NCBI RefSeq assembly: GCF_017837635.1 | Contig: NZ_JAGJRS010000015.1 | Span: forward strand, 1-64,000 | Length of the DNA stretch: 64,000 nt | From: Frateuria flava | Lineage (GTDB): Bacteria; Pseudomonadota; Gammaproteobacteria; Xanthomonadales; Rhodanobacteraceae | Direction of reading: 5' to 3' | Part shown: piece by piece, positions 1 to 64,000 of the stretch | Layout of the letters: every line of letters begins with the position of its first letter | Position numbering within the stretch: the first letter of the stretch is position 1 | The notes under the pieces: model-generated | What the model was told of the DNA's origin: nothing | Databases searched by the model: none | What the model saw: the letters and a program-made list of their open reading frames with translations, nothing else | Position numbers and translations under genes: made by a program

Positions 1-450
1 ATCAAGGCGCTGGAAAAGCGCATTAACGACCACATCGACTCCAATCCCAGTCTGCGGCGGGACGCCGGACTGGTCGACTCCATCGACGGCATCGGGCCAA
101 CCACTTCCGCCTTCCTGCTCGCCTTGCTGGGTGATGTGCGCCGATTCAAGCGCCCCGGCCAACTGGTTGCCTACGTCGGCATGAACCCGGCCCTGCGCGA
201 ATCAGGCACCCTCAAAGGCAAGGTGAGATTGTCCAAGACCGGAGCGGCGCCCCTGCGCGCCAAGCTCTACATGCCAGCTCTGGTCGCCGTGCGCCACAAC
301 CCAGTCATTCGCGCCTTCTACGAGCGCCTGCGGGCCAACGGCAAAGCACCCCGCGTGGCGCTCTGCGCCGCTATGCGAAAGCTCCTCCATCTGGTCTGGG
401 GTGTGGTTCACAACGGGACGCGGTTCGATCCACGGCACGCGGTTGCGTGA
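1..450 (+). CDS. IS110-family transposase, C-terminal part (cut by window edge)
   Basis: The frame is open from base 1 and ends at 450, so only the last ~149 residues are in view. The sequence holds the helix-hairpin-like stretch DSIDGIGPTT, then GDVRRFKRPGQ and YVGMNPALRESG, the hallmarks of the Transposase_20 domain of IS110/IS1111 elements. In that family a serine in the xxSG motif (here ESG) is the proposed nucleophile, with a RuvC-like DEDD domain N-terminal to it that lies outside the window. Nothing in the visible part is disrupted. The rest of the element and its left end cannot be seen; its right end must lie between 450 and the next gene at 567. Confidence 0.85.
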   Translation: MKALEKRINDHIDSNPSLRRDAGLVDSIDGIGPTTSAFLLALLGDVRRFKRPGQLVAYVGMNPALRESGTLKGKVRLSKTGAAPLRAKLYMPALVAVRHNPVIRAFYERLRANGKAPRVALCAAMRKLLHLVWGVVHNGTRFDPRHAVA

Positions 451-566
451 GGGAGAGCAAGACGGTATCTACAGAAGATCGCCTGGAGAGGGCGGTGGCA
501 TCTGCCTCTTGAAGGTCGAACCGTACGGCGTCATCTGATGGGCTTGTCTCTTCGCAAGGCCATCGC

Positions 567-1640
<1,074 letters not shown>

Positions 1641-1653
1641 CGGAGCTTGAAGC

Positions 1654-2529
1654 ATGGACCACACGCCACGACTGATCGAAGGCCGCAAACACGACCTGGG
1701 TGATGGCTTCACCGTGCGCCGCCTGTTGCCGGCACTGCTGGCGCGGCACGTCGGCCCGTTCGTGTTCTTCGACCACATGGGCCCGGCCGACTTCGCGCCG
1801 GGCAAGGGCATGGACGTGCGGCCGCATCCGCACATCGGCCTGGCCACCATCACCTGGCTGTTCGAGGGCGCGATCCGCCACCGCGACAGCCTGGGCAGCC
1901 TGGCCGACATCCGGCCGGGCGAGGTCAACTGGATGACCGCCGGCCGCGGCATCGTGCATTCCGAGCGCACACCGCCGGACGAGCGGCGCGACGGCCAGCG
2001 CCTGCATGGCATCCAGCTGTGGGTCGCGCTGCCGCGCGAGGACGCCGAGGTGGCGCCGGAGTTCCATCACCACGGCGCGGATGAACTGCCACGCATCCGC
2101 CGCGATGGCGCGGACCTGCTGCTGATCGCGGGCACCGCCTACGGCGAGCGTTCGCCGGTAAAGGTGTTCGCGCCGATGTTCCTGATCGAGGCCAACCTGG
2201 CCGAAGGCGCCACGCTTGACTGGCCTGGCGAGCACGCCGAGCGGGGCGTGTACGTGGTCGAGGGCGAGGTCCGGTGGGGCGAGGTCGCGGTCGGCGCCGA
2301 CCGCATGGCGGTGCAGGGCGGCAGCGCCGCGGCGCCGCTGCATGTCCGGGCACCGAGCCGCGTGATGCTGTTCGGCGGCGCGCCGCTGGATGGCGAACGG
2401 CATCTTTGGTGGAACTTCGTGGCCAGCTCGCGCGAGCGCATCGAACGGGCGAAGTCCGATTGGGCGGCGGGACACTTCGGCGTGGTGCCGGGTGACGACA
2501 AGGAATTCATTCCGTTGCCGGAGCATTGA
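1654..2529 (+). CDS. Pirin family protein (bicupin)
   Basis: 291 residues with the two-cupin pirin architecture. The N-terminal metal-binding motif is visible as VRPHPHIGLATITWLFEG (His pair) followed by HRDSLGS and GEVNWMTAGRGIVHSE, which supplies the remaining His and Glu ligands. Pirins bind iron and some bacterial members oxidise quercetin; others modulate transcription or metabolism, so the exact role is open. The gene follows the OYE reductase by 13 bp, which fits a small redox/detoxification operon. Start is the first ATG after the preceding stop. The C-terminal cupin is full length. Confidence 0.9.
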   Translation: MDHTPRLIEGRKHDLGDGFTVRRLLPALLARHVGPFVFFDHMGPADFAPGKGMDVRPHPHIGLATITWLFEGAIRHRDSLGSLADIRPGEVNWMTAGRGIVHSERTPPDERRDGQRLHGIQLWVALPREDAEVAPEFHHHGADELPRIRRDGADLLLIAGTAYGERSPVKVFAPMFLIEANLAEGATLDWPGEHAERGVYVVEGEVRWGEVAVGADRMAVQGGSAAAPLHVRAPSRVMLFGGAPLDGERHLWWNFVASSRERIERAKSDWAAGHFGVVPGDDKEFIPLPEH

Positions 2530-2641
2530 AGCAGGCCGCAGCCTTGCCCGCCCGAGCCCGACCCCTCCGGTACCTGGTTGGCGTCGGTCTGGGGAAGTTT
2601 GCCTACGCCTACATCCCGCTTGCGCCTCCCACCCCACCGGA

Positions 2642-2725
2642 CGTCATTCCCACGAAAGCGGGAATCCATTTGCTTCGGGCTGACCAGGGCGAGATGGATT
2701 TCCGCTTTCGCAGGAATGACGCCCG
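2642..2725. repeat. REP-like inverted pair (CATTCCC-CGAAAGCGGGAAT family)
   Basis: Two copies of a short palindromic motif, ATTCCCACGAAAGCGGGAAT and its imperfect inverse TTTCCGCTTTCGCAGGAATG, face each other across ~40 bp. This paired layout is typical of bacterial interspersed mosaic elements of Xanthomonadales and Pseudomonas. It occupies most of the 297-bp space between the pirin gene and the next gene; I see no gene in that space. Confidence 0.75.
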
Positions 2726-2826
2726 AAGTTTGCGGCCTACCGGTTCGTTTGCCTAAGACCTGAGAAGGGCTTTACCGGGCGCGCGCGCCGGCGCACGCTG
2801 ATGCGATCGTCCGACGGCCATCTGCC

Positions 2827-3129
2827 ATGTCCGAGTTCGCCCGCTTCCGCGACTTCTACCCGTATTACCTCAGCGAACACCGCAATCCCGCCTGCCGCCG
2901 GTTGCACTTCGCCGGCAGCACGCTGGTGCTGCTGGTGATCGCCGTGGCGATCACGACACGCGACGCGCGCTGGCTGTGGCTGGCGCCGCTGGCCGGCTAC
3001 GGCTTCGCCTGGATCGGCCACTTCGTGTTCGAGAAGAACCGCCCGGCGACGTTCCGCCATCCGTTCTACAGCCTGGCTGGCGACTGGGTGATGTATTGGG
3101 ACATCCTGCGCGGCCGCCAGCGGATGTGA
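2827..3129 (+). CDS. Small DUF962/Mpo1-like membrane protein
   Basis: 100 residues with two hydrophobic segments (about residues 29-47 and 50-66) and the conserved pattern of the DUF962/Mpo1 family: FYPYYLSEHRNPACRRLHFAG at the N-terminus, GYGFAWIGHFVFEKNRPATF in the middle and HPFYSLAGDWVM near the end. Yeast Mpo1 is an iron-dependent dioxygenase that alpha-oxidises 2-hydroxy fatty acids; the conserved His residues here suggest similar metal binding, but bacterial short forms are uncharacterised. Located between a REP pair and the convergent response regulator gene. Confidence 0.8.
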   Translation: MSEFARFRDFYPYYLSEHRNPACRRLHFAGSTLVLLVIAVAITTRDARWLWLAPLAGYGFAWIGHFVFEKNRPATFRHPFYSLAGDWVMYWDILRGRQRM

Positions 3130-3167
3130 TTCCAGGTGTGCGGCGCGTTCGCAGGGGCGCCCCTGGA

Positions 3168-4184
3168 TCAGGCGCCCAGCGCCTGGTCCTGCTCGCCGAG
3201 CCAGTCGCGGTAGTTGCGCAGCTTGCCGAGCTGGAAGCGCGAGACGTCCTCGATCAGCGCCAGGTGATACCACTGCTCGCCGCGCACCGTCACCGCCGGG
3301 TGCAGCAGCGCTTCCACATCGCCGATGCCCTCGCGGTAGTAGCCGTCGCCCTCGCCGAACCACGGCAGCCGGTCGCCCTCGCGCAGCGCGGCCAGCAGTT
3401 CGGGCGGGGCGCCCAGGTCGCTGGCGATCTCGTAGTGCGCGCGCAGGTCCTCGTCGGTCTGGATCAGCACGAACCGCCCGCGGCCGCGCTCGTCCAGCAA
3501 CAGCATGCCGGTCGGGTTGACGTGCAGGTAGCACTCCACCGCCGGGAAATCGCCGACCAGCCCGCGGAACGCCTGCTGGAACGCCTTGTCGCGCAGGAAG
3601 CGCACATTGCCCAGCGCCAGCGCCTCGGCGACGAAGCCGCCCACGCGCTCGAAGTAGCGCCGCTGCAACGCGCGGATGCCCAACTGCAGCTTGTCGATCG
3701 CCTGCGGATCGCTCTTGCGGATGAAGCGGTCGATCACGCCGGCGTTGAACGCTTCGATCGCGGTGCAGTCGTCGGCGGTACCGGTGAGCAGGATCTTGCC
3801 GATGTGCGGGTTGGCCAGTTCCCGGCAGAACGCGATGCCGTCCATCTCCGGCATGGTCAGGTCGACCACCACGACCGAGACCTCGGCGAAACGCTCCGGG
3901 TCGAACATCACCCGGTGGATCGAGTCGATGTCCAGCGCGACCAGTTCGCGCGTCTGCGAGGAGCGGTCCTTCCAGTGGTACATCCAGCCGCCACCGGGCA
4001 CCGCGCGGATGCCATGGCTGCCCAGTTCGGCCAGCGCCCGGCGTGGCGAGCTGTAGCTGCGCAGGCGCAGGCTCGGGTCGAGCAGCAGCGGCATGCTGTC
4101 GAGGTACTTCTCGTGGTCGTCCACCAGCAGCGTGGTGGTGGGGAAGTGGAACGGCAGGATGTCGCCGTGGAAGTCGATGCTCAT
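3168..4184 (-). CDS. Response regulator, LqsR-like (non-DNA-binding output)
   Basis: 338 residues. An N-terminal receiver domain starts at LLVDDHEKYLDSM (acidic pair D22/D23). The phosphoacceptor in VVVVDLTMPEMDG is Asp108, unusually late because of an insertion of about 40 residues after the acidic pocket; IGKILLTGTADD and FIRKSD supply the Thr and Lys of the active site. The ~160-residue C-terminal part has no helix-turn-helix, GGDEF or HD motif. Size, late Asp and unusual output resemble Legionella LqsR, whose phosphoacceptor I recall as D108. The start overlaps the kinase stop by 4 bp (ATGA), so the two are translationally coupled. Confidence 0.8.
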   Translation of the reverse strand: MSIDFHGDILPFHFPTTTLLVDDHEKYLDSMPLLLDPSLRLRSYSSPRRALAELGSHGIRAVPGGGWMYHWKDRSSQTRELVALDIDSIHRVMFDPERFAEVSVVVVDLTMPEMDGIAFCRELANPHIGKILLTGTADDCTAIEAFNAGVIDRFIRKSDPQAIDKLQLGIRALQRRYFERVGGFVAEALALGNVRFLRDKAFQQAFRGLVGDFPAVECYLHVNPTGMLLLDERGRGRFVLIQTDEDLRAHYEIASDLGAPPELLAALREGDRLPWFGEGDGYYREGIGDVEALLHPAVTVRGEQWYHLALIEDVSRFQLGKLRNYRDWLGEQDQALGA

Positions 4185-5545
4185 GCCGAAAGTCCCTGTC
4201 CAGATGGCACGTATGGCGGAAATGTCACGAAGAATTCGGTGTATTCGCCCCAGCGCGAGCGGCAGCTGATGCGCCCGCCCATGCGTTCGACGGCGCTCTG
4301 CGAGAAGGCCAGGCCGATGCCCAGTCCGGTGCCGTCCCGCCCGTCGCTGTGGGAATAAAAGCGGTTGAAGATGCGCGGCAGCACGTCGGGCGGGATGCCC
4401 GGTCCGGTGTCGCGCACGCGGATGCAGTGGCCGGCGGCGTCGCTGTCCAGGCTCACCAGGATCTCGCCCTTGCCGGCACGACCGGTGTGGAACAGCGCGT
4501 TGCGCAGCAGGTTGAAAAGCACGTGGGTGAGCAGCGTCTCCGAGCCCACCAGCACGAAGTCGGTCGGTGCGGTCGACAACTGTACGCGCTCGCGCTCGGC
4601 CTGCGAGGCGTACGGATAGCGTGCCAGCGCCTGTACCACGCAGGCGCGCGCGTGCAGCGGCTCGAACTGCAGGGTGCCCATCGGCTTGGCCGCCATGAGC
4701 AGCATGTCGATCACGGTGTGCGCGTGGTTGACCTCGTGCTCGATCACAGCGATGCCGCGCTGCAGCGCCTGCAGGTGCGGCCCGCGCAGCGCGGCCACCG
4801 GCAGCCCGGCACGCTCGGCCACGCGGTGGCTCTCCAGCAGGTTGGGCAGGTAGCGGCCGATCGCGCGCCCGGCCATCTGCACCGAACCCAGCGGCGTGCG
4901 CAGCTCGTGCGCGATGTTGTTGGAGGCGCCGATCAGCGCCTTGACCTTGGCCTCGTCGGCGAATTTCTGCGACAGACTGGCCAGCGGGCCCAGGATCAGC
5001 GTCAGCGCCAGCACCGGCGCGTACTGCAGCAGCGCGTGCCACGGCCAGGCCTCGTGCGGCCCGAGCTGGAACGCCAGCGCGGCCAGCGCCGTGCCCACGG
5101 TGCAGATCAGCGCGAAGCTCGCCAGGTCGAACAGCATCATCGTGATGAAGATCGAGAACAGGTGCGCGCCCATCCAGACAATCGTGCCGCCGTTGCGCAG
5201 CAACAGGTAACCGAAGAAGAACGGCAGCACGAAGGTGATCACCGCGTACCAGTACGGCGGCAGCCACGGCTTGAACGCGCGCGGCCACCAGCGCTGCAGG
5301 GCCAGCGGCAACAGCGCCACGCAACCGGCCACGTGCAGCCCCAGGTTGGTGTAGGGCTGGGGCAGCACGTATGTCCACAGGAACCAGTACAGCGGCATGA
5401 ACAGGCCGCCGAGCAGGCACATCACCGGCATCATCGGCTGCGAGTAGCGCGCCCGGGTGAACATCGCGTTGTCCACGCGCCGCCGTAGCTGCTGCAGCCG
5501 CGAACGGCCGCGGTGCGGTGGGTGGGTCATCCCTGGCGTCGACAT
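4181..5545 (-). CDS. CqsS/LqsS-type membrane sensor histidine kinase
   Basis: 454 residues. Six hydrophobic segments lie between about residues 38 and 190, then a dimerisation/H-box with His213 in NNIAHELRTPLGS, and a full HATPase domain (N box LFNLLRNALFH, G1 RDTGPGIPP, G2 GTGLGIGLAFS). The membrane part contains WTYVLPQPYTNLGL and VLPFFFGYLLLRN followed by TIVWMGAHLFSIF, patterns I recognise from Vibrio CqsS and Legionella LqsS, receptors for alpha-hydroxyketone autoinducers. Unlike CqsS it has no C-terminal receiver; the regulator is a separate overlapping gene. No cqsA/lqsA-type synthase lies in the window. An alternative start is Met6 at 5530. Confidence 0.85.
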   Translation of the reverse strand: MSTPGMTHPPHRGRSRLQQLRRRVDNAMFTRARYSQPMMPVMCLLGGLFMPLYWFLWTYVLPQPYTNLGLHVAGCVALLPLALQRWWPRAFKPWLPPYWYAVITFVLPFFFGYLLLRNGGTIVWMGAHLFSIFITMMLFDLASFALICTVGTALAALAFQLGPHEAWPWHALLQYAPVLALTLILGPLASLSQKFADEAKVKALIGASNNIAHELRTPLGSVQMAGRAIGRYLPNLLESHRVAERAGLPVAALRGPHLQALQRGIAVIEHEVNHAHTVIDMLLMAAKPMGTLQFEPLHARACVVQALARYPYASQAERERVQLSTAPTDFVLVGSETLLTHVLFNLLRNALFHTGRAGKGEILVSLDSDAAGHCIRVRDTGPGIPPDVLPRIFNRFYSHSDGRDGTGLGIGLAFSQSAVERMGGRISCRSRWGEYTEFFVTFPPYVPSGQGLSA

Positions 5546-5569
5546 GGCATCCGGCCGTGCGGGTTCGGC

Positions 5570-5965
5570 TTACCGGTATTGCTGGTGACAGGACTGGCAG
5601 GCGTCACCGACCGGCTTGATCGACTGGGCCAGCGCCGCGCAATCGGTCGGATGCGCCTGCACCGCATTCTGCAGTGCCGTGCGCAGGCGGCCGGAATGGT
5701 CCAGGAAGTCCTGCTCGGCGCCGGGGAAGGCGACGGGGATGTCCGATGCGGTCGACTGCAGGCGCAGCAGGTGGTCATTGACCTGCGCGGCGTCGCATTG
5801 CCTGGTCTTGACTGCCTGGCCGAGCGCGCCCATGTGATGGCCCATCACCGTCATCACCGCGTGCGGCATCGGGTTGCGATTGCCCAACGCCTTCATGGCA
5901 AACACGGTGCCGAGGACGCCGATGACCAGGCCGAGCAGGATCAGGAGTGCGGAACGTGCATTCAT
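5570..5965 (-). CDS. Class II c-type cytochrome-like protein (C-terminal CxxCH)
   Basis: 131 residues. The N-terminus (MNARSALLILLGLVIGVLGT) is an uncleaved anchor or a signal peptide for export. The C-terminus ends GDACQSCHQQYR, a heme-attachment CxxCH at the extreme end as in cytochromes c' and c556. The predicted helices, with MGHHMGALGQ near the N-terminus, fit a four-helix bundle in which a Met or His could be the sixth ligand. A longer reading from 6082 exists, but its first 39 codons do not look like protein; the start at 5965 directly precedes the signal sequence. It lies only 24 bp upstream of the CqsS-like kinase in the same direction, implying one operon. Confidence 0.75.
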   Translation of the reverse strand: MNARSALLILLGLVIGVLGTVFAMKALGNRNPMPHAVMTVMGHHMGALGQAVKTRQCDAAQVNDHLLRLQSTASDIPVAFPGAEQDFLDHSGRLRTALQNAVQAHPTDCAALAQSIKPVGDACQSCHQQYR

Positions 5966-6102
5966 GGTGGACCGCCCTTGAAGAGTGTGAAGGGCCAGAA
6001 TACCGAAGCATCGACGCCTTTCGTAGCCGTAAAATGGGCTTTTACGCGTAGGAAACCGCACGCGATGGCAGGCAGCATCCACCCCGTCCCCGGGCAGGCC
6101 GC

Positions 6103-6888
6103 ATGAGCGGCCCGCATTACCCGGTCGAGCGCTTCGAGGGCGTCGAGCGCCTGTACGGCCGGGGCACTATCGAGCGTCTGATGAACGCCCATGTCTGCGT
6201 GATCGGCATCGGCGGGGTCGGCTCCTGGGCGGTCGAGGCGTTGGCGCGCAGCGGGGTGGGGCGGCTGACCCTGATCGATGCCGACGAGGTGTGCCTGTCC
6301 AACACCAACCGCCAGCTGCATGCGCTGGACGGCCAGTGGGGCAAGCCCAAGGTCGGCGTGATGGCCGAGCGCGCGCACGCGATCAACCCGCGCATCCGGC
6401 TGGAGGCGATCGAGCGCTTCCTCACCACGGCCTCGCTGGACGAGCTGCTCGATCGCGGCTACGACGTGGTGCTGGATGCCTGTGACGCCTTCCGCGTGAA
6501 GCTGGAGGCGATCGCCTGGTGCCGGCGGCGCAAGTTGCCGATGGTGACGGTCGGCTCGGCCGGCGGGCGCACCGATCCGACGCAGATCCGCGTGCGTGAC
6601 CTGTCGCGCACCGAGCACGATGCGATGTTCAGCCTGATCCGCAAGAAGCTTCGGCAGGACTTCAACTTCCCGCGCAACCCGGATCGCTACTTCGGCGTGT
6701 CGGCGGTGTACTCGTTGCAGAACGTGCAATACCCGCAGCCGGATGGGAGCGTGTGCGGCTTGCGACCGCCGGGCGGGGATTCGCTCAACCTGGCTTGCGG
6801 CGGCGGCCTCGGGGCGGCGACGCACATCACCGGGGCGTTTGCGTTCGCGGCGGTGGGGAAAGTGCTGGAGAAAGTGCTGGAGAAGTAG
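6103..6888 (+). CDS. tcdA: tRNA threonylcarbamoyladenosine dehydratase
   Basis: 261 residues of the ThiF/MoeB/HesA E1-like family. It shows the ATP-binding GIGGVGSWAVEALARSGVG, the LIDADEVCLSNTNRQ motif with the catalytic Asp and Arg, and DACDAFRVKLEAIAWC. TcdA (CsdL/YgdL) cyclises t6A37 of ANN-decoding tRNAs to ct6A using ATP, usually with the CsdA-CsdE sulfur relay. A Sua5-type t6A gene is at 53-54 kb. The last two codons and the stop (GAAGTAG) mark the left boundary of the 242-bp tandem repeat that follows. Confidence 0.93.
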   Translation: MSGPHYPVERFEGVERLYGRGTIERLMNAHVCVIGIGGVGSWAVEALARSGVGRLTLIDADEVCLSNTNRQLHALDGQWGKPKVGVMAERAHAINPRIRLEAIERFLTTASLDELLDRGYDVVLDACDAFRVKLEAIAWCRRRKLPMVTVGSAGGRTDPTQIRVRDLSRTEHDAMFSLIRKKLRQDFNFPRNPDRYFGVSAVYSLQNVQYPQPDGSVCGLRPPGGDSLNLACGGGLGAATHITGAFAFAAVGKVLEKVLEK

Positions 6889-7049
6889 CCTCGCGGCTCG
6901 CTTGTCTTCCTCTCCCCTCCAGGGAGAGGACCGAGGTGAGGGGCCGGGGCTCGCGGGAAAGCCCGGTGTGAAAGCAGGCCCTTTGCGACTCGCCTGCAAG
7001 ATTGGCCCCTCACCCCAGACCTCTACCCGGTGGGGAGAGGGAGCCAGAG

Positions 7050-7122
7050 CTACCACCCGATGTAATGCCCGCCGTTGATCGCCAGATTGGACCCGGTGAT
7101 CCGGCCAGCTTCGTCGCTGGTT
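7050..7122 (-). pseudogene. Ghost copy 1 of the phbB C-terminus
   Basis: The minus strand reads SDEAGRITGSNLAINGGHY then IGW and a TAG stop at 7050-7052, which matches the last ~22 residues of the intact neighbour (DEASWITGSNLAINGGHY, MGW). There is no start or upstream coding sequence; it is the tail of the duplicated 242-bp unit. Substitutions are few and the frame is intact, so the duplication is recent or homogenised by recombination. Confidence 0.85.
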
Positions 7123-7291
7123 GAAGTAGCCTTGCGGCTCGCTTGTCTTCCTCTCCCCTCCGGGGAGAGGATCGAGGTGAGGGGCCGGGGCTCGCGGGAA
7201 AGCCGGGTTTGAAAGCAGGCCCTTTTGCGACACTCCCGCAAGAGTGGCCCCTCACCCCAGCCCTCTCCCCGGTGGGGAGAGGGAGCCAGAG

Positions 7292-7364
7292 CTACCACCT
7301 CATGTAATCCCCGCCGTTGATCGCCAGATTGGACCCGGTGATCCGGCCAGCCTCGTCGCTGGTT
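7292..7364 (-). pseudogene. Ghost copy 2 of the phbB C-terminus
   Basis: The minus strand reads SDEAGRITGSNLAINGGDY then MRW and stop at 7292-7294. It shares GRITG with ghost copy 1 where the real gene has SWITG, so the two ghosts are closer to each other than to phbB. Like copy 1 it is a gene fragment without a start. Confidence 0.85.
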
Positions 7365-7533
7365 GAAGTAGCCTTGCGGCTCGCTTGTCTTCCTCTCCCC
7401 TCCGGGGAGAGGATCGAGGTGAGGGGCTGGGGCTCGCGGGAAAGCCGGGTTTGAAAGCAGGCCCTTTTGCGACACTCCCGCAAGAGTGGCCCCTCACTCC
7501 AGCCCTCTCCCCGGCGGGGAGAGGGAGCCAGAG

Positions 7534-8274
7534 CTACCACCCCATGTAATGCCCGCCGTTGATCGCCAGGTTGGACCCGGTGATCCAGCTGGCCTCGTCG
7601 GTGGTGAAGAACGCCACCGCGTGCGCGATCTCCTCGGGCTTGCCCAGCCGCCCGATCGGGATCTGCGCCACGATCTTCTCGCGCACCTCCTCGGGCACGG
7701 CCATCACCATGTCGGTCGCGACGTAGCCGGGCGACACCGTGTTCACCGTGATGCCGAACTTCGCGTTCTCCTGCGCCAGCGAGATGGTGAAGCCGTGCAT
7801 GCCGGCCTTGGCGGCGGCGTAGTTGGCCTGGCCGTACTGGCCCTTCTGGCCGTTGATCGAGCTGATCTGCACGATGCGGCCCCAGCGGCGGGCGCGCATG
7901 CCCTCGATCACCGGGCGGGTGACGTTGAAGCAGGCGTTGAGGTTGGTGTTCACCACCTCGGTCCACTGCTGGTAGTCCATCTTGTGGAAGGTGGTGTCGC
8001 GGGTGATGCCGGCGTTGTTGACCAGGATCTGCACCGGTCCGCACTGCGCCTCCACGGCGCGCACCATGGCGGCGGCCGAATCCGGATCGGCCACGTCGCC
8101 CGGCACCATGCACACCTCGATGCCTTCGGCGGCCATGCGTTCGCGCCAGGCCTGCGCCTTGGCCTCGTCGCGGTAGTTGGTCGCGACGCGGTGTCCCTGG
8201 CGGGCCAGGTAGCGGACGATCGCGCTGCCGATGCCGCCCGTGCCGCCGGTGACCAGTGCGGTGCGTGGGTTCAT
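7534..8274 (-). CDS. phbB: Acetoacetyl-CoA reductase (SDR family)
   Basis: 246 residues, NADPH-dependent short-chain dehydrogenase that reduces acetoacetyl-CoA to (R)-3-hydroxybutyryl-CoA for polyhydroxyalkanoate synthesis. It shows the TGGTGGIG dinucleotide motif at residues 9-16, NNAGITRD, the catalytic Ser in QISSINGQKGQ and YAAAKAGMHG (Tyr/Lys). VSPGYVATDMV and the C-terminal WITGSNLAINGGHY are typical of PhbB/FabG relatives. The chosen ATG gives the canonical N-terminus MNPRTALVTGG; the open frame further upstream is not protein-like. No phaC or phaA is present nearby. Its 3' end has been duplicated twice downstream. Confidence 0.9.
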   Translation of the reverse strand: MNPRTALVTGGTGGIGSAIVRYLARQGHRVATNYRDEAKAQAWRERMAAEGIEVCMVPGDVADPDSAAAMVRAVEAQCGPVQILVNNAGITRDTTFHKMDYQQWTEVVNTNLNACFNVTRPVIEGMRARRWGRIVQISSINGQKGQYGQANYAAAKAGMHGFTISLAQENAKFGITVNTVSPGYVATDMVMAVPEEVREKIVAQIPIGRLGKPEEIAHAVAFFTTDEASWITGSNLAINGGHYMGW

Positions 8275-8407
8275 TGCCGAGATTCCCGATGCGAGACGCC
8301 GGTGCTGGCGTGCCGTGTATGTATACCCCAACTTCGTGACAACTGCTGCCGGTCTGCGTGCACCCGCAAATGTATTGTCGGCTTGAGCCCGGCTGGGCAT
8401 CGGGGCC

Positions 8408-8430
8408 GGTGGGCTGAAGCCCACCCTACG
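8408..8430. repeat. GGTGGGCTGAAGCCCACC palindrome
   Basis: A perfect short palindrome followed by CTACG, between phbB and gluQ. The same element recurs at 36286, 40353, 40398, 46767 and 46804, always intergenic, so it is a genome-wide REP-like family. Confidence 0.8.
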
Positions 8431-9289
8431 AGGTGCGGGCTGCCAGGCGGGGCAGGCGGGCGGGGTCGAAACGCGCGAGCGCGTCATCCAGCAGCGCCGC
8501 GGGGCTGTCCGCATGTGTGGACGTCTGGACGTCCAGGAAGGCCAGTGCCCGGCGCAGCGCGGGCATGGGATGGGCGGGATCCACCGGATGCGCCTGCCCG
8601 GACTTGGACAGCTTGCGCCCCTGCGCGTCCAGCGCCAGGGGCAGGTGTCGGTACGCCGGCGTCGGCAGCCCGAGGCACCGCTGCAGCCAGACCTGCCGCG
8701 CGGTGGAGTCGAGCAGGTCGTTACCGCGCACCACCTCGGTGATGCCCTGGAACGCGTCGTCCACCACGCAGGCCAGCTGGTAGGCGTAGTAGCCCTCCAC
8801 GCGACGAATGACGAAGTCGCCGGCTTCGTCGCGCAGGTTCTGCCGTTGCGGCCCCTGTTGCGCGTCGTCGAAGTCGATCGTCACGTCCGGCACGCGCAAC
8901 CGCCAGGCGGGCGGACGGTCCGGTTCGGGTGCGGCGATGCAGCGCCCGTCGCGATGCATCCCGCCCTCGGCCGCCAGCTGTGCCCGGCTGCACCAGCAGG
9001 GAAACACCAGGTCGGCGGCGCGCAGGCGCTCGAAGGCGGCGTCGTAGGCGTCGCGGCGTTGCGACTGGAACAACGCGGGGGCGTCGGCGACCAGCCCGAA
9101 CGCCGGCAGCGCGGCCAGGATCGCCCGCGCGGAGCCGGCGACCTCGCGCGGCGGATCGATATCCTCCACCCGTACCAGCCAGCGCCCGCCGGCATGGCGG
9201 GCGCACAGCCAGCTGCCCACCGCGGCCACCAGCGAGCCGAAGTGCAGCAGGCCGGTGGGAGAAGGGGCGAAGCGGCCGCAGTAGGTCAT
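8426..9289 (-). CDS. gluQ: Glutamyl-Q tRNA(Asp) synthetase
   Basis: 287 residues, a truncated GluRS paralogue that attaches glutamate to queuosine-34 of tRNA-Asp without tRNA binding by an anticodon domain. It has the class I signature FAPSPTGLLHFGSL near the N-terminus, zinc-ligand-type residues CWCSR and later positions, FVIRRVEGYYAYQLACVVDD, and a KLSKS form of the KMSKS loop. There is no C-terminal anticodon-binding domain, as expected. In many gammaproteobacteria gluQ follows dksA; here it does not. The stop lies within the GGTGGGCT repeat at 8426-8428. Confidence 0.92.
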   Translation of the reverse strand: MTYCGRFAPSPTGLLHFGSLVAAVGSWLCARHAGGRWLVRVEDIDPPREVAGSARAILAALPAFGLVADAPALFQSQRRDAYDAAFERLRAADLVFPCWCSRAQLAAEGGMHRDGRCIAAPEPDRPPAWRLRVPDVTIDFDDAQQGPQRQNLRDEAGDFVIRRVEGYYAYQLACVVDDAFQGITEVVRGNDLLDSTARQVWLQRCLGLPTPAYRHLPLALDAQGRKLSKSGQAHPVDPAHPMPALRRALAFLDVQTSTHADSPAALLDDALARFDPARLPRLAARTS

Positions 9290-9412
9290 CCGCGCAGTCT
9301 ACCGACGTGCCGGCTTGCGCCGGGATGGGGCGGCACGACGTCGCAGCCAGGCGGGCCGCGGAACCGTGCCCGCGTGAGCGGGTCTGACGCCCTGCGAGAG
9401 GCGGCTTTCCCC

Positions 9413-9440
9413 CTTGAAAGCGGCCGCCTGCGCCCCGAAT
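9413..9440 (+). promoter_or_regulatory. Sigma-32 (heat-shock) promoter of htpX
   Basis: CTTGAAA at 9413-9419 and CCCCGAAT at 9433-9440 are separated by 13 bp. This is close to the RpoH consensus CTTGAAA-N13-17-CCCCATNT. It lies ~50 bp upstream of the htpX start and points to it. Confidence 0.7.
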
Positions 9441-9490
9441 CTCATCCCGCGGTGCGAGCCGCGTTTCCATGACTGCCAAACGAGACAGCC

Positions 9491-10384
9491 GTGCGTCGAA
9501 TCGTCCTCTTCCTTGCCACCAACATCGCCGTCCTCCTGCTGCTGAGCATCGTCTGCCGCCTGTTCGGCATCGACCAGTGGGCCGCCGCCCGTGGCTACGG
9601 CGGCATGACCGGATTGCTCGTCTACGCCGCCGTTTTCGGCATGGGCGGCGCCTTCATTTCGCTGGCGATGTCCAAGACCATCGCCAAGTACTCCACCGGC
9701 GCGCGCGTGATCGAGCAGCCGCAGACCGCCACCGAGCGCTGGCTGGTCGACACCGTGCGCCAGCACGCCCAGGCCGCCGGCATCGGCATGCCGGAGGTGG
9801 CCATCTACGACGCGCCGGAGATGAACGCGTTCGCCACCGGCATGACGAAGAACAGCTCGCTCGTGGCGGTCAGCTCCGGCCTGCTGCAACAGATGGATCG
9901 CGAGCAGGTCTCGGCGGTGCTCGGCCACGAGATCGGCCACGTCGCCAACGGCGACATGGTGACGCTTACCCTGATCCAGGGCGTGCTCAACACGCTGGTG
10001 ATCCTGGCCGCGCGCGTGGTCGGCAACGTGGTCGACAGCTGGCTCAACGGCGGGCGCGACAACCGCGGCGGCATCGGCATGGGCTATTTCGTCACCGTGA
10101 TGGTGCTGCAGGTCGTGTTCGGCCTGTTCGCCTCGATGATCGTGGCCGCCTTCTCGCGCTGGCGCGAGTTCCGTGCCGACCGCGCGGGTGCGCAGCTGGC
10201 CGGCCGCGGGTCGATGATCTCGGCACTGCAGCGGCTCAAGGGCGACCACGGCCAGACCACGCTGCCCAAGGCGATGGCCGCCTTCGGCATCTCCGGCCAC
10301 ATGGCCGCGGGCCTGCAGCGACTGTTCATGAGCCATCCGCCGCTGGACGAGCGCATCGCGGCGCTGCAGGCGGCGCGCGCCTGA
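9491..10384 (+). CDS. htpX: Membrane protease HtpX
   Basis: 297 residues, an M48 zinc metalloprotease of the inner membrane that degrades misfolded membrane proteins. Two N-terminal membrane segments (residues ~4-22 and ~40-58) precede the zinc motif HEIGH at 146-150; two more hydrophobic segments follow, and EFRADRAGAQLAG gives the third zinc ligand region. The start is GTG (MRRIVLFLATN as initiated). A sigma-32-like promoter lies 51 bp upstream, and htpG follows after a 143-bp gap filled by a REP element, so the pair may form a heat-shock unit. Confidence 0.95.
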   Translation: MRRIVLFLATNIAVLLLLSIVCRLFGIDQWAAARGYGGMTGLLVYAAVFGMGGAFISLAMSKTIAKYSTGARVIEQPQTATERWLVDTVRQHAQAAGIGMPEVAIYDAPEMNAFATGMTKNSSLVAVSSGLLQQMDREQVSAVLGHEIGHVANGDMVTLTLIQGVLNTLVILAARVVGNVVDSWLNGGRDNRGGIGMGYFVTVMVLQVVFGLFASMIVAAFSRWREFRADRAGAQLAGRGSMISALQRLKGDHGQTTLPKAMAAFGISGHMAAGLQRLFMSHPPLDERIAALQAARA

Positions 10385-10390
10385 GTTCGA

Positions 10391-10496
10391 ACCCCTCTCC
10401 CCTCGGGAGAGGGGGTGGGGAGAGGGTCTCGGGCAGTCCGCTTCGCCCGAACCCTCTCCCGCCCTGTCGGGCACCCTCTCCCGGAGGGAGAGGGGC
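10391..10496. repeat. CTCTCCC-type REP/BIME element
   Basis: Palindromic arms CCCCTCTCCCCTCGGGAGAG and CCCTCTCCCGGAGGGAGAGG flank a second inverted repeat (CGGGCAG...CTGTCGGGC). It belongs to the same family as the element amplified after tcdA and the one before pheS. It sits between htpX and htpG and contains no gene. Confidence 0.8.
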
Positions 10497-10527
10497 TTAA
10501 CCCACCACCACTGGAAGCACCACCGCA

Positions 10528-12396
10528 ATGACCGCATCCACCGAAACCCGCAAATTCGAAGCCGAAGTCGCCCAGGTCCTGCACCTGGTCACCCATTCGC
10601 TCTACTCGCACAAGGAAATCTTCCTGCGCGAGCTGGTCTCCAACGCCTCCGACGCCTGCGACAAGCTGCGCTTCGAGTCGATCGCCCAGCCGGAACTGCT
10701 GGCCGGCGAGGGTGAGCTGCACATCGACGTGAGCTGGGACGAAAAGGCGCGTACGGTCACCGTGCGCGACAACGGCATCGGCATGAGCCGCGACGAGGTG
10801 GTGGCGAACATCGGCACCATCGCCAGCTCCGGCACGCGGCGTTTCCTGGAGGCGATGAGCGGCGAGCAGAAGGCCGACGCGCGCCTGATCGGCCAGTTCG
10901 GCGTGGGCTTCTACTCCGCCTTCGTGGTGGCCGACAAGGTCACCGTGCTGACCCGCCGCGCCGGCGCGCCCGAGGGCGAGGGGGTGAAGTGGGAGAGCGA
11001 CGGCAAGGGCGAGTATTCGCTGGATCAGGTCGAGCTCGGCGAGCGCGGCACCACCGTGATCGTGCACCTGAAGGCGGACGAGGACGAGTTCCTCAAGCGC
11101 TGGCAGCTGTCCTCGCTGATCCGCAAGTACTCCGACCACGTCGCCTTCCCGATCCGCATGCCGGTCGAGAAGGACGGCCAGCCGACCGACGAGTGGGAAA
11201 CCGTCAACGACGCCGGCGCCCTCTGGACGCGCCCCAAGAGCGAGATCAGCGACGAGGACTACGTCAGCTTCTACAAATCGCTCGGTCACGACTTCAACGA
11301 CCCGCTGGCCTGGACGCACAACCGCGTCGAGGGCACGCAGAGCTTCACCACGCTGCTGTATCTGCCGGCGCAGCCACCGTTCGACCTGATGATGGGTGGG
11401 CGCGACGAGCGCAAGGGGCTGAAGCTCTACATCAAGCGCGTCTTCATCATGGACGCGGCCGAGGAGCTGCTGCCCAACTACCTGCGCTTCGTGCGCGGCG
11501 TGGTCGACGCCGACGACCTGCCGCTGAACGTCAGCCGCGAGATCCTGCAGCACAACCGCCAGCTCGACCGGATCAAGGCCGCCTGCGTCAAGCGCGTGCT
11601 CGACCTGATCGAGAAGCTCGCCCGCGACGAGCCGGAGAAGTTCGCAACGTTCTACAAGGCCTTCGGCAACACGCTCAAGGAAGGCATCGCGGAGGACGCC
11701 AACAATCGCGAGCGCATTGCCAAGTTGCTGCGCTTTGCCTCCACCCGGAGCGAGGGTGCCGGTCCGACGGTGAGCTTCGACGACTACATCGGTCGCATGA
11801 AGGTTGGCCAGGACGCGATCTGGTACATCACCGCCGACAGCTACGCCGCCGCCGCGGGCAGCCCGCAGCTGGAAGCGTTCAAGGCCAGGGACATCGAGGT
11901 CCTGCTGATGTCCGAGCGCATCGACGAATGGATGCTCGGCTCGCTGAGCGAGTACGACGGCAAGAAGCTCAAGAGCGTGGCCAAGGGCGACGTGCCGCTC
12001 GACGAGGCCGACCGCAAGAAGCAGGAAGAAGTGGCCAAGGCGGCCGAACCGCTGCTGGCGAAAATGAAGGAACTGCTCGGCGATCGCGTCGGCGACGTCA
12101 AGGTGTCCGCCCGCCTCACCGACAGCCCCTCGTGCCTGGCCCTTTCCGATTACGAGATGGCTCCGCACCTGGCCCGCCTGCTGCGCGAGGCCGGCCATGA
12201 CATGCCCGAGAGCAAGCCCACGCTCGAGATCAACCCGCAGCACCCGCTGGTCCAGCGCGTGGAAGCGGAGGCCGACGCAGACACGGCCCGGGACCTGGCC
12301 ATGCTGCTGCTGGACCAGGCCGAGATCGCGGCCGGCGCGCAACTGCCCGATCCGGCGGCGTTCGTGCAGCGCATGAATCGCGTGTTGCTCGGCTAG
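10528..12396 (+). CDS. htpG: Molecular chaperone HtpG (Hsp90)
   Basis: 622 residues, the bacterial Hsp90. The N-terminal GHKL ATPase is clear: LVSNASDACDKLRF (N box), DNGIGMSRDE, GTIASSGTRRFL, and GQFGVGFYSAF. The middle domain contains the catalytic-loop region SREILQHNRQL, and the C-terminal dimerisation domain ends near NRVLLG. Length fits E. coli HtpG (624). No sigma-32 motif is visible directly upstream, so expression may come from the htpX promoter through the intergenic REP. Confidence 0.97.
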   Translation: MTASTETRKFEAEVAQVLHLVTHSLYSHKEIFLRELVSNASDACDKLRFESIAQPELLAGEGELHIDVSWDEKARTVTVRDNGIGMSRDEVVANIGTIASSGTRRFLEAMSGEQKADARLIGQFGVGFYSAFVVADKVTVLTRRAGAPEGEGVKWESDGKGEYSLDQVELGERGTTVIVHLKADEDEFLKRWQLSSLIRKYSDHVAFPIRMPVEKDGQPTDEWETVNDAGALWTRPKSEISDEDYVSFYKSLGHDFNDPLAWTHNRVEGTQSFTTLLYLPAQPPFDLMMGGRDERKGLKLYIKRVFIMDAAEELLPNYLRFVRGVVDADDLPLNVSREILQHNRQLDRIKAACVKRVLDLIEKLARDEPEKFATFYKAFGNTLKEGIAEDANNRERIAKLLRFASTRSEGAGPTVSFDDYIGRMKVGQDAIWYITADSYAAAAGSPQLEAFKARDIEVLLMSERIDEWMLGSLSEYDGKKLKSVAKGDVPLDEADRKKQEEVAKAAEPLLAKMKELLGDRVGDVKVSARLTDSPSCLALSDYEMAPHLARLLREAGHDMPESKPTLEINPQHPLVQRVEAEADADTARDLAMLLLDQAEIAAGAQLPDPAAFVQRMNRVLLG

Positions 12397-12415
12397 GGCC
12401 ACGACGTACGACGAC

Positions 12416-12441
12416 AAAAGCCCGCCCCCCGGTGGGCTTTT
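12416..12441 (+). terminator. Rho-independent terminator of htpG
   Basis: AAAAGCCCGCC and GGTGGGCTTTT form a hairpin 20 bp after the htpG stop and end in a T-run. The A-run on the other side may let it also serve the convergent exporter gene. Confidence 0.85.
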
Positions 12442-12508
12442 GCTCTGCCCGCCAGCGCGTGCGTCGCTGGCGCCCCGGGACGCCGCGCGCAGCCTGGCTC
12501 GAGCTTCC

Positions 12509-13393
12509 TCAGTTGGCCAGCGGTTCCGCTTCGGCCGCCGGCTGCACGGTGACGGCCGTCCCGGCGGCCGCCACGATGATCGCGGCGATCGCCGCCCATT
12601 GCATCGGGGTGAGCTGCTGGTCCAGCAACGCCGCGCCGGCCATCGCCGCGATCGCCGGCTCCAGGCTCAACAGCGTGCTGAAGGTGCGCGCCGGCAGCCG
12701 CGTCAGGGCGACCATTTCCAGCGAATAGGGCAGCGCCGAGCTGAGCAGCGCCACGCCGAGCGCGTACGGAAGCAGGGTCGGCGAGAGCAGCGCTTCGCCG
12801 GCATGCGCGACGCCGAACGGGATCACCAGCAAGGCGCCGATCGAGATGCCCAGCGTGACCGCATCCCCGCCGTGGCTCGCCCCGACCTTCTTGCCCAGCA
12901 CGATGTAAAGCGCCCAGCCCACGCCGGCGGCCAGCGCATACATCACGCCGACCGGATCGAGCGCCTGGGCCTGTGCGCGCAACGGCAACAGCAGCAACAG
13001 GCCGCCGATCACCAGCGCGATCCACACGAAGTCCAGCGGCCGGCGCGAACCGAACAACGCCAGCGCCAGCGGCCCGGTGAACTCCAGCGCGACCGCGATG
13101 CCGAGCGGGATCGTGCGCAGCGACATGTAGAACACCAGGTTCATTGCGCCCATCGACAGGCCGTAGCCCCAGAGCGCACTCCAGTCGCGCCGGCTGCCCG
13201 CCCGCCGCCACGGCCGTCGCCACAGCAACAGGATCAGTGCACTGAGCCCGAGCCGATAGGCGGTCGCGCCCTGCGCCCCCACCTGGGGAAACAGATGCTT
13301 GGCGAGCGACGCACCGCATTGGTACGAGACCATGCTGACGAGCAACGCACCGACGGCGAGCGCGACCGGGGCGACGGCGGAGCGGGATGACAT
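12509..13393 (-). CDS. EamA-family exporter (RhtA-like)
   Basis: 294 residues with about ten hydrophobic segments arranged as two EamA halves, typical of drug/metabolite transporters. The sequence pattern (ASLAKHLFPQVGAQGATAYR, then LSMGAMNLVFYMSLRTIPLG and ALEFTGPLALAL) is that of RhtA/YbiF-type threonine and homoserine exporters. The substrate is inferred from family only. It converges with htpG across the shared terminator. The start at 13393 precedes the first membrane helix directly. Confidence 0.85.
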   Translation of the reverse strand: MSSRSAVAPVALAVGALLVSMVSYQCGASLAKHLFPQVGAQGATAYRLGLSALILLLWRRPWRRAGSRRDWSALWGYGLSMGAMNLVFYMSLRTIPLGIAVALEFTGPLALALFGSRRPLDFVWIALVIGGLLLLLPLRAQAQALDPVGVMYALAAGVGWALYIVLGKKVGASHGGDAVTLGISIGALLVIPFGVAHAGEALLSPTLLPYALGVALLSSALPYSLEMVALTRLPARTFSTLLSLEPAIAAMAGAALLDQQLTPMQWAAIAAIIVAAAGTAVTVQPAAEAEPLAN

Positions 13394-13527
13394 TCAGGCA
13401 ACCGGGGGAAGGGCAGTTCGCCCATGATGCGCGCGGGCCCGGCCAAAGCCCACTGGCCGGACCGCTGCGTGTGGGTCATTGCTGACAACGCACTGGCAGC
13501 AGCGCGGACGGCGCCCGTGCGCGCCCG

Positions 13528-14586
13528 TCAGTGCGCCGCGGCGCCGGGCTCCTGCCGGTCGACCGGCGCGGGCCAGTCGCGCATCGCCTCCGGCGGCACG
13601 CCCACGCGTCGGCACGAGCGGCTGACCACCCCGCTCTCCTTCAGTGCGGCGCGGAACGCCGGCGCCATCGACCACAACAATCGAGCGGCCAGGCGCGCCT
13701 GCCGGCGCTGCCGGGGCGTGTGGCGCAGCAGGTCGCCCGCCCATGCGGGCAACAGCGCCATGCCGGCATGCAGGAAGACGTCGCGGGAGAGGCCGGCGAA
13801 CGGCACGGGCAGGCGCACCCCGGCGAGCACCCGCAACACCTCGCGCGAGCGCCCGGTATAGGCCAGGCGCGGCTGTATCGCGGCAAAGTAGTCGTCGACC
13901 TCGCCTTCCGAGGCGGGCACGTCGCGCGCGCCGAGCGCCTCGGCAACGCGGCGCACTTCATCGTAGTAGCGGTCGGCGATCGCACGCGGCACGGCATGGT
14001 GGGCGAACCGGCGGTAACCGGCCAGGAAACTGTGCGCCTCGGTGACGTGCACCCAGGTGAGCAGCGCAGGATCGTCCGCCGCGTAGGGCGTGCCGTCCTC
14101 GGTCATGCCGTGCACGAAGCCATGGATTCGCCGTACGTGCCCGATCAGTGCTTCGGCGGCCGCGCGGGGCGCGTACGTGGTGGCGCCGACGAACGTGGTG
14201 GTGCGGCGCAGCCGCCCGACCAGGTCGTCGCGGAAATTCGAATGGTCCCACACGCCGGCCAGGGCCAGCGGGTGCAGCGTCTGCATCATCAGCGCGGCCA
14301 GCCCCCCGGCGAGCATGCCGGGAAAGTCGGCATGGATGCGCCAGGTCACGCTGTCCGGGCCGAACAGGCCCGGATCGCCGCGCGGGTGGTCGTAATCCAG
14401 CGTGCCGTCGGGATCGCGCGAGAACGCGCCCAGTACCCAGCGGCGGATCGGTTCGCCGGACACGCGATGGAGCAGCTCGGACAGCACGGCGCGAAGTTCC
14501 GTTTGGAAAAGCCCAGCATCGGCGTCCGTGCCGCCCGTCGCAACTGGCCATGCGCGTGGCACACAAGCGTCCGATTGCCAGTACAT
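13528..14586 (-). CDS. MpaB-like oxygenase (DUF2236)
   Basis: 352 residues from the ATG at 14586; an upstream frame to 14682 is open, but its residues (many Pro/Cys) do not look coding. The core shows the DUF2236 pattern: ADFPGMLAGGLAALMMQTLHPLALAGV, DLVGRLRRTTTFVGATTY, and LLTWVHVTEAHSFLAGYRRF with the conserved His. Family members include fungal MpaB' oxygenase and latex-clearing protein (heme-b, Lcp), so a histidine-ligated heme oxygenase is plausible; the substrate is unknown. It is divergent from the exported TPR-like protein gene, sharing a 52-bp promoter space. Confidence 0.8.
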   Translation of the reverse strand: MYWQSDACVPRAWPVATGGTDADAGLFQTELRAVLSELLHRVSGEPIRRWVLGAFSRDPDGTLDYDHPRGDPGLFGPDSVTWRIHADFPGMLAGGLAALMMQTLHPLALAGVWDHSNFRDDLVGRLRRTTTFVGATTYAPRAAAEALIGHVRRIHGFVHGMTEDGTPYAADDPALLTWVHVTEAHSFLAGYRRFAHHAVPRAIADRYYDEVRRVAEALGARDVPASEGEVDDYFAAIQPRLAYTGRSREVLRVLAGVRLPVPFAGLSRDVFLHAGMALLPAWAGDLLRHTPRQRRQARLAARLLWSMAPAFRAALKESGVVSRSCRRVGVPPEAMRDWPAPVDRQEPGAAAH

Positions 14587-14638
14587 AATGCGCGGGACGC
14601 AAGGAGCCTGTATCACGCAGGCACATGCCGGGGGGCAT

Positions 14639-16228
14639 ATGGGCGGATGGGGAAAGCGGGCGGCACGTACGGTGCTGGTCATGGTGTCTGGCGGTTGCGC
14701 GTGGGCCGGCGCTTCGCCGGCCAGGGGAGGGGACGTGCCGGCGCGGCCGCCGCTCTATGCCGACGCGCCGGACGTGGTGCGCACCTTCCTCGTGGCGGCC
14801 AAGCGCGCCGAGGCGCTGCACGATCCGCTGGCACGCTGCCTCGCCTATCCCGACTACCCGGGAAACGCGTGGCCCAAAGGCCTGGCCGAGGCGTACTGCC
14901 ATTACCTCTTTGATCCGTCGGTGACGCTCGCGATGGTGCGCCAGGCGCTCGACAGCCATGCGACCGACAGCCTGGAGGCGCGGTTCAGGGCGGATCTCGA
15001 ACGCCACTTCGTCAAGGATGGTTTCAGCGAAATCATCCACCGGGATTTCGCCGTCTTCGACGCTTCGCAGGCGTCGGGCCAGCTCACCCAGCGCTGGCTG
15101 GAACAGGCCCCGCACAGTGCCTACGCCCTGACCGCCCGCGGCATCTACTTCGGCCATATGGGCATGAAGGCGCGCGGCGGTGCCTGGGCGAAGGACACGC
15201 CGCCGGAAAACATGCAGCGGATGTCCGAGTTCATGGCGCGCGCGATCGATCTGTTCCAGCAGGCGATCAGGATCGAGCCGCGTCTGCTGGACGCCTACGT
15301 CGGCCTGGAGGATGTCGCCAAAACGGACAGCCGAGGCGAACTGGAGGAGCAGGCTTTCGCCTCCGGCATGGCGATCGATCCGGCCTGCAAGGTGTTGACC
15401 GGCTACCACATGGTCGCGCTCACCCCGCGCTGGGGTGGCAGCTACCCGCAGATGGTGGCCTTCGCCAACCAGCTGAAGGCGTTCCTGCCCGAGCGTCCGC
15501 TGCTTGCGCTCAATACCGAGTGGCCGCTGGTCGACCTGGCCGACCAGGTCAGCAGCCAGGTCAGTTACGAAAAAGGCCTGGAAGTGCTCAAGCCCGTGGT
15601 CCTGCGCACGGCCCACGCCGGTGTGCTCGGGGACGTGGCGGAGTGGTCCGACCACGTCCAGCCGGTCGATCGCTGGGAGCAACTGATGCTGCTGCTGGAG
15701 GCCGGCCGCTTCGAGCAAGGCTCCGAAGAAGTCGCACGGTTGCGCGGTCGCCTGCTGTTGCTGGTGGCGCGCGAGCCAGCCTGGGCGCAGTCCAGCCTCG
15801 CTTACGCGGTGAACAAGGAGCCGGGGGATGCCTACGCGCACTACCTGTTGGCCGCCTCGTACTGGAACGCGGGCGATCCGGCCCGCTCCGAACACGACTA
15901 CGTGCTGGCGATGGACGATGCCTCGAACCGCCAGGACGCGCTGTACGAGGTCACCCGGGCCATGCTGCAGGCCAAACAGCCAGCCAAGGCGCGACGCTAC
16001 GTGGACCGGCTCAACAAGGAATACCCCGACGATGGCCCGGGCTGGTACCTGCGCGCGAGCGTGCTGATTGCGCAGGGCCGCAACGGTGAGGAGGTGACGG
16101 CGGCGCTGCGCAGGTTCGTCGCCACGGCCGATCGCAGCGACATCAGGCAAGCGATGCAGGTACGCGAGGCGGAACGCACGCTGGGCCAGGTCGACGCGTT
16201 CATGAAGCGCATGAAGGCGAAGCCATGA
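14639..16228 (+). CDS. Exported repeat (TPR-like) protein of unknown function
   Basis: 529 residues from the ATG after GGGGGC, which fits a ribosome-binding site; the next ~25 residues (RTVLVMVSGGCAWAGASPA) form a signal peptide. The mature protein is helical with alternating small and aromatic residues. AYALTARGIYFGHMG, AIRIEPRLLDAYVGLEDVA, DAYAHYLLAASYWNAGDPA and GPGWYLRASVLIAQGRN look like degenerate tetratricopeptide units, which points to a periplasmic scaffold. I do not recognise a catalytic motif. The stop overlaps the start of the next exported gene by 4 bp, so they act as a pair. Confidence 0.65.
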   Translation: MGGWGKRAARTVLVMVSGGCAWAGASPARGGDVPARPPLYADAPDVVRTFLVAAKRAEALHDPLARCLAYPDYPGNAWPKGLAEAYCHYLFDPSVTLAMVRQALDSHATDSLEARFRADLERHFVKDGFSEIIHRDFAVFDASQASGQLTQRWLEQAPHSAYALTARGIYFGHMGMKARGGAWAKDTPPENMQRMSEFMARAIDLFQQAIRIEPRLLDAYVGLEDVAKTDSRGELEEQAFASGMAIDPACKVLTGYHMVALTPRWGGSYPQMVAFANQLKAFLPERPLLALNTEWPLVDLADQVSSQVSYEKGLEVLKPVVLRTAHAGVLGDVAEWSDHVQPVDRWEQLMLLLEAGRFEQGSEEVARLRGRLLLLVAREPAWAQSSLAYAVNKEPGDAYAHYLLAASYWNAGDPARSEHDYVLAMDDASNRQDALYEVTRAMLQAKQPAKARRYVDRLNKEYPDDGPGWYLRASVLIAQGRNGEEVTAALRRFVATADRSDIRQAMQVREAERTLGQVDAFMKRMKAKP

Positions 16229-16944
16229 GCCGCGCCTTGCGTCTGGCTGCGACCACGCTGGCGTGGGCGATGCCGATGCTCGCAGCGCATGCGGTCGACC
16301 ACGCGCGCGTGCTCGGCCCGCAGGAGAAGGTGGCCGGCCGTAGCCAGGCGGACTACGCGATCGCCTGGTGGCAATGGGTCATGCGCCCCCCCGACGGGGT
16401 TCGCGCTTACCAGGATCCGAGCGGCGCGCAGTGCGCGATCAACCAGCACGGGCCGGTCTGGTTCCTGGCCGGCACCGAGGGAACCATGGACGCCCGGCGC
16501 GAATGCCTCATTCCGGCGGACACGCATGTGTTCGTGCCGGTCATCGCGGTGCTGGCGCACGCCTCGCCCGGCAACCCGCTGGCCTGCGCTCAGGCGCAGG
16601 CCAGCGTGCGGGCGACCAATGATCACCTGGCGCAGGCGCAGGTGCTGCTGGACGGCGAAGTCATCGCCCACGTGCCGGACCACCGGCTGCGCACGCGCTG
16701 CTTCGATGCTTTCCAGGACGCGAAGTATGTCGAACGGCATGCGCCCTACGTGCCGGCGGCCAGCGATGGCTACTGGCTGATGCTCGCTCCCTTGCCGCCC
16801 GGCACGCATCGGCTCTCGATACGGGCGCGCTACGATCATCCGGGCGGGCTGCAGGGCGACCTGGAAGAGGTTTTCGAGTATCAGCTGCGAGTCGGCGGAA
16901 AGCCGGCGCCCTTGCCGCGGGTCGGCCAGCCCATCAGCACCTGA
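16225..16944 (+). CDS. Exported protein of unknown function, coupled to the TPR-like gene
   Basis: 239 residues with a signal peptide (MSRALRLAATTLAWAMPMLAAHA, cleavage probably after AHA). Four cysteines in the mature part (near QCAINQHG, RECLIP, LACAQAQ and RTRCFDAF) could form two disulfides in the periplasm. The patterns YAIAWWQWV and GPVWFLAGTEG and the C-terminal PPGTHRLSIRARYD suggest a beta-rich domain. No function recognised. Start overlaps the upstream stop (ATGA). Confidence 0.7.
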   Translation: MSRALRLAATTLAWAMPMLAAHAVDHARVLGPQEKVAGRSQADYAIAWWQWVMRPPDGVRAYQDPSGAQCAINQHGPVWFLAGTEGTMDARRECLIPADTHVFVPVIAVLAHASPGNPLACAQAQASVRATNDHLAQAQVLLDGEVIAHVPDHRLRTRCFDAFQDAKYVERHAPYVPAASDGYWLMLAPLPPGTHRLSIRARYDHPGGLQGDLEEVFEYQLRVGGKPAPLPRVGQPIST

Positions 16945-17097
16945 TCAGCTGGCGACACCCACCGCCGCCGCCGGTACGTGGCTGGCTGCGGCCACGGCCC
17001 GCGGCGAAGGCATGACCAGCATCGCGCTCATGATGGCCAGGCACAGGAGCATGCAGGCGGCGAAGAAGCTCTGCAGCAGGACGGTTTCGAATTTCAT
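16945..17097 (-). CDS. 50-residue membrane peptide
   Basis: MKFETVLLQSFFAACMLLCL opens a single hydrophobic helix (residues ~6-29) followed by an Ala/Val-rich tail ending GVAS. A GGAGAA ribosome-binding site lies 6 bp upstream of the ATG. Its stop codon directly abuts the stop of the convergent exported gene (16944/16945). A palindrome with sigma-54 promoter spacing is 46-61 bp upstream. Small size keeps confidence moderate. Confidence 0.55.
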   Translation of the reverse strand: MKFETVLLQSFFAACMLLCLAIMSAMLVMPSPRAVAAASHVPAAAVGVAS

Positions 17098-17140
17098 GGC
17101 GGTTCTCCGGGGGGTGGAAGGAAGGCTCTCGCGGATGGGA

Positions 17141-17158
17141 TGGCACAACCCGTGCCAA
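17141..17158 (-). promoter_or_regulatory. Palindrome TGGCAC-N5-GTGCCA, possible sigma-54 promoter
   Basis: On the minus strand TTGGCACGGGTTGTGC has the GG-N10-GC spacing of RpoN -24/-12 elements (consensus TGGCAC-N5-TTGC, here GTGC). It is ~46 bp from the 50-residue peptide start, a suitable distance. Because the site is a perfect 6-bp palindrome it also reads on the plus strand and could instead be an operator. Confidence 0.4.
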
Positions 17159-17347
17159 GGTTTAAAAGCAAGACGCCATGCGGCCTGCGGGGAATCGCCC
17201 GTAGCCGTGATCGGCGTCCGCGGACACCGCGGCCGCGCGTCCGGACAGTCGCGGACGGACAGCCGGCAACCGCAGCAACCATGACGGTGCGGTCGCGCCG
17301 GGTGCGCTAGCGTGCGGGGCGACGACGGCAAGAGAGCGACCGACACG

Positions 17348-17809
17348 ATGTTCCGCGTGGGCCTGATTTCCGACACCCACGGCCTGCTGCGCCCGGCCGC
17401 GGTGGATTTTCTGCGCGGCTGCCAACGCATCATCCACGCGGGCGACATCGGCGGCCCCGCCATCCTCGACGCGCTGGCGGCCATCGCCCCGCTGACCGCC
17501 GTGCGCGGCAACAACGACCGCGACGCCGGGTCCGCCCATCTGCCGGAAACGGCGACGCTCGCACTGGGCGCCGTGCGCCTGTACGTGCTGCACGACCTCA
17601 AGGCGCTTGCGGTCGATCCGGGCGCCGAGGGCATCCACGTGGTGGTTTCGGGGCACTCGCACAAGCCGCTGGTCGAGGAACGCGCAGGCGTGCTCTACGT
17701 CAATCCCGGCAGTGCAGGGCGGCGTCGGTTCAAGCTGCCGATCGGCGTGGGCGAGTTGCTCATCGATGGGCGCGAGGTGATGCCGCGGATCGTGGAGCTG
17801 GACGGCTAG
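17348..17809 (+). CDS. YfcE/MJ0936-type metallophosphodiesterase
   Basis: 153 residues of the calcineurin-like phosphoesterase fold: RVGLISDTHGL (Asp, His metal ligands), IIHAGDIG, RGNNDRD (GNxD/E), and VVSGHSHKP then LYVNPGSAG. This is the single-domain YfcE family, Mn-dependent phosphodiesterases of uncertain natural substrate. The start at MFRVGLISDTHG is preferred over an upstream ATG at 17312 because the beta strand begins there. Stands alone between divergent or convergent neighbours. Confidence 0.88.
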   Translation: MFRVGLISDTHGLLRPAAVDFLRGCQRIIHAGDIGGPAILDALAAIAPLTAVRGNNDRDAGSAHLPETATLALGAVRLYVLHDLKALAVDPGAEGIHVVVSGHSHKPLVEERAGVLYVNPGSAGRRRFKLPIGVGELLIDGREVMPRIVELDG

Positions 17810-18091
17810 AAGGCCCGCGCCGGGTCGCGGCGCGGTGCGAAGGAACCTGCGGTGCAACGCAAGCGATTGCCTGCCCGCTTCACCCGCCCTTGCCAGCCCA
17901 AGCGCATGATGCCGGCAAGCTGCACGAACGCATCGATGCGATGGCTCTGCGCAGCGTGGATGCTCCCGGAAGCCTCGTCCCTTGCTCGCATCGCGGCCAT
18001 CCGCACCACGCACTTTCTGGTGTCGGTGCGCAGGGCTGATCGCGTCGGAACGCCAACGCCGGCCCCGCGCCAGCCTCCCCCAGCGGACCCC

Positions 18092-19372
18092 ATGCCCATG
18101 ACCACCACGCAGACAGACGCCATGGCCACCTCACTGGGCAACCTGCAGGACCTGCTTCCCGCGCTGGAGAAGCTCTACACCGATATCCACGCGCACCCCG
18201 AACTGTCGATGCAGGAAACCCGCACCGCCGCGCTGGCCGCCGACCGTCTGCGGAGCGCCGGCTACGAAGTGACGACCGGGGTCGGCAAGACCGGGGTGGT
18301 CGGCCTGCTGCGCAACGGCGCGGGGCCGACCGTGATGCTGCGCGCCGACATGGATGCGTTGCCCGTGAAAGAGGCGACCGGTGCGCCGTACGCGAGCAAG
18401 GTCGAAGCCGTCGACCGCGAAGGCAACAGCGTGCCGGTCATGCATGCCTGCGGCCATGACATGCACGTCAGCTGGCTGGTTGGTGCCGCCACGCTGATGG
18501 CGCAGACCCGCGCGCAGTGGCGTGGCACGCTGATGGCGGTGTTCCAGCCGGGCGAGGAAACCGCCGAAGGGGCCCGCGCGATGATCGACGACGGACTCTT
18601 CCAGCGCTTCCCCAGGCCCGACGTGGTGCTCGGGCAACACGTCATGGTCGGGCCGGCAGGCGCGGTCGCAGGTCGCACCGGCGTCATCACTTCGGCCGCG
18701 GACAGCCTGGAGATCCGCCTGTTCGGGCGTGGCGCGCACGGCTCGATGCCGCAGGCGAGCATCGACCCGGTGGTGATGGCGGCGGCGACCGTGCTGCGGC
18801 TGCAGACCATCGTCTCGCGCGAACTGGCGCCCACGGAGGCAGCAGTGATCACCGTCGGCTCGCTGCAGGCCGGCACCAAGGAAAACGTCATTCCCGACGA
18901 GGCCGTCATCAAGCTCAACGTCCGCACGTTCGACGACGGCGTGCGCACGCGCGTGCTCGATGCCATCACGCGCATCGCCAACGCCGAGGCGGCCGCCTCC
19001 GGTGCACCCAGGCCGCCACAGATCACGCCGCTGGACCGCTACGCCCTGGTGAACAACGATGCCGCCGCGGCGCAGCGCGTGGTCGAGGCGTTCCGCGCAT
19101 TCTTCCCGCCGGAGCGGGTGCGGCAGACCGGACCGACCTCGGCCAGCGAGGACTTCGGCTCATTCGGTGCCGAGTGGCACGTGCCCTCGGTGTTCTGGTT
19201 CGTCGGAGGGACCGACCCGGACATCTACGCGAAAGCCAAAGGGGAAAACCGCCTCAACGAGATACCGACCAACCACAACCCGGGTTTCCTGCCGGTCATC
19301 CACCCCACCCTGGAAACCGGGGTGGAGACCCTGGTGGTGGCCGCGCGCGCGTGGCTGTCGCCTGCGACCTGA
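18092..19372 (+). CDS. M20-family amidohydrolase
   Basis: 426 residues of the IAA-amino acid/N-acyl-amino-acid amidohydrolase group. Metal-site motifs are visible: RADMDALP, MHACGHDMH (Cys-Gly-His), FQPGEETAEGA and the C-terminal NHNPGF. The dimerisation domain lies around residues 190-300. Such enzymes split N-acyl amino acids, hippurate-like conjugates or peptides; the substrate cannot be assigned. Three close ATGs (18092, 18098, 18122) are possible starts; upstream reading to 17852 is not protein-like. No signal peptide with these starts, so cytoplasmic. Confidence 0.88.
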   Translation: MPMTTTQTDAMATSLGNLQDLLPALEKLYTDIHAHPELSMQETRTAALAADRLRSAGYEVTTGVGKTGVVGLLRNGAGPTVMLRADMDALPVKEATGAPYASKVEAVDREGNSVPVMHACGHDMHVSWLVGAATLMAQTRAQWRGTLMAVFQPGEETAEGARAMIDDGLFQRFPRPDVVLGQHVMVGPAGAVAGRTGVITSAADSLEIRLFGRGAHGSMPQASIDPVVMAAATVLRLQTIVSRELAPTEAAVITVGSLQAGTKENVIPDEAVIKLNVRTFDDGVRTRVLDAITRIANAEAAASGAPRPPQITPLDRYALVNNDAAAAQRVVEAFRAFFPPERVRQTGPTSASEDFGSFGAEWHVPSVFWFVGGTDPDIYAKAKGENRLNEIPTNHNPGFLPVIHPTLETGVETLVVAARAWLSPAT

Positions 19373-19399
19373 GCCACGGGCAACCGGAGCTGGCATCCG

Positions 19400-20056
19400 A
19401 TGATGCACATCCTGGTGCTCGTGCTGGACCTGGGCGGTACCTTCGTGTTCGCCATCAGCGGCGCGATGGTCGCGGTCAAATATCGGTTGGATGCATTCGG
19501 TGTGCTGGTGCTGTCGTTTGCCGCCGGCAACGCCGGCGGCATCACGCGCGACCTGTTGATCGGCGCGATACCGCCGGCAGCCATCGAGGACTGGCGCTAC
19601 GTGGTGGTGTCCGCGCTGGCCGGCACGATCACGTTCCTGTGGTATCCGGTCACCCGCCGCTACAGCCGGGACGTGCTCTGGCTCGATGCGGTGGGGCTGG
19701 CCTTCTTCGCGGTCGCCGGCGCCGAGAAGGCGCTCGTCCACGGCATCCACCCGATGATGGCGGCACTGCTCGGCATGCTCACCGGCATCGGCGGCGGCAT
19801 GTTGCGCGACGTCCTCGTGTCCGGCATTCCCACCGTGCTGCGCACGGACCTCTACGCACTGGCCGCGCTCGCCGGCGCGGGCGTGGTGGTCGGCGGGCAC
19901 CTGCTGCAGGTTGCGCCGACGATGGCGGCGGTGGCCGGTGGATGCGTTTGCCTGGCACTGCGCTTCATGGCGATCCGCCGCGGCTGGCACCTGCCTTCGG
20001 CCCGGTCGGGGCATGGCGCGGCACCCGACAACCACGATGACGGCAACGGCCGCTGA
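19400..20056 (+). CDS. TRIC/UPF0126 membrane channel protein
   Basis: 218 residues, seven hydrophobic segments arranged as two three-helix repeats plus one. The two diagnostic Gly-rich turns, AGNAGGITRDLLIGAIPP and TGIGGGMLRDVLVSGIPT, are those of UPF0126 (YadS/YicG), whose structure resembles trimeric intracellular cation channels and which includes glycine-import members. Ion or substrate unassigned. It starts 27 bp after the amidohydrolase and may be in the same transcript. Confidence 0.9.
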   Translation: MMHILVLVLDLGGTFVFAISGAMVAVKYRLDAFGVLVLSFAAGNAGGITRDLLIGAIPPAAIEDWRYVVVSALAGTITFLWYPVTRRYSRDVLWLDAVGLAFFAVAGAEKALVHGIHPMMAALLGMLTGIGGGMLRDVLVSGIPTVLRTDLYALAALAGAGVVVGGHLLQVAPTMAAVAGGCVCLALRFMAIRRGWHLPSARSGHGAAPDNHDDGNGR

Positions 20057-20070
20057 TCGAAAACGCAGGT

Positions 20071-20655
20071 TCAGCCGATCGCAGGGTGGGCGTCGGGCAC
20101 GGACTGGCGCGCGCGGCGCCAGTCGCGCAGGCCGATGGCGGCCAGTACGACGAAGCCCGCGTACAGCACCGCGGTGATCAGCAGATCCTTGTAGACGTAC
20201 TCGCCGACGTAGATCACGTCGACCACGATCCACAGCCACCAGGCGGCGATGTGGCGGCGCCCCTGCCACCACTGCGCGACCAGGCTGAAGGCGGTGAGTG
20301 CGGCGTCCAGCCAGGGCAACGCGGCGTCGGTCCAGCGGTGCATGACGTAGCCGAGCGCGAGCGCGCCGGCGAGGCCCAGTGCCAGATGGCCCGCGAACTG
20401 GCGCGGCGGTAGCCTCGCCACCTGTACGCGGCCATCGCTGCCCATGTGCTTGAGCCAGCGCAGCCAGCCGTACACGATCAGCCCCGCGAACGCGGCCTGC
20501 AGCAGGGCATCGGAGTAGAGCCTGGCGTCGATGAAGATCCCGCTGTAGACCACCACTGACGCCAAGCCCACCGGCCAGCACCACGGGCGCCGCCGCGCGG
20601 TGAGCCATACGGCCCACGCGCTCAGCACCGCGCCGATGAGCTCGATCGCACCCAT
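20071..20655 (-). CDS. pnuC: PnuC-family vitamin transporter, probably PnuT (thiamine)
   Basis: 194 residues with about seven hydrophobic segments. The PnuC patterns are present: VWLTARRRPWCWPVGLASVVVYSGIF near the N-terminus and WWQGRRHIAAWWLWIVVDVIYVGEYVYKDLLITAVLY in the C-terminal half. PnuC proteins are facilitated transporters of nicotinamide riboside; the PnuT subgroup carries thiamine and is found under TPP riboswitches. Its start overlaps the stop of the TonB receptor (ATGA), and both lie downstream of a TPP riboswitch, so thiamine is the likely substrate. Confidence 0.88.
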   Translation of the reverse strand: MGAIELIGAVLSAWAVWLTARRRPWCWPVGLASVVVYSGIFIDARLYSDALLQAAFAGLIVYGWLRWLKHMGSDGRVQVARLPPRQFAGHLALGLAGALALGYVMHRWTDAALPWLDAALTAFSLVAQWWQGRRHIAAWWLWIVVDVIYVGEYVYKDLLITAVLYAGFVVLAAIGLRDWRRARQSVPDAHPAIG

Positions 20656-22817
20656 CAGAACGCGTAGCTCACGGAAAGCCGGGCCAGCCGCGGCGCGCCC
20701 GGGAACAGGTAGCTGTCGCCGAAGGCGCTGCCGGTGTCGCGCCAGTAGAAGCGGTTGAACAGGTTGTCGATCGACAGCCGTGCGGTGAGCGCATGGCCGC
20801 CCAACGTGGTCACGTAGCGCACGCCGGCATCGAACACGTTGTAGGCGGAAACGCGCACGCGGCCGTCGGGGGTGGCGGCGTTCGGCGAGGCGTAGCGCCA
20901 GCCGCCGAGCAGGCTCAGCTGCGGTGCGAACGGCAGGCGGTAATCGGCGTACACGGCAGCGCGCACGCGCGGCACGTTGACGACCTGGTGGCCTTCGTAC
21001 GCAGGCGTGCCGGTGTCCTGTGCACGTGCGCGGATGAAGCTCGCGCTGGCGGTGAGTTCGAGGTCGTCGCCGACGCGGCCGTGCGCGCCCAGCTCCAGCC
21101 CCGTGTGCACCTGTTCGCCCTGCTGCACGAAGGTGAAGCCGTAATCGGAATCGTCCGGCTGGGCGAACTGGTAGGGCTGGCGGATGCGGTACAGGGCGGC
21201 GCTGAGATCGAGCGCGCCGCCGACGGCGTACTTCAGGCCGGCTTCGAGCTGGCGCGACAGCCGCGGCGCGAGCATCTGGCCGTCATTGCTGGTCCAGTAC
21301 GGCGCTTCCTTGCCCAGTGACAGGCCTTCGCTGTAACTGAGGTACGTGGTGAGCGCCTCCTCCGGCTGCCACAGCACGGCCGCCTGCGGCAGCGTTTTGC
21401 TCAGGCGGGTGTCGCGCTCGGGGGCGCCGTCGCCGTCGTAGGCGCGCTCGTGCAGGCGGACGAAGCGACCGCCGGCGACCAGCTGCCACTGCTCGCCAAG
21501 GTGCAGCCGGTCCAGCGCGAACAGCGAATGCTGCCAGCTGGTGAGCCGGCGCACCGCGGGACCGGGCTGGTTCGGCGAGGGCGCGAAGTAGGGTGGGTCC
21601 AGATCGGCGATGTTGGCGGTGCCGACGTAGTCGTAGACGTCGGCACGCTGATCGTTGAGGCGCCGGAACGCACTCGCGCCCAGCGTGAGCTGGTGGCTTA
21701 CCACGCCGGTGTCCAGGTGGCCTTCCAGCGTCCCGCGCGCCTCGTCGTCGACGCGCGTGTCGTCGGGGCTGCGGTAGTCGTAGACGTCGTAGTCGCCGTT
21801 GGGTGCGAAATAGTTGCCCGGCGCGCCGCTGGCGCAGGCGGGCGAGTAGAAGCAGCCGTAGGCGAACGCCACGTTGTCGTCGATCACGCTGCGGCTGTGC
21901 CCGGCGGCCAGGCGCAGGCGCCAGTCGGCGTTGAACGCGTAGTTGAAGCGCGCGCTGGTGTTGGCCGCGTGGATGCTCACCGGCTGCTGCCACGGTTCGA
22001 AGCCGAGCAGACGGGTGGGGTCGGCATGCTCGGGCAGCGTGTCGCCGCCGAGCAATTGGTAGCCGGACACCGAGCGCTGCGCGCTGGCCTGGTAGTCGCT
22101 GTCCAGCTCCAGCGTGGCGTCGGGGGTGATGCGCCAGTCGGCGGCAACGGCGTAGAAATTGCGGCGCCCATCGGCGTGATGCACGTAGGAATGGGTGTCT
22201 TCCCAGGCCAGGTTGGCGCGCAGGCCGAAAGTCGGCGAGAGCCAGCCGCCGATATCCAGTGCGCCGTAGCGCGAGCCGTGCGAATCGGTACCCAGCGTCA
22301 CCTCGCGTACGTTCGCCGGACGCTTGCTGACGAAGTTCACCACGCCGCCCGGTTCCATCACGCCCGCCTGCAATCCGGCCAGGCCCTTGAGCACCTCCAC
22401 CCGCTGCTTGTCCTCCAGCGCGACCGGCTGTTCGCCCGCGATGGTGAGGTTGTTGACGCGCAGCCCAGTGGCCAGGTCCAGCGGATAGCCGCGGATGGCG
22501 ATGTCCTGGTAGTAGCCGACGGGCGCGTAGTTGTCGCCCAGCGAGGCATCCTCACGCGCCAGTTCGCTGAGCGTGCGGATCTGGCGGTCGTCGATCTGCT
22601 TGCGCGTGACCAGCGTGACGGCCGCCGGGGTGTCGTGCAGCGAGGCGTTGCCGTAGGCGTCGATGGCGGTGCCGTGGCGGTCATCGTGGGTCTGGCCTTC
22701 CACGCGAACCGGCGCGAGGTCCTTCGCCTGGGTGGCGTCGGGCCGGTCGGTGGCATGCGCGGCCGGGGCCAGCGCGGCGAGGAGGGCAAGCAGCAGGGGA
22801 GTGCGGGGCAGGGTCAT
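20655..22817 (-). CDS. TonB-dependent outer-membrane receptor under TPP riboswitch
   Basis: 720 residues: signal peptide (LPRTPLLLALLAALAPAAHA), plug domain with TLVTRKQIDDRQIRTLSELA, YQDIAIRGYPLDLATGLRVN and VEVLKGLAGLQAGVMEPGGVVNFVSKRP, then a 22-strand barrel ending in Phe (LSVSYAF). It resembles siderophore-type receptors in layout, but the TPP riboswitch upstream and the overlapping pnuC gene indicate thiamine or a precursor as cargo. The start MTLPRTP is chosen because it begins the signal peptide; upstream codons to 22913 are riboswitch/leader sequence. Confidence 0.9.
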   Translation of the reverse strand: MTLPRTPLLLALLAALAPAAHATDRPDATQAKDLAPVRVEGQTHDDRHGTAIDAYGNASLHDTPAAVTLVTRKQIDDRQIRTLSELAREDASLGDNYAPVGYYQDIAIRGYPLDLATGLRVNNLTIAGEQPVALEDKQRVEVLKGLAGLQAGVMEPGGVVNFVSKRPANVREVTLGTDSHGSRYGALDIGGWLSPTFGLRANLAWEDTHSYVHHADGRRNFYAVAADWRITPDATLELDSDYQASAQRSVSGYQLLGGDTLPEHADPTRLLGFEPWQQPVSIHAANTSARFNYAFNADWRLRLAAGHSRSVIDDNVAFAYGCFYSPACASGAPGNYFAPNGDYDVYDYRSPDDTRVDDEARGTLEGHLDTGVVSHQLTLGASAFRRLNDQRADVYDYVGTANIADLDPPYFAPSPNQPGPAVRRLTSWQHSLFALDRLHLGEQWQLVAGGRFVRLHERAYDGDGAPERDTRLSKTLPQAAVLWQPEEALTTYLSYSEGLSLGKEAPYWTSNDGQMLAPRLSRQLEAGLKYAVGGALDLSAALYRIRQPYQFAQPDDSDYGFTFVQQGEQVHTGLELGAHGRVGDDLELTASASFIRARAQDTGTPAYEGHQVVNVPRVRAAVYADYRLPFAPQLSLLGGWRYASPNAATPDGRVRVSAYNVFDAGVRYVTTLGGHALTARLSIDNLFNRFYWRDTGSAFGDSYLFPGAPRLARLSVSYAF

Positions 22818-22891
22818 CGTCGGCTCGTCGGAAGGGGACACGAACGAAGCGACGGGCAGGCGCACGCCCGGACGGACGCGCGACTGCTTAT

Positions 22892-22976
22892 CAAGCTCCC
22901 TACGCCGGTACAAGCCGGATCAGGTTCCAAGGGACTCTCTCAGCCCGGCCGTTCGCCGGGCACCCCCGCTTCAAGG
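22892..22976 (-). promoter_or_regulatory. TPP (THI-element) riboswitch
   Basis: Read on the minus strand: GGGGTGCCC, the variable arm, GGGCTGAGAGAGTCCC, then CTTGGAACCTGATCCGG, and TACCGGCGTAGGGA. These are the conserved CUGAGA and ACCUGAU/GAACC core elements of the TPP aptamer, in order and spacing. It lies ~75 bp upstream of the TonB receptor ATG and should shut the receptor-pnuC operon off when TPP is high. The expression platform (sequestered RBS or terminator) in the remaining leader was not resolved by eye. Confidence 0.95.
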
Positions 22977-23127
22977 CGACTATTGAAGCATGGAATGGAC
23001 GTCCAATCCAAACCGCTTGCGCTGGGCGCTGCCGGAGCGAGTGGGTTCCCCCATGCTTGCGGACGCTTCCACTGCGCGCGTGCGAGCTGCGCGCAGCCCG
23101 CAGCATGCAGCACGAACGGCGGCGGGT

Positions 23128-24261
23128 TCAGGCAAGCGCCCGGATGGCGTCGAGCAGTGCACGTCCGGCGCGCGTGGCGAACCATGCCGCGTGCCCGCGC
23201 AGGAAGGTGTGGTACGCCACGTCGGCGTTGGCCGGCGAGCGGGTGATCGCCGCGAAGTACTCCACTTCCGACAGCGCGAAGTCCACGTGCACCAGCGGCA
23301 GCAGGTCGGCCAGCAGGTGGATGTCCGCGCCGGACAGCGGGCGCTGCGCGCGGTAACCGGCGATCAGCGCACGGGCGGTGTCCGGGTGGGCGGCACCCGC
23401 CTGGTCGAGCGCCAGCCAGGCGATCGCGTTGCGCTCGATCGCGGTGGCCAGGTCGAACAGCGCGAACGTGCGCGCCGCCAGCCCGAAGTCGAGCACGGCG
23501 GTGACGGAAGCGTCCGCGCTGCCGCCGCTCCAGCACAGGTTGGAAACATGCCAGTCGCCGTGCGTCCACAGCCGTGGCTGCATGGCAAGCGACGCCTGTA
23601 TGGCCGGATGAAACGGCGCCAGCGTCGCGCCGATTTCGCCGCGCCAGTCGCGTTGCGCCAGGTAGGCGGCCAGTCCTGACCGGTGCGGCAACTGACCTTC
23701 GATGGCCGCGAGCGGGTCGGCCGCCTCGATGATCTCGCTGCGCGCGACCAGCAGGTGCGTGTCGCGGTGCCCGGCCGCATAGCCTTCCGCGGCGCCATGC
23801 AGGCGGGCAAGCATGGCGCCGGCCGTGTGCGCGTGGGCGAGATCGGGCAACGGCGTCCAGGAGGCGGTTTCGCGGTACAGGTCGAGGCCCGCGGCGGGTG
23901 CGTGCACCTCGTACGTCCAATCGCCCCGCGCGATCGCCGTGTCGCCATCCTCGTCGATCAGCACACAAGGAACCGGCATGCCGGCGGCTCGAAGCCAGGC
24001 CATGAAGGCGTGTTCTTCGCGCAGTGTGCCGCGCGTCCGTACGCTGCAGTGGTGGCGTTTGACGAACACCGGGCCCGCGGCGGTATCGACCAGGGCCGCG
24101 GCCGACAGCGGGCGCGGGCTATGCCATCGGATCGCGCCCGCCGGCGCGATCGACGGGTAGCGGGCCAGCAGCCCAGCCACTTCCGATGGCGCGAGCGGCG
24201 GCCAGTCGGGACGGACGTCCTCGTCGGCCAGGCCGTGGACGCGATGGTCGGTGTCGTTCAT
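23128..24261 (-). CDS. Aminoglycoside-phosphotransferase-fold kinase (possible thiamine kinase)
   Basis: 377 residues of the APH/choline-kinase superfamily. The catalytic loop THGDWHVSNLCW (HGDxxxxN) and the metal-binding VLDFGLA are intact, and an N-terminal nucleotide lobe (GPVFVKRHHC with the Lys) is visible. The superfamily also includes ThiK, RdoA/SrkA and homoserine kinase. It lies upstream of the TPP riboswitch on the same strand; a kinase would trap thiamine brought in by PnuT, hence the suggestion, but the position means the riboswitch does not control it. Start MNDTDHRV chosen over a longer frame to 24543. Confidence 0.75.
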   Translation of the reverse strand: MNDTDHRVHGLADEDVRPDWPPLAPSEVAGLLARYPSIAPAGAIRWHSPRPLSAAALVDTAAGPVFVKRHHCSVRTRGTLREEHAFMAWLRAAGMPVPCVLIDEDGDTAIARGDWTYEVHAPAAGLDLYRETASWTPLPDLAHAHTAGAMLARLHGAAEGYAAGHRDTHLLVARSEIIEAADPLAAIEGQLPHRSGLAAYLAQRDWRGEIGATLAPFHPAIQASLAMQPRLWTHGDWHVSNLCWSGGSADASVTAVLDFGLAARTFALFDLATAIERNAIAWLALDQAGAAHPDTARALIAGYRAQRPLSGADIHLLADLLPLVHVDFALSEVEYFAAITRSPANADVAYHTFLRGHAAWFATRAGRALLDAIRALA

Positions 24262-24375
24262 GCGGCCATTATCGCGTCCGCCGGATGCGCTTGCCGCAGT
24301 GGTGTCCAAGACGCCCTGCGGCATGGCCTCACCTTCCTTCGGGCATGCTATGCCACCCTTTCCGCGGACGACCCG

Positions 24376-25275
24376 ATGGCTGCCCTGCTTCTGCTGTTCA
24401 CCTGCCTGGTGCTGGGCGCGCTGGTGGCGCGCCTTGCCCGGCCGCCGGCAGGTCTCGCGGAGGGACTGAACTGGTGGGTGATCAACATCGCGCTGCCCGC
24501 GCTGGTGCTGGAGCTGATCCCGAAGCTTCGGTTCGATCCGCACTTGTGGTTTCCGATCGTAGCCATGTGGCTCACCTTCGGCGGCGCCTGGTTGCTGTTC
24601 GGGCTGTTGGGGCCGCGTCTGGGCTGGCCGCGCGGGCGCATCGGCGCCTTGATCCTGGTTTGTGGCCTGGGCAATACCTCGTTCATGGGCTATCCGCTCA
24701 TGCAGGCGTTATACGGCCAGCCCGGCCTCACGCTGGCGGTCGTGGCCGACCAGCTCGGTGCGTTTCCCGTGCTCGCCTCCGCCGGCATCGTGGTGGCCTG
24801 CCTTTACGCCGGACGCGCGCCGGAGCCGGCGATGATCGTGCGGCGGATCGTCACGTTCCCGGCTTTCGTGGCGTTGCTGCTGGGCATTGCGGCGGGCGTG
24901 CTGGGCGGCTGGCCGGTGGTCGTCGATGGCGTGTTCGCACCGCTCGGGGCCACGCTGACGCCGCTGGCGCTGTTCTCGGTAGGGCTGCAGTTCCGATTCC
25001 ACCCGGGCGAACGCCAGCTTGCCGCCGCGGGGTTCGGGCTGGGCTGGAAGCTCGTGCTGGCGCCACTGGCGTGCTGGGGGCTGGGCATCGCTGCGGGCGT
25101 GGGCGGCCTGGTCCTGACGGTAGGTGTGCTGCAGGCCGCGATGGCGCCCATGGTGTCGGCCACCATCCTGGCCGACGAATACGGGCTGGATCCGCCATTG
25201 GCCAACACCATCCTGGGCGCCGGCATCGTGCTGTCGTTGCTGAGCGTGCCGCTGGGCAGCGCGTTGCTCGGCTGA
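24376..25275 (+). CDS. AEC-family transporter
   Basis: 299 residues with about ten membrane segments in two halves. NWWVINIALPALVLELIPK and the GLGNTSFMGYPLMQALYG motif, with its mirror in the second half (VSATILADEYGLDPPLANTILG), are typical of auxin-efflux-carrier/malate permease-like proteins. Substrate unassigned. The ATG at 24376 begins the first helix. It is divergent from the kinase gene across ~115 bp. Confidence 0.88.
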   Translation: MAALLLLFTCLVLGALVARLARPPAGLAEGLNWWVINIALPALVLELIPKLRFDPHLWFPIVAMWLTFGGAWLLFGLLGPRLGWPRGRIGALILVCGLGNTSFMGYPLMQALYGQPGLTLAVVADQLGAFPVLASAGIVVACLYAGRAPEPAMIVRRIVTFPAFVALLLGIAAGVLGGWPVVVDGVFAPLGATLTPLALFSVGLQFRFHPGERQLAAAGFGLGWKLVLAPLACWGLGIAAGVGGLVLTVGVLQAAMAPMVSATILADEYGLDPPLANTILGAGIVLSLLSVPLGSALLG

Positions 25276-25312
25276 TGCGCGGGCGCCACGGATGAGCGGG
25301 GATAATGAAGCC

Positions 25313-25720
25313 ATGAACGACATGCAGGACATGCCGCCGGGGGCCGTGCGTGCCGACGTGTGGTTGTGGGCCGCGCGCTTCTTCAAGACGCGCAGCCTGG
25401 CCAAGCAGGCGATCGACGGCGGCAAGGTCGACGTCAACGGCAGCGGCTGCAAACCGGCCAAGACGCTGCACATGGGCGACCGGGTCGCGCTGACCCGCGG
25501 CGAGGAACGGCTGGAGGTGGTCATCGTCGCGCTGTCGCAGACGCGCGGCCCGGCGCCCGTGGCGCAGGGGCTATACCGCGAGACCGAAGCCAGTGCCGCC
25601 GCCCGCGAGGCGGCCCGCGCGCAGCGCCGGCTGGGCGCGGCCGGGTTGCTGCGACCGCCGACGCGCCCGGACAAGCAGGCGCGCCGGCAGATCCAGCGGT
25701 TCAAGGACGGGCAGACCTGA
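25313..25720 (+). CDS. hslR: S4-domain RNA-binding heat-shock protein Hsp15
   Basis: 135 residues. The S4 domain (VRADVWLWAARFFKTRSLAKQA, then GGKVDVNG and AKTLHMGDRVAL) is followed by the basic C-terminal tail (EAARAQRRLG ... KQARRQIQRF) typical of Hsp15. Hsp15 binds stalled 50S subunits carrying nascent peptidyl-tRNA and helps recycle them. The start MNDMQD at 25313 is preferred to an ATG at 25292. Confidence 0.92.
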   Translation: MNDMQDMPPGAVRADVWLWAARFFKTRSLAKQAIDGGKVDVNGSGCKPAKTLHMGDRVALTRGEERLEVVIVALSQTRGPAPVAQGLYRETEASAAAREAARAQRRLGAAGLLRPPTRPDKQARRQIQRFKDGQT

Positions 25721-25749
25721 GGCCGTGCCCCGTAGGTACGGCAGCCGGG

Positions 25750-25866
25750 TCACTCGACGATCAGGGTCACCGCGGTGATGCCGCGGGTGGCGTTGGACCA
25801 GGGGCACACGATGTGCGCCCGGTCGATCAGCGCCGGCGCCTGAGCGGGTTCGAGTCCGGCTTCAGG
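25750..25866 (-). pseudogene. Remnant of an Ohr/OsmC-type peroxiredoxin (C-terminus only)
   Basis: The minus strand encodes GLEPAQAPALIDRAHIVCPW followed by SNATRGITAVTLIVE and a stop. This matches the C-terminal end of Ohr proteins, whose second redox cysteine sits in VCPYSNATRG. Ohr is normally ~140 residues; only ~36 are left, and the N-terminal three quarters with the first active cysteine are absent. The remnant begins right where the catalase gene ends, so a deletion or insertion has removed the rest. Confidence 0.7.
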
Positions 25867-27352
25867 CAGGTTCGTTGTCGCTGGCACCCAGCAGCGAGGT
25901 GGCGAGTGCGAGGTTGCGCAGCGCGTGCTCCACGCCCGCCCCGTAGGCCGGGTCGGCCTGGTTGCAATGCGCGATGTGACGCTGCTGGACCTCGAACGGC
26001 GCGCCGCCGAGCGAGCGGGCGGTGTTGTCGAACAGCGCATGGCGCTCGGCCAGGCTCATGCGCTGGAACAGCGCGCGCGGCTGGCTGAAGTAGTCGTCGT
26101 CCTCACGATGGTTCCAGTGGTCGGCGGCCCCGTCGAGCGACAGCGGCGGCTCGCGGAAGTCCGGCTGCTCCTGCCAGTGGCCGTAGCTGTTGGGCTCGTA
26201 ACCGGGGGTGCGGCCGTGGTTGCCGTCGACCCGCATCGCACCGTCGCGGTGGTAGCTGTGGAACGGGCAGCGCGGCTGGTTGACCGGGATCTGGTGGTGG
26301 TTCACGCCCAGCCGGTAGCGCTGCGCGTCGCCGTAGGAGAACAGCCGCGCCTGCAGCATGCGATCAGGCGAAAAGCCGATGCCCGGCACCACCTGCGCCG
26401 GATTGAACGCGGACTGCTCGACCTCGGCGAAGAAGTTCTCCGGGTTGCGGTTGAGTTCCATCACGCCGACCTCGATCAGCGGGTAGTCCGCGTGCGGCCA
26501 CACCTTGGTGAGGTCGAACGGGTTGTAGGGCACGCGCGAAGCGTCGGCTTCGGGCATCACCTGCACGAACAGCGTCCACTTCGGATGGTCGCCGCGATCG
26601 ATCGCCTCGAGCAGGTCGCGCTGGTGGCTTTCGCGATCCTTGCCGATGAGCGCCTCGGCTTGCCTGTCGGTGAGATTCCTGATGCCCTGCTGGGTGCGGA
26701 AGTGGAACTTCACCCAGTAGCGCTCGTTGGCGGCGTTGATGAAGCTGAAGGTGTGCGAGCCGAAGCCATGCATGTGCCGGTAGCTGGCCGGGATGCCGCG
26801 GTCGCTCATGACGATGGTGACCTGGTGCAGCGCTTCGGGAAGCGAGGTCCAGAAGTCCCAGTTGTTGCGCGCGCTGCGCATGTTGGTGCGCGGGTCGCGC
26901 TTGACCGCGTGGTTGAGGTCGGGAAACTTCAGCGGGTCGCGCAGGAAGAACACCGGCGTGTTGTTCCCGACCAGGTCCCAGTTGCCTTCCTCGGTATAGA
27001 ACTTGACCGCGAAGCCGCGGATGTCACGTTCGGCATCGGCCGCACCGCGTTCGCCGGCGACGGTGGTGAAACGGGCGAAGAGTTCGGTCTGCTTGCCGAC
27101 TTCGGAGAACAGCCTGGCGCGGGTGTAGCGGGTGATGTCCCGCGTGACGGTGAAGGTGCCGTAGGCGCCCGAGCCCTTGGCGTGCATGCGCCGCTCGGGA
27201 ATGACTTCTCGGTCGAAGTGGGCGAGCTTCTCCAGCAGCCACACGTCCTGCAGCAGCGCCGGACCGCGGCGGCCGGCGGTCATCGTGTTCTGGTTGTCGG
27301 GCACCGGCGCGCCGGCGGCGGTGGTGAGCTTGGGCTTGCGGTGGTCGTTCAT
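25862..27352 (-). CDS. Monofunctional heme catalase (clade 3, small subunit)
   Basis: 496 residues. Distal His57 in ERRMHAKG, Asn130 in [10 protein letters not shown] and the proximal heme ligand Tyr340 in [13 protein letters not shown] are all present, so the enzyme should be active in H2O2 dismutation. [20 protein letters not shown] belongs to the NADPH-binding small-subunit type (KatA of Pseudomonas, KatB). No signal peptide is visible, so it is cytoplasmic. The upstream region contains OxyR-like half sites. The C-terminus is of normal length despite the truncated ohr remnant adjoining it. Confidence 0.95.
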
Positions 27353-27399
27353 GCGCGTGGCTTCCGGTGGTGGTGAGCCACTGTAGGAAGCACGCGACG

Positions 27400-27445
27400 A
27401 TAGGGGAATTCGATTGTTTGGATGAGCGCGATAGCAATTGGCTAT
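27400..27445. promoter_or_regulatory. OxyR-like half-site pairs upstream of catalase
   Basis: ATAG-N7-CGAT (27400-27414) and ATAG-N7-CTAT (27431-27445) lie 48-93 bp upstream of the catalase start. OxyR recognises ATAG-N7-CTAT units. The two pair centres are 31 bp apart instead of the usual 22. The second pair is a near-perfect palindrome (GATAGCAATTGGCTATC). Confidence 0.5.
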
Positions 27446-27462
27446 CGAGTGACGGGCCAGCC

Positions 27463-30039
<2,577 letters not shown>

Positions 30040-30462
30040 GCAGGAAATCAGGCGGGCGGTCGCCGGCGGCGGTCATGGGGCCGGGAGGCCTCGGAGTGTA
30101 CACGGCGTCAGCCGTCGCCCGGCCGCGCGAAAGGCAGGAAAGGGCGCGTAATGCTGCACGAGCACCGGTGCGCGACCGGGATGCATGGAGGCTCCGCCGC
30201 CGGTGGATGCCGATCGCGCGCGCTAGGGCGCCGCATTCCGCCTGGCAGCTTCCCCGCGTTCGCGCAGGAGGGCTCGCAAGCGCGGCGCCGCACCTTCGAT
30301 TTTTCCTTCGTTTGATGGGGGAGGTGCCCGAAGGGCGGATGGGGAAGCGTGCCTCAACCCAACCCGGCACCGCCGACACCACAAAAGCAGACGGTGACCG
30401 CACCAGCCTTCCTTGCCGCAGCGTCCCTCAAGCGGGTAGAACGGGTCCCTTTCCCCGCCGGA
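30040..30462. other. Intergenic space between mutS and pncC, nothing recognised
   Basis: This 423-bp divergent region must hold the promoters of mutS and pncC. I found no convincing open frame, RNA or repeat family. A frame in phase with pncC is open from 30349, but its Pro/Ala-rich residues do not resemble the family. Confidence 0.6.
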
Positions 30463-30978
30463 ATGCCCACCGTGCCCCAGTCCGCCCCCACCGACGCCGA
30501 ACTCTCCGCACTGGCCGCCCACGTCGCGACCGACCTCCAGCAGCACAAGCTGATGCTGGTCACCGCCGAGTCCTGCACGGGTGGATGGATCGCCAAGACG
30601 CTCACCGACCAGCCTGGCAGTTCCGCCTGGTTCGATGCTGGCGTAGTCGTGTACAGCTACGAGGCCAAGGAAGCGCTGCTGGGCGTCAACCCGCGCACGC
30701 TCGAGCACACCGGAGCCGTCAGCGAGGAAACCGTGCTGGAGATGGTTTCCGGTGCGATGGCCCGATACGGCGCGGGCGTGGCCGTGGCGGTCACCGGCAT
30801 CGCCGGTCCTTCGGGTGGTACATCGGACAAGCCGGTCGGCACCGTCTGGATTGGCTGGAAGCGCCGCGGCGGCTACGCCCATGCGCAGCTGTTCCACTTC
30901 GACGGCGATCGTGAGGCGATCCGCCGGCAAAGCGTGGCCGCCGCGCTCAACGGCGTGCGGAAAGCGCTGACGGAATGA
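30463..30978 (+). CDS. pncC: Nicotinamide-nucleotide amidohydrolase (CinA C-terminal domain)
   Basis: 171 residues, the stand-alone CinA C-terminal domain. TAESCTGGWIAKTLTD (with the catalytic Ser), VVVYSYEAKEALLGV, TGAVSEETVLEM and VTGIAGPSGGT are diagnostic. PncC deamidates NMN to NaMN in the pyridine nucleotide cycle. It directly precedes recA, the classical gammaproteobacterial order. The start MPTVPQ is preferred over an in-frame ATG at 30349. Confidence 0.94.
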   Translation: MPTVPQSAPTDAELSALAAHVATDLQQHKLMLVTAESCTGGWIAKTLTDQPGSSAWFDAGVVVYSYEAKEALLGVNPRTLEHTGAVSEETVLEMVSGAMARYGAGVAVAVTGIAGPSGGTSDKPVGTVWIGWKRRGGYAHAQLFHFDGDREAIRRQSVAAALNGVRKALTE

Positions 30979-31105
30979 GGTGTCCTGCGCCGGCGGCGGG
31001 GATTGACGGCTGTGGGATAATCAAGGCCTTAGCAGATCGCAGTCGGTGAGATTCCGACCGGGCAAGATCGCTTTCATTCCTCGCCACACCACCGGGATTT
31101 CCACG

Positions 31106-32137
<1,032 letters not shown>

Positions 32138-32168
32138 GCGCATGCGTCCGCCGGATTCCCGCGGCTCC

Positions 32169-32197
32169 CTCTCCCCCGAGCAACGCCCGGGGGAGAG
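32169..32197 (+). terminator. Hairpin between recA and recX
   Basis: CTCTCCCCCG and CGGGGGAGAG form a 10-bp stem with a 9-base loop, 32 bp after the recA stop. There is no T-run, so it is either an attenuating or transcript-stabilising hairpin or a half-element of the CTCTCCC repeat family. Confidence 0.5.
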
Positions 32198-32407
32198 CGT
32201 CGGGGGAGTGGGGAGGCCTTGCGCTCCCGGCCAAGCCAATCTCCGCCAGTACGTTCAACGACAGCTGACGCCATTCCTGCCAAAGCCGGAGTCGATCGGC
32301 TTTCTGCTTTGCGCCAACCCCGCGATGAATGACCCGCATTCGCTGTCGAACAGCGCCCGCCGCTCCCGCAAGACCGCGCCCGCATGGCATGGGCTGGCAA
32401 AGGTTGC

Positions 32408-32908
32408 ATGCGCGTGAAGCGCGGTCCGGATAACCCGAACAAGCCCAAACGTACCGCCTACGACAAGGCGCTGGGCCTGCTCGCCCGCCGCGAGCACTCG
32501 CGCCGCGAGCTCAAGACCAAGCTGCGCCAGAGCGGCTACGAAGGCGACGAGGCCACCGCCGCGATCGACCGCCTGGGCGATCAGCACTACCAGGACGACG
32601 ACCGCTTCGCCGACGTCCTTGTGCGCAGCCGCGCAGGCCAGGGCTACGGCCCACAGCGCATTCGCGCCGAGCTCAAGACCCACGCCGTTCCCGACGAGCG
32701 CATCCGCGAACTGCTGGACGACGCCGGGGTGGACTGGGAGGCGTCGGCCATCGACCAATTGCGCCGCCGCTACGGTGGCAAGGCCCCGGCGGATCATGCC
32801 GAACGCGCCCGCCGGGCGCAGTTCCTCTTGCGTCGCGGCTTTGCCGCCGCCACAGTACGACGTGCTACCCACGCCGAAGTGGACGACGCTGCCGACGAAA
32901 TCGATTGA
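32408..32908 (+). CDS. recX: RecA regulator RecX
   Basis: 166 residues made of three-helix tandem repeats: [55 protein letters not shown] and [24 protein letters not shown]. RecX caps RecA filaments and inhibits strand exchange. The ATG at 32408 is used; an ATG at 32384 would add eight residues. It lies 270 bp after recA, separated by a strong hairpin that would lower its expression relative to recA. Confidence 0.93.
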
Positions 32909-32910
32909 TT

Positions 32911-32945
32911 TCAACGGCGGTGGCCGCCGGCGTGGCCTTTTTTGT
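32911..32945 (+). terminator. Probable terminator after recX
   Basis: CGGCGG-TGG-CCGCCG stem followed by GCGTGGCC and seven T residues, between the recX stop and the alaS start. The T-run is 8-10 bases past the stem, so efficiency is uncertain. Confidence 0.45.
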
Positions 32946-32963
32946 CTCAAGCCTGCGCCGCCC

Positions 32964-35591
<2,628 letters not shown>

Positions 35592-35638
35592 ACCCGCCAG
35601 ACCTTTGTGAATCGGGGATTTATCGCCCGCGAAATGCG

Positions 35639-35668
35639 TTGCGCGCGGCGCTCGCGCTCGGCTAGTAT
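35639..35668 (+). promoter_or_regulatory. Candidate sigma-70 promoter of csrA
   Basis: TTGCGC and TAGTAT are spaced by 18 bp. The start point would be ~190 bp upstream of the csrA ATG, leaving a long structured leader. Confidence 0.45.
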
Positions 35669-35711
35669 CGGACGACTGTCGGCGGCATGGACCCACGATG
35701 TCGCCGCAAGG

Positions 35712-35785
35712 CAAGGGCATTCATGGTGAATGCCTTGGCTGTGAGCCGGGGAAGGCGGTAGGGCCTTCGACGGACTTTCGTCGAA
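35712..35785 (+). promoter_or_regulatory. Two hairpins in the csrA leader
   Basis: The first hairpin (35712-35737) pairs CAAGGGCATTC with GAATGCCTTG with one bulged G. The second (35766-35785) pairs TTCGACG with CGTCGAA and presents ACGGA across the loop edge, the core of a CsrA-binding site. A further GGA lies in the Shine-Dalgarno sequence TGGAGTAA. This arrangement suits autorepression by CsrA. Confidence 0.45.
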
Positions 35786-35864
35786 CTGACTGGCGATGGG
35801 CTCAGGGGTGAAGCTCCATCGTGCGGCAGGCCTGTGACCAACAGCATTTATGGAGTAACACAAC

Positions 35865-36071
35865 ATGTTGATTCTGACCCGCAGGGTCGGTGAAACCCTG
35901 ATGATCGGTGACGAGGTGACCGTTACCGTTCTCGGCGTGAAGGGCAACCAGGTGCGTATCGGCATCAATGCCCCGAAGAACGTGGCGGTGCATCGCGAAG
36001 AGATCTATCAGCGGATCAAGGGCGAGCACGAGTCCGGTGGCGGCACGTCCGGCGAAACCGGCGAACACTGA
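35865..36071 (+). CDS. csrA: Carbon storage regulator CsrA
   Basis: 68 residues. [20 protein letters not shown] and [23 protein letters not shown] are nearly invariant CsrA sequence, including Arg44-region residues that contact GGA. CsrA dimers bind GGA-containing leaders to repress or stabilise mRNAs governing motility, biofilm and central carbon use. The C-terminal tail ([14 protein letters not shown]) is Gly/Ser-rich as in Xanthomonas RsmA. A GGAG ribosome-binding site lies 9 bp upstream. Confidence 0.98.
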
Positions 36072-36141
36072 TCACGAACGCTTTACCTCGGCGGCGTCGG
36101 CCGGTATCCTTGCCGGCTCCGCGAAAGCGCGGAACATACCC

Positions 36142-36234
36142 GGAGAGATGCCCGAGAGGCCGAAGGGGCTCCCCTGCTAAGGGAGTATAGGGTCAAAAGC
36201 CTTATCGAGGGTTCGAATCCCTCTCTCTCCGCCA
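36142..36234 (+). tRNA. tRNA-Ser(GCU)
   Basis: A 93-nt cloverleaf with acceptor GGAGAGA/TCTCTCC, discriminator G and encoded CCA. The anticodon stem CTCCC-CTGCTAA-GGGAG gives anticodon GCT. A long variable arm (serine class II) and T-arm GAGGG-TTCGAAT-CCCTC follow. Position after csrA is conserved in gammaproteobacteria. Confidence 0.97.
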
Positions 36235-36239
36235 GACAT

Positions 36240-36269
36240 GCAAAACGCCCCTTTCGGGGCGTTTTGCGT
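36240..36269 (+). terminator. Terminator after tRNA-Ser
   Basis: GCAAAACGCCCC-TTTC-GGGGCGTTTTGC is a perfect 12-bp hairpin whose 3' arm includes TTTT, six bases after the CCA end. Confidence 0.9.
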
Positions 36270-36285
36270 ATCTGGAACGGAGCCT

Positions 36286-36354
36286 CGTAGGTGGGCTTCA
36301 GCCCACCGTCCCGCACGCAACGAATGGCATGGTGGCCGAGCCCGCCCTACGGTT
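36286..36354. repeat. GGTGGGCTTCAGCCCACC repeat with degenerate partner
   Basis: GTAGGTGGGCTTCAGCCCACC at 36286-36306 and a weaker inverted copy (GCCCGCCCTACGG) at about 36339-36353, between the tRNA terminator and the thioredoxin-fold gene. Same family as at 8408 and 40353. Confidence 0.65.
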
Positions 36355-36811
36355 TCGGCGTGAGGGCACGAAGCTGCTTTTGCGTCAGCTCGCCGCTGTA
36401 TCCCTGGCGTGAGCCATCGGCGTGGACCACAAGCACGCGCGGTGTCTCGCCGCCCCATTCGGGATCGAGCAGATAGTTGAGCCGCTCGGGCGTGGCGTCG
36501 GCGTAGGCGCGGGCCGGCCAGGCGGTCATGCCGGCATCGGCAAGGCGCTTTTCGATGGCCGCAGCGTGCGCCATGTCGTCGGTGGCCACGGTGACCAGTT
36601 CGATGCTTTTCGGATGCGCCTGCTGGAGTCGCGCCAGCGCCTGCAGGTTCGGTTCGCAATAGGCGCAGTCCAGCGCCCACAGAGCGACCAGGCGCTCGCC
36701 GTGGGCCGGTGGGGTGAGCAGGGCAGCGACGTCGGTTGCGCTCAACGGCTTCAGGGAGCCTGCCGTGGCAAGGCCCGGCAGCAGCAACAGGGCGGCGAGC
36801 CAACGCTTCAT
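36347..36811 (-). CDS. Periplasmic thioredoxin-fold protein (TlpA-like)
   Basis: 154 residues: signal peptide (KRWLAALLLLPGLATAGS), then a thioredoxin fold with the redox motif CAYC in LVALWALDCAYCEPNLQALARL. A second-half strand pattern (GETPRVLVVHADGSRQGYSG) fits TlpA/ResA-like proteins that reduce apocytochrome or metal-site thiols. The CAYC dipeptide differs from the usual CxPC (CPYC/CGPC). It overlaps the upstream BNR-protein stop by 4 bp, so the two are coupled; the substrate may be the cysteine cluster of that protein. Confidence 0.8.
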   Translation of the reverse strand: MKRWLAALLLLPGLATAGSLKPLSATDVAALLTPPAHGERLVALWALDCAYCEPNLQALARLQQAHPKSIELVTVATDDMAHAAAIEKRLADAGMTAWPARAYADATPERLNYLLDPEWGGETPRVLVVHADGSRQGYSGELTQKQLRALTPKP

Positions 36812-37974
36812 GGCGTTTCTCCGGTGGGGAGCAGACGGAACCCGGTCGCCGTGTTCCAGGCGACGTAGGCCCGCCCATTGCGCAGCAGCAGCTGCGGTGA
36901 ACCCACCGCCGCGGCGCTGGTCGCCAGCGCGCGCGGCGGACCGAACTGCAGCCCGCCATCGTCCGAGCGGCGCAGCATCAGTGCGTCGCCTTTCGCGTCG
37001 ACCTGGTTCCACGCCACCCAGACCGTGTTGCCATCCACCGCGATGTCCGCGTGGCTGGCGCCGGCGCCGGCGATCGCCTGCGCGTGTGCGGCATGCTGGC
37101 CGGGCTGGAGCTGGCCATACCAGATGGTCGGTTTGCCGTTGGCTTCGTACCAGACCGCGTGGCGCGTGCCGTCCGCCGCAATCGCCAGGCCGGGGCCGTG
37201 GTGCGGGCAGCCGGCGATGTGCCAATCGCTGAAGGTGGCGCGCTCGGCATGGCTGGCCCCGCCGTCGGTGCGCAGCACGGCGAAGGCGTGGTCGCGGATG
37301 TTGTCGCCGTAGACCGCGCGGAAGAACGCGGCGATATCGCCTTGCGGCGTGTGCGAGAGCGCAATGCGGCAGCACTCGCAACTGTGCGCCGCAAGCTTGC
37401 GTTCGCGGACGAAGCTCGCACCGCGATCGTCGGACCACGCGTAGTAAACGGCAGCGCCCAGGTAGGGCTTGCCCGCGGCCTCGGCCGCGGCCTGGTCGCG
37501 CTTGTCGATCCAGGCCAGCACCACGCGTCCCTTGCCACCGACGGCAAGCGCATCGAAGCGGTGGGTGATCTCCGCGCGATCATGGTGCACGGTGAGCGGG
37601 GCGGAGAAATGGGCGCCGCCGTCCAGCGAACGGGCGAAGCGGACGAAGCCGGTCCATGGCTTGGCGCGCGGTTGCGACCAGCTCACGTAGATCTCGCCCT
37701 TCGGGCCGAACGCCAGCTTGGGCCGGTTTTCGCCTTCGGCGTAGATCGGCTCGGGTGTGGCATTGACCGGCACCGGCGCGCTGAAGGTCTTGCCAAGGTC
37801 GTCGGAGTGGCGCAGGCGCACGTGGCCGTCGGCGGCATCGGCGACCCAAAGCCGGCCTTGCGCGTCGAACGCCGCGCTGGCGCCGAGCGGCGGCTCCTTC
37901 GACATGGCCATGGGCTCGTGCGCGAGTACTGGCGCGACGGCAAGGCAAAGCAGCAGGATCAGCAGGCGACGCAT
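36808..37974 (-). CDS. Exported BNR/Asp-box protein with Cys/His cluster
   Basis: 388 residues with a signal peptide (RRLLILLLCLAVAPVLAHE). Four Asp-box motifs (SDDLGKTF near 58, SLDGGAHF near 117, SDDRGASF near 181, and SDDGGLQF) mark a beta-propeller like that of sialidases. The sialidase catalytic Arg triad and Tyr/Glu nucleophile are not evident, so it is probably not a glycosidase. Instead it has HSCECCR (residues 198-203) and GCPHHGPG (255-262), a likely metal- or heme-binding or disulfide cluster. Co-transcribed with a TonB receptor upstream and a thioredoxin-fold gene downstream. Confidence 0.7.
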   Translation of the reverse strand: MRRLLILLLCLAVAPVLAHEPMAMSKEPPLGASAAFDAQGRLWVADAADGHVRLRHSDDLGKTFSAPVPVNATPEPIYAEGENRPKLAFGPKGEIYVSWSQPRAKPWTGFVRFARSLDGGAHFSAPLTVHHDRAEITHRFDALAVGGKGRVVLAWIDKRDQAAAEAAGKPYLGAAVYYAWSDDRGASFVRERKLAAHSCECCRIALSHTPQGDIAAFFRAVYGDNIRDHAFAVLRTDGGASHAERATFSDWHIAGCPHHGPGLAIAADGTRHAVWYEANGKPTIWYGQLQPGQHAAHAQAIAGAGASHADIAVDGNTVWVAWNQVDAKGDALMLRRSDDGGLQFGPPRALATSAAAVGSPQLLLRNGRAYVAWNTATGFRLLPTGETP

Positions 37975-37987
37975 GGCAGTCCTTCGG

Positions 37988-40243
37988 TTACAGGTCCCAG
38001 CGCACGCCCCCGACCCAGGTGCGGCCGGCATACGGGTGGTAGACCCAGTAGCGCGCGTTGGTGAGGTTGTCCACGCCCAGCGACGCGGTCCAGCGCGGGG
38101 CGAAATGCCAGCGCAGTTTCGCATCGGCGACCGTGAAGGCACTGACGGCGCCGTAGGTATCGAGGAAATCGCTGTTGTCCAGCGAGCCGTACTGGCGGCC
38201 GGAGCGGCGGATGCCGAACGAGGCTTCCCAGCCATCGCCGAAGCGGTAGTCGGCGAACAGGCTGGCGCGCAGGCGCGGGATGCGCGGGAACCACTTGCCT
38301 TCGGCCAGCGGGTAGCGGCGGTCGCGCAGGGTCCTGGCGTCGTTCACGGCCACACTGGCGGTGAGGTCCAGCCCGGGCGTCCACAGGTCGGTCAGCGCCA
38401 GCTCGCCCTCGATGCCGCGGATGCGGGTGAGGTCGATGTTCTGCACGCTGGTGACGGTGGGTGAAACGGTGATGTCGGTCTGCGTGTAGAGCGCATCGGC
38501 AATGCGGTCCTGGAACAGCGAGACGCGCCAGTGGCCGTCGGTGAGCTGCCGCTTGAGCGTGAGGTCGATCGAGTTGTCGCGCTCGGGCTTGAGGTTGGGA
38601 TCGTTGCCGACGATCGCGTTGGCGGAGATCGCACCCTGGAACAGCTCGGCCACGGTCGGATAGCGCACCGCCTTGCCCCAGGCCAGGCGCAGCTGCCAGT
38701 CGGGCGCAAAGTCCCACTCGAGCGCGGCCTTGGGCGACAGGTCGCTGCGCTGGCGGTCGGCGTAACGGACGCTCGCGGCGCCGCCCGCACGGCGTCCGCC
38801 GTAGGCGCGCCATTGCTCCCAGCGCGCGCCCAGCGTCAGTGCCCAGGCGTCGGCAAAGCTCCAGACGTCCTGCAGATAGGCGGCGCGCGTCTGCGTGCGG
38901 CCGGCGAAGGCGCTCGTGAGCGGGCCGTCGGCGGGGCCGCGCCAGTCGCTGGCGGCGGACACGCGCGAATCGAGCACGTAGCGGTCGCCATGCAGGCCGG
39001 CGTAGAGCATGTGCGTGTCGCCCAGCGGGCCCGAGCTGCGCAGGTCGAGCGTGTCCCAGCCGGAGCCTGCGTTGTCGGCCACGGTGCCGGGACCGCCCAG
39101 CGGGCCGACCGGCGGCGGCAGGGACGCGCTGCGCGCGAGCGCGCGGGCGAAGTCGTAGTGGCTGGCGATGGCGGTCCAGCGCCAGTCATTGGACCAGTGG
39201 CCATTGAGCTCGGCGCCATACAACAGGTGCGTATCCTCGCTGCCGGTTGGCGCCAGGCCGCTGGGCGGCAAAGTCCAGGTGCCGCCGTAGGCGCTCACCG
39301 TGCCTGCGCTGACCGGTTGCCCGCCGGCGTCGCGCAGGAAGCTGCGGGTACGGTCCTCGGCGCGGTTGTGCCACCAGCCGAGCGTGAACAGCGCCGCCAC
39401 CCGGTCGGTCAGGTCCACCCCGAGCTTGAGCTTGGCCTGGGTCTGCACGGTGTGCTCGATGCTGTTGGCACCGTAGACCAGGCGCGGGCTGCCGTTCGGA
39501 TTGCGGTCGAGCGTGGCGCCGTCCACCGCGACCGCGGTCGACGGAGCGCCACCGGCCCTGGCGGTGGCGTACTGCATCGGCTGGCCGTGGTTGTCCAGCC
39601 GGTCGACGGTGAGCAGCCAGCTCCAGCGGCCCTGCCGGTTGCCGAGCGAAGCGGCGGCGTGGCGGCCGCTGTAGTGGCCGCCGGCGCCATAGGCGTCGCG
39701 GAAATCCTGGCTCATGAGCTGCACGCTGGCGCTGGCGGTTAGCCGCTCGGGCAGGCGCGTGTGGATCAGTACCGTGGTGCCGATCGAGTTGCCCGGATAG
39801 AGGGCCGAGTAGGGACCGTACAGCACGTCGACCGCGCCGATCTCCTCGGGCGCGACCATGCCCCAGCGCGGGGCGCCGTCCCAGCCGTTGGTCATCAGGT
39901 TGGAGAGCAGCAGGCCGTTGGAATAGACCAGGCTGCGCGCGCTCTGCAGGGTGCCCGCGTTGCGCCCGCTGATGATCGCGTTGGGGTCGCCGATGTAGCG
40001 CGAGCGCACCTGCAGGTTGGGTGCGAAGCGCAGCGCGTCGGCACTGGTGGTGACGTTCTGGCGGGCCAGCTGGGCGCGGTCGATGCGCACGCTGACCGCC
40101 GGCGTCTCCGTGACGTGGGTGTCGCTGGCGTGCACCATCACCGGGGCGAGCGTGGTGGTTTGCGGTGGCGTATCGGCGGCGTGCAGCAGGGCAGGGGCGG
40201 CCAGGATGGCGAGCACGCAGATGCCGGGCGATCGGGGCTTCAC
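37988..40243 (-). CDS. TonB-dependent receptor (BNR/thioredoxin operon)
   Basis: 751 residues from a GTG at 40243 that begins the signal peptide (KPRSPGICVLAILAAPALLHA); an ATG at 40279 would add 12 residues. The plug domain shows VSVRIDRAQLARQNVTTSAD, SGRNAGTLQSARSLVYSNG and PEEIGAVDVLYGPYSALYPGN, and the barrel ends WVGGVRWDL. Plug sequence resembles the receptors of the OAR/copper-type (NosA/OprC-like) more than siderophore receptors, but the ligand is not decided. The BNR-protein gene starts 13 bp after its stop. Confidence 0.88.
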   Translation of the reverse strand: MKPRSPGICVLAILAAPALLHAADTPPQTTTLAPVMVHASDTHVTETPAVSVRIDRAQLARQNVTTSADALRFAPNLQVRSRYIGDPNAIISGRNAGTLQSARSLVYSNGLLLSNLMTNGWDGAPRWGMVAPEEIGAVDVLYGPYSALYPGNSIGTTVLIHTRLPERLTASASVQLMSQDFRDAYGAGGHYSGRHAAASLGNRQGRWSWLLTVDRLDNHGQPMQYATARAGGAPSTAVAVDGATLDRNPNGSPRLVYGANSIEHTVQTQAKLKLGVDLTDRVAALFTLGWWHNRAEDRTRSFLRDAGGQPVSAGTVSAYGGTWTLPPSGLAPTGSEDTHLLYGAELNGHWSNDWRWTAIASHYDFARALARSASLPPPVGPLGGPGTVADNAGSGWDTLDLRSSGPLGDTHMLYAGLHGDRYVLDSRVSAASDWRGPADGPLTSAFAGRTQTRAAYLQDVWSFADAWALTLGARWEQWRAYGGRRAGGAASVRYADRQRSDLSPKAALEWDFAPDWQLRLAWGKAVRYPTVAELFQGAISANAIVGNDPNLKPERDNSIDLTLKRQLTDGHWRVSLFQDRIADALYTQTDITVSPTVTSVQNIDLTRIRGIEGELALTDLWTPGLDLTASVAVNDARTLRDRRYPLAEGKWFPRIPRLRASLFADYRFGDGWEASFGIRRSGRQYGSLDNSDFLDTYGAVSAFTVADAKLRWHFAPRWTASLGVDNLTNARYWVYHPYAGRTWVGGVRWDL

Positions 40244-40352
40244 GGTCAACTCTGGACGTGGGTCGAGGCTTCGCAGCATAGCGGCGCCAATGTGCACGGC
40301 CAGATGACGCGTTGTCGCACGGAGGTGTGGAAAGCCCGCGATGGCGGGCCAT

Positions 40353-40422
40353 CGCAGGGTGGGCTTCAGCGCACCAGGACACGTGACGCAGGCGGCCGGT
40401 GGGCTGAAGCCCACCCTACGAG
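40353..40422. repeat. Inverted pair of GGTGGGCTTCAGC repeats
   Basis: GCAGGGTGGGCTTCAGCGCACC at 40353-40374 and, inverted, GGTGGGCTGAAGCCCACCCT ending at 40422. Together they form a BIME-like head-to-head pair between the TonB receptor and the response regulator. Confidence 0.8.
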
Positions 40423-40429
40423 GGCATGA

Positions 40430-41014
40430 TCACTCGCCCGCGTCTGGCCGCTCGCGCACCGGATGCTTGCTCAGCTTGCGCTGCAGCGTGCGGCGATGCA
40501 TGCCCAGGCGCCGCGCGGTCTCGGAGATGTTGCCATCGCATTCGGTCAGCACGCGCTGGATGTGCTCCCATTCCAGCCGGCGCAGCGCGAGGGGTGCCTC
40601 CGGCGCTTCCGGCGGCTCGTCGTCGGCGGGTGCCGGGCCTTCGCCCTCGAGCAGCGCACGCACCACCGCGTCGGCATCGACCGGCTTGGCCAGGTAGTCA
40701 TGGGCGCCGCGCTTGATCGCTTCCACCGCGGTGGCGATCGAGGCGTAGCCGGTCAGCAGCAGGATGCGCATCTCCGGCACCAGTGCATGCAACTCGGAGA
40801 TCAGCTTCAGCCCGTTCTCCTCGCCCAGCTTGAGATCCAGCACGCAGTAGCGTGGCTGGTGCCGGCGGGCCAGCTGCCGCGCCTCGTCGGCGCGGGTGGC
40901 GCCGATCGCCTCGAAGCCACGCGAGCCCAGCGCGCGGGAGAGCACGCGGACGAAGGTGGCGTCGTCGTCGACGATCAGCAACTGGCGGGGAGCGTTGGCA
41001 TCGGTCATGGACAT
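40430..41014 (-). CDS. RegA/PrrA/ActR-type response regulator
   Basis: 194 residues. Receiver domain with LLIVDDDATF, Asp60 in CVLDLKLGEENG, LLTGYAS and the Lys in YLAKPVDAD. A proline/glutamate-rich linker (APADDEPPEAPEAP) precedes a Fis-type helix-turn-helix, GNISETARRLGMHRRTLQRKL, identical in type to RegA/PrrA/ActR. These regulators control redox-responsive respiration and carbon genes. Start may be either MSM (41014) or the next Met (41008). The cognate kinase gene begins 64 bp upstream. Confidence 0.9.
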   Translation of the reverse strand: MSMTDANAPRQLLIVDDDATFVRVLSRALGSRGFEAIGATRADEARQLARRHQPRYCVLDLKLGEENGLKLISELHALVPEMRILLLTGYASIATAVEAIKRGAHDYLAKPVDADAVVRALLEGEGPAPADDEPPEAPEAPLALRRLEWEHIQRVLTECDGNISETARRLGMHRRTLQRKLSKHPVRERPDAGE

Positions 41015-41078
41015 GCAGGGATCGGCAGCGGGAAAGACATTCTTGCCCGAGCGCGTCGCCGTTGCACGTTCGGCTGTT

Positions 41079-42347
41079 TCAGCCGGCGCCGATCGCGGCC
41101 AGCGGAAGGCGCAGGCGCACCTGTGCACCTTGCCCGGTGTTGCCCGCCGTCAGTTCGCCATCGAGGCGCTCGGCGGTGGCTTCGGCCAGCGCCAGGCCCA
41201 GCCCGAGGCCGCCCTGTTTGCCGCTGCGGCCAAGCTCGCCCAGCTCGGCCTGGCTGTCGAAGCCCGGGCCGTGGTCGCGTACGGTCAGCTCCAGCCAGCC
41301 GTGCTCGCAGCGGATCTGCAGCTCGACGGCGTCCGAGCCACGTGACTCCGAAGCATCGGCCGCGTTGTTGAGCAGGTTGATCAGCGCATGGCGCAGGCCC
41401 GCCGGCACGCGCAGCACCAGCCGGGCGGTGGCGTCGGGCAGGTCGAGTGCGAGTTCGGCTTCCGGGCGCAGCAACTGGAAGCGCTCCAGGCAACCGTGCA
41501 CGAACGCCTGCAGCGACATCCGCTCGGCCTCCTGCGACAGCTGCGCCTGGCCGAAGGCGACCATCTCCCGCAGGATCGTGCGACAGCGGTCCACCTGCTC
41601 CTGCAGCAGCGCCAGGTCTTCTTCCAGCAGGGTGTCCTGCGCATGTTCGCGGCGCAGTTCGGGCAGCAGCGTGCGCATGGTGGCCAGCGGCGTGTTGAGC
41701 TCGTGTGCGGCACCCGCGGCCTGGGTAGCGATCGCCAGGATGCCCTCGTCGCGCAGCGCGCGCTCCCGCACGCGCTGTACTTCAAGCTGCTGCATGCGCA
41801 ACGCACGCGCCAGCCGGTTGATGAAGAACCCCAGCAGCAGCGCGGTGATCACGAAGTTCACGCCCATGCCGAGGATGTGCAGCGGAAAGCCGCCGCCGTG
41901 CATGGGCAGCGGCAGCGGTTCGTAGCGATAGAGCAGCAGCAGGTAGGCCACGCCGGCCAGCGCCGCCACCGCCAGCACAGCGGGCACCGACAGCGCGGCC
42001 GCGGTCAGCGCGATCGGTACCAGCAGCAAGGTCACAAACGGGTTGCTGGCGCCGCCGGTGAAGTAGAGCAGGTAGCCCAGCACCAGCGTGTCGACCGCCA
42101 CGTGCAGGATGGTTTCCCACTCGCGCACCGGCCAGGGCTGGCCCAGCCGCCAGGCGGCGAAGACGGCGAAGACGGCCAGCGCGCCGATGCCGGTGAGCAG
42201 CGGCAGCAGCGGGATGGCCAGGTGCATCCAAAGCGCGCAGACCAGCACCGCCACGCTCTGCCCGGCGATCGCGCAAAGGCGCAACCAGGCGAGCATGCGC
42301 GTGAGCGCGAAGGGGCCGATGCGGCGGTTGGCGTGCCGGTGGGGCAT
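41079..42347 (-). CDS. RegB/PrrB/ActS-type redox sensor histidine kinase
   Basis: 422 residues. Six membrane segments lie before residue 180, with the quinone-sensing signature GGASNPF at 98-104. The H-box His216 is in QAAGAAHELNTPLATM, as in RegB, and the HATPase has NLLNNAADAS, DHGPGF and GGLGLGLALAEATAERL. It passes phosphate to the adjacent RegA-like regulator according to the ubiquinone pool. A terminator separates it from the upstream transporter gene, so the pair has its own promoter within about 40-60 bp. Confidence 0.92.
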   Translation of the reverse strand: MPHRHANRRIGPFALTRMLAWLRLCAIAGQSVAVLVCALWMHLAIPLLPLLTGIGALAVFAVFAAWRLGQPWPVREWETILHVAVDTLVLGYLLYFTGGASNPFVTLLLVPIALTAAALSVPAVLAVAALAGVAYLLLLYRYEPLPLPMHGGGFPLHILGMGVNFVITALLLGFFINRLARALRMQQLEVQRVRERALRDEGILAIATQAAGAAHELNTPLATMRTLLPELRREHAQDTLLEEDLALLQEQVDRCRTILREMVAFGQAQLSQEAERMSLQAFVHGCLERFQLLRPEAELALDLPDATARLVLRVPAGLRHALINLLNNAADASESRGSDAVELQIRCEHGWLELTVRDHGPGFDSQAELGELGRSGKQGGLGLGLALAEATAERLDGELTAGNTGQGAQVRLRLPLAAIGAG

Positions 42348-42352
42348 GGCGC

Positions 42353-42384
42353 GAAAAAAGGCGCCGCGGAGGTCCGCGGCGCCG
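42353..42384 (-). terminator. Terminator of the POT transporter gene
   Basis: On the minus strand GGCGCCGCGGA-CC-TCCGCGGCGCC is a perfect GC-rich hairpin followed by TTTTTT, five bases after the transporter stop. Confidence 0.9.
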
Positions 42385-42389
42385 TGGGA

Positions 42390-43946
42390 TCAGCCCGGGA
42401 GTTCCCAGCCTTCCTCGCTGCGCACCGGCGGCAGCGGATCGGCTGCGGCGGCATGTTCGGCGTGGCTGTTGGAGAGCTTCTTCATCAGCGGCAGCACCGC
42501 CACGGCGATCGCCGTGCAGCCCAGGCCGACCCAGCCGAGCTTGGTGAACAAGTTGGTATAGATCTCGAGCGACTGCAGCGGGTCGTTGAGGCCTTCGGGG
42601 ATGTGCGCGAAGTTGGCCACCACGCTGCCCAGGTACTGCGCGATGCCGGAAGCGACGTAGTAGGCGCCCATCATGAAGCCGCCCATGCGCGCCGGCACGT
42701 AGCGGGCGATCATCGCCAGCCCCAGGCCCGAGACCAGCAGCTCGCCCAGCGAATACAGGCCGTAACCCCACACCATGGTCCACGAGGACACCTGGCCGGC
42801 CACCGCCCAGTGGGCGCCGATGCCGTAGATGAAGAAGCCGGCGGCGACCGCGGCGAAGCCCAGCGCGAACTTGGCGGCAACCGACGGATCCTTGCCGGCA
42901 CGGCCGAGCGAGTTGTAGATGAACACCAGCACGGGGCTCAGCAGCACGATCCAGATCGCATTGAGGTTCTGGTACTGCTCCGGAATCCAGGTGAACAGGT
43001 GCATGCCGAACACGCTGAAGTCCAGGTTCACGTTCTTCTGCGCGAACAGGTTCAGCGAGGTGGACATCTGCTGGTAGAAGATGAAGAAGAAGATCGTCTG
43101 CACCGTCAGCACCAGCGCGGCGACCAGGCCGGCCCGTTCGCTGCGTTCGCTCGAACGGATCAGGTGGATGAAGATGCCCAGGATCACCACGCCGGCGGCA
43201 TACACGCAAATGCGTGCCACCGTCTGGCTCTGCAGGATGAAGGCGGCGATGAACACCATCGCGGTGGCCGCCAGCATCACCGCGCCGAAGCGGGCGAGGT
43301 TGAACGGCTTCTGGTCCGGCTCCGAACCGATGTGGCGCAGCGTGCGGCTCATCAGCATGTAGTTGACCAGGCCCAGCAGCAGGCCGATCGCGCAGATGCC
43401 GAAGGCGGTGTGCCAGCCCCAGGCATCGCCGTAGCGCTCGCCCACGTAGTCACGCACCCACGGCGTCAGCGTCATGGAGATCATCGAGCCGACGTTGACC
43501 GCCATGTAGTAGATGGTGAACGCGCTATCGATCTTGGTGTCGTCGCCCTCGTAGATCTTGCGGACCAGATTGCCGGCGTTGGGCTTGAAGAAGCCGTTGC
43601 CGACGATGATCACACCCAGCGCCACGTACAGCAGGTAGGCGTTGCTGGTGGGAATCCACAGCATCGCGTAGCCCAGACCCAGCACCACGGCACCGGTCAG
43701 CATCGTGCGACGCGTACCGATCAGCTTGTCGCCGACCCAGCCACCGATCGCAGGCGTGGCGTAGATCAACGCAGCAGCTGCACCCCAGACGAGGTTCGCG
43801 TGGGTATCGATGAAGCCGAGCTTCTTCATCATGTAGGTGACCATCAGCACCTGCATGCCGTAGAAGCCGAAGCGCTCCCACATTTCGATCAGGAAGACGG
43901 TGCTGAAGGATCGCGTTTGCGATACGGGTGGATTCTGGATTGCCAT
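42390..43946 (-). CDS. POT/PTR2-family proton-peptide symporter
   Basis: 518 residues with 12-14 membrane helices. The family signature ERFGFYGMQVLMVTYM (ExxERFxYY-like) is at the N-terminus, GGWVGDKLIGTRRTM and NGFFKPNAGNLV follow, and FFFIFYQQMSTSLNLFAQ in the second half matches the conserved FYxxxxQ segment. It should import di- and tripeptides with protons. The start MAIQNPPV is preceded by GGAA; longer upstream reading is not protein-like. Confidence 0.92.
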   Translation of the reverse strand: MAIQNPPVSQTRSFSTVFLIEMWERFGFYGMQVLMVTYMMKKLGFIDTHANLVWGAAAALIYATPAIGGWVGDKLIGTRRTMLTGAVVLGLGYAMLWIPTSNAYLLYVALGVIIVGNGFFKPNAGNLVRKIYEGDDTKIDSAFTIYYMAVNVGSMISMTLTPWVRDYVGERYGDAWGWHTAFGICAIGLLLGLVNYMLMSRTLRHIGSEPDQKPFNLARFGAVMLAATAMVFIAAFILQSQTVARICVYAAGVVILGIFIHLIRSSERSERAGLVAALVLTVQTIFFFIFYQQMSTSLNLFAQKNVNLDFSVFGMHLFTWIPEQYQNLNAIWIVLLSPVLVFIYNSLGRAGKDPSVAAKFALGFAAVAAGFFIYGIGAHWAVAGQVSSWTMVWGYGLYSLGELLVSGLGLAMIARYVPARMGGFMMGAYYVASGIAQYLGSVVANFAHIPEGLNDPLQSLEIYTNLFTKLGWVGLGCTAIAVAVLPLMKKLSNSHAEHAAAADPLPPVRSEEGWELPG

Positions 43947-44197
43947 GGAGTTTCCGAGCGGATGAACACAGACAGCCGCGGCGCGGCCTGCTCTGCAACC
44001 CTGAACCGGGCTGCAATCACCGGAGGGTAACCCATCCGTCAAACGCGTGACGCTGCACTGCGACATGCGGTTGCGTGACGGGCGCTGTGGCATCATGGTG
44101 CGCTTGCCGCCGGCCGATCGCGAGTAGCCGCCCATGTCGTCAGCCCCGTTGCCGCTGCCCTCCGGCTCCGCCTCCGCGCGGAAGGACGCCTGAGCGC

Positions 44198-44584
44198 ATG
44201 GCCGCTGAAGGTTTCCGCGGACCGCGACAATTGTGGAACGCGCTGCGCTGGTCGATGAAAGGCCTGCGCGCGGGCTGGCGCCACGAGGCCTCGTTCCGCT
44301 TCGAGGTCTGCCTGGCGATCGTGGTGGTTCCGTTGGGGCTCTACCTGGGCCATGGCGCGCTGGAGAAGCTGGCGCTGGTGCTGCCGATGTTCCTGGTGCT
44401 CTCGGCGGAGCTGCTCAACTCGGCGATCGAGGCAGTGGTCGACAAGGTCAGTCCCGAGTTCCATGAGCTGGCTGGCCGCGCCAAGGACATGGGCTCGGCG
44501 GCGGTGTTCGTGCTGCTGGTGTTCATGGGCCTGAGCTGGGTGCTGATCGTCGGCCCCCGGCTGCCCGCGATCCTGGGTGCGTAG
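44198..44584 (+). CDS. dgkA: Diacylglycerol kinase DgkA
   Basis: 128 residues, three membrane helices. The catalytic region reads ELLNSAIEAVVDKVSPEFHELAGRAKDMGSAAV, the DgkA signature (ExxNTAIExxVD, KDxGSAAV). It recycles diacylglycerol from periplasmic glucan or lipopolysaccharide modification to phosphatidic acid. An upstream in-frame ATG at 44075 is rejected because the residues are unlike the family. It is divergent from the peptide transporter. Confidence 0.95.
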   Translation: MAAEGFRGPRQLWNALRWSMKGLRAGWRHEASFRFEVCLAIVVVPLGLYLGHGALEKLALVLPMFLVLSAELLNSAIEAVVDKVSPEFHELAGRAKDMGSAAVFVLLVFMGLSWVLIVGPRLPAILGA

Positions 44585-44718
44585 CGGGGCAGGCCCGCGT
44601 CAGGCGACGACATTTCCCACGGACGTCACGGCAGGTCCCGGGCTACCCGTACCGGGCTCGTTGACGCTGGCCGGAGCCTGACCCTACGCTGGCGCACCCA
44701 CTCATCCGGAGCGCCGCC

Positions 44719-45342
44719 ATGAAGACCCTTCGCGTGATCGTGCTGTCGCTGCTCGCCGTGCTGCTCAGCGGCTGCGGCTACAACGCCATCCAGCGCCAGG
44801 ACGAAGCGGTCAAGGCCGCCTGGTCGGAGGTGCTCAACCAGTACCAGCGCCGCGCCGACCTGGTGCCGAACCTGGTCAACACGGTCAAGGGCTATGCCCA
44901 GCACGAGGAGCGCGTGCTCACCGAGGTCACCAATGCCCGCGCCCGCGTCGGCAGCGTGCAGGTCACCCCGGACACCATCAATGACGCGCAGAAGCTCCAG
45001 CAGTTCCAGCAGGCCCAGGGCGAGCTGTCCAGTGCGCTGTCGCGGCTGATGGTGGTCAGCGAGCGCTACCCGGACCTGAAGGCCAACGGCCTGTTCCAGA
45101 ACCTGCAGGCGCAACTGGAAGGCACCGAGAACCGCATCACCGTGGCGCGCAACCGCTACGTGCAGTCGGTGCAGGCATACAACTCGATGATCCGCACCTT
45201 CCCGAACAACCTGACCGCCAAGATGTTCGGCTACCAGGTCAAGCCGAACTTCACCGTCGAGAACGAGAAGGCGATCTCCACCGCGCCGACGGTCGATTTC
45301 GGCACGCAGGCGCCCGCGCCGGCCGGCTCGGCCGCGCACTGA
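44719..45342 (+). CDS. lemA: LemA family lipoprotein
   Basis: 207 residues. The N-terminal lipobox LLSGCGYN follows a short hydrophobic stretch, so it is probably a lipoprotein. LemA landmarks are present: YNAIQRQDEAVKAAWSEVLNQYQRRADLVPNLVNTVKGYA and a long helical hairpin through SERYPDLKANGLFQNLQAQLEGTENRI. Function unknown, often genetically linked to TPM proteins, as here (1 bp to the next gene). Confidence 0.95.
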   Translation: MKTLRVIVLSLLAVLLSGCGYNAIQRQDEAVKAAWSEVLNQYQRRADLVPNLVNTVKGYAQHEERVLTEVTNARARVGSVQVTPDTINDAQKLQQFQQAQGELSSALSRLMVVSERYPDLKANGLFQNLQAQLEGTENRITVARNRYVQSVQAYNSMIRTFPNNLTAKMFGYQVKPNFTVENEKAISTAPTVDFGTQAPAPAGSAAH

Positions 45343-45343
45343 C

Positions 45344-46246
45344 ATGGCCCCTCGCGCGCCGCGGCTGGCGTGGCTGCTGCTCGGCCTGCTGCTCTTCGTG
45401 GCGGGCTGGGCGGCGCAGGCTGCCGAGGTCCCGACGCTCAAGCGGCACGTTACCGACCTGACCGGCACGCTGAGCGCGCAGCAGGTCGACCAGCTCGACG
45501 GCCAGCTGGTTGCGCTGGAGAAAAGCAAGGGCGCGCAGCTGGTGGTGCTGATGATCGACAGCACCGGCGAGCAGGACATCGAGAGCTACTCGCTGGCCGT
45601 GGCCGAGCAGAACAAGGTCGGCCGCAAGGGCACCGACGATGGCGTATTGCTGCTGGTGGCCAAGGGCGACCGGCGGGTGCGCATCGAGGTCGGCTACGGA
45701 CTGGAGGGTGCGATTCCCGACGCCGCGACCGCGCGCATCATCCGCGAATACATCGCGCCGAAGTTCCGCGAGGGCGATTACTACGGCGGCATCCATGACG
45801 CGGTGGGCGCGCTTACGCAGCTGATCGACGGCGAGCCGCTGCCGCCGCCCGTGCAGGGCGCGCCGCGCGAACATCGCGGGATCGGCTTCCAGCAGGCGCT
45901 GTTCATCGGCATTTTCATCGCCTTCTTCCTGCGCAATCTGTTCGGTCGCGCCAACCTGTTCGTGCGCACGCCGCTGGGCGCGGGCATCACCGGCGGCATC
46001 CTCTGGCTGGTCGCCGCCAGCCTGGGCTCGGCGGTGCTGGGCGCGATCATCGGCGGCGTGTTCATGCTGCTGCCAGGCGGTGGTGGGCGCTCGATCGGGC
46101 GCGGGGGCTGGGGCGGCTGGGGTGGTTTCGGCGGTGGTGGTTTCGGTGGTGGCGGCTTCGGGGGCGGCGGCGGTTTCGGCGGAGGCGGCGGCTTCAGTGG
46201 CGGCGGCGGCAGCTTCGGCGGCGGCGGTTCTTCGGGGAGCTGGTGA
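45344..46246 (+). CDS. TPM-domain membrane protein (YgcG-like) with Gly-rich tail
   Basis: 300 residues: signal peptide (LAWLLLGLLLFVAGWAAQA), TPM domain (VTDLTGTLSAQQVDQLDGQL, then IESYSLAVAEQNKVGRKGTDDGVLLLV and RVRIEVGYGLEGAIPDAATARII), two membrane helices at ~182-235, then a low-complexity tail of ~50 residues rich in Gly and Phe/Ser (GGFGGGG repeats). The order lemA-TPM-TPM is widespread. TPM proteins of plants assist photosystem repair; the bacterial role is unsettled. Overlaps the next gene by 4 bp. Confidence 0.92.
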   Translation: MAPRAPRLAWLLLGLLLFVAGWAAQAAEVPTLKRHVTDLTGTLSAQQVDQLDGQLVALEKSKGAQLVVLMIDSTGEQDIESYSLAVAEQNKVGRKGTDDGVLLLVAKGDRRVRIEVGYGLEGAIPDAATARIIREYIAPKFREGDYYGGIHDAVGALTQLIDGEPLPPPVQGAPREHRGIGFQQALFIGIFIAFFLRNLFGRANLFVRTPLGAGITGGILWLVAASLGSAVLGAIIGGVFMLLPGGGGRSIGRGGWGGWGGFGGGGFGGGGFGGGGGFGGGGGFSGGGGSFGGGGSSGSW

Positions 46247-46749
46247 TGACACCCGTACAGCGATTGCTCGCCAACCTGTTCGGCGGCTGGTTCCAGCTGC
46301 GGCAGCGCTTTCCCGCGATGCTGCTGGACGACCTGGCCGACGCGGTCACCGTGGGCGAGCGTGGTCATCTCGGCGAAGTGCGTTTTGCGGTGGAGTCGCG
46401 GCTGGCCGTGCGGGCGGTGCTGGCCGGCGTGGATGCGCGCACGCGCGCGCAGGAAGTCTTCGCTCAGCTGCGCGTGTGGGATACCGAGGAGAACTGCGGC
46501 GTGCTGATCTACCTGCTGCTGTCGGAGCAGCGGATCGAGATCGTCGCCGATCGCGGTATCGCGCGCCGCGTGGCGCAAGCGCAATGGGACGACGTGTGTG
46601 CGCTCATGCGCGACCATTTCGCCGCCGGTCGCTGGCGCGAAGGCAGCCTGGAAGGCCTGGCCGCCATTAACGCGCTGCTGCGCGAGCACTTCCCTGCGGA
46701 CGATCGCCACAACCCGGATGAGCTGCCCGATCGTCCGGTGCTGCTGTAG
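46243..46749 (+). CDS. Soluble TPM-domain protein
   Basis: 168 residues, a second TPM-domain gene coupled to the first by an ATGA overlap. HLGEVRFAVESRLAVRAVLAG, AQLRVWDTEENCGVLIYLLLSEQRIEIVADRGIARRV and RWREGSLEGLAAINALLREHFP are typical of the short companion of YgcG. No signal peptide or membrane helix is seen, so it is cytoplasmic or peripheral. Confidence 0.88.
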   Translation: MMTPVQRLLANLFGGWFQLRQRFPAMLLDDLADAVTVGERGHLGEVRFAVESRLAVRAVLAGVDARTRAQEVFAQLRVWDTEENCGVLIYLLLSEQRIEIVADRGIARRVAQAQWDDVCALMRDHFAAGRWREGSLEGLAAINALLREHFPADDRHNPDELPDRPVLL

Positions 46750-46766
46750 CAGGCCCGCACGGAAGC

Positions 46767-46828
46767 CGTAGGGTGGGCTTCAGCCCACCACCCGCGCACA
46801 AGGCGGTTGGGCTGAAGACGCCCTACGG
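46767..46828. repeat. Inverted pair of GGTGGGCTTCAGCCCACC repeats
   Basis: GTAGGGTGGGCTTCAGCCCACC starts at 46768, and an inverted, degenerate copy GGTTGGGCTGAAGACGCCCT starts at 46805. It lies between the convergent TPM and peptidase genes. Confidence 0.8.
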
Positions 46829-46840
46829 GGATCCGGAGGC

Positions 46841-48790
46841 TCAGGCTCCCTTGCCGATGTGCTTCTCCAGGAACGCCTGCAACGCGTTGTAGAAATCAAC
46901 GCGGTTCTGCTCGTCGTAGAAGCCGTGGCCTTCGCCGGGCTTGCTCATCCATTCGTAGGGCTTGTGGGCCGCATCGAGCGCCGCGCGCATGGCCTTGGCC
47001 TGGGCGAACGGGGCGCGCTTGTCGTCCTCGCCATGGATCAGCAATACGGGAACATTGATCTTGTCGGCAAGCTTGTCGGGCGAGTTGGCGTCGAGCTCGG
47101 CGTCGTTGCGGCCGATCACGGTGGTGAGGTAGCTGCGGCCGCTCTCGCTCTGTCGGATGTCGCCCTTCTTGTACATCATCTTCAGGTCGTAGATGCCGGC
47201 ATAGCCGACCGCGCACTTGAACATGCCCGGCGCGCGGATGACCGTCATCATCGCCGAGTAGCCGCCGAAGCTGCCGCCGTACACGCATACGCGCGCCGGG
47301 TCGGCATAGTGCCGGGCAACCGCCCATTTGACGCCGTCGATCAGGTCCTGCTGGATGCGCGTGCCCCACTTGAGGTAACCGGCTTCCTGGAAATCCTCGC
47401 CCCGCCCGCCCGATCCGCGGTAGTTGACCTGCAGCACCAGGTAGCCGCGGCTGGCCAGGAACTGCGCGTCGCCGTCGTAGAACCAGTCGTCGCGCACGCC
47501 GATCGGGCCACCGTGCGGCAGCAGCACCATCGGCAGGTTGGTCCCGGGACGGCCCGGCGGCAGGGTGAGGATGGCTTCCAGCTCCGTGCCGTCGCTGGCC
47601 TTGAAGCGCAGCGGGCGGCGTTCGGCCATCCTGGTCGGGTCGATCCACGGCGCCACATCGAACAGCTTGAGCACCTTGTAGCTATGCGTATCGATCAGGA
47701 AATAGGAGCCTGGCGTGCGATCGCTGCTCACGCTGAACAGCAGTTGCCCGCCGTCCTCGCTGTAGTCGACGAAATGCACGTACTGGCCCGGGAATTTCAT
47801 CGCCAGCGCGCGGTGCAGCTTGGCGGCCGGCAGGTTGGGATCGATGTAGCGCAACTGCGGCAGGCCCGTGTCGGGGATGGTCGCGAACGGCTGGCGCGGC
47901 AGCGGTGTCCATTCGATGCCGCCGATGTCGCCGAAGTCCGCGGCGGCCAGCACCTTGCGGTTGCCACCGTTTTCGTCCTGCTCGACCAGCGAGGCCGGGC
48001 CGCCACCGGCGTCGTACATGGCATACACGCGCTGGTGGTCGGGGGTGAAATAGATCGGAGCGAAGGTGCCGCCGATCTGCGCGGCCGTCAGCGATTGCCA
48101 GCGGTCGTTCTGGTGAAGGTAGACGACATAGTTGAAGTGTTCGTTGCGGCCGTAGGCGTAATGCGCCTGACCATCGGCGCCGACCATGAAACTCATGTCG
48201 CCCTCGCCGATGTCGCCGATCAGGTGGCGGGTATTGGCGCCGGCGTCGACGTCATAGAGATAGCTGTGGTCCGGGTTGTCCCAGGGCATGGCAGCCATGT
48301 AGAAGTGGCCGTTGGCCGAATCGGGCGTGCCGTCGACCGTGCCCCAGCCGCGGTCGGTGCCGCGCGTGGCGGCACGCGAGCTGTACTTGGTTTCCCGGCC
48401 GTACAGGTAGTCCTGGTGCTTGCCGTCCACGTCGGTGGCGATGATCTCGCCGGTGAGGAACGGTTTGTCGATCGAGCCGTATTCCTTGCCCTTCTCGACC
48501 ACCAGCCGCGTCGGGCTTACCCAGGTGATGCCGGCCGGCAGCTCGTACTTGGGCATGCGCAGCATGCTGGCGGGCCGGGACATGTCGCCGACGCGGTAGA
48601 CAATCAGCGCGTGCGAACTGCCGTCGTCCCAACGCACGGCCAGGTACTTGCCATCGGGCGACAGCCGCGGCATCGACAGCGACGGGTGGCGCGCGAAATC
48701 CTGCACCGGCAGCAGGTCGGCGGCCGCGACGATCGCGGACGCCCCCAACAGGGCGGCGCACAGCGCAGCCCGCGTGAATCGGTTCATCAT
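46841..48790 (-). CDS. Exported prolyl-oligopeptidase-family (S9) peptidase
   Basis: 649 residues: signal peptide (FTRAALCAALLGASAIVAAA), an N-terminal beta-propeller with SMPRLSPDGKYLAVRW-type WD-like repeats, then an alpha/beta hydrolase domain. The catalytic Ser is in VYGGSFGGYSAM (about residue 507), the Asp in LIHGEDDKRAP and the His in KPGEGHGFYDE. This is the S9C (acylaminoacyl/dipeptidyl) type that trims peptides in the periplasm. MM gives two adjacent possible starts. Confidence 0.92.
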   Translation of the reverse strand: MMNRFTRAALCAALLGASAIVAAADLLPVQDFARHPSLSMPRLSPDGKYLAVRWDDGSSHALIVYRVGDMSRPASMLRMPKYELPAGITWVSPTRLVVEKGKEYGSIDKPFLTGEIIATDVDGKHQDYLYGRETKYSSRAATRGTDRGWGTVDGTPDSANGHFYMAAMPWDNPDHSYLYDVDAGANTRHLIGDIGEGDMSFMVGADGQAHYAYGRNEHFNYVVYLHQNDRWQSLTAAQIGGTFAPIYFTPDHQRVYAMYDAGGGPASLVEQDENGGNRKVLAAADFGDIGGIEWTPLPRQPFATIPDTGLPQLRYIDPNLPAAKLHRALAMKFPGQYVHFVDYSEDGGQLLFSVSSDRTPGSYFLIDTHSYKVLKLFDVAPWIDPTRMAERRPLRFKASDGTELEAILTLPPGRPGTNLPMVLLPHGGPIGVRDDWFYDGDAQFLASRGYLVLQVNYRGSGGRGEDFQEAGYLKWGTRIQQDLIDGVKWAVARHYADPARVCVYGGSFGGYSAMMTVIRAPGMFKCAVGYAGIYDLKMMYKKGDIRQSESGRSYLTTVIGRNDAELDANSPDKLADKINVPVLLIHGEDDKRAPFAQAKAMRAALDAAHKPYEWMSKPGEGHGFYDEQNRVDFYNALQAFLEKHIGKGA

Positions 48791-48972
48791 CCCTTCCCCC
48801 TTAAGCTCCCTGTGGCGGGCGCGGCCACCGGGAGCACGGTGGTCGGCCTGGCGGCGCCCCCGCGCCGCGTGTGTTCGCCGCGATTCTAGTGAGAGTGGTT
48901 CGCGGGGGGAAAGGGCCTGCGCTGGTCGGTCGGGCCCGGCTACACTGGATCTTTAGCTCGCACTCTTTCGCC

Positions 48973-49851
48973 ATGACCCAGCCGTTCACCGTCCACTTCG
49001 ATCCGGTCGCCTTCCACATCGGGCCCGTGCAGGTGCACTGGTACGGCCTGATGTACCTGCTGGGTTTCCTTGGGGCGGGCCTGCTGGGCGAGCGCCGGCG
49101 CAAACAGGGCCGGCTGCCGGTGAGTCGCGATGCGCTGAGCGACCTGGCGTTCTACGCCATGCTGGGCATCATCGTTGGCGGGCGCGTGTGGTACATGCTG
49201 TTCTACTACGCTGGCGGCCCGCAGTGGATCTGGACCGATCCGCTGGCGCTGTTCAAGGTCTGGGACGGCGGCATGAGTTTCCACGGCGGCCTGATCGGCG
49301 TGCTGGTGGCCGCCTGGTGGTGGTCGCGGCGGCATCGGCTGCACTTCTTCGACACCATGGATTTCGTCGCGCCACTGGTGCCGCTGGGCCTGGGCCTGGG
49401 GCGGCTGGGCAACTTCATCAACGGCGAGCTGTGGGGCAAGCCCAGCGACGCGTCGTGGGCGATGATCTTCCCGAACGCAAAGATGGAAGACGTGCAGCTG
49501 GCGCACGACCAGCCGGCGCTGGCGCAGCAGTTGGCACAGTTGGGTGGTATCCCCCGACACCCCTCGCAGCTTTACGAAATGGCGCTCGAAGGCCTGGTGA
49601 TGTTCGCCGTGTTGTGGCTGGTGTCGATGAAGCCGCGCCCGCGTTACCTGGTGTCGGGCCTGTTTGCGCTGATGTACGGCTGCTTCCGCTTTGCCATCGA
49701 GTTCGTGCGCGTGCCCGATCCGCAGCTTGGATACCTGGCCTGGGGCTGGCTCACGATGGGACAGGTGCAGTCGCTGCCGCTGATCGTGATCGGGGTGGTG
49801 CTGGTGGCGATGTCACGCCGGGCGCCCACGCTGGTGCCCGCGGTGCACTGA
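48973..49851 (+). CDS. lgt: Prolipoprotein diacylglyceryl transferase
   Basis: 292 residues with seven membrane helices. [17 protein letters not shown] at the N-terminus, [27 protein letters not shown] (family signature) and [13 protein letters not shown] are all present. Lgt transfers diacylglycerol to the lipobox cysteine of prolipoproteins such as LemA above. The start MTQPFTVHF precedes the first helix; upstream codons from 48871 are not family-like. thyA, its usual partner, is ~1.2 kb downstream with the AIM24 gene intervening. Confidence 0.96.
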
Positions 49852-49863
49852 GGCAGAGACTGC

Positions 49864-49888
49864 GGGAGCGCACCCTGTGCGCTCCCAC
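49864..49888. terminator. Perfect hairpin between convergent genes
   Basis: GGGAGCGCA-CCCTG-TGCGCTCCC has a 9-bp perfect stem and lies between lgt and the AIM24 gene. No T-run is present, so it may be a REP-like element or a processing hairpin rather than an intrinsic terminator. Confidence 0.55.
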
Positions 49889-49898
49889 AGGCGCGTGG

Positions 49899-50906
49899 CT
49901 AGAAGTTGTTGTCGCCGCCGATCAGGTCGCCCAGGCCGCCGAGGATCGAACCTTCGCCACGACGCGTTCCGCCGCCCTGCGGCGCAGCCGCCAGCATGCG
50001 GCCGGCCATGCGCGAGAATGGCAGCGACTGCAGCCACACCTTGCCCGGACCGGTGAGCGTGGCCAGGAACACGCCCTCGCCGCCGAACAGCATGCTCTTG
50101 ATGCCGCCGACCGGACGCACGTCCATGCTGACCGTGTCGTGGAAGGCGACGACGCAGCCGGTATCGACGTCCAGCCGCTCGCCCGGCTTGAGTTCCCGCT
50201 CGACCACGGTGCCGCCGGCGTGCACGAACACCCAGCCGTCGCCCTCGAGCTTCTGCATGATGAAGCCCTCGCCGCCGAACAGGCCGGTGAGGATCTTGCG
50301 CTGGAAGTAGATGCCCAACTGCACGCCGCGCGCGCCAGCCAGGAACGAATCCTTCTGGCAGATCAGCCGGCCGCCATGCTCGGAGAGCTTCATCGCCATC
50401 ACGGTGCCCGGGTAGGGCGCGGCGAAGGCGACCTTGGCCTTGCCGTTGCCGGTATGGGTGAAGACGGTGGTGAACAGGCTCTCGCCGGTGATCACGCGCT
50501 TGCCCGCCGACATCAGCTTGCCCATCAGGCCGCTGCCTTGGACGGAGCTGGAGCCGTCACCGAAGACGGTGTCCATCTGTACCGCCGATTCCTTGTACAT
50601 CAGCGAACCGGCCTCGGCGATGGCGCTCTCACCGGGATCGAGCTCGACCTCGACGAACTGCATGTCGCTGCCGACGATGCGGTAGTCGACCTCGTCAGAG
50701 GCGCCATAGCGGCCGGCAGGCACCGGTGGCGGGGCGACCGCCATGTCGGTCGCCGGCTGGAATACGCTGTGGATCGGCCGCCACTCGCCGAAGCCTTCCT
50801 TCCAGCAGTAGCCGTCGGGACGGCTGCGCGCCTGCGCACGGGCGCCCTCGTCGTCCAGCGGACCGATGCGTTCGTTGTTGCCGTAGCTGAAATACCACTG
50901 CGTCAT
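49899..50906 (-). CDS. GYF_2-AIM24 (TIGR00266) fusion protein
   Basis: 335 residues. The first ~55 residues (WYFSYGNNERIGPLDDEGAR, CWKEGFGEWRPI) form a GYF_2 domain; then an AIM24/TIGR00266 beta-barrel from ~75 to ~310, with SLMYKESAVQMDTVF, LMGKLMSAGKRVITGESLFTTVF, and FVHAGGTVVERELKPGERLDVDTGCVVAF. AIM24-like proteins are TRAP-like beta folds of unknown role. The Gly-rich C-terminus (GGGTRRGEGSILGGLGDL) is probably disordered. Convergent with lgt. Confidence 0.88.
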   Translation of the reverse strand: MTQWYFSYGNNERIGPLDDEGARAQARSRPDGYCWKEGFGEWRPIHSVFQPATDMAVAPPPVPAGRYGASDEVDYRIVGSDMQFVEVELDPGESAIAEAGSLMYKESAVQMDTVFGDGSSSVQGSGLMGKLMSAGKRVITGESLFTTVFTHTGNGKAKVAFAAPYPGTVMAMKLSEHGGRLICQKDSFLAGARGVQLGIYFQRKILTGLFGGEGFIMQKLEGDGWVFVHAGGTVVERELKPGERLDVDTGCVVAFHDTVSMDVRPVGGIKSMLFGGEGVFLATLTGPGKVWLQSLPFSRMAGRMLAAAPQGGGTRRGEGSILGGLGDLIGGDNNF

Positions 50907-51065
50907 GTTGGCCGTCCCTTGGGGTGCAAGGGCACGAGTCTAGGCCGGCGGAAGGCTGCTGGGGGAGTGACGGATGTCACCACGGTGGTGGCGGGCCGCG
51001 TGGGCGGCCTGCCGCTAGAATCGCGTTTGGCCAGCACACACCCCTCGACGTCAGAAGGCATCAGC

Positions 51066-51962
51066 ATGCGGCATCCGGAGTACCAGTACCTCGATCTGCT
51101 CGAGCAGGTTCTCGACCGGGGCGACCAGCGGCTCGACCGCACCGGCGTGGGCACCCGCTCGGTGTTCGGCGCGCTGGTGCGCTTCGACCTGTCCGACGGC
51201 ACGGTGCCGGTGCTGACCACCAAACGGGTGTACTGGAAGCTGGCGGTCAAGGAGATGCTGTGGTTCCTGACCGGCGGCACCAACATCCAGCCGCTGCTGC
51301 GCGAAAACGTCAGGATCTGGACCGACTGGCCGCTGGCCGCCTATCGCCGCGCCACCGGCGAGGACATCTCGCAGGAGGCGTTCGAACGGCGGATCGTCGA
51401 GGACGACGCCTTTGCCGCCCGCTGGGGCGAGCTGGGCCCGGTGTATGGCAAACAGTGGCGGCGCTGGCTTGGCGTCGATGGGGCCGAGCACGATCAGATC
51501 GCCGCGCTGGTGAAGACGCTGCGGGAGAATCCGGCCAGCCGGCGCATGCTGTTCCACGCCTGGAACGTCGGCGAGCTGGCGGGCATGGCGCTGCCGCCGT
51601 GCCACATGGTCTACCAGTACCACGTGACCTCCGATGGACGGCTGAACTGCCTGCTGTACCAGCGCTCGGCCGACCTGCTGCTGGGCGCGCCGTTCAATTT
51701 CGTCGGCGCCGCCGCGCTGCAGCTGATGCTCGCGCAACAGGCCGGGCTGCGACCCGGGGAGCTGGTCTGGGTCGGTGGCGACGTCCACCTGTACCTCAAC
51801 CACGTCGAGCAGGCCCGCGAGCAACTCGCCCGCGAACCGCGCCCCTTCCCCCGCATGACCCTGGCGCGGCATGCCCGAAGCATCGACGACTACCGCATCG
51901 AGGACTTCGTGCTGGAAGACTACGCCCCGCACCCGCCGATCAAGGCGGACGTGGCGGTCTAG
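51066..51962 (+). CDS. thyA: Thymidylate synthase
   Basis: 298 residues, longer than E. coli ThyA (264) because of an extra segment near residues 95-120 (YRRATGEDISQEAFERRIVED). RTGVGTRSVFGALVRFDL, FLTGGTNIQPLL, the active-site Cys in LPPCHMVYQYHV (about 179), LYQRSADLLLGAPFNFVGAA and HLYLNHVEQ are diagnostic. It methylates dUMP with methylene-tetrahydrofolate. The frame is open far upstream to 49188, but this is chance in GC-rich antisense sequence; the ATG at 51066 gives the canonical N-terminus. Confidence 0.97.
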   Translation: MRHPEYQYLDLLEQVLDRGDQRLDRTGVGTRSVFGALVRFDLSDGTVPVLTTKRVYWKLAVKEMLWFLTGGTNIQPLLRENVRIWTDWPLAAYRRATGEDISQEAFERRIVEDDAFAARWGELGPVYGKQWRRWLGVDGAEHDQIAALVKTLRENPASRRMLFHAWNVGELAGMALPPCHMVYQYHVTSDGRLNCLLYQRSADLLLGAPFNFVGAAALQLMLAQQAGLRPGELVWVGGDVHLYLNHVEQAREQLAREPRPFPRMTLARHARSIDDYRIEDFVLEDYAPHPPIKADVAV

Positions 51963-52013
51963 CCGCTCGCGGATGGCCTCGAGGCACCAGCCGACGATTC
52001 GTTGGGCCGATGC

Positions 52014-52265
52014 TCAGACCGTGGAGCAGGGCGACTCGCGCGCGGGCGGCGCAGGCGCCAGCAGGCCGTCGACCAGCGCGCCTGCGCGCTCGCGCAGCAG
52101 CAGGCCGAGCAGCTCCAGGTCGTTGAGCAACTGCACCGGCTCATGAGCGCGTGCCGAGCGCAGGCAGGCTTTCAGCCATTCGCTCGTGCCCGGCTGGGCC
52201 AACAGCCAATCGATGCGCTTGTCGGCTTGGGCAAGGCGTTCCTGCGGGGTCAAACGTCCAGACAT
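52014..52265 (-). CDS. Small hypothetical protein
   Basis: 83 residues, MSGRLTPQERLAQADKRIDW and then a helical sequence rich in Leu and Arg with no membrane segment. A GAGGAG ribosome-binding site lies 9 bp upstream of the ATG, and the gene follows the DUF6671-like gene by 29 bp on the same strand, so they probably form an operon. No family recognised. Confidence 0.6.
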   Translation of the reverse strand: MSGRLTPQERLAQADKRIDWLLAQPGTSEWLKACLRSARAHEPVQLLNDLELLGLLLRERAGALVDGLLAPAPPARESPCSTV

Positions 52266-52294
52266 GCGTTGGGCTCCTCGCACCCGTGGGTGCC

Positions 52295-53140
52295 TCAGGG
52301 GTTGCACAGATCGCAGCGCGCGGGGTCCGCGCTGGGCGGAGTGACCGCCCGCTCGATCCGGTAAGCGCACCCGGCGCAGGTGACCACCTCGGTCACGGTC
52401 ATCGCGGTCGGCGAGCCGCATGCTGCGCAGGGCAGCCCCGGCACGCGCTCGCTCACGACAAAGCCGGGGCGTGCGCAGCGCGGGCAACATGAGCGATAGC
52501 GACGCAGCAGGTCGACGGTGGCGCGGCGAATGGCGCGCATGCGGGTGGGGTTGCGGTGCGCGCGCATGTCCGCTTCCACATGGGCGGCGCCACAGCGCGC
52601 GATGGCCTCGGCCACCGCGGCTTGCAGCTCCAGGACCGTGGCGATGTTCTTGCGCAGCAGTCGCGCAGGCGCCGGCTGGCCATCGGTGCTACCCATCACG
52701 ATGAGGCCGTGGGAGGGGAAGCCGATGCGCGCGGCGAAGGCTTCCGCGGCCTCCATCGACTGGACCTGCGCGTGGGCGAAGTTGGTGCGCGGGGTGAGGT
52801 GGTAACCGGTCAGCTCCAGCCCGTCGCGTCGATCCACCAGCATCACCAGCTCGCCGTCGACCGGCAGGAACGGCACCTGCGGGTGCGGCCCGAAGCTGCC
52901 TTCGCTGGCCAGCCCGAACCGCGCCTGCGGCATGCGCTCGAACGCCGCGGCGATCTTGGCGCGAGCCGCGTACTCGGGTGTGCCGATGCGCGGGATCTCG
53001 CGGCTGAAGGTGCCGAAGCGGTCGGTGTCCAGCCCGGCGGGAACCTGCACCGCCAGGCCGAGCATGCGCTGCAGCAGCGGCGCGATCGCCCGCTCCTTAC
53101 CGTGCATGGTGGCGAGTACCGCCGGGACCGGATCAGCCAT
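52295..53140 (-). CDS. DUF6671-like protein with C-terminal zinc ribbons
   Basis: 281 residues starting MADPVPAVLATMHGKERAIAP, the conserved opening of this family, with RIGTPEYAARAKI, GLASEGSFGPHP and FPSHGLIVMGS downstream. The C-terminus holds three CxxC-type pairs (CCPRCARPG, LPCAACGSP, VTCAGCAYR) plus CDLC, two likely zinc ribbons. The combination suggests a nucleic-acid or protein binding role; biochemical function unknown. An alternative start at 53173 adds 11 residues. Confidence 0.75.
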   Translation of the reverse strand: MADPVPAVLATMHGKERAIAPLLQRMLGLAVQVPAGLDTDRFGTFSREIPRIGTPEYAARAKIAAAFERMPQARFGLASEGSFGPHPQVPFLPVDGELVMLVDRRDGLELTGYHLTPRTNFAHAQVQSMEAAEAFAARIGFPSHGLIVMGSTDGQPAPARLLRKNIATVLELQAAVAEAIARCGAAHVEADMRAHRNPTRMRAIRRATVDLLRRYRSCCPRCARPGFVVSERVPGLPCAACGSPTAMTVTEVVTCAGCAYRIERAVTPPSADPARCDLCNP

Positions 53141-53227
53141 CGGCGCCGGCGCCCTGGGCGCCCCGTTGGGCATCGCCGCCGACCGACGGGTAACGCGCGG
53201 AGGCGGAACCGCATGCGGCCCGGATCG

Positions 53228-54241
53228 TCATGGCAGCCGGTCGCCCAGGCCGGCGGCCCGCCACAGGCGGTCGCGCAGGGCGTGGCCGAGCCCCTGGTCG
53301 GGCGGGGGCGCCGCGATCAGCACGTCCAGGCGCAGCCGGTCCGCCTCGCGCAGCCGCGCGTACAGTTGCCGCGCCTGCTCATCGGGGGCGCCACCGAGCG
53401 CCAGCCAGTGCACCTGCGCCGGCCACGCCGGCTCGCGTACCGCCGACAGCACGCCGACGCGGGCCTGCCGCGCCAGCCAGCGGTGGACCTCCGCGCCGAC
53501 CTGGTCCTGCGGCAGCAGCACCACGGTCGCCCGGGGCGCGTAATGGACGTTCATGCGGCCAGGCGCACGGGGCGTCGGGCCGGCGACCGGAACGAGCGCC
53601 TGGCCGGTGACCTGTCGCAGTTCCGCTTCGCCGATCAGGCCCGGCCGCAGGATGCGTACGCCGCCGGTCGAGACGTCCACGATGGTCGACTCGATGCCGA
53701 CCTGGCACGGTCCGCCGTCGAGCAGCACGGCGACCGCATCGCCCAGCTCGTCCCGCACGTCGCGCGCGGTGGTCGGGCTGATCTTCTTGTGCCGGTTGGC
53801 CGAGGGTGCCGCGATGCCGCCATCGAAGGCCTCGAGCACCGCCAGCGCCAGCGGATGGGCCGGCACCCGCAGCGCGACCGTATCCAGCCCGCCGGTCACC
53901 GCATCCAGCACGCCGGGCGCGCGCGGCAGCACCAGCGTGAGCGGGCCGGGCCAGAACGCCTCGGCCAGCCGCCACGCGACGTCCGGCACGCGGGCGGCCC
54001 ACTGCGGCAACTGGTCGGCGCGGTGCAGGTGCACGATCAGTGGATGGTCGGCCGGGCGATCCTTGGCGGCGAAGATCCGCGCCACCGCCGCGGGATTGCC
54101 GGCGTCGGCGCCAAGCCCGTAGACGGTCTCGGTGGGCAGGCCGATCAGCAGGCCCCGGCGCAGCGCCGCCACCGCCGCGTCGACGGTGGCCGGGGGCGCG
54201 CCGGATGCAGGGCCCGCAGCGTCGGACGACGCCGTACTCAT
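53228..54241 (-). CDS. Sua5-type threonylcarbamoyl-AMP synthase
   Basis: 337 residues with the YrdC/Sua5 domain (LIGLPTETVYGLGADAGNP, KDRPADHPLIVHL, PGPLTLVLPR, VALRVPAHPLA, APSANRHKKISPT) and a C-terminal Sua5 domain (APGRMNVHYAPRA onward), so it is the long form. It makes threonylcarbamoyl-AMP for t6A37 tRNA modification, the substrate of TcdA encoded at 6.1 kb. Its ATG overlaps the dabA stop by 4 bp, an unusual coupling to a carbon-uptake system. Confidence 0.93.
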   Translation of the reverse strand: MSTASSDAAGPASGAPPATVDAAVAALRRGLLIGLPTETVYGLGADAGNPAAVARIFAAKDRPADHPLIVHLHRADQLPQWAARVPDVAWRLAEAFWPGPLTLVLPRAPGVLDAVTGGLDTVALRVPAHPLALAVLEAFDGGIAAPSANRHKKISPTTARDVRDELGDAVAVLLDGGPCQVGIESTIVDVSTGGVRILRPGLIGEAELRQVTGQALVPVAGPTPRAPGRMNVHYAPRATVVLLPQDQVGAEVHRWLARQARVGVLSAVREPAWPAQVHWLALGGAPDEQARQLYARLREADRLRLDVLIAAPPPDQGLGHALRDRLWRAAGLGDRLP

Positions 54242-56739
54242 GCCGCCGTTTCCCACTGCAGGTTGCCACGGTAGCGCTGCAGCGATCCGGGGCCCTCGTC
54301 CATGGCGAACAGGTGGATCCAGCCATGGTCGACCAGGTGGCGCACCGGCTCGTGCCGGGCAAGGATCGTGTTGATCGCATCGAGCGGCGCGTCGATCACC
54401 ACCGACAGGCGCAACGGTTCGTGCTGCAGGCGCTCGCCATCGTGCAGCGACTGCCACGGCAGGCCGCCGCGCAGGTCGCCGCCGTTGCCCTCGATCACGC
54501 CGAGCCGGCCGACCACGTTGTGCAGAACCTTGTTGCCGCAGCCGAACACGCGGTTGTCGACCACCGAACCGTAGTACTGCAGGTTGATCCAGGCGCCGAC
54601 CACCATCGGTGCGGTCATGATCGACTCCAGCACGGCGAAACCGTCGTCCTGGCGCCAGTCGTAGGAGTTGAGGAAGGCGCGTCCGCCCAGGTCCAGTCCG
54701 CGGGTGCGGCTGCGCGGGGCGATCACGTAGGCCGCGCAGCCGGCCAGTCCCAGTTCTGGCCGCACCTGGCTCCAGTCGGTGCTGCGGGCTGCCAGTGCGG
54801 CCGCCGCGGCAGGGGTCTGCGGCAGGCCCAGCGCGGCGGTGCGCTCCAGCCGGGTCCGCGCGCCGGCCGCGGCAAGCCATGCATCCAGTTGGCGCAGTTC
54901 GGCGGCATGGCTGGCGGGCACCTGCTCCGCGTCGAACACGGTCACCTGATCGGTGGTGGTGTCGTGCAGCGCGCCGACGAACCAGGTGTCGGACGGGATG
55001 GCGATGCCGCGCCCGGCCAGCGCCTCGCGCACTTGCGGATCGTTCAGCACTGCCGCGGCGATACGGGCGTTGGCCTGGCCCGGGTGACCGCCACAGGCCC
55101 CACAATTCAGGCCACTGGCGTGCGGGTTGTTGGTCGAGCTGGCGCCGTGGCCGACGAACAGCACCAGCCGGGTGAAGTCCTGGCGCAGCGACATCGCGCG
55201 CAACGCGCCCTCGGCCAGCCGGATCCGCGTTGGCAGGTCGATGCCGCTGGCGTGGCCGTCGATCGATTGCGGCGTGAGGTCCGGCGCCAGGCGCGCAAGC
55301 ACGTCCGCTGCCAGTCCGCGGGTGCCCGGTTGTGGCTCGGGCCGGCCGAAGCCGAACGCGTGCGCGGCCAGCTTGCCGGCGTAGAGCCAGCCCATCGATT
55401 CGACGTAGCTGAAGGACGACACCGCGGCGAGCTTGAACCAGCGCCAGGCGGAGCCGATCCGCAGCCGCACGCGGCGCAACGAGGCGATCGTGCGTGCCTG
55501 CGCCGGGCTTGCGCCGCGCACGCTCTGCTGCACGGTGACCGCCGGTGCGATCAGCACGGGGCACTGGGCGCCGCCGCGGCTGCGACCCAGCGGCACGTAT
55601 TCGATCGGCATGCCGAAGAAGCCGGCGACACCGAAGGTCTCCACCTCGTCCGCGACGCTTTCCAGCGCGCGGCGGAATACCTCCGAGCGCACATCGATGC
55701 AGAACGCGGCCTGCACTGCACGCCGGCTCGCCGGACGGGCCGCCGGCACGCCGGCCAGGCGCACGCCGAACTGTCGCTGCCAGCCGATCTCGTAGGCCTC
55801 CTGCAGCAGCGCATCAATCGCCAGATCCGCCGGGTCGGCGGGCGCGGCACCGTAGTGTTCGCGTGCCTGCGCCCAGGCCTCCGCCACCGCCGGCCGGGCG
55901 GCGAAGACCTCCAGGATGGCGACCTCCCAGGCCAGCCGCACGGCCAGCAGCTCGAGCAATGTGGTGTCGCCACGCTGCTGCAGAGCGCTCTGCCAGCCCA
56001 GGTAGCGCGCATAGCCGGCCCAACCGCCCACGCTCATCAGCAGCCGGTGGAAGTAGTTGGCCAGGTCTGCTCCGTCGAGCTGCAGGCGGGCAGCGCCGGC
56101 CTGGATCATCGCCTCGGCGCTCGCCGGCAGCGTGCCGACGATGCGGCGGAAGCCCGCCAACCCCATGATCCCCGGTGTGCGGTCGACCATCGCCTCCTGC
56201 CGCCATGATGCGTACGGGCCCAGGTGTCGCGAAGGCGAGGGCCACAGCGCCTGGCCCTGGTCGAAGTAGCCGGCCGCCCAGGTCGCGATGCGCTCGCAGG
56301 CGAATGCCGTCCAGTCTCGGCCGGTCACCTGGCTGGCCGCGTCGACGGCGGTTGCCCACGGTGCGAGCTCCGGCGAGGTCGCCTCGCGTAGTGCGCGATG
56401 CAGCGATGGCACGTCGCGCGGGACTGCGCTGCTGCGCGGTGCGCGCCGCAGCGCGAGCGCCAGATCCGGCTCGCTGATCCGCCCCTGGGCGATCGCCTCG
56501 CGATAGAACGCGCGCGGCATGGTCATGCGGGCACCGGCCGTCCCGGCCATCAGTGCGGCCGCCTCGGTAAAGCGCCGGTCGGTCAGGCCGAGAAACGGGT
56601 TGACCGCCACGAAGTTCGCCAGTGGCCACAGCGGCGCGATGCGCTGGCAAGCCTGCGTGGCGGCATCAAGCACGGCGCGGGGTGCGTGCCCGGAGGCCGG
56701 CGCGTCCGTGTCGTCGAGTTGCAGTGCAATGGCATTCAT
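54238..56739 (-). CDS. dabA: Inorganic-carbon transport subunit DabA
   Basis: 833 residues of the DUF2309/UPF0753 family. The zinc-site residues of this beta-carbonic-anhydrase-like protein are intact: Cys347 and Asp349 in AAFCIDVRSEVFRR, His531 in FVGHGASS and Cys546 in GLNCGACGGHPG. In chemoautotrophs DabA with DabB accumulates bicarbonate by vectorial CO2 hydration driven by cation flow. No carboxysome or Rubisco gene is in the window; in heterotrophs DabAB supplies bicarbonate for carboxylases. It starts 9 bp after dabB. Confidence 0.93.
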   Translation of the reverse strand: MNAIALQLDDTDAPASGHAPRAVLDAATQACQRIAPLWPLANFVAVNPFLGLTDRRFTEAAALMAGTAGARMTMPRAFYREAIAQGRISEPDLALALRRAPRSSAVPRDVPSLHRALREATSPELAPWATAVDAASQVTGRDWTAFACERIATWAAGYFDQGQALWPSPSRHLGPYASWRQEAMVDRTPGIMGLAGFRRIVGTLPASAEAMIQAGAARLQLDGADLANYFHRLLMSVGGWAGYARYLGWQSALQQRGDTTLLELLAVRLAWEVAILEVFAARPAVAEAWAQAREHYGAAPADPADLAIDALLQEAYEIGWQRQFGVRLAGVPAARPASRRAVQAAFCIDVRSEVFRRALESVADEVETFGVAGFFGMPIEYVPLGRSRGGAQCPVLIAPAVTVQQSVRGASPAQARTIASLRRVRLRIGSAWRWFKLAAVSSFSYVESMGWLYAGKLAAHAFGFGRPEPQPGTRGLAADVLARLAPDLTPQSIDGHASGIDLPTRIRLAEGALRAMSLRQDFTRLVLFVGHGASSTNNPHASGLNCGACGGHPGQANARIAAAVLNDPQVREALAGRGIAIPSDTWFVGALHDTTTDQVTVFDAEQVPASHAAELRQLDAWLAAAGARTRLERTAALGLPQTPAAAAALAARSTDWSQVRPELGLAGCAAYVIAPRSRTRGLDLGGRAFLNSYDWRQDDGFAVLESIMTAPMVVGAWINLQYYGSVVDNRVFGCGNKVLHNVVGRLGVIEGNGGDLRGGLPWQSLHDGERLQHEPLRLSVVIDAPLDAINTILARHEPVRHLVDHGWIHLFAMDEGPGSLQRYRGNLQWETAA

Positions 56740-56748
56740 CGGGCGGCC

Positions 56749-58335
56749 TCAGGCGGCAGGGGTGGGGTGACGGGCGGGCGCGCGGCGGCGCAGCGCACCG
56801 ACCAGCCGGTTGGCCCAGGCGTTGACGTACAGCCCGTTGGCCAGGTGCACGCGGGCGATGCGCCAGGCCGGTCGCTGCATCCAGCGCGGCGCCAGTGCCT
56901 GCAGCAGGCTCACCAGCGCAAACGAGGCGACCGCCAGCCCCATCACCCAGCGGCCGGTCCGATCCGGCGCGGGGATCGGCGGCAGGGTGGCTGCGGTCAG
57001 GCCCACGGCCGCGCGCTCCAGGGCGAAATAGGCAACCGTGGTGAAGCCCGCCAGCAGCAGCGTGCGCAGCACCAGCCGTGCGTCCGTGGCGCCCTGCCAG
57101 GCGGGCGCCAGCAGCAGGCTGGTGCCCATCACCAGGATCGCCCCCAGGCTCAGCACCGCCGGCTGCGGATGGGCGAACACCCCGAACAGCCATCCGGTGC
57201 CGACGTAGATCGCCAGCGCCAGCACCAGGCTGATCACCGCCGAGCGCAGCCGCGGCCGATGCGGCATCGGCACGGCGCTGGTCTCGATCACGCTGCCGGA
57301 GGACAGGAACGCGTGCGCCTTGTACAGCGAGTGGGCGAGCAGGTGCAGCAACGCGATGGCGAAGGCACCCAGCCCGCACTGCAGCGTCATGAAGCCCATC
57401 TGCGCCACGGTCGACCACGCCAGCGCGCCCTTGACCGTGGTCTGGGTCAGCATCACCACGCCGCCGAACAAGGCGGTGAAGCCACCGACCAGCGCGATGA
57501 AGTGCAGCGAGGGCATCGACAGCAGCATGACGTCGGCGAAGCGGATCATCAGGAAGCCGCCGGCGTTGATGATCCCGGCGTGCAGCAGCGCCGAGACCGG
57601 CGTGGGCGTGTCCATCACTTCAGGCAGCCAGCCGTGCGCCGGGAACTGCGCCGACTTCATCAGTGCCGCCAGGCCGAGCAGCGCCACCAGCCAGGTCGTC
57701 GCCGCCCCCGTCGCCGCCGCCGGCAGGGCGTGCGCGCGGCCCAGGATGGTGGCGATGTCCGTGCTGCCGAAAAGGTGCACCAGCAACACCGCGGCGCTGA
57801 CCAGGCACACATCGCCCAGTCGGGCGGCGATGAACTTCTTGCGAGCGGCGATGCGCGCGGCGGGACGGTCGCGGTAGAACAACAGCATGCCGTGCAAGGA
57901 CAGGCTGGTGGCGCTCCACGCCACCACCAGCTGGGCCAGGTTGCCGGCCAGCACCAGCAGCATCACGGCCGCCAGCGTGCGGCACAGGCCGCGGAGGAAT
58001 TCGGCCTGGCGCGGGTCGCCATCGAGGTAGTTGCGGCTGTATTGCACGACGATCACGCCGACGAAGGCGACCAGCAGGAACATGGAGCAGCTGATCGCGT
58101 CCAGGCGTACCGACAGGCCGATGCCGGCGACGCCCAGCAGCGGGCTGGTCGTGGCGCCCTGCACCGCGGTGCCGACCGCCGCCAGCACTGCCCACAGCAA
58201 GCCCGACCCGCTCGCCAGCCGGCTGGCGGCCAGCGCCTGCGTGACCGGCCGGCCACCGTTACGCACGGGTAGCCGCCATGCGAGCAGCAGGCCCGCAGGA
58301 GCGAGCAGCGCCAGGGTCGCAAGGAAGGGGGGCAT
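56749..58335 (-). CDS. dabB: Inorganic-carbon transport subunit DabB (NuoL-like)
   Basis: 528 residues with 13-14 membrane helices of the proton-conducting membrane transporter family. The conserved ion-path segments are visible: SLSLHGMLLFYRDRP, KSAQFPAHGWLPEVMDTPTPVSALLHAGIINAGGFL and KGALAWSTVAQMGFMTLQCGLGAFAIALLHLLAHSLYKAHAFLSSGS, with the Lys and His residues used for ion transfer. DabB couples cation influx to DabA. Start MPPFLATLAL is taken; 7 extra residues are possible. Divergent from a LysR gene. Confidence 0.92.
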   Translation of the reverse strand: MPPFLATLALLAPAGLLLAWRLPVRNGGRPVTQALAASRLASGSGLLWAVLAAVGTAVQGATTSPLLGVAGIGLSVRLDAISCSMFLLVAFVGVIVVQYSRNYLDGDPRQAEFLRGLCRTLAAVMLLVLAGNLAQLVVAWSATSLSLHGMLLFYRDRPAARIAARKKFIAARLGDVCLVSAAVLLVHLFGSTDIATILGRAHALPAAATGAATTWLVALLGLAALMKSAQFPAHGWLPEVMDTPTPVSALLHAGIINAGGFLMIRFADVMLLSMPSLHFIALVGGFTALFGGVVMLTQTTVKGALAWSTVAQMGFMTLQCGLGAFAIALLHLLAHSLYKAHAFLSSGSVIETSAVPMPHRPRLRSAVISLVLALAIYVGTGWLFGVFAHPQPAVLSLGAILVMGTSLLLAPAWQGATDARLVLRTLLLAGFTTVAYFALERAAVGLTAATLPPIPAPDRTGRWVMGLAVASFALVSLLQALAPRWMQRPAWRIARVHLANGLYVNAWANRLVGALRRRAPARHPTPAA

Positions 58336-58385
58336 CGAGTTCTCCGCGGCTGTCAAAACGGCGCGAAGGCTACGCCACGCGGATC

Positions 58386-58420
58386 ATTCTATAAAATATA
58401 ATTAAACGAATTTATCGATA
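58386..58420. promoter_or_regulatory. AT-rich divergent operator between dabB and lysR
   Basis: An AT-rich island in GC-rich DNA. ATAAA-N15-TTTAT (58391-58415) is an inverted repeat of LysR-type size, and TATAAT at 58397-58402 suits a -10 box for the plus-strand regulator. It would let the regulator control both genes. Confidence 0.5.
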
Positions 58421-58434
58421 TACAGAGTAGAACG

Positions 58435-59331
58435 ATGGCGCCATTGAACTACAACCACCTGCGCTACTTCTGGGAAGTCGCCCGCGAGGGCAACCTCACC
58501 CGTACCGCCGAAAAGCTGCTGGTCTCGCAGTCGGCCCTGTCGATCCAGATCCGCAAGCTGGAGACGCAGCTGGGCCACGACCTGTTCGAGCGCAGCGGCA
58601 GGCAGTTGCTGCTGACCGAGGCCGGGCAGATCGCCTTCGACCATGCCGAAGCGATCTTCGCCGGCGGCGCCGAGCTGCTGGCCACGCTCAGGCATCGCCC
58701 GGACGAGCATCGATCGATCCTGCGCGTCGGCGCCCTGGCGACCCTCTCGCGCAACTTCCAGATCGGCTTCCTGCGCCCGCTGCTGGCGCGGGCGGACGTG
58801 GAGGTGATCGTGCGCTCGGGGACCACCGCGTTCCTGCTGCAGGGCCTGGAGGCGCACCGGCTGGACGTGGTCCTGGTCAACGTCGCGCCTCCGCGCGACG
58901 CGGCCACCTCGTGGGTGGCGCACGAGATCGCCGAGCAGCCGGTCAGCCTGATCGGTACGCCCGCGCGCATCGGCAAGGGCGACACGCTTGCCGGCCTGCT
59001 TGCCAGTCAGCCGCTGGTGCTGCCGACGATGGAGAGCAGCGTGCGGGTCGGCTTCGAGGCGCTGGTCGATCGGCTCGGGGTGCAGGTGCGGGTGGCCGCC
59101 GAAGTGGACGACATGGCGATGATGCGACTGCTGGCGCGCGAGGACATCGGCCTGGCGGTGGTCCCGCCGATCGTGGTCAAGGACGAGCTGGCCAGTGGCC
59201 GGCTGGTCGAGGCCCGGCAACTGCCCCAGCTGAGCGAGACCTTCTTCGCCGTGACCATGAAGCGGCGCTTTCCCAATCCGCTGCTGCGCGAGCTGATCGG
59301 CCCGCGCACTGCGTTCGAGTTGACCGAGTAG
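58435..59331 (+). CDS. LysR-family regulator divergent from dabBA
   Basis: 298 residues. An N-terminal winged helix (NYNHLRYFWEVAREGNLTRTAEKLLVSQSALSIQIRKLE) and a type-2 periplasmic-binding effector domain (ILRVGALATLSRNFQIGFLRPLL, VLPTMESSVRVGF). The opening NYNHLRYFW resembles the NhaR/CcmR-like subgroup. Divergent placement and the AT-rich inverted repeat suggest it regulates dabBA, perhaps by CO2-linked metabolites or ion stress. Confidence 0.9.
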   Translation: MAPLNYNHLRYFWEVAREGNLTRTAEKLLVSQSALSIQIRKLETQLGHDLFERSGRQLLLTEAGQIAFDHAEAIFAGGAELLATLRHRPDEHRSILRVGALATLSRNFQIGFLRPLLARADVEVIVRSGTTAFLLQGLEAHRLDVVLVNVAPPRDAATSWVAHEIAEQPVSLIGTPARIGKGDTLAGLLASQPLVLPTMESSVRVGFEALVDRLGVQVRVAAEVDDMAMMRLLAREDIGLAVVPPIVVKDELASGRLVEARQLPQLSETFFAVTMKRRFPNPLLRELIGPRTAFELTE

Positions 59332-59363
59332 ACAGGGGCTACGGGGGCAGCTCCGTGCCACCT

Positions 59364-59436
59364 TTGTAGGAGCGCCCTTGGGCGCGACCGGGTGGCCGGT
59401 GGCCGCGCCCAGGGGCGCTCCTACAGGAAGCATGGA
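59364..59436. repeat. TAGGAGCGCC-type REP inverted pair
   Basis: TGTAGGAGCGCCCTTGGGCG and its inverse CGCGCCCAGGGGCGCTCCTA face each other with a short GC-rich spacer. This is the GTAGGAGCG REP family common in Pseudomonas and Xanthomonadales. It fills the space between the LysR gene and the convergent acetyltransferase. Confidence 0.85.
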
Positions 59437-59482
59437 TCAGAGGGCGGCGGAGCAGGAACCGGGCGGGCGCCTTGCGGGGCGC

Positions 59483-60049
59483 TCAGGTATCAGTCCACGG
59501 GGCGAGCTGCCCGGATCGGTGCAGCTGCGCAAAGGGCACCACCGGGGCCGGTGGCACAGCCGGTGCCTGCAGGGTCTTCTGCCAGACGCCGACGTCCCAC
59601 CAGCGGCCGAGCTTGTAGCCGCTCTGCCGCCACACCCCGGCGGGCTCGAAACCCATTGCCTCGTGCAGACGCACGCTCGGTTCGCCGGGCAGGGTGATCA
59701 CTCCGACCGCCTGGTTGATGCCCTGCAGGCGCATCACCTCCAGCAGCACGCCGTACAGGCGCCGGGCCAGCCCCGCACGCTGGGCGTCGGCGCGCACGTA
59801 GATCGAGGTCTCGGCGATCCAGTCGTAGGCGGCGCGCTCGCGGAAGCGGCTGGCATAGGCGTAGGCGAGGATCTCGCCCTCGTGCTCCCAGACCAGCCAC
59901 GGGTAGTGGTCCAGCCGCGCGGCAATGCGTTCGGCCATCGCCGGCACGCCGGGCAGGGCAGTTTCGAAAGTGGCCACGCCGTGGGTCACCGACGGTGCAT
60001 AGATGGCGTGGATTGCCGCAGCGTCCTCGGCCCGGGCGACGCGGATCAT
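59483..60049 (-). CDS. GNAT acetyltransferase (phosphinothricin-acetyltransferase-like)
   Basis: 188 residues. IRVARAEDAAAIHAIYAPSVTHGVATFE, PWLVWEHEGEILAYAYASRFRERAAYDWIAETSIYV and the acetyl-CoA loop DAQRAGLARRLYGVLLE are those of the PAT/MddA subgroup, which acetylates phosphinothricin or methionine sulfoximine analogues. A C-terminal extension of ~25 residues (AVPPAPVVPFAQLHR) is unusual. Start MIRVAR; 5 bp downstream of the next acetyltransferase gene, so the two form an operon. Confidence 0.88.
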   Translation of the reverse strand: MIRVARAEDAAAIHAIYAPSVTHGVATFETALPGVPAMAERIAARLDHYPWLVWEHEGEILAYAYASRFRERAAYDWIAETSIYVRADAQRAGLARRLYGVLLEVMRLQGINQAVGVITLPGEPSVRLHEAMGFEPAGVWRQSGYKLGRWWDVGVWQKTLQAPAVPPAPVVPFAQLHRSGQLAPWTDT

Positions 60050-60054
60050 CGACT

Positions 60055-60543
60055 TCAGAGCTCGCGCAGGTAGAAGCGGTCGCAGCCGTGGTGGCCGGTG
60101 CCGCCCATCGCCTGGCAGATCGGCGCGAAGCCGCTGCGCCGGTAGAGCGCCTGTGCCGCATCCATGCCGGTCAGGGTTTCGAGGTAGCAACGGCGGTAGC
60201 CCAGTGCGCGTGCCGCGTCGAGACAGCGCTCCATCATGGCCGTGCCGGCGCCGATGCCGCGCGCCTGCGGCAGGAAGTACATCTTGCGCAGTTCGCAAAC
60301 GTCCGGCTCGCCGCCGTCCAGCGGCGCCACGCCGGCGCCGCCGATCACCACGCCCTCGCGCTCCACCACGAAGTAGGCCCGGCCTGGCTGCGCGTAGGCT
60401 TCGGCCATGTGGTCGACTTCCATATCGTGGATCGCAAAGCCGGGGCCGTCGGCGCCGAATTCGGGCATCACCTTGCGGATGATGGCGGCCACGGTGGCGT
60501 CGTCGCGCGGTTCGATGGGGCGGATCAGAAAGTTGGCGGTCAT
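60055..60543 (-). CDS. GNAT acetyltransferase
   Basis: 162 residues. FLIRPIEPRDDATVAAIIRKVMPEFG opens the GNAT fold; the acetyl-CoA loop is LPQARGIGAGTAMMERCLDAARALGY, with YLETLTGMDAAQALYRRSGF at the C-terminal half. Substrate unknown. Alternative start at 60561. Neither start has a strong ribosome-binding site. Confidence 0.88.
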   Translation of the reverse strand: MTANFLIRPIEPRDDATVAAIIRKVMPEFGADGPGFAIHDMEVDHMAEAYAQPGRAYFVVEREGVVIGGAGVAPLDGGEPDVCELRKMYFLPQARGIGAGTAMMERCLDAARALGYRRCYLETLTGMDAAQALYRRSGFAPICQAMGGTGHHGCDRFYLREL

Positions 60544-60577
60544 CGGACGGGGATCTTGCATGGCAGGAAAACAGGGT

Positions 60578-61480
60578 TCAGGCCGCCGTGCGCGCACGGG
60601 TGACGCGGCTGGCAGTGTCCTTGTGCAGTTGCGCGGCGAGCCAGGCGCCGGTGGCGATCAGCAGATCCAGGTCGATGCCGGTCTCAAGGCCCATGCCCTG
60701 GAGCATGTAGACCACGTCCTCGCTCGCCACGTTGCCGGTGGCGCCCTTGGCGTAGGGACAGCCGCCCGTGCCGGAGACGGCGCTGTCGACCACCCTCACG
60801 CCTTCCTCCAGGCAGGCCAGGATGTTTGCCAGCGCCTGCCCGTAGGTGTCGTGGAAGTGCACCGCCAGCGCCGGCATCGGTACCGACTGGGCCACCGCGC
60901 GCAGCATCGTGCGCGCCTTGGCCGGCGTGCCGACGCCAATGGTGTCGCCCAGCGAGATCTCGTAGCAGCCCAGCGCGTGCAGCCGTTCGGCCACGCGAAC
61001 CACGTCGGCCACGGCCACCTCGCCCTGGTACGGGCAGCCGAGCACGGTGGAGACGTAGCCACGCACCGCCACGCCGTCGGCGCGGGCGCGCTCGATCACC
61101 GGGACGAAGCGCTCGATCGACTCGTCGATCGATGCATTGACGTTCTTGCGGTTGAACGCCTCGCTGGCCGCGGTGAACACGGCGATTTCCTGCACGCCGA
61201 CGGCCCGCGCCCGCTCGTAGCCCTGCAGGTTGGGCACCAGCACCGGATAGCGCACGCCGGGCACCTTGCGGATGCCGGTGAACACCTCCGCCGCGTCGGC
61301 CAGTTGCGGCACCCATTTGGGACTGACGAAGCTGGTCGCCTCGATGGTGGTCAGGCCGGTGGACGACAGGCGATCGATCAGGGCGATCTTCACCTGCGCC
61401 GGCAACAGCGTTTTTTCGTTCTGCAGGCCATCGCGGGCGCCGACTTCGACGATGCGGACGGTATCGGGTGGGGTCGACAT
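60578..61480 (-). CDS. mvaB: Hydroxymethylglutaryl-CoA lyase
   Basis: 300 residues of the DRE-TIM (HMGL-like) family. RIVEVGARDGLQNEKTLLP (Asp-Arg-type motif), VHFHDTYGQALAN (metal His residues) and SGTGGCPYAKGATGN with the catalytic Cys (about 240) are intact. It cleaves HMG-CoA to acetoacetate and acetyl-CoA in leucine degradation. The rest of the leucine pathway is not in the window. Acetoacetate could feed the phbB reaction indirectly, but the genes are far apart. Confidence 0.94.
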   Translation of the reverse strand: MSTPPDTVRIVEVGARDGLQNEKTLLPAQVKIALIDRLSSTGLTTIEATSFVSPKWVPQLADAAEVFTGIRKVPGVRYPVLVPNLQGYERARAVGVQEIAVFTAASEAFNRKNVNASIDESIERFVPVIERARADGVAVRGYVSTVLGCPYQGEVAVADVVRVAERLHALGCYEISLGDTIGVGTPAKARTMLRAVAQSVPMPALAVHFHDTYGQALANILACLEEGVRVVDSAVSGTGGCPYAKGATGNVASEDVVYMLQGMGLETGIDLDLLIATGAWLAAQLHKDTASRVTRARTAA

Positions 61481-61586
61481 GACGGCTCCGGGGGAGGCGG
61501 AACCGCCACTTTAGCCGGTCCCGACCGGCGCTGGCCCCGGCGTACACAAGGTATCCGGCAGGCTGGCTTTGCTCCGGACTCCTCCG

Positions 61587-61714
61587 TATAATCGCCGGTT
61601 CGACCCACATGGACGGGTCGTGAACCGATGTCGGCAGGACGGAAAGCGTGGCTCATCGGGCCACCGCCGAATCAGTCAGAAACCGGGCAATCAAGCCCAC
61701 CCAGGAGCATTCCC
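61587..61714 (+). promoter_or_regulatory. Promoter and leader of rpmI-rplT
   Basis: A perfect TATAAT lies at 61587-61592 with a weak -35 (TGGCTT, 17-bp spacer). The ~115-nt leader has hairpins CGACCC/GGGTCG (61601-61620) and GTGGC/GCCAC (61648-61664). Such a leader could be the L20-binding autoregulatory site that in E. coli lies in the infC-rpmI region. Confidence 0.5.
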
Positions 61715-61912
61715 ATGCCCAAGATCAAGACCAACCGGGCGGCCGCGAAGCGTTTTCGCAAGACCGCCTCGGGCAAGTTCAAGGCCGGTCACGCCTTCAA
61801 GTCGCACATCCTGACCAAGAAGTCGACCAAGCGTAAGCGCAACCTGCGCGCCACCAATCACGTCAAGGCGTGCGACACCAAGGGTGTGGCTCGCATGTTG
61901 CCGTACGTCTAA
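61715..61912 (+). CDS. rpmI: 50S ribosomal protein L35
   Basis: 65 residues: [20 protein letters not shown] and [16 protein letters not shown] are canonical L35. A GGAG ribosome-binding site precedes the ATG at 61715; in-frame upstream ATGs at 61628 are not used. Directly followed by rplT. Confidence 0.98.
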
Positions 61913-61927
61913 GGGAAGGAGAACACC

Positions 61928-62287
61928 ATGGCTCGTGTAAAGCGTGGCGTTACCGCCCGTCGTCGTCACAAGAAGATCATCGGCCGCGCGAAGGGCTACT
62001 ACAACGCCCGTCGCAAGGTCTTCCGCGTCGCGAACCAGGCCGTCATCAAGGCCGGCCAGTACGCCTACATCGGTCGCAAGCAGCGCAAGCGCCAGTTCCG
62101 CGCGCTGTGGATCGTGCGTATCAACGCCGCGGCCCGTCAGTTCGGCCTGTCGTACAGCCGCCTGATCAACGGCCTGAACAAGGCCGGCATCACGATCGAC
62201 CGCAAGGTGCTGGCGGACATCGCCGTGCACGACATCAAGGCGTTTGGCGCCATCGCGGAAAAGGCGAAGGCCAGCCTGGCCGCTTGA
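61928..62287 (+). CDS. rplT: 50S ribosomal protein L20
   Basis: 119 residues: [32 protein letters not shown] and [27 protein letters not shown]. Essential for 50S assembly and, in gammaproteobacteria, translational repressor of rpmI-rplT. A strong terminator follows. Confidence 0.98.
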
Positions 62288-62318
62288 TCGTCGTCACCGA
62301 CGGTATGCTGTAAATCAA

Positions 62319-62353
62319 GCGGGGAGAAGGCCAACGCCTTCTCCCCGTTTTTA
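62319..62353 (+). terminator. Terminator of rpmI-rplT
   Basis: CGGGGAGAAGG-CCAA-CGCCTTCTCCCCG has an 11-bp stem followed by TTTTTATTT, 32 bp after the rplT stop. Confidence 0.92.
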
Positions 62354-62383
62354 TTTCAATAACGTTGCTCCTCTGCGTTTGCC

Positions 62384-62515
62384 TCCTCTCCCCTCGGGGG
62401 AGAGGATTGAGGTGAGGGGCCAAGGCTTGCCTTGGGTTCCACCAAAGCCGCTCCGATCGCGGCAGCAACGCAAGAGCGCCCCTCACCCCGACCCTCTCCC
62501 CGGAGGGGAGAGGGA
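62384..62515. repeat. CTCTCCCC-type REP/BIME element
   Basis: CTCCTCTCCCCTCGGGGGAG and, inverted, CCCTCTCCCCGGAGGGGAGA enclose a ~90-bp central part with GGTGAGGGG/CCCCTCACC. It is the same family as after tcdA and between htpX and htpG. It separates the rplT terminator from pheS. Confidence 0.85.
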
Positions 62516-62520
62516 GCTGA

Positions 62521-63546
<1,026 letters not shown>

Positions 63547-63548
63547 AC

Positions 63549-63637
63549 GGGATTCGGGAGACGGGATTCGGGATTCGCAAGAGCCCCGGTTCCCGCCTTC
63601 CACGAATCCCCAATCCCGAATTTCGAATCCCGGACGT
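63549..63637. repeat. GGGATTCGGGA repeat cluster between pheS and pheT
   Basis: GGGATTCGGGAGACGGGATT followed by CGGGATTCG, then inverted copies CGAATCCCCAATCCCGAATT and TCGAATCCCG. A short direct and inverted repeat array typical of Xanthomonadales intergenic regions, placed inside a two-subunit operon. Confidence 0.8.
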
Positions 63638-63643
63638 CAACCC

Positions 63644-64000
63644 ATGAAATTCTCCGAGAACTGGCTGCGCGAGCTGGTCGAGATCCAGGCCGACCGCGCC
63701 GAGCTGGCCCATGCGCTGACCATGGCCGGGCTGGAAGTGGAAGAACTGACCGTGCTGGGCGAGGGTCTGGATGGCGTGGTGGTCGGCGAGATCGTCGCTG
63801 CCCAGAAGCATCCTGAAGCTGACCGCCTGCAGGTCTGCAAGGTCGCGACCGGCCAGGGCGAGCCACTGCAGATCGTCTGCGGCGCGCCCAATGCCCGCGT
63901 CGGCCTGAAGGCTCCGCTGGCGATGATCGGCGCCGTGCTTCCGGGCGGCATCACGATCAAGGCGGCCAAACTGCGCGGCGTGGAATCGGCCGGCATGCTG
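63644..64000 (+). CDS. pheT: Phenylalanyl-tRNA synthetase beta subunit, N-terminus (cut by window edge)
   Basis: The first 119 residues are in view: KFSENWLRELVEIQADRAEL, then the EMAP/OB-like tRNA-binding domain with HPEADRLQVCKVATG, IVCGAPNARVGLKAPLAMIGAVLP and IKAAKLRGVESAGML. The rest (~670 residues with the editing domain) lies beyond 64000. Confidence 0.96.
   Translation, partial: MKFSENWLRELVEIQADRAELAHALTMAGLEVEELTVLGEGLDGVVVGEIVAAQKHPEADRLQVCKVATGQGEPLQIVCGAPNARVGLKAPLAMIGAVLPGGITIKAAKLRGVESAGML

Follow-up and report, generated by a model that had tools for sequence, protein, structure and literature searches.

A CqsS/LqsS-type sensor kinase and an LqsR-type regulator without a signal synthase in Frateuria

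Introduction

The 64,000-nucleotide stretch of the Frateuria flava genome analyzed here (the window; contig NZ_JAGJRS010000015.1) contains two adjacent genes, for a sensor histidine kinase and a response regulator, that resemble the receiving half of alpha-hydroxyketone quorum sensing, and no synthase gene adjoins them. The locus therefore raises the question of whether this is a true receptor pair, what became of the synthase and which signal, if any, the host (a soil bacterium) might perceive through it.

Results

Identity of the sensor kinase and the regulator

Both genes are intact in the window and their frames overlap by four bases (ATGA). Their positions, together with those of the flanking genes and of the residues discussed below, are summarized in Table 1.

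Table 1. Features of the lqsS-lqsR locus in the window
Feature	Position	Strand	Remarks
Mpo1-like gene (PF06127)	2827..3129	+	flanking backbone; marks the syntenic site
Junction lqsR/convergent Mpo1-like gene	3130..3167		38 bp; place of lqsA in synthase-bearing relatives; too short for a remnant
lqsR-like response regulator	3168..4184	-	338 aa; receiver and LqsR-type output; no DNA-binding domain by Pfam
Asp108 of LqsR	3861..3863	-	predicted phosphoacceptor; invariant in 11/11 family LqsR rows
lqsS-like sensor histidine kinase	4181..5545	-	454 aa; six predicted membrane helices and HisKA/HATPase
His213 of LqsS	4907..4909	-	predicted phosphoacceptor in NNIAHELRTPLG; aligns with the Vibrio CqsS H-box
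Membrane sensor domain, CqsS/LqsS type	4961..5440	-	residues 36-195; from profile and AlphaFold2 helices
Ala189 of LqsS	4979..4981	-	aligns with CqsS Cys170, which bears on acyl-tail length
Leu181 of LqsS	5003..5005	-	at the place of the CqsS gatekeeper Phe162; Phe in every examined kinase of synthase-bearing genomes
Ala127 of LqsS	5165..5167	-	at the place of CqsS Ser107; Ser/Thr in 17 synthase-bearing family and reference rows
Thr66, His71, Leu78 of LqsS	5312..5350	-	three further membrane positions; E, R and F, respectively, throughout the 17 synthase-bearing rows
Cytochrome c' gene (PF01322)	5570..5965	-	flanking backbone; 24 bp upstream of lqsS, same strand
TcdA-like protein gene	6103..6888	+	flanking backbone; product taken by us to be TcdA-like; served to locate the site in relatives

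An earlier note, made from the letters of the sequence, had assigned the kinase to the CqsS/LqsS type on the basis of two motifs, LPQPYTNLGL and LPFFF...TIVWM. These are present at kinase residues 61-70 and 107-125, and the corresponding stretches of Vibrio campbellii CqsS read FPQPYENLPLR and LPCFFFYMLLMNNWSNVWVM. A profile built from the membrane domain only (22 family rows) matched Vibrio CqsS with an E-value of 2e-27 (scaled to 1e6 targets), which bears out the assignment and rules out an unrelated 6TM kinase. Just 4 of the 481 target ORFs (reading frames of at least 100 aa, drawn from four reference loci, from seven kinase loci of the Frateuria genome and from base 6001 of the window onward) were reported, every one a CqsS/LqsS-type kinase. 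An AlphaFold2 model of LqsS contains six helices (moderate confidence, mean pLDDT 66). No sequence relative of the membrane domain was found in the PDB, and NCBIfam gave only sub-threshold matches, to the catalytic half of the kinase, with LuxN first. Judged by these sequence comparisons, the window kinase is of the CqsS/LqsS type, with a six-helix sensor homologous to that of CqsS.

The regulator was matched by the LqsR structure 6SY9 over residues 8-333, output domain included (E 1.6e-48), a full-length similarity that rules out an unrelated, non-Lqs family. The same structure was the top fold match of the AlphaFold2 model of the regulator (low confidence, pLDDT 57; TM-score 0.36); both models were built on 11-row alignments. 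Residues D22, D23, D108, T134 and K157 of the receiver are invariant in all 11 Rhodanobacteraceae LqsR rows, and D108 is known for LqsR (PMC3376566, PMC5289986). Pfam recognized Response_reg alone in the regulator and no DNA-binding output domain. The earlier description of an LqsR-like protein with Asp108 and an unusual non-DNA-binding output agrees with these results, and the predicted product is classified as a member of the LqsR response-regulator family. At the sequence level, the pair thus proved to be neither of the things that could have undone the earlier interpretation, an unrelated 6TM kinase or a non-Lqs regulator.

Absence of a CqsA/LqsA-type synthase

The observation that no cqsA or lqsA gene lies nearby holds for the whole genome: a profile search of Frateuria revealed no CqsA/LqsA-type synthase above the family cut-off (428 bits; true synthases score 549-697 bits). 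The two sub-threshold matches were Kbl and BioF, so a synthase elsewhere in the genome is ruled out for the CqsA class. An assembly gap hiding lqsA was also rejected, because in 6/6 Frateuria genomes one contig carries both lqsR and, no more than ~160 bp beyond it, the Mpo1-like gene. A synthase of this type is, by homology search, absent from the Frateuria genome. Replacement of lqsA by another synthase in the Dyella ginsengisoli group was considered and discarded: the ORF at that place is M28-peptidase-like in two loci, L049 and L050 (Pfam run on L050 only).

Distribution and descent of the pair

LqsR was identified in 49 of 233 Rhodanobacteraceae genomes and the synthase in 35, all of them among those 49. 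LqsR without a synthase characterizes Frateuria (6/6 genomes) and the D. ginsengisoli group (4/4), and in all 10 of these receiver-only genomes lqsS-lqsR occupies a shared site of the order tcdA-cyt c'-[lqs]-Mpo1-pirin. This site was found full, receiver-only and empty (the last in 11/30 relatives examined). Since complete lqsS-lqsR-lqsA sets, with a PRK07179 synthase, occupy it in Luteibacter, Pinirhizobacter, Mizugakiibacter, Oleiagrimonas and Tahibacter, the missing synthase is read as a lineage-wide loss. Pairs also occur on plasmids; PADLOC found nothing in four genes beside two of these.

The receiver-only rows form one clade in both the LqsS tree (100/99) and the LqsR tree (95/98). A single loss of lqsA, in an ancestor common to Frateuria and the ginsengisoli group, is favored, as the receptor trees join the two; the HtpG and TcdA tree does not decide whether they are sisters, and the LqsR tree leaves their clade unplaced among the synthase-bearing rows. 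The shared site, like the LqsS tree, argues against horizontal replacement of the pair.

The receiver pair is under purifying selection. The dN/dS values of the lqsS membrane domain and the lqsR receiver were 0.25 (0.16-0.37) and 0.05 in Frateuria, and 0.11 and 0.06 in the ginsengisoli group; that of the membrane domain was highest in Frateuria among four groups. LqsR shares 63% identity between Frateuria and the ginsengisoli group, versus 90% between Luteibacter and Pinirhizobacter (87% and 78%, respectively, for TcdA). Given this fast divergence of LqsR in the receiver-only lineages, part of the change may reflect a general loosening.

Ligand-specificity positions of the sensor

In Vibrio, S107 and F162 of CqsS are assigned roles in ligand specificity (PMC3376566) and position 170 a role in acyl-tail length, a small residue there loosening the tail preference (PMC3285556). 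L. pneumophila LqsS retains the first two residues, as S114 and F168, according to a review (PMC3376566). Of the V. cholerae CqsS specificity residues, the Frateuria kinase keeps W104, as well as the PQPY motif, but not S107 and F162. The former is replaced by Ala in Frateuria and Ile in the ginsengisoli group, the latter by Leu and Met, respectively, and position 170 is Ala; Frateuria has in addition lost the glutamate and arginine of the PQPYEN...R motif. Both S107 and F162 are altered in 10/10 receiver-only Rhodanobacteraceae genomes with the chromosomal pair. Since these rows form one clade, synthase loss and pocket change count as one evolutionary association, although the letters differ (A/L versus I/M).

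Among the columns invariant in the 17 synthase-bearing rows, 4 of 15 membrane columns are broken in Frateuria and 2 in the ginsengisoli group, versus none of 30 kinase columns in either. The excess is significant for Frateuria (p 0.009) but not for the ginsengisoli group (2/15 vs 0/30, p 0.11). It shrinks when 14 family rows serve as the reference (Frateuria 8/43 vs 5/85, p 0.03; ginsengisoli group 7/43 vs 8/85, p 0.20).

S107 is no strict mark of synthase-bearing genomes, being Glu and Asn in two kinases of genome G284, and W104 is absent in the synthase-bearing G296. F162 is kept in all four plasmid pairs examined. Outside Rhodanobacteraceae, where the distant kinase alignments carry less certainty, Phe is found at this position in 4/4 CqsS-type kinases of three synthase-bearing genomes and in 2/6 from synthase-less genomes. 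A CqsS-type sensor is lacking altogether for many distant LqsR partners. As the specificity residues tune preference and vary in some synthase-bearing kinases, the mismatch lowers the likelihood of CAI-1/LAI-1 binding, not that of LqsS homology.

Discussion

LuxR solos, AHL receptors without a synthase, are cytoplasmic transcription factors. Frateuria resembles them in retaining a receiver without a sender, but its receiver is a membrane two-component system of the hydroxyketone class. Like the L. pneumophila Lqs system (LqsA, LqsS, LqsT, LqsR), it combines a separate LqsS-type kinase with an LqsR-type regulator carrying Asp108; unlike it, Frateuria has no LqsA-type gene over the cut-off, no hdeD separates its lqsS from its lqsR, whose frames overlap by four bases, and the S107 and F162 equivalents are altered. 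With Vibrio CqsA/CqsS it shares the six-helix sensor, the PQPY and L-FF-Y-N-W motifs and the membrane-only match given above. However, CqsS is described in a review as a hybrid kinase bearing its own receiver, and cqsA adjoins it; Frateuria has neither. According to PMC10653808, Ralstonia solanacearum PhcX is likewise an LqsR-family regulator retained after lqsA loss, but there the Lqs sensor kinases are also missing and phcX lies beside phcBSRQ, whereas Frateuria retains the kinase in an operon with its regulator. No phcB or phcR/phcQ was found beside this kinase, whose neighbors are the Mpo1-like, pirin, cytochrome c' and TcdA-like genes. The full sets of the family (Luteibacter etc.) occupy the same chromosomal site with orthologs of the kinase and the regulator; they differ in having the PRK07179 synthase, Ser or Thr at position 107, and Phe at position 162. 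The Frateuria pair is predicted to work like Lqs reception, but it is not a complete Lqs system.

We consider it somewhat probable that the pair represents the receiving side of an alpha-hydroxyketone (Lqs/Cqs-type) system whose synthase was lost ancestrally and whose pocket was re-tuned to an outside ligand. The synthase would have been lost in an ancestor common to Frateuria and the D. ginsengisoli group. A hydrophobic ligand, not a CqsA/LqsA product of the cell and presumably of outside origin, would bind the six-helix domain of LqsS and shift its kinase/phosphatase balance; His213 would donate phosphate to Asp108 of LqsR, and the regulator may act through its LqsR-type output domain and not by DNA binding. 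The changes at CqsS positions S107, F162 and C170 would have re-tuned the receptor after synthase loss. Because the sensor parts expected to contact the signal have changed, the signal that Frateuria now perceives is probably not of its own making. A more tentative proposal is that LqsS of this lineage has come to recognize a ligand that is not among the known hydroxyketones, as may have happened independently in other synthase-less lineages without the F162 gatekeeper. This could be, for instance, a lipid signal with a bulkier head or a longer tail, from other soil bacteria or from eukaryotes.

The earlier note had suggested that the pair may eavesdrop on other species. In its plain form, LqsS would still bind the CAI-1/LAI-1-class hydroxyketones of neighbors (e.g. 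Luteibacter), the substitutions tuning only affinity or tail length. Synthase-bearing relatives do occur in Rhodanobacteraceae, W104, PQPY and 11/15 invariant membrane columns are kept, and in Vibrio a small residue at 170 relaxes tail preference (PMC3285556). Yet changed head-group and tail residues in the receiver-only lineages argue against an unmodified eavesdropper: S107 and F162, which L. pneumophila LqsS keeps according to the review cited above, differ in 10/10 of these genomes, and Frateuria has lost the motif glutamate and arginine too. Such eavesdropping is possible but unlikely, and less likely than a re-tuned receiver.

We give about the same low credence to a pair that senses no lipid signal, instead reporting the membrane or metabolic state or acting as a constitutive kinase/phosphatase. 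Altered pocket residues beside 30/30 intact invariant kinase columns, and the fast evolution of LqsR in receiver-only lineages, would suit such reuse; purifying selection on the membrane domain (dN/dS 0.25 and 0.11), with 11-13/15 invariant columns kept, speaks against it. Persisting quorum sensing with a ligand made by an unrelated enzyme encoded elsewhere appears slightly more doubtful still. It has a possible parallel in Paraburkholderia caribensis, where a CqsS-like hybrid kinase (Ala at the S107 position) adjoins a KASIII-like gene and the stretch read there has no annotated CqsA-type gene. In Frateuria, however, the flanking genes are backbone, present at empty sites too, and the own-genome CqsA-family matches are Kbl and BioF (CqsA class searched). 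That the locus is decaying toward the empty state seen in 11/30 relatives is very improbable, as lqsR has no internal stop in 6/6 Frateuria and 4/4 ginsengisoli-group genomes, lqsS is an open frame in 10/10 receiver-only genomes and every domain shows a dN/dS far below 1.

Sender-less receivers are familiar from the cytoplasmic LuxR proteins. In the literature listings searched, no account of a sender-less membrane hydroxyketone receptor was found. With the Rhodanobacteraceae locus in three states and the specificity residues mapped, re-specification of a receptor after sender loss becomes directly testable in soil bacteria. If re-specification also took place independently in other synthase-less lineages that lost the F162 gatekeeper, these lineages would form a natural series documenting a change of language in a membrane quorum-sensing receptor.

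Identification of the kinase and regulator

The regulator, thought in the earlier note to be LqsR-like with Asp108 as phosphoacceptor, could be confirmed as LqsR-like: a phmmer search matched its residues 8–333 to Legionella pneumophila LqsR (PDB 6SY9; E 1.6e-48), while the second-best PDB match (E 3.7e-7) covered the receiver only. The same structure was the top Foldseek hit of a low-confidence model of the regulator (E 2.6e-18, TM-score 0.36). The receiver is the only domain seen by Pfam, and Asp108, together with D22, D23, T134 and K157, is invariant in 11/11 family LqsR sequences.

In the kinase, Pfam detected HATPase_c over its cut-off and HisKA under it; six membrane helices are predicted N-terminal to the catalytic part (model of moderate confidence). 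A membrane-only profile (kinase residues 36–195, built from 22 family rows) was searched against 481 target ORFs, with E-values scaled to a million targets. The four kinases that it matched were two CqsS proteins of Vibrio (the one from V. campbellii at E 2e-27), Cupriavidus LqsS and a hybrid kinase from P. caribensis; no other of the 481 ORFs was hit. Restricting the profile to the 8 rows of receiver-only lineages (Frateuria plus the ginsengisoli group, i.e. Dyella lutea and D. ginsengisoli) gave these four kinases again, with E-values of 1e-17 to 1e-13. CqsA-family synthases (580–697 bits, cut-off 428) adjoin both Vibrio kinases and the Cupriavidus kinase. The membrane motifs that the earlier note linked to CqsS and LqsS therefore reflect real homology.

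Coordinates of the features (window positions, or positions within a named locus)
Feature	Position	Strand
Sensor histidine kinase, 454 aa	4181-5545	minus
Regulator, 338 aa	3168-4184	minus
Mpo1-like gene, convergent with lqsR (PF06127, 2-hydroxy-palmitic acid dioxygenase family)	2827-3129	
Open frame at contig start, presumably akin to an IS110-type transposase fragment	124-450	
Past the 3' end of the neighbouring SDR reductase gene, two short stretches (26 aa) duplicated from it	7053-7372	
Tahibacter aquaticus, lqsR match	L123:6001-6195	
Polaromonas sp. JS666 plasmid 1, LqsS/LqsR pair and BREX genes	L226:1-7308	
Dyella and Rhodanobacter plasmids, LqsS/LqsR pairs	L220:8022-10278; L221:7878-10221; L222:8022-10242	
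Paraburkholderia caribensis plasmid 2, CqsS-like hybrid kinase and KASIII-like gene	L223:2346-5987	

The kinase and regulator genes overlap (ATGA), so translational coupling is likely. A cytochrome c' gene lies upstream on the same strand, its end 24 bp from the kinase gene, and the stop codons of the regulator and Mpo1-like genes are 38 bp apart. The chemistry of the Mpo1-like family is close to hydroxylated acyl signals; this is a backbone gene, because it is found in empty-site genomes too.

No cqsA/lqsA gene had been seen nearby, and this holds genome-wide: in the own genome (rated 100% complete) no CqsA-class synthase exceeded the cut-off of NF005526, the NCBIfam model of alpha-hydroxyketone-type autoinducer synthases. 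Two sub-threshold matches (172 and 151 bits) were rejected, being assigned by their own models to glycine C-acetyltransferase (665 bits) and BioF (449 bits).

Distribution of the lqs genes in Rhodanobacteraceae

LqsR (E <= 1e-40) was present in 49/233 family genomes and a synthase (E <= 1e-90) in 35/233, all within the 49; 34 of these synthases were over the cut-off, and the remaining one is a gene fragment from a genome of 87% completeness. The copy in genome G153 contains an in-frame TGA. LqsR without a synthase is seen in 14 genomes: 6/6 of Frateuria, 4/4 of the ginsengisoli group, and four whose LqsR is more distant (two in genus g13, one each in g18 and g19). The positions of the distant LqsR in G137 and G185 agree with plasmid records (Dyella sp. 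BiH032 and Rhodanobacter thiooxydans).

In synthase-bearing genera, among them Luteibacter, Pinirhizobacter, Mizugakiibacter, Oleiagrimonas and Tahibacter, the gene order is TcdA-like, cytochrome c', lqsS, lqsR, lqsA, Mpo1-like, pirin, single rows having missing or extra flanking genes. In all six Frateuria genomes lqsR is followed by the Mpo1-like gene within about 160 bp. In all four ginsengisoli-group genomes this gene lies ~1.8 kb past lqsR, without lqsA, and the two loci read contain an M28-peptidase-like ORF in between. The TcdA region of 30 relatives had lqsS next to it in 14, an empty site (cytochrome c' immediately followed by the Mpo1-like gene) in 11, and neither within the stretch in 5. 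Since lqs occupies one site in both deep and shallow genera, we infer that the full lqsS-lqsR-lqsA set is ancestral and that the receiver-only and empty states are losses. The HtpG+TcdA tree left the relation of Frateuria to the ginsengisoli group without resolution; the two are joined in the LqsS (100/99) and LqsR (95/98) trees, which makes one loss of lqsA, before their split, the likelier history. In the Tahibacter aquaticus locus L123, the lqsR match ends after about residue 73 on the contig, so this gene may be split or interrupted.

Pocket residues and rate of change

Positions of V. cholerae CqsS were mapped via V. campbellii CqsS, counting from the phospho-His, which placed Trp at 104 and Ser at 107; the C170 position is Phe, in agreement with the published V. 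harveyi F175 (excerpted text). Excerpts of the review PMC3376566 link W104 and S107 with the C3 head group, F160/F162/F166 with the head-group gatekeeper and C170 with the tail; by the same account, the equivalents of S107 and F162, though not of W104, are conserved in L. pneumophila LqsS.

Across 37 distinct family and reference sequences (for two of which, at the Tahibacter-type loci L119 and L123, no synthase was seen on the stretch fetched), positions 104/107/162/170 are W, S or T, F, and C/F/S/I. They are W, A, L, A in 6/6 Frateuria genomes and W, I, M, A in 4/4 of the ginsengisoli group. In Frateuria the side chains at these last three positions are smaller, and the pocket may thus accommodate a different head group or a tail of greater length. 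With 17 synthase-bearing rows as reference (15 invariant membrane and 30 invariant kinase columns), Frateuria changes 4/15 membrane columns (E66, R71, F78, F181) and the ginsengisoli group 2/15 (F78, F181), versus 0/30 kinase columns in either. Fisher p values are 0.009 and 0.11, respectively (0.03 and 0.20 with the 14 family rows alone as reference); these tests treat columns as independent, and since the receiver-only rows share one ancestor, the excess counts as one event within the family.

Mean dN/dS (Nei-Gojobori; in brackets, 95% codon bootstrap)
Group (rows)	Membrane domain	Kinase	Receiver	Output
Frateuria (5)	0.25 (0.16-0.37)	0.17	0.05	0.15
ginsengisoli group (3)	0.11	0.09	0.06	0.06
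Luteibacter (6)	0.13	0.11	0.03	0.06
Tahibacter (4)	0.17	0.10	0.03	0.08

The pair is under purifying selection; constraint is weakest in the Frateuria sensor domain, which is nevertheless far from neutral. LqsR changed rapidly at some time within the receiver-only lineages: Frateuria and the ginsengisoli group are 63% identical in LqsR and 87% in TcdA, versus 90% and 78% for Luteibacter and Pinirhizobacter.

Related systems outside the family and on plasmids

A class-wide draw revealed LqsR relatives (E <= 1e-30) in 25/369 genomes, 23 of them outside the family; a synthase over the cut-off was found in 4/23 (3/15 with a 90% completeness and 5% contamination filter). CqsS-type membrane parts occur beside LqsR in three synthase-bearing genomes (G425, G296 and G284, the last with two kinases) and six synthase-less ones (G292, G502, G407, G279, G271, G420). 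In 11 other kinases the match is confined to the catalytic half or near it, so these are sensors of another kind or cut short. The F162 position is Phe in 4/4 kinases of the synthase-bearing genomes and in 2/6 synthase-less kinases (V, T, G and S in the rest), and S107 is Ser/Thr in 2/4 (E and N in the two G284 kinases) and 4/6, respectively; these are small numbers, G271 and G420 belong to the same genus, and distant alignments are less sure. Gatekeeper loss without a synthase nevertheless goes beyond Frateuria. Six gammaproteobacterial genomes of 1.3–2.6 Mb (G369, G324, G279, G284, G390, G470) each encode between two and four LqsR-like regulators; G284 is the only one of the six with a synthase over the cut-off, and several of the partner kinases lack a CqsS-type membrane part.

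Four plasmid pairs examined keep F162. The Dyella and Rhodanobacter pairs (LqsR profile, E 1e-62 to 1e-67) adjoin PRTRC plasmid genes, with no synthase annotated nearby. Next to the Polaromonas pair lie an HTH regulator and BREX genes (brxC, DUF1788, DUF1819), and the stretch has no annotated synthase; the pair could possibly place a defence system under density- or neighbour-dependent control. The P. caribensis hybrid kinase, with Ala at the S107 position, adjoins a KASIII-like gene, which may encode a signal synthase of a different kind that works with a CqsS-type receptor.

Proposed function of the Frateuria system

Excerpts of PMC5289986 state that LAI-1 inhibits autophosphorylation of LqsS/LqsT, that signalling converges on LqsR, and that LqsR phosphorylated at Asp108 dimerises. 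By analogy with Lqs, LqsS would switch state in response to a lipid-like ligand, and the phosphorylation of LqsR would reflect this switch; the ligand of Frateuria LqsS would come from a source other than an own CqsA enzyme.

According to excerpts of PMC10653808 (PhcX), 310 representative genomes of proteobacteria, including 87 of Gammaproteobacteria, encode LqsR orthologues, and the R. solanacearum complex has lost both the Lqs synthase and the Lqs kinases; the main text as excerpted names none of Luteibacter, Dyella, Frateuria and Rhodanobacter, which its supplementary tables may list. Searches of the literature collection covered here found no report of lqsR/lqsA in Luteibacter, of hydroxyketone quorum sensing in Dyella or of CqsS as a receptor solo, nor did broader searches of titles and abstract starts.

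On genomic grounds there is a strong case that Frateuria has lost the sender but has maintained a genuine LqsS/LqsR receiver, which it has apparently re-tuned.
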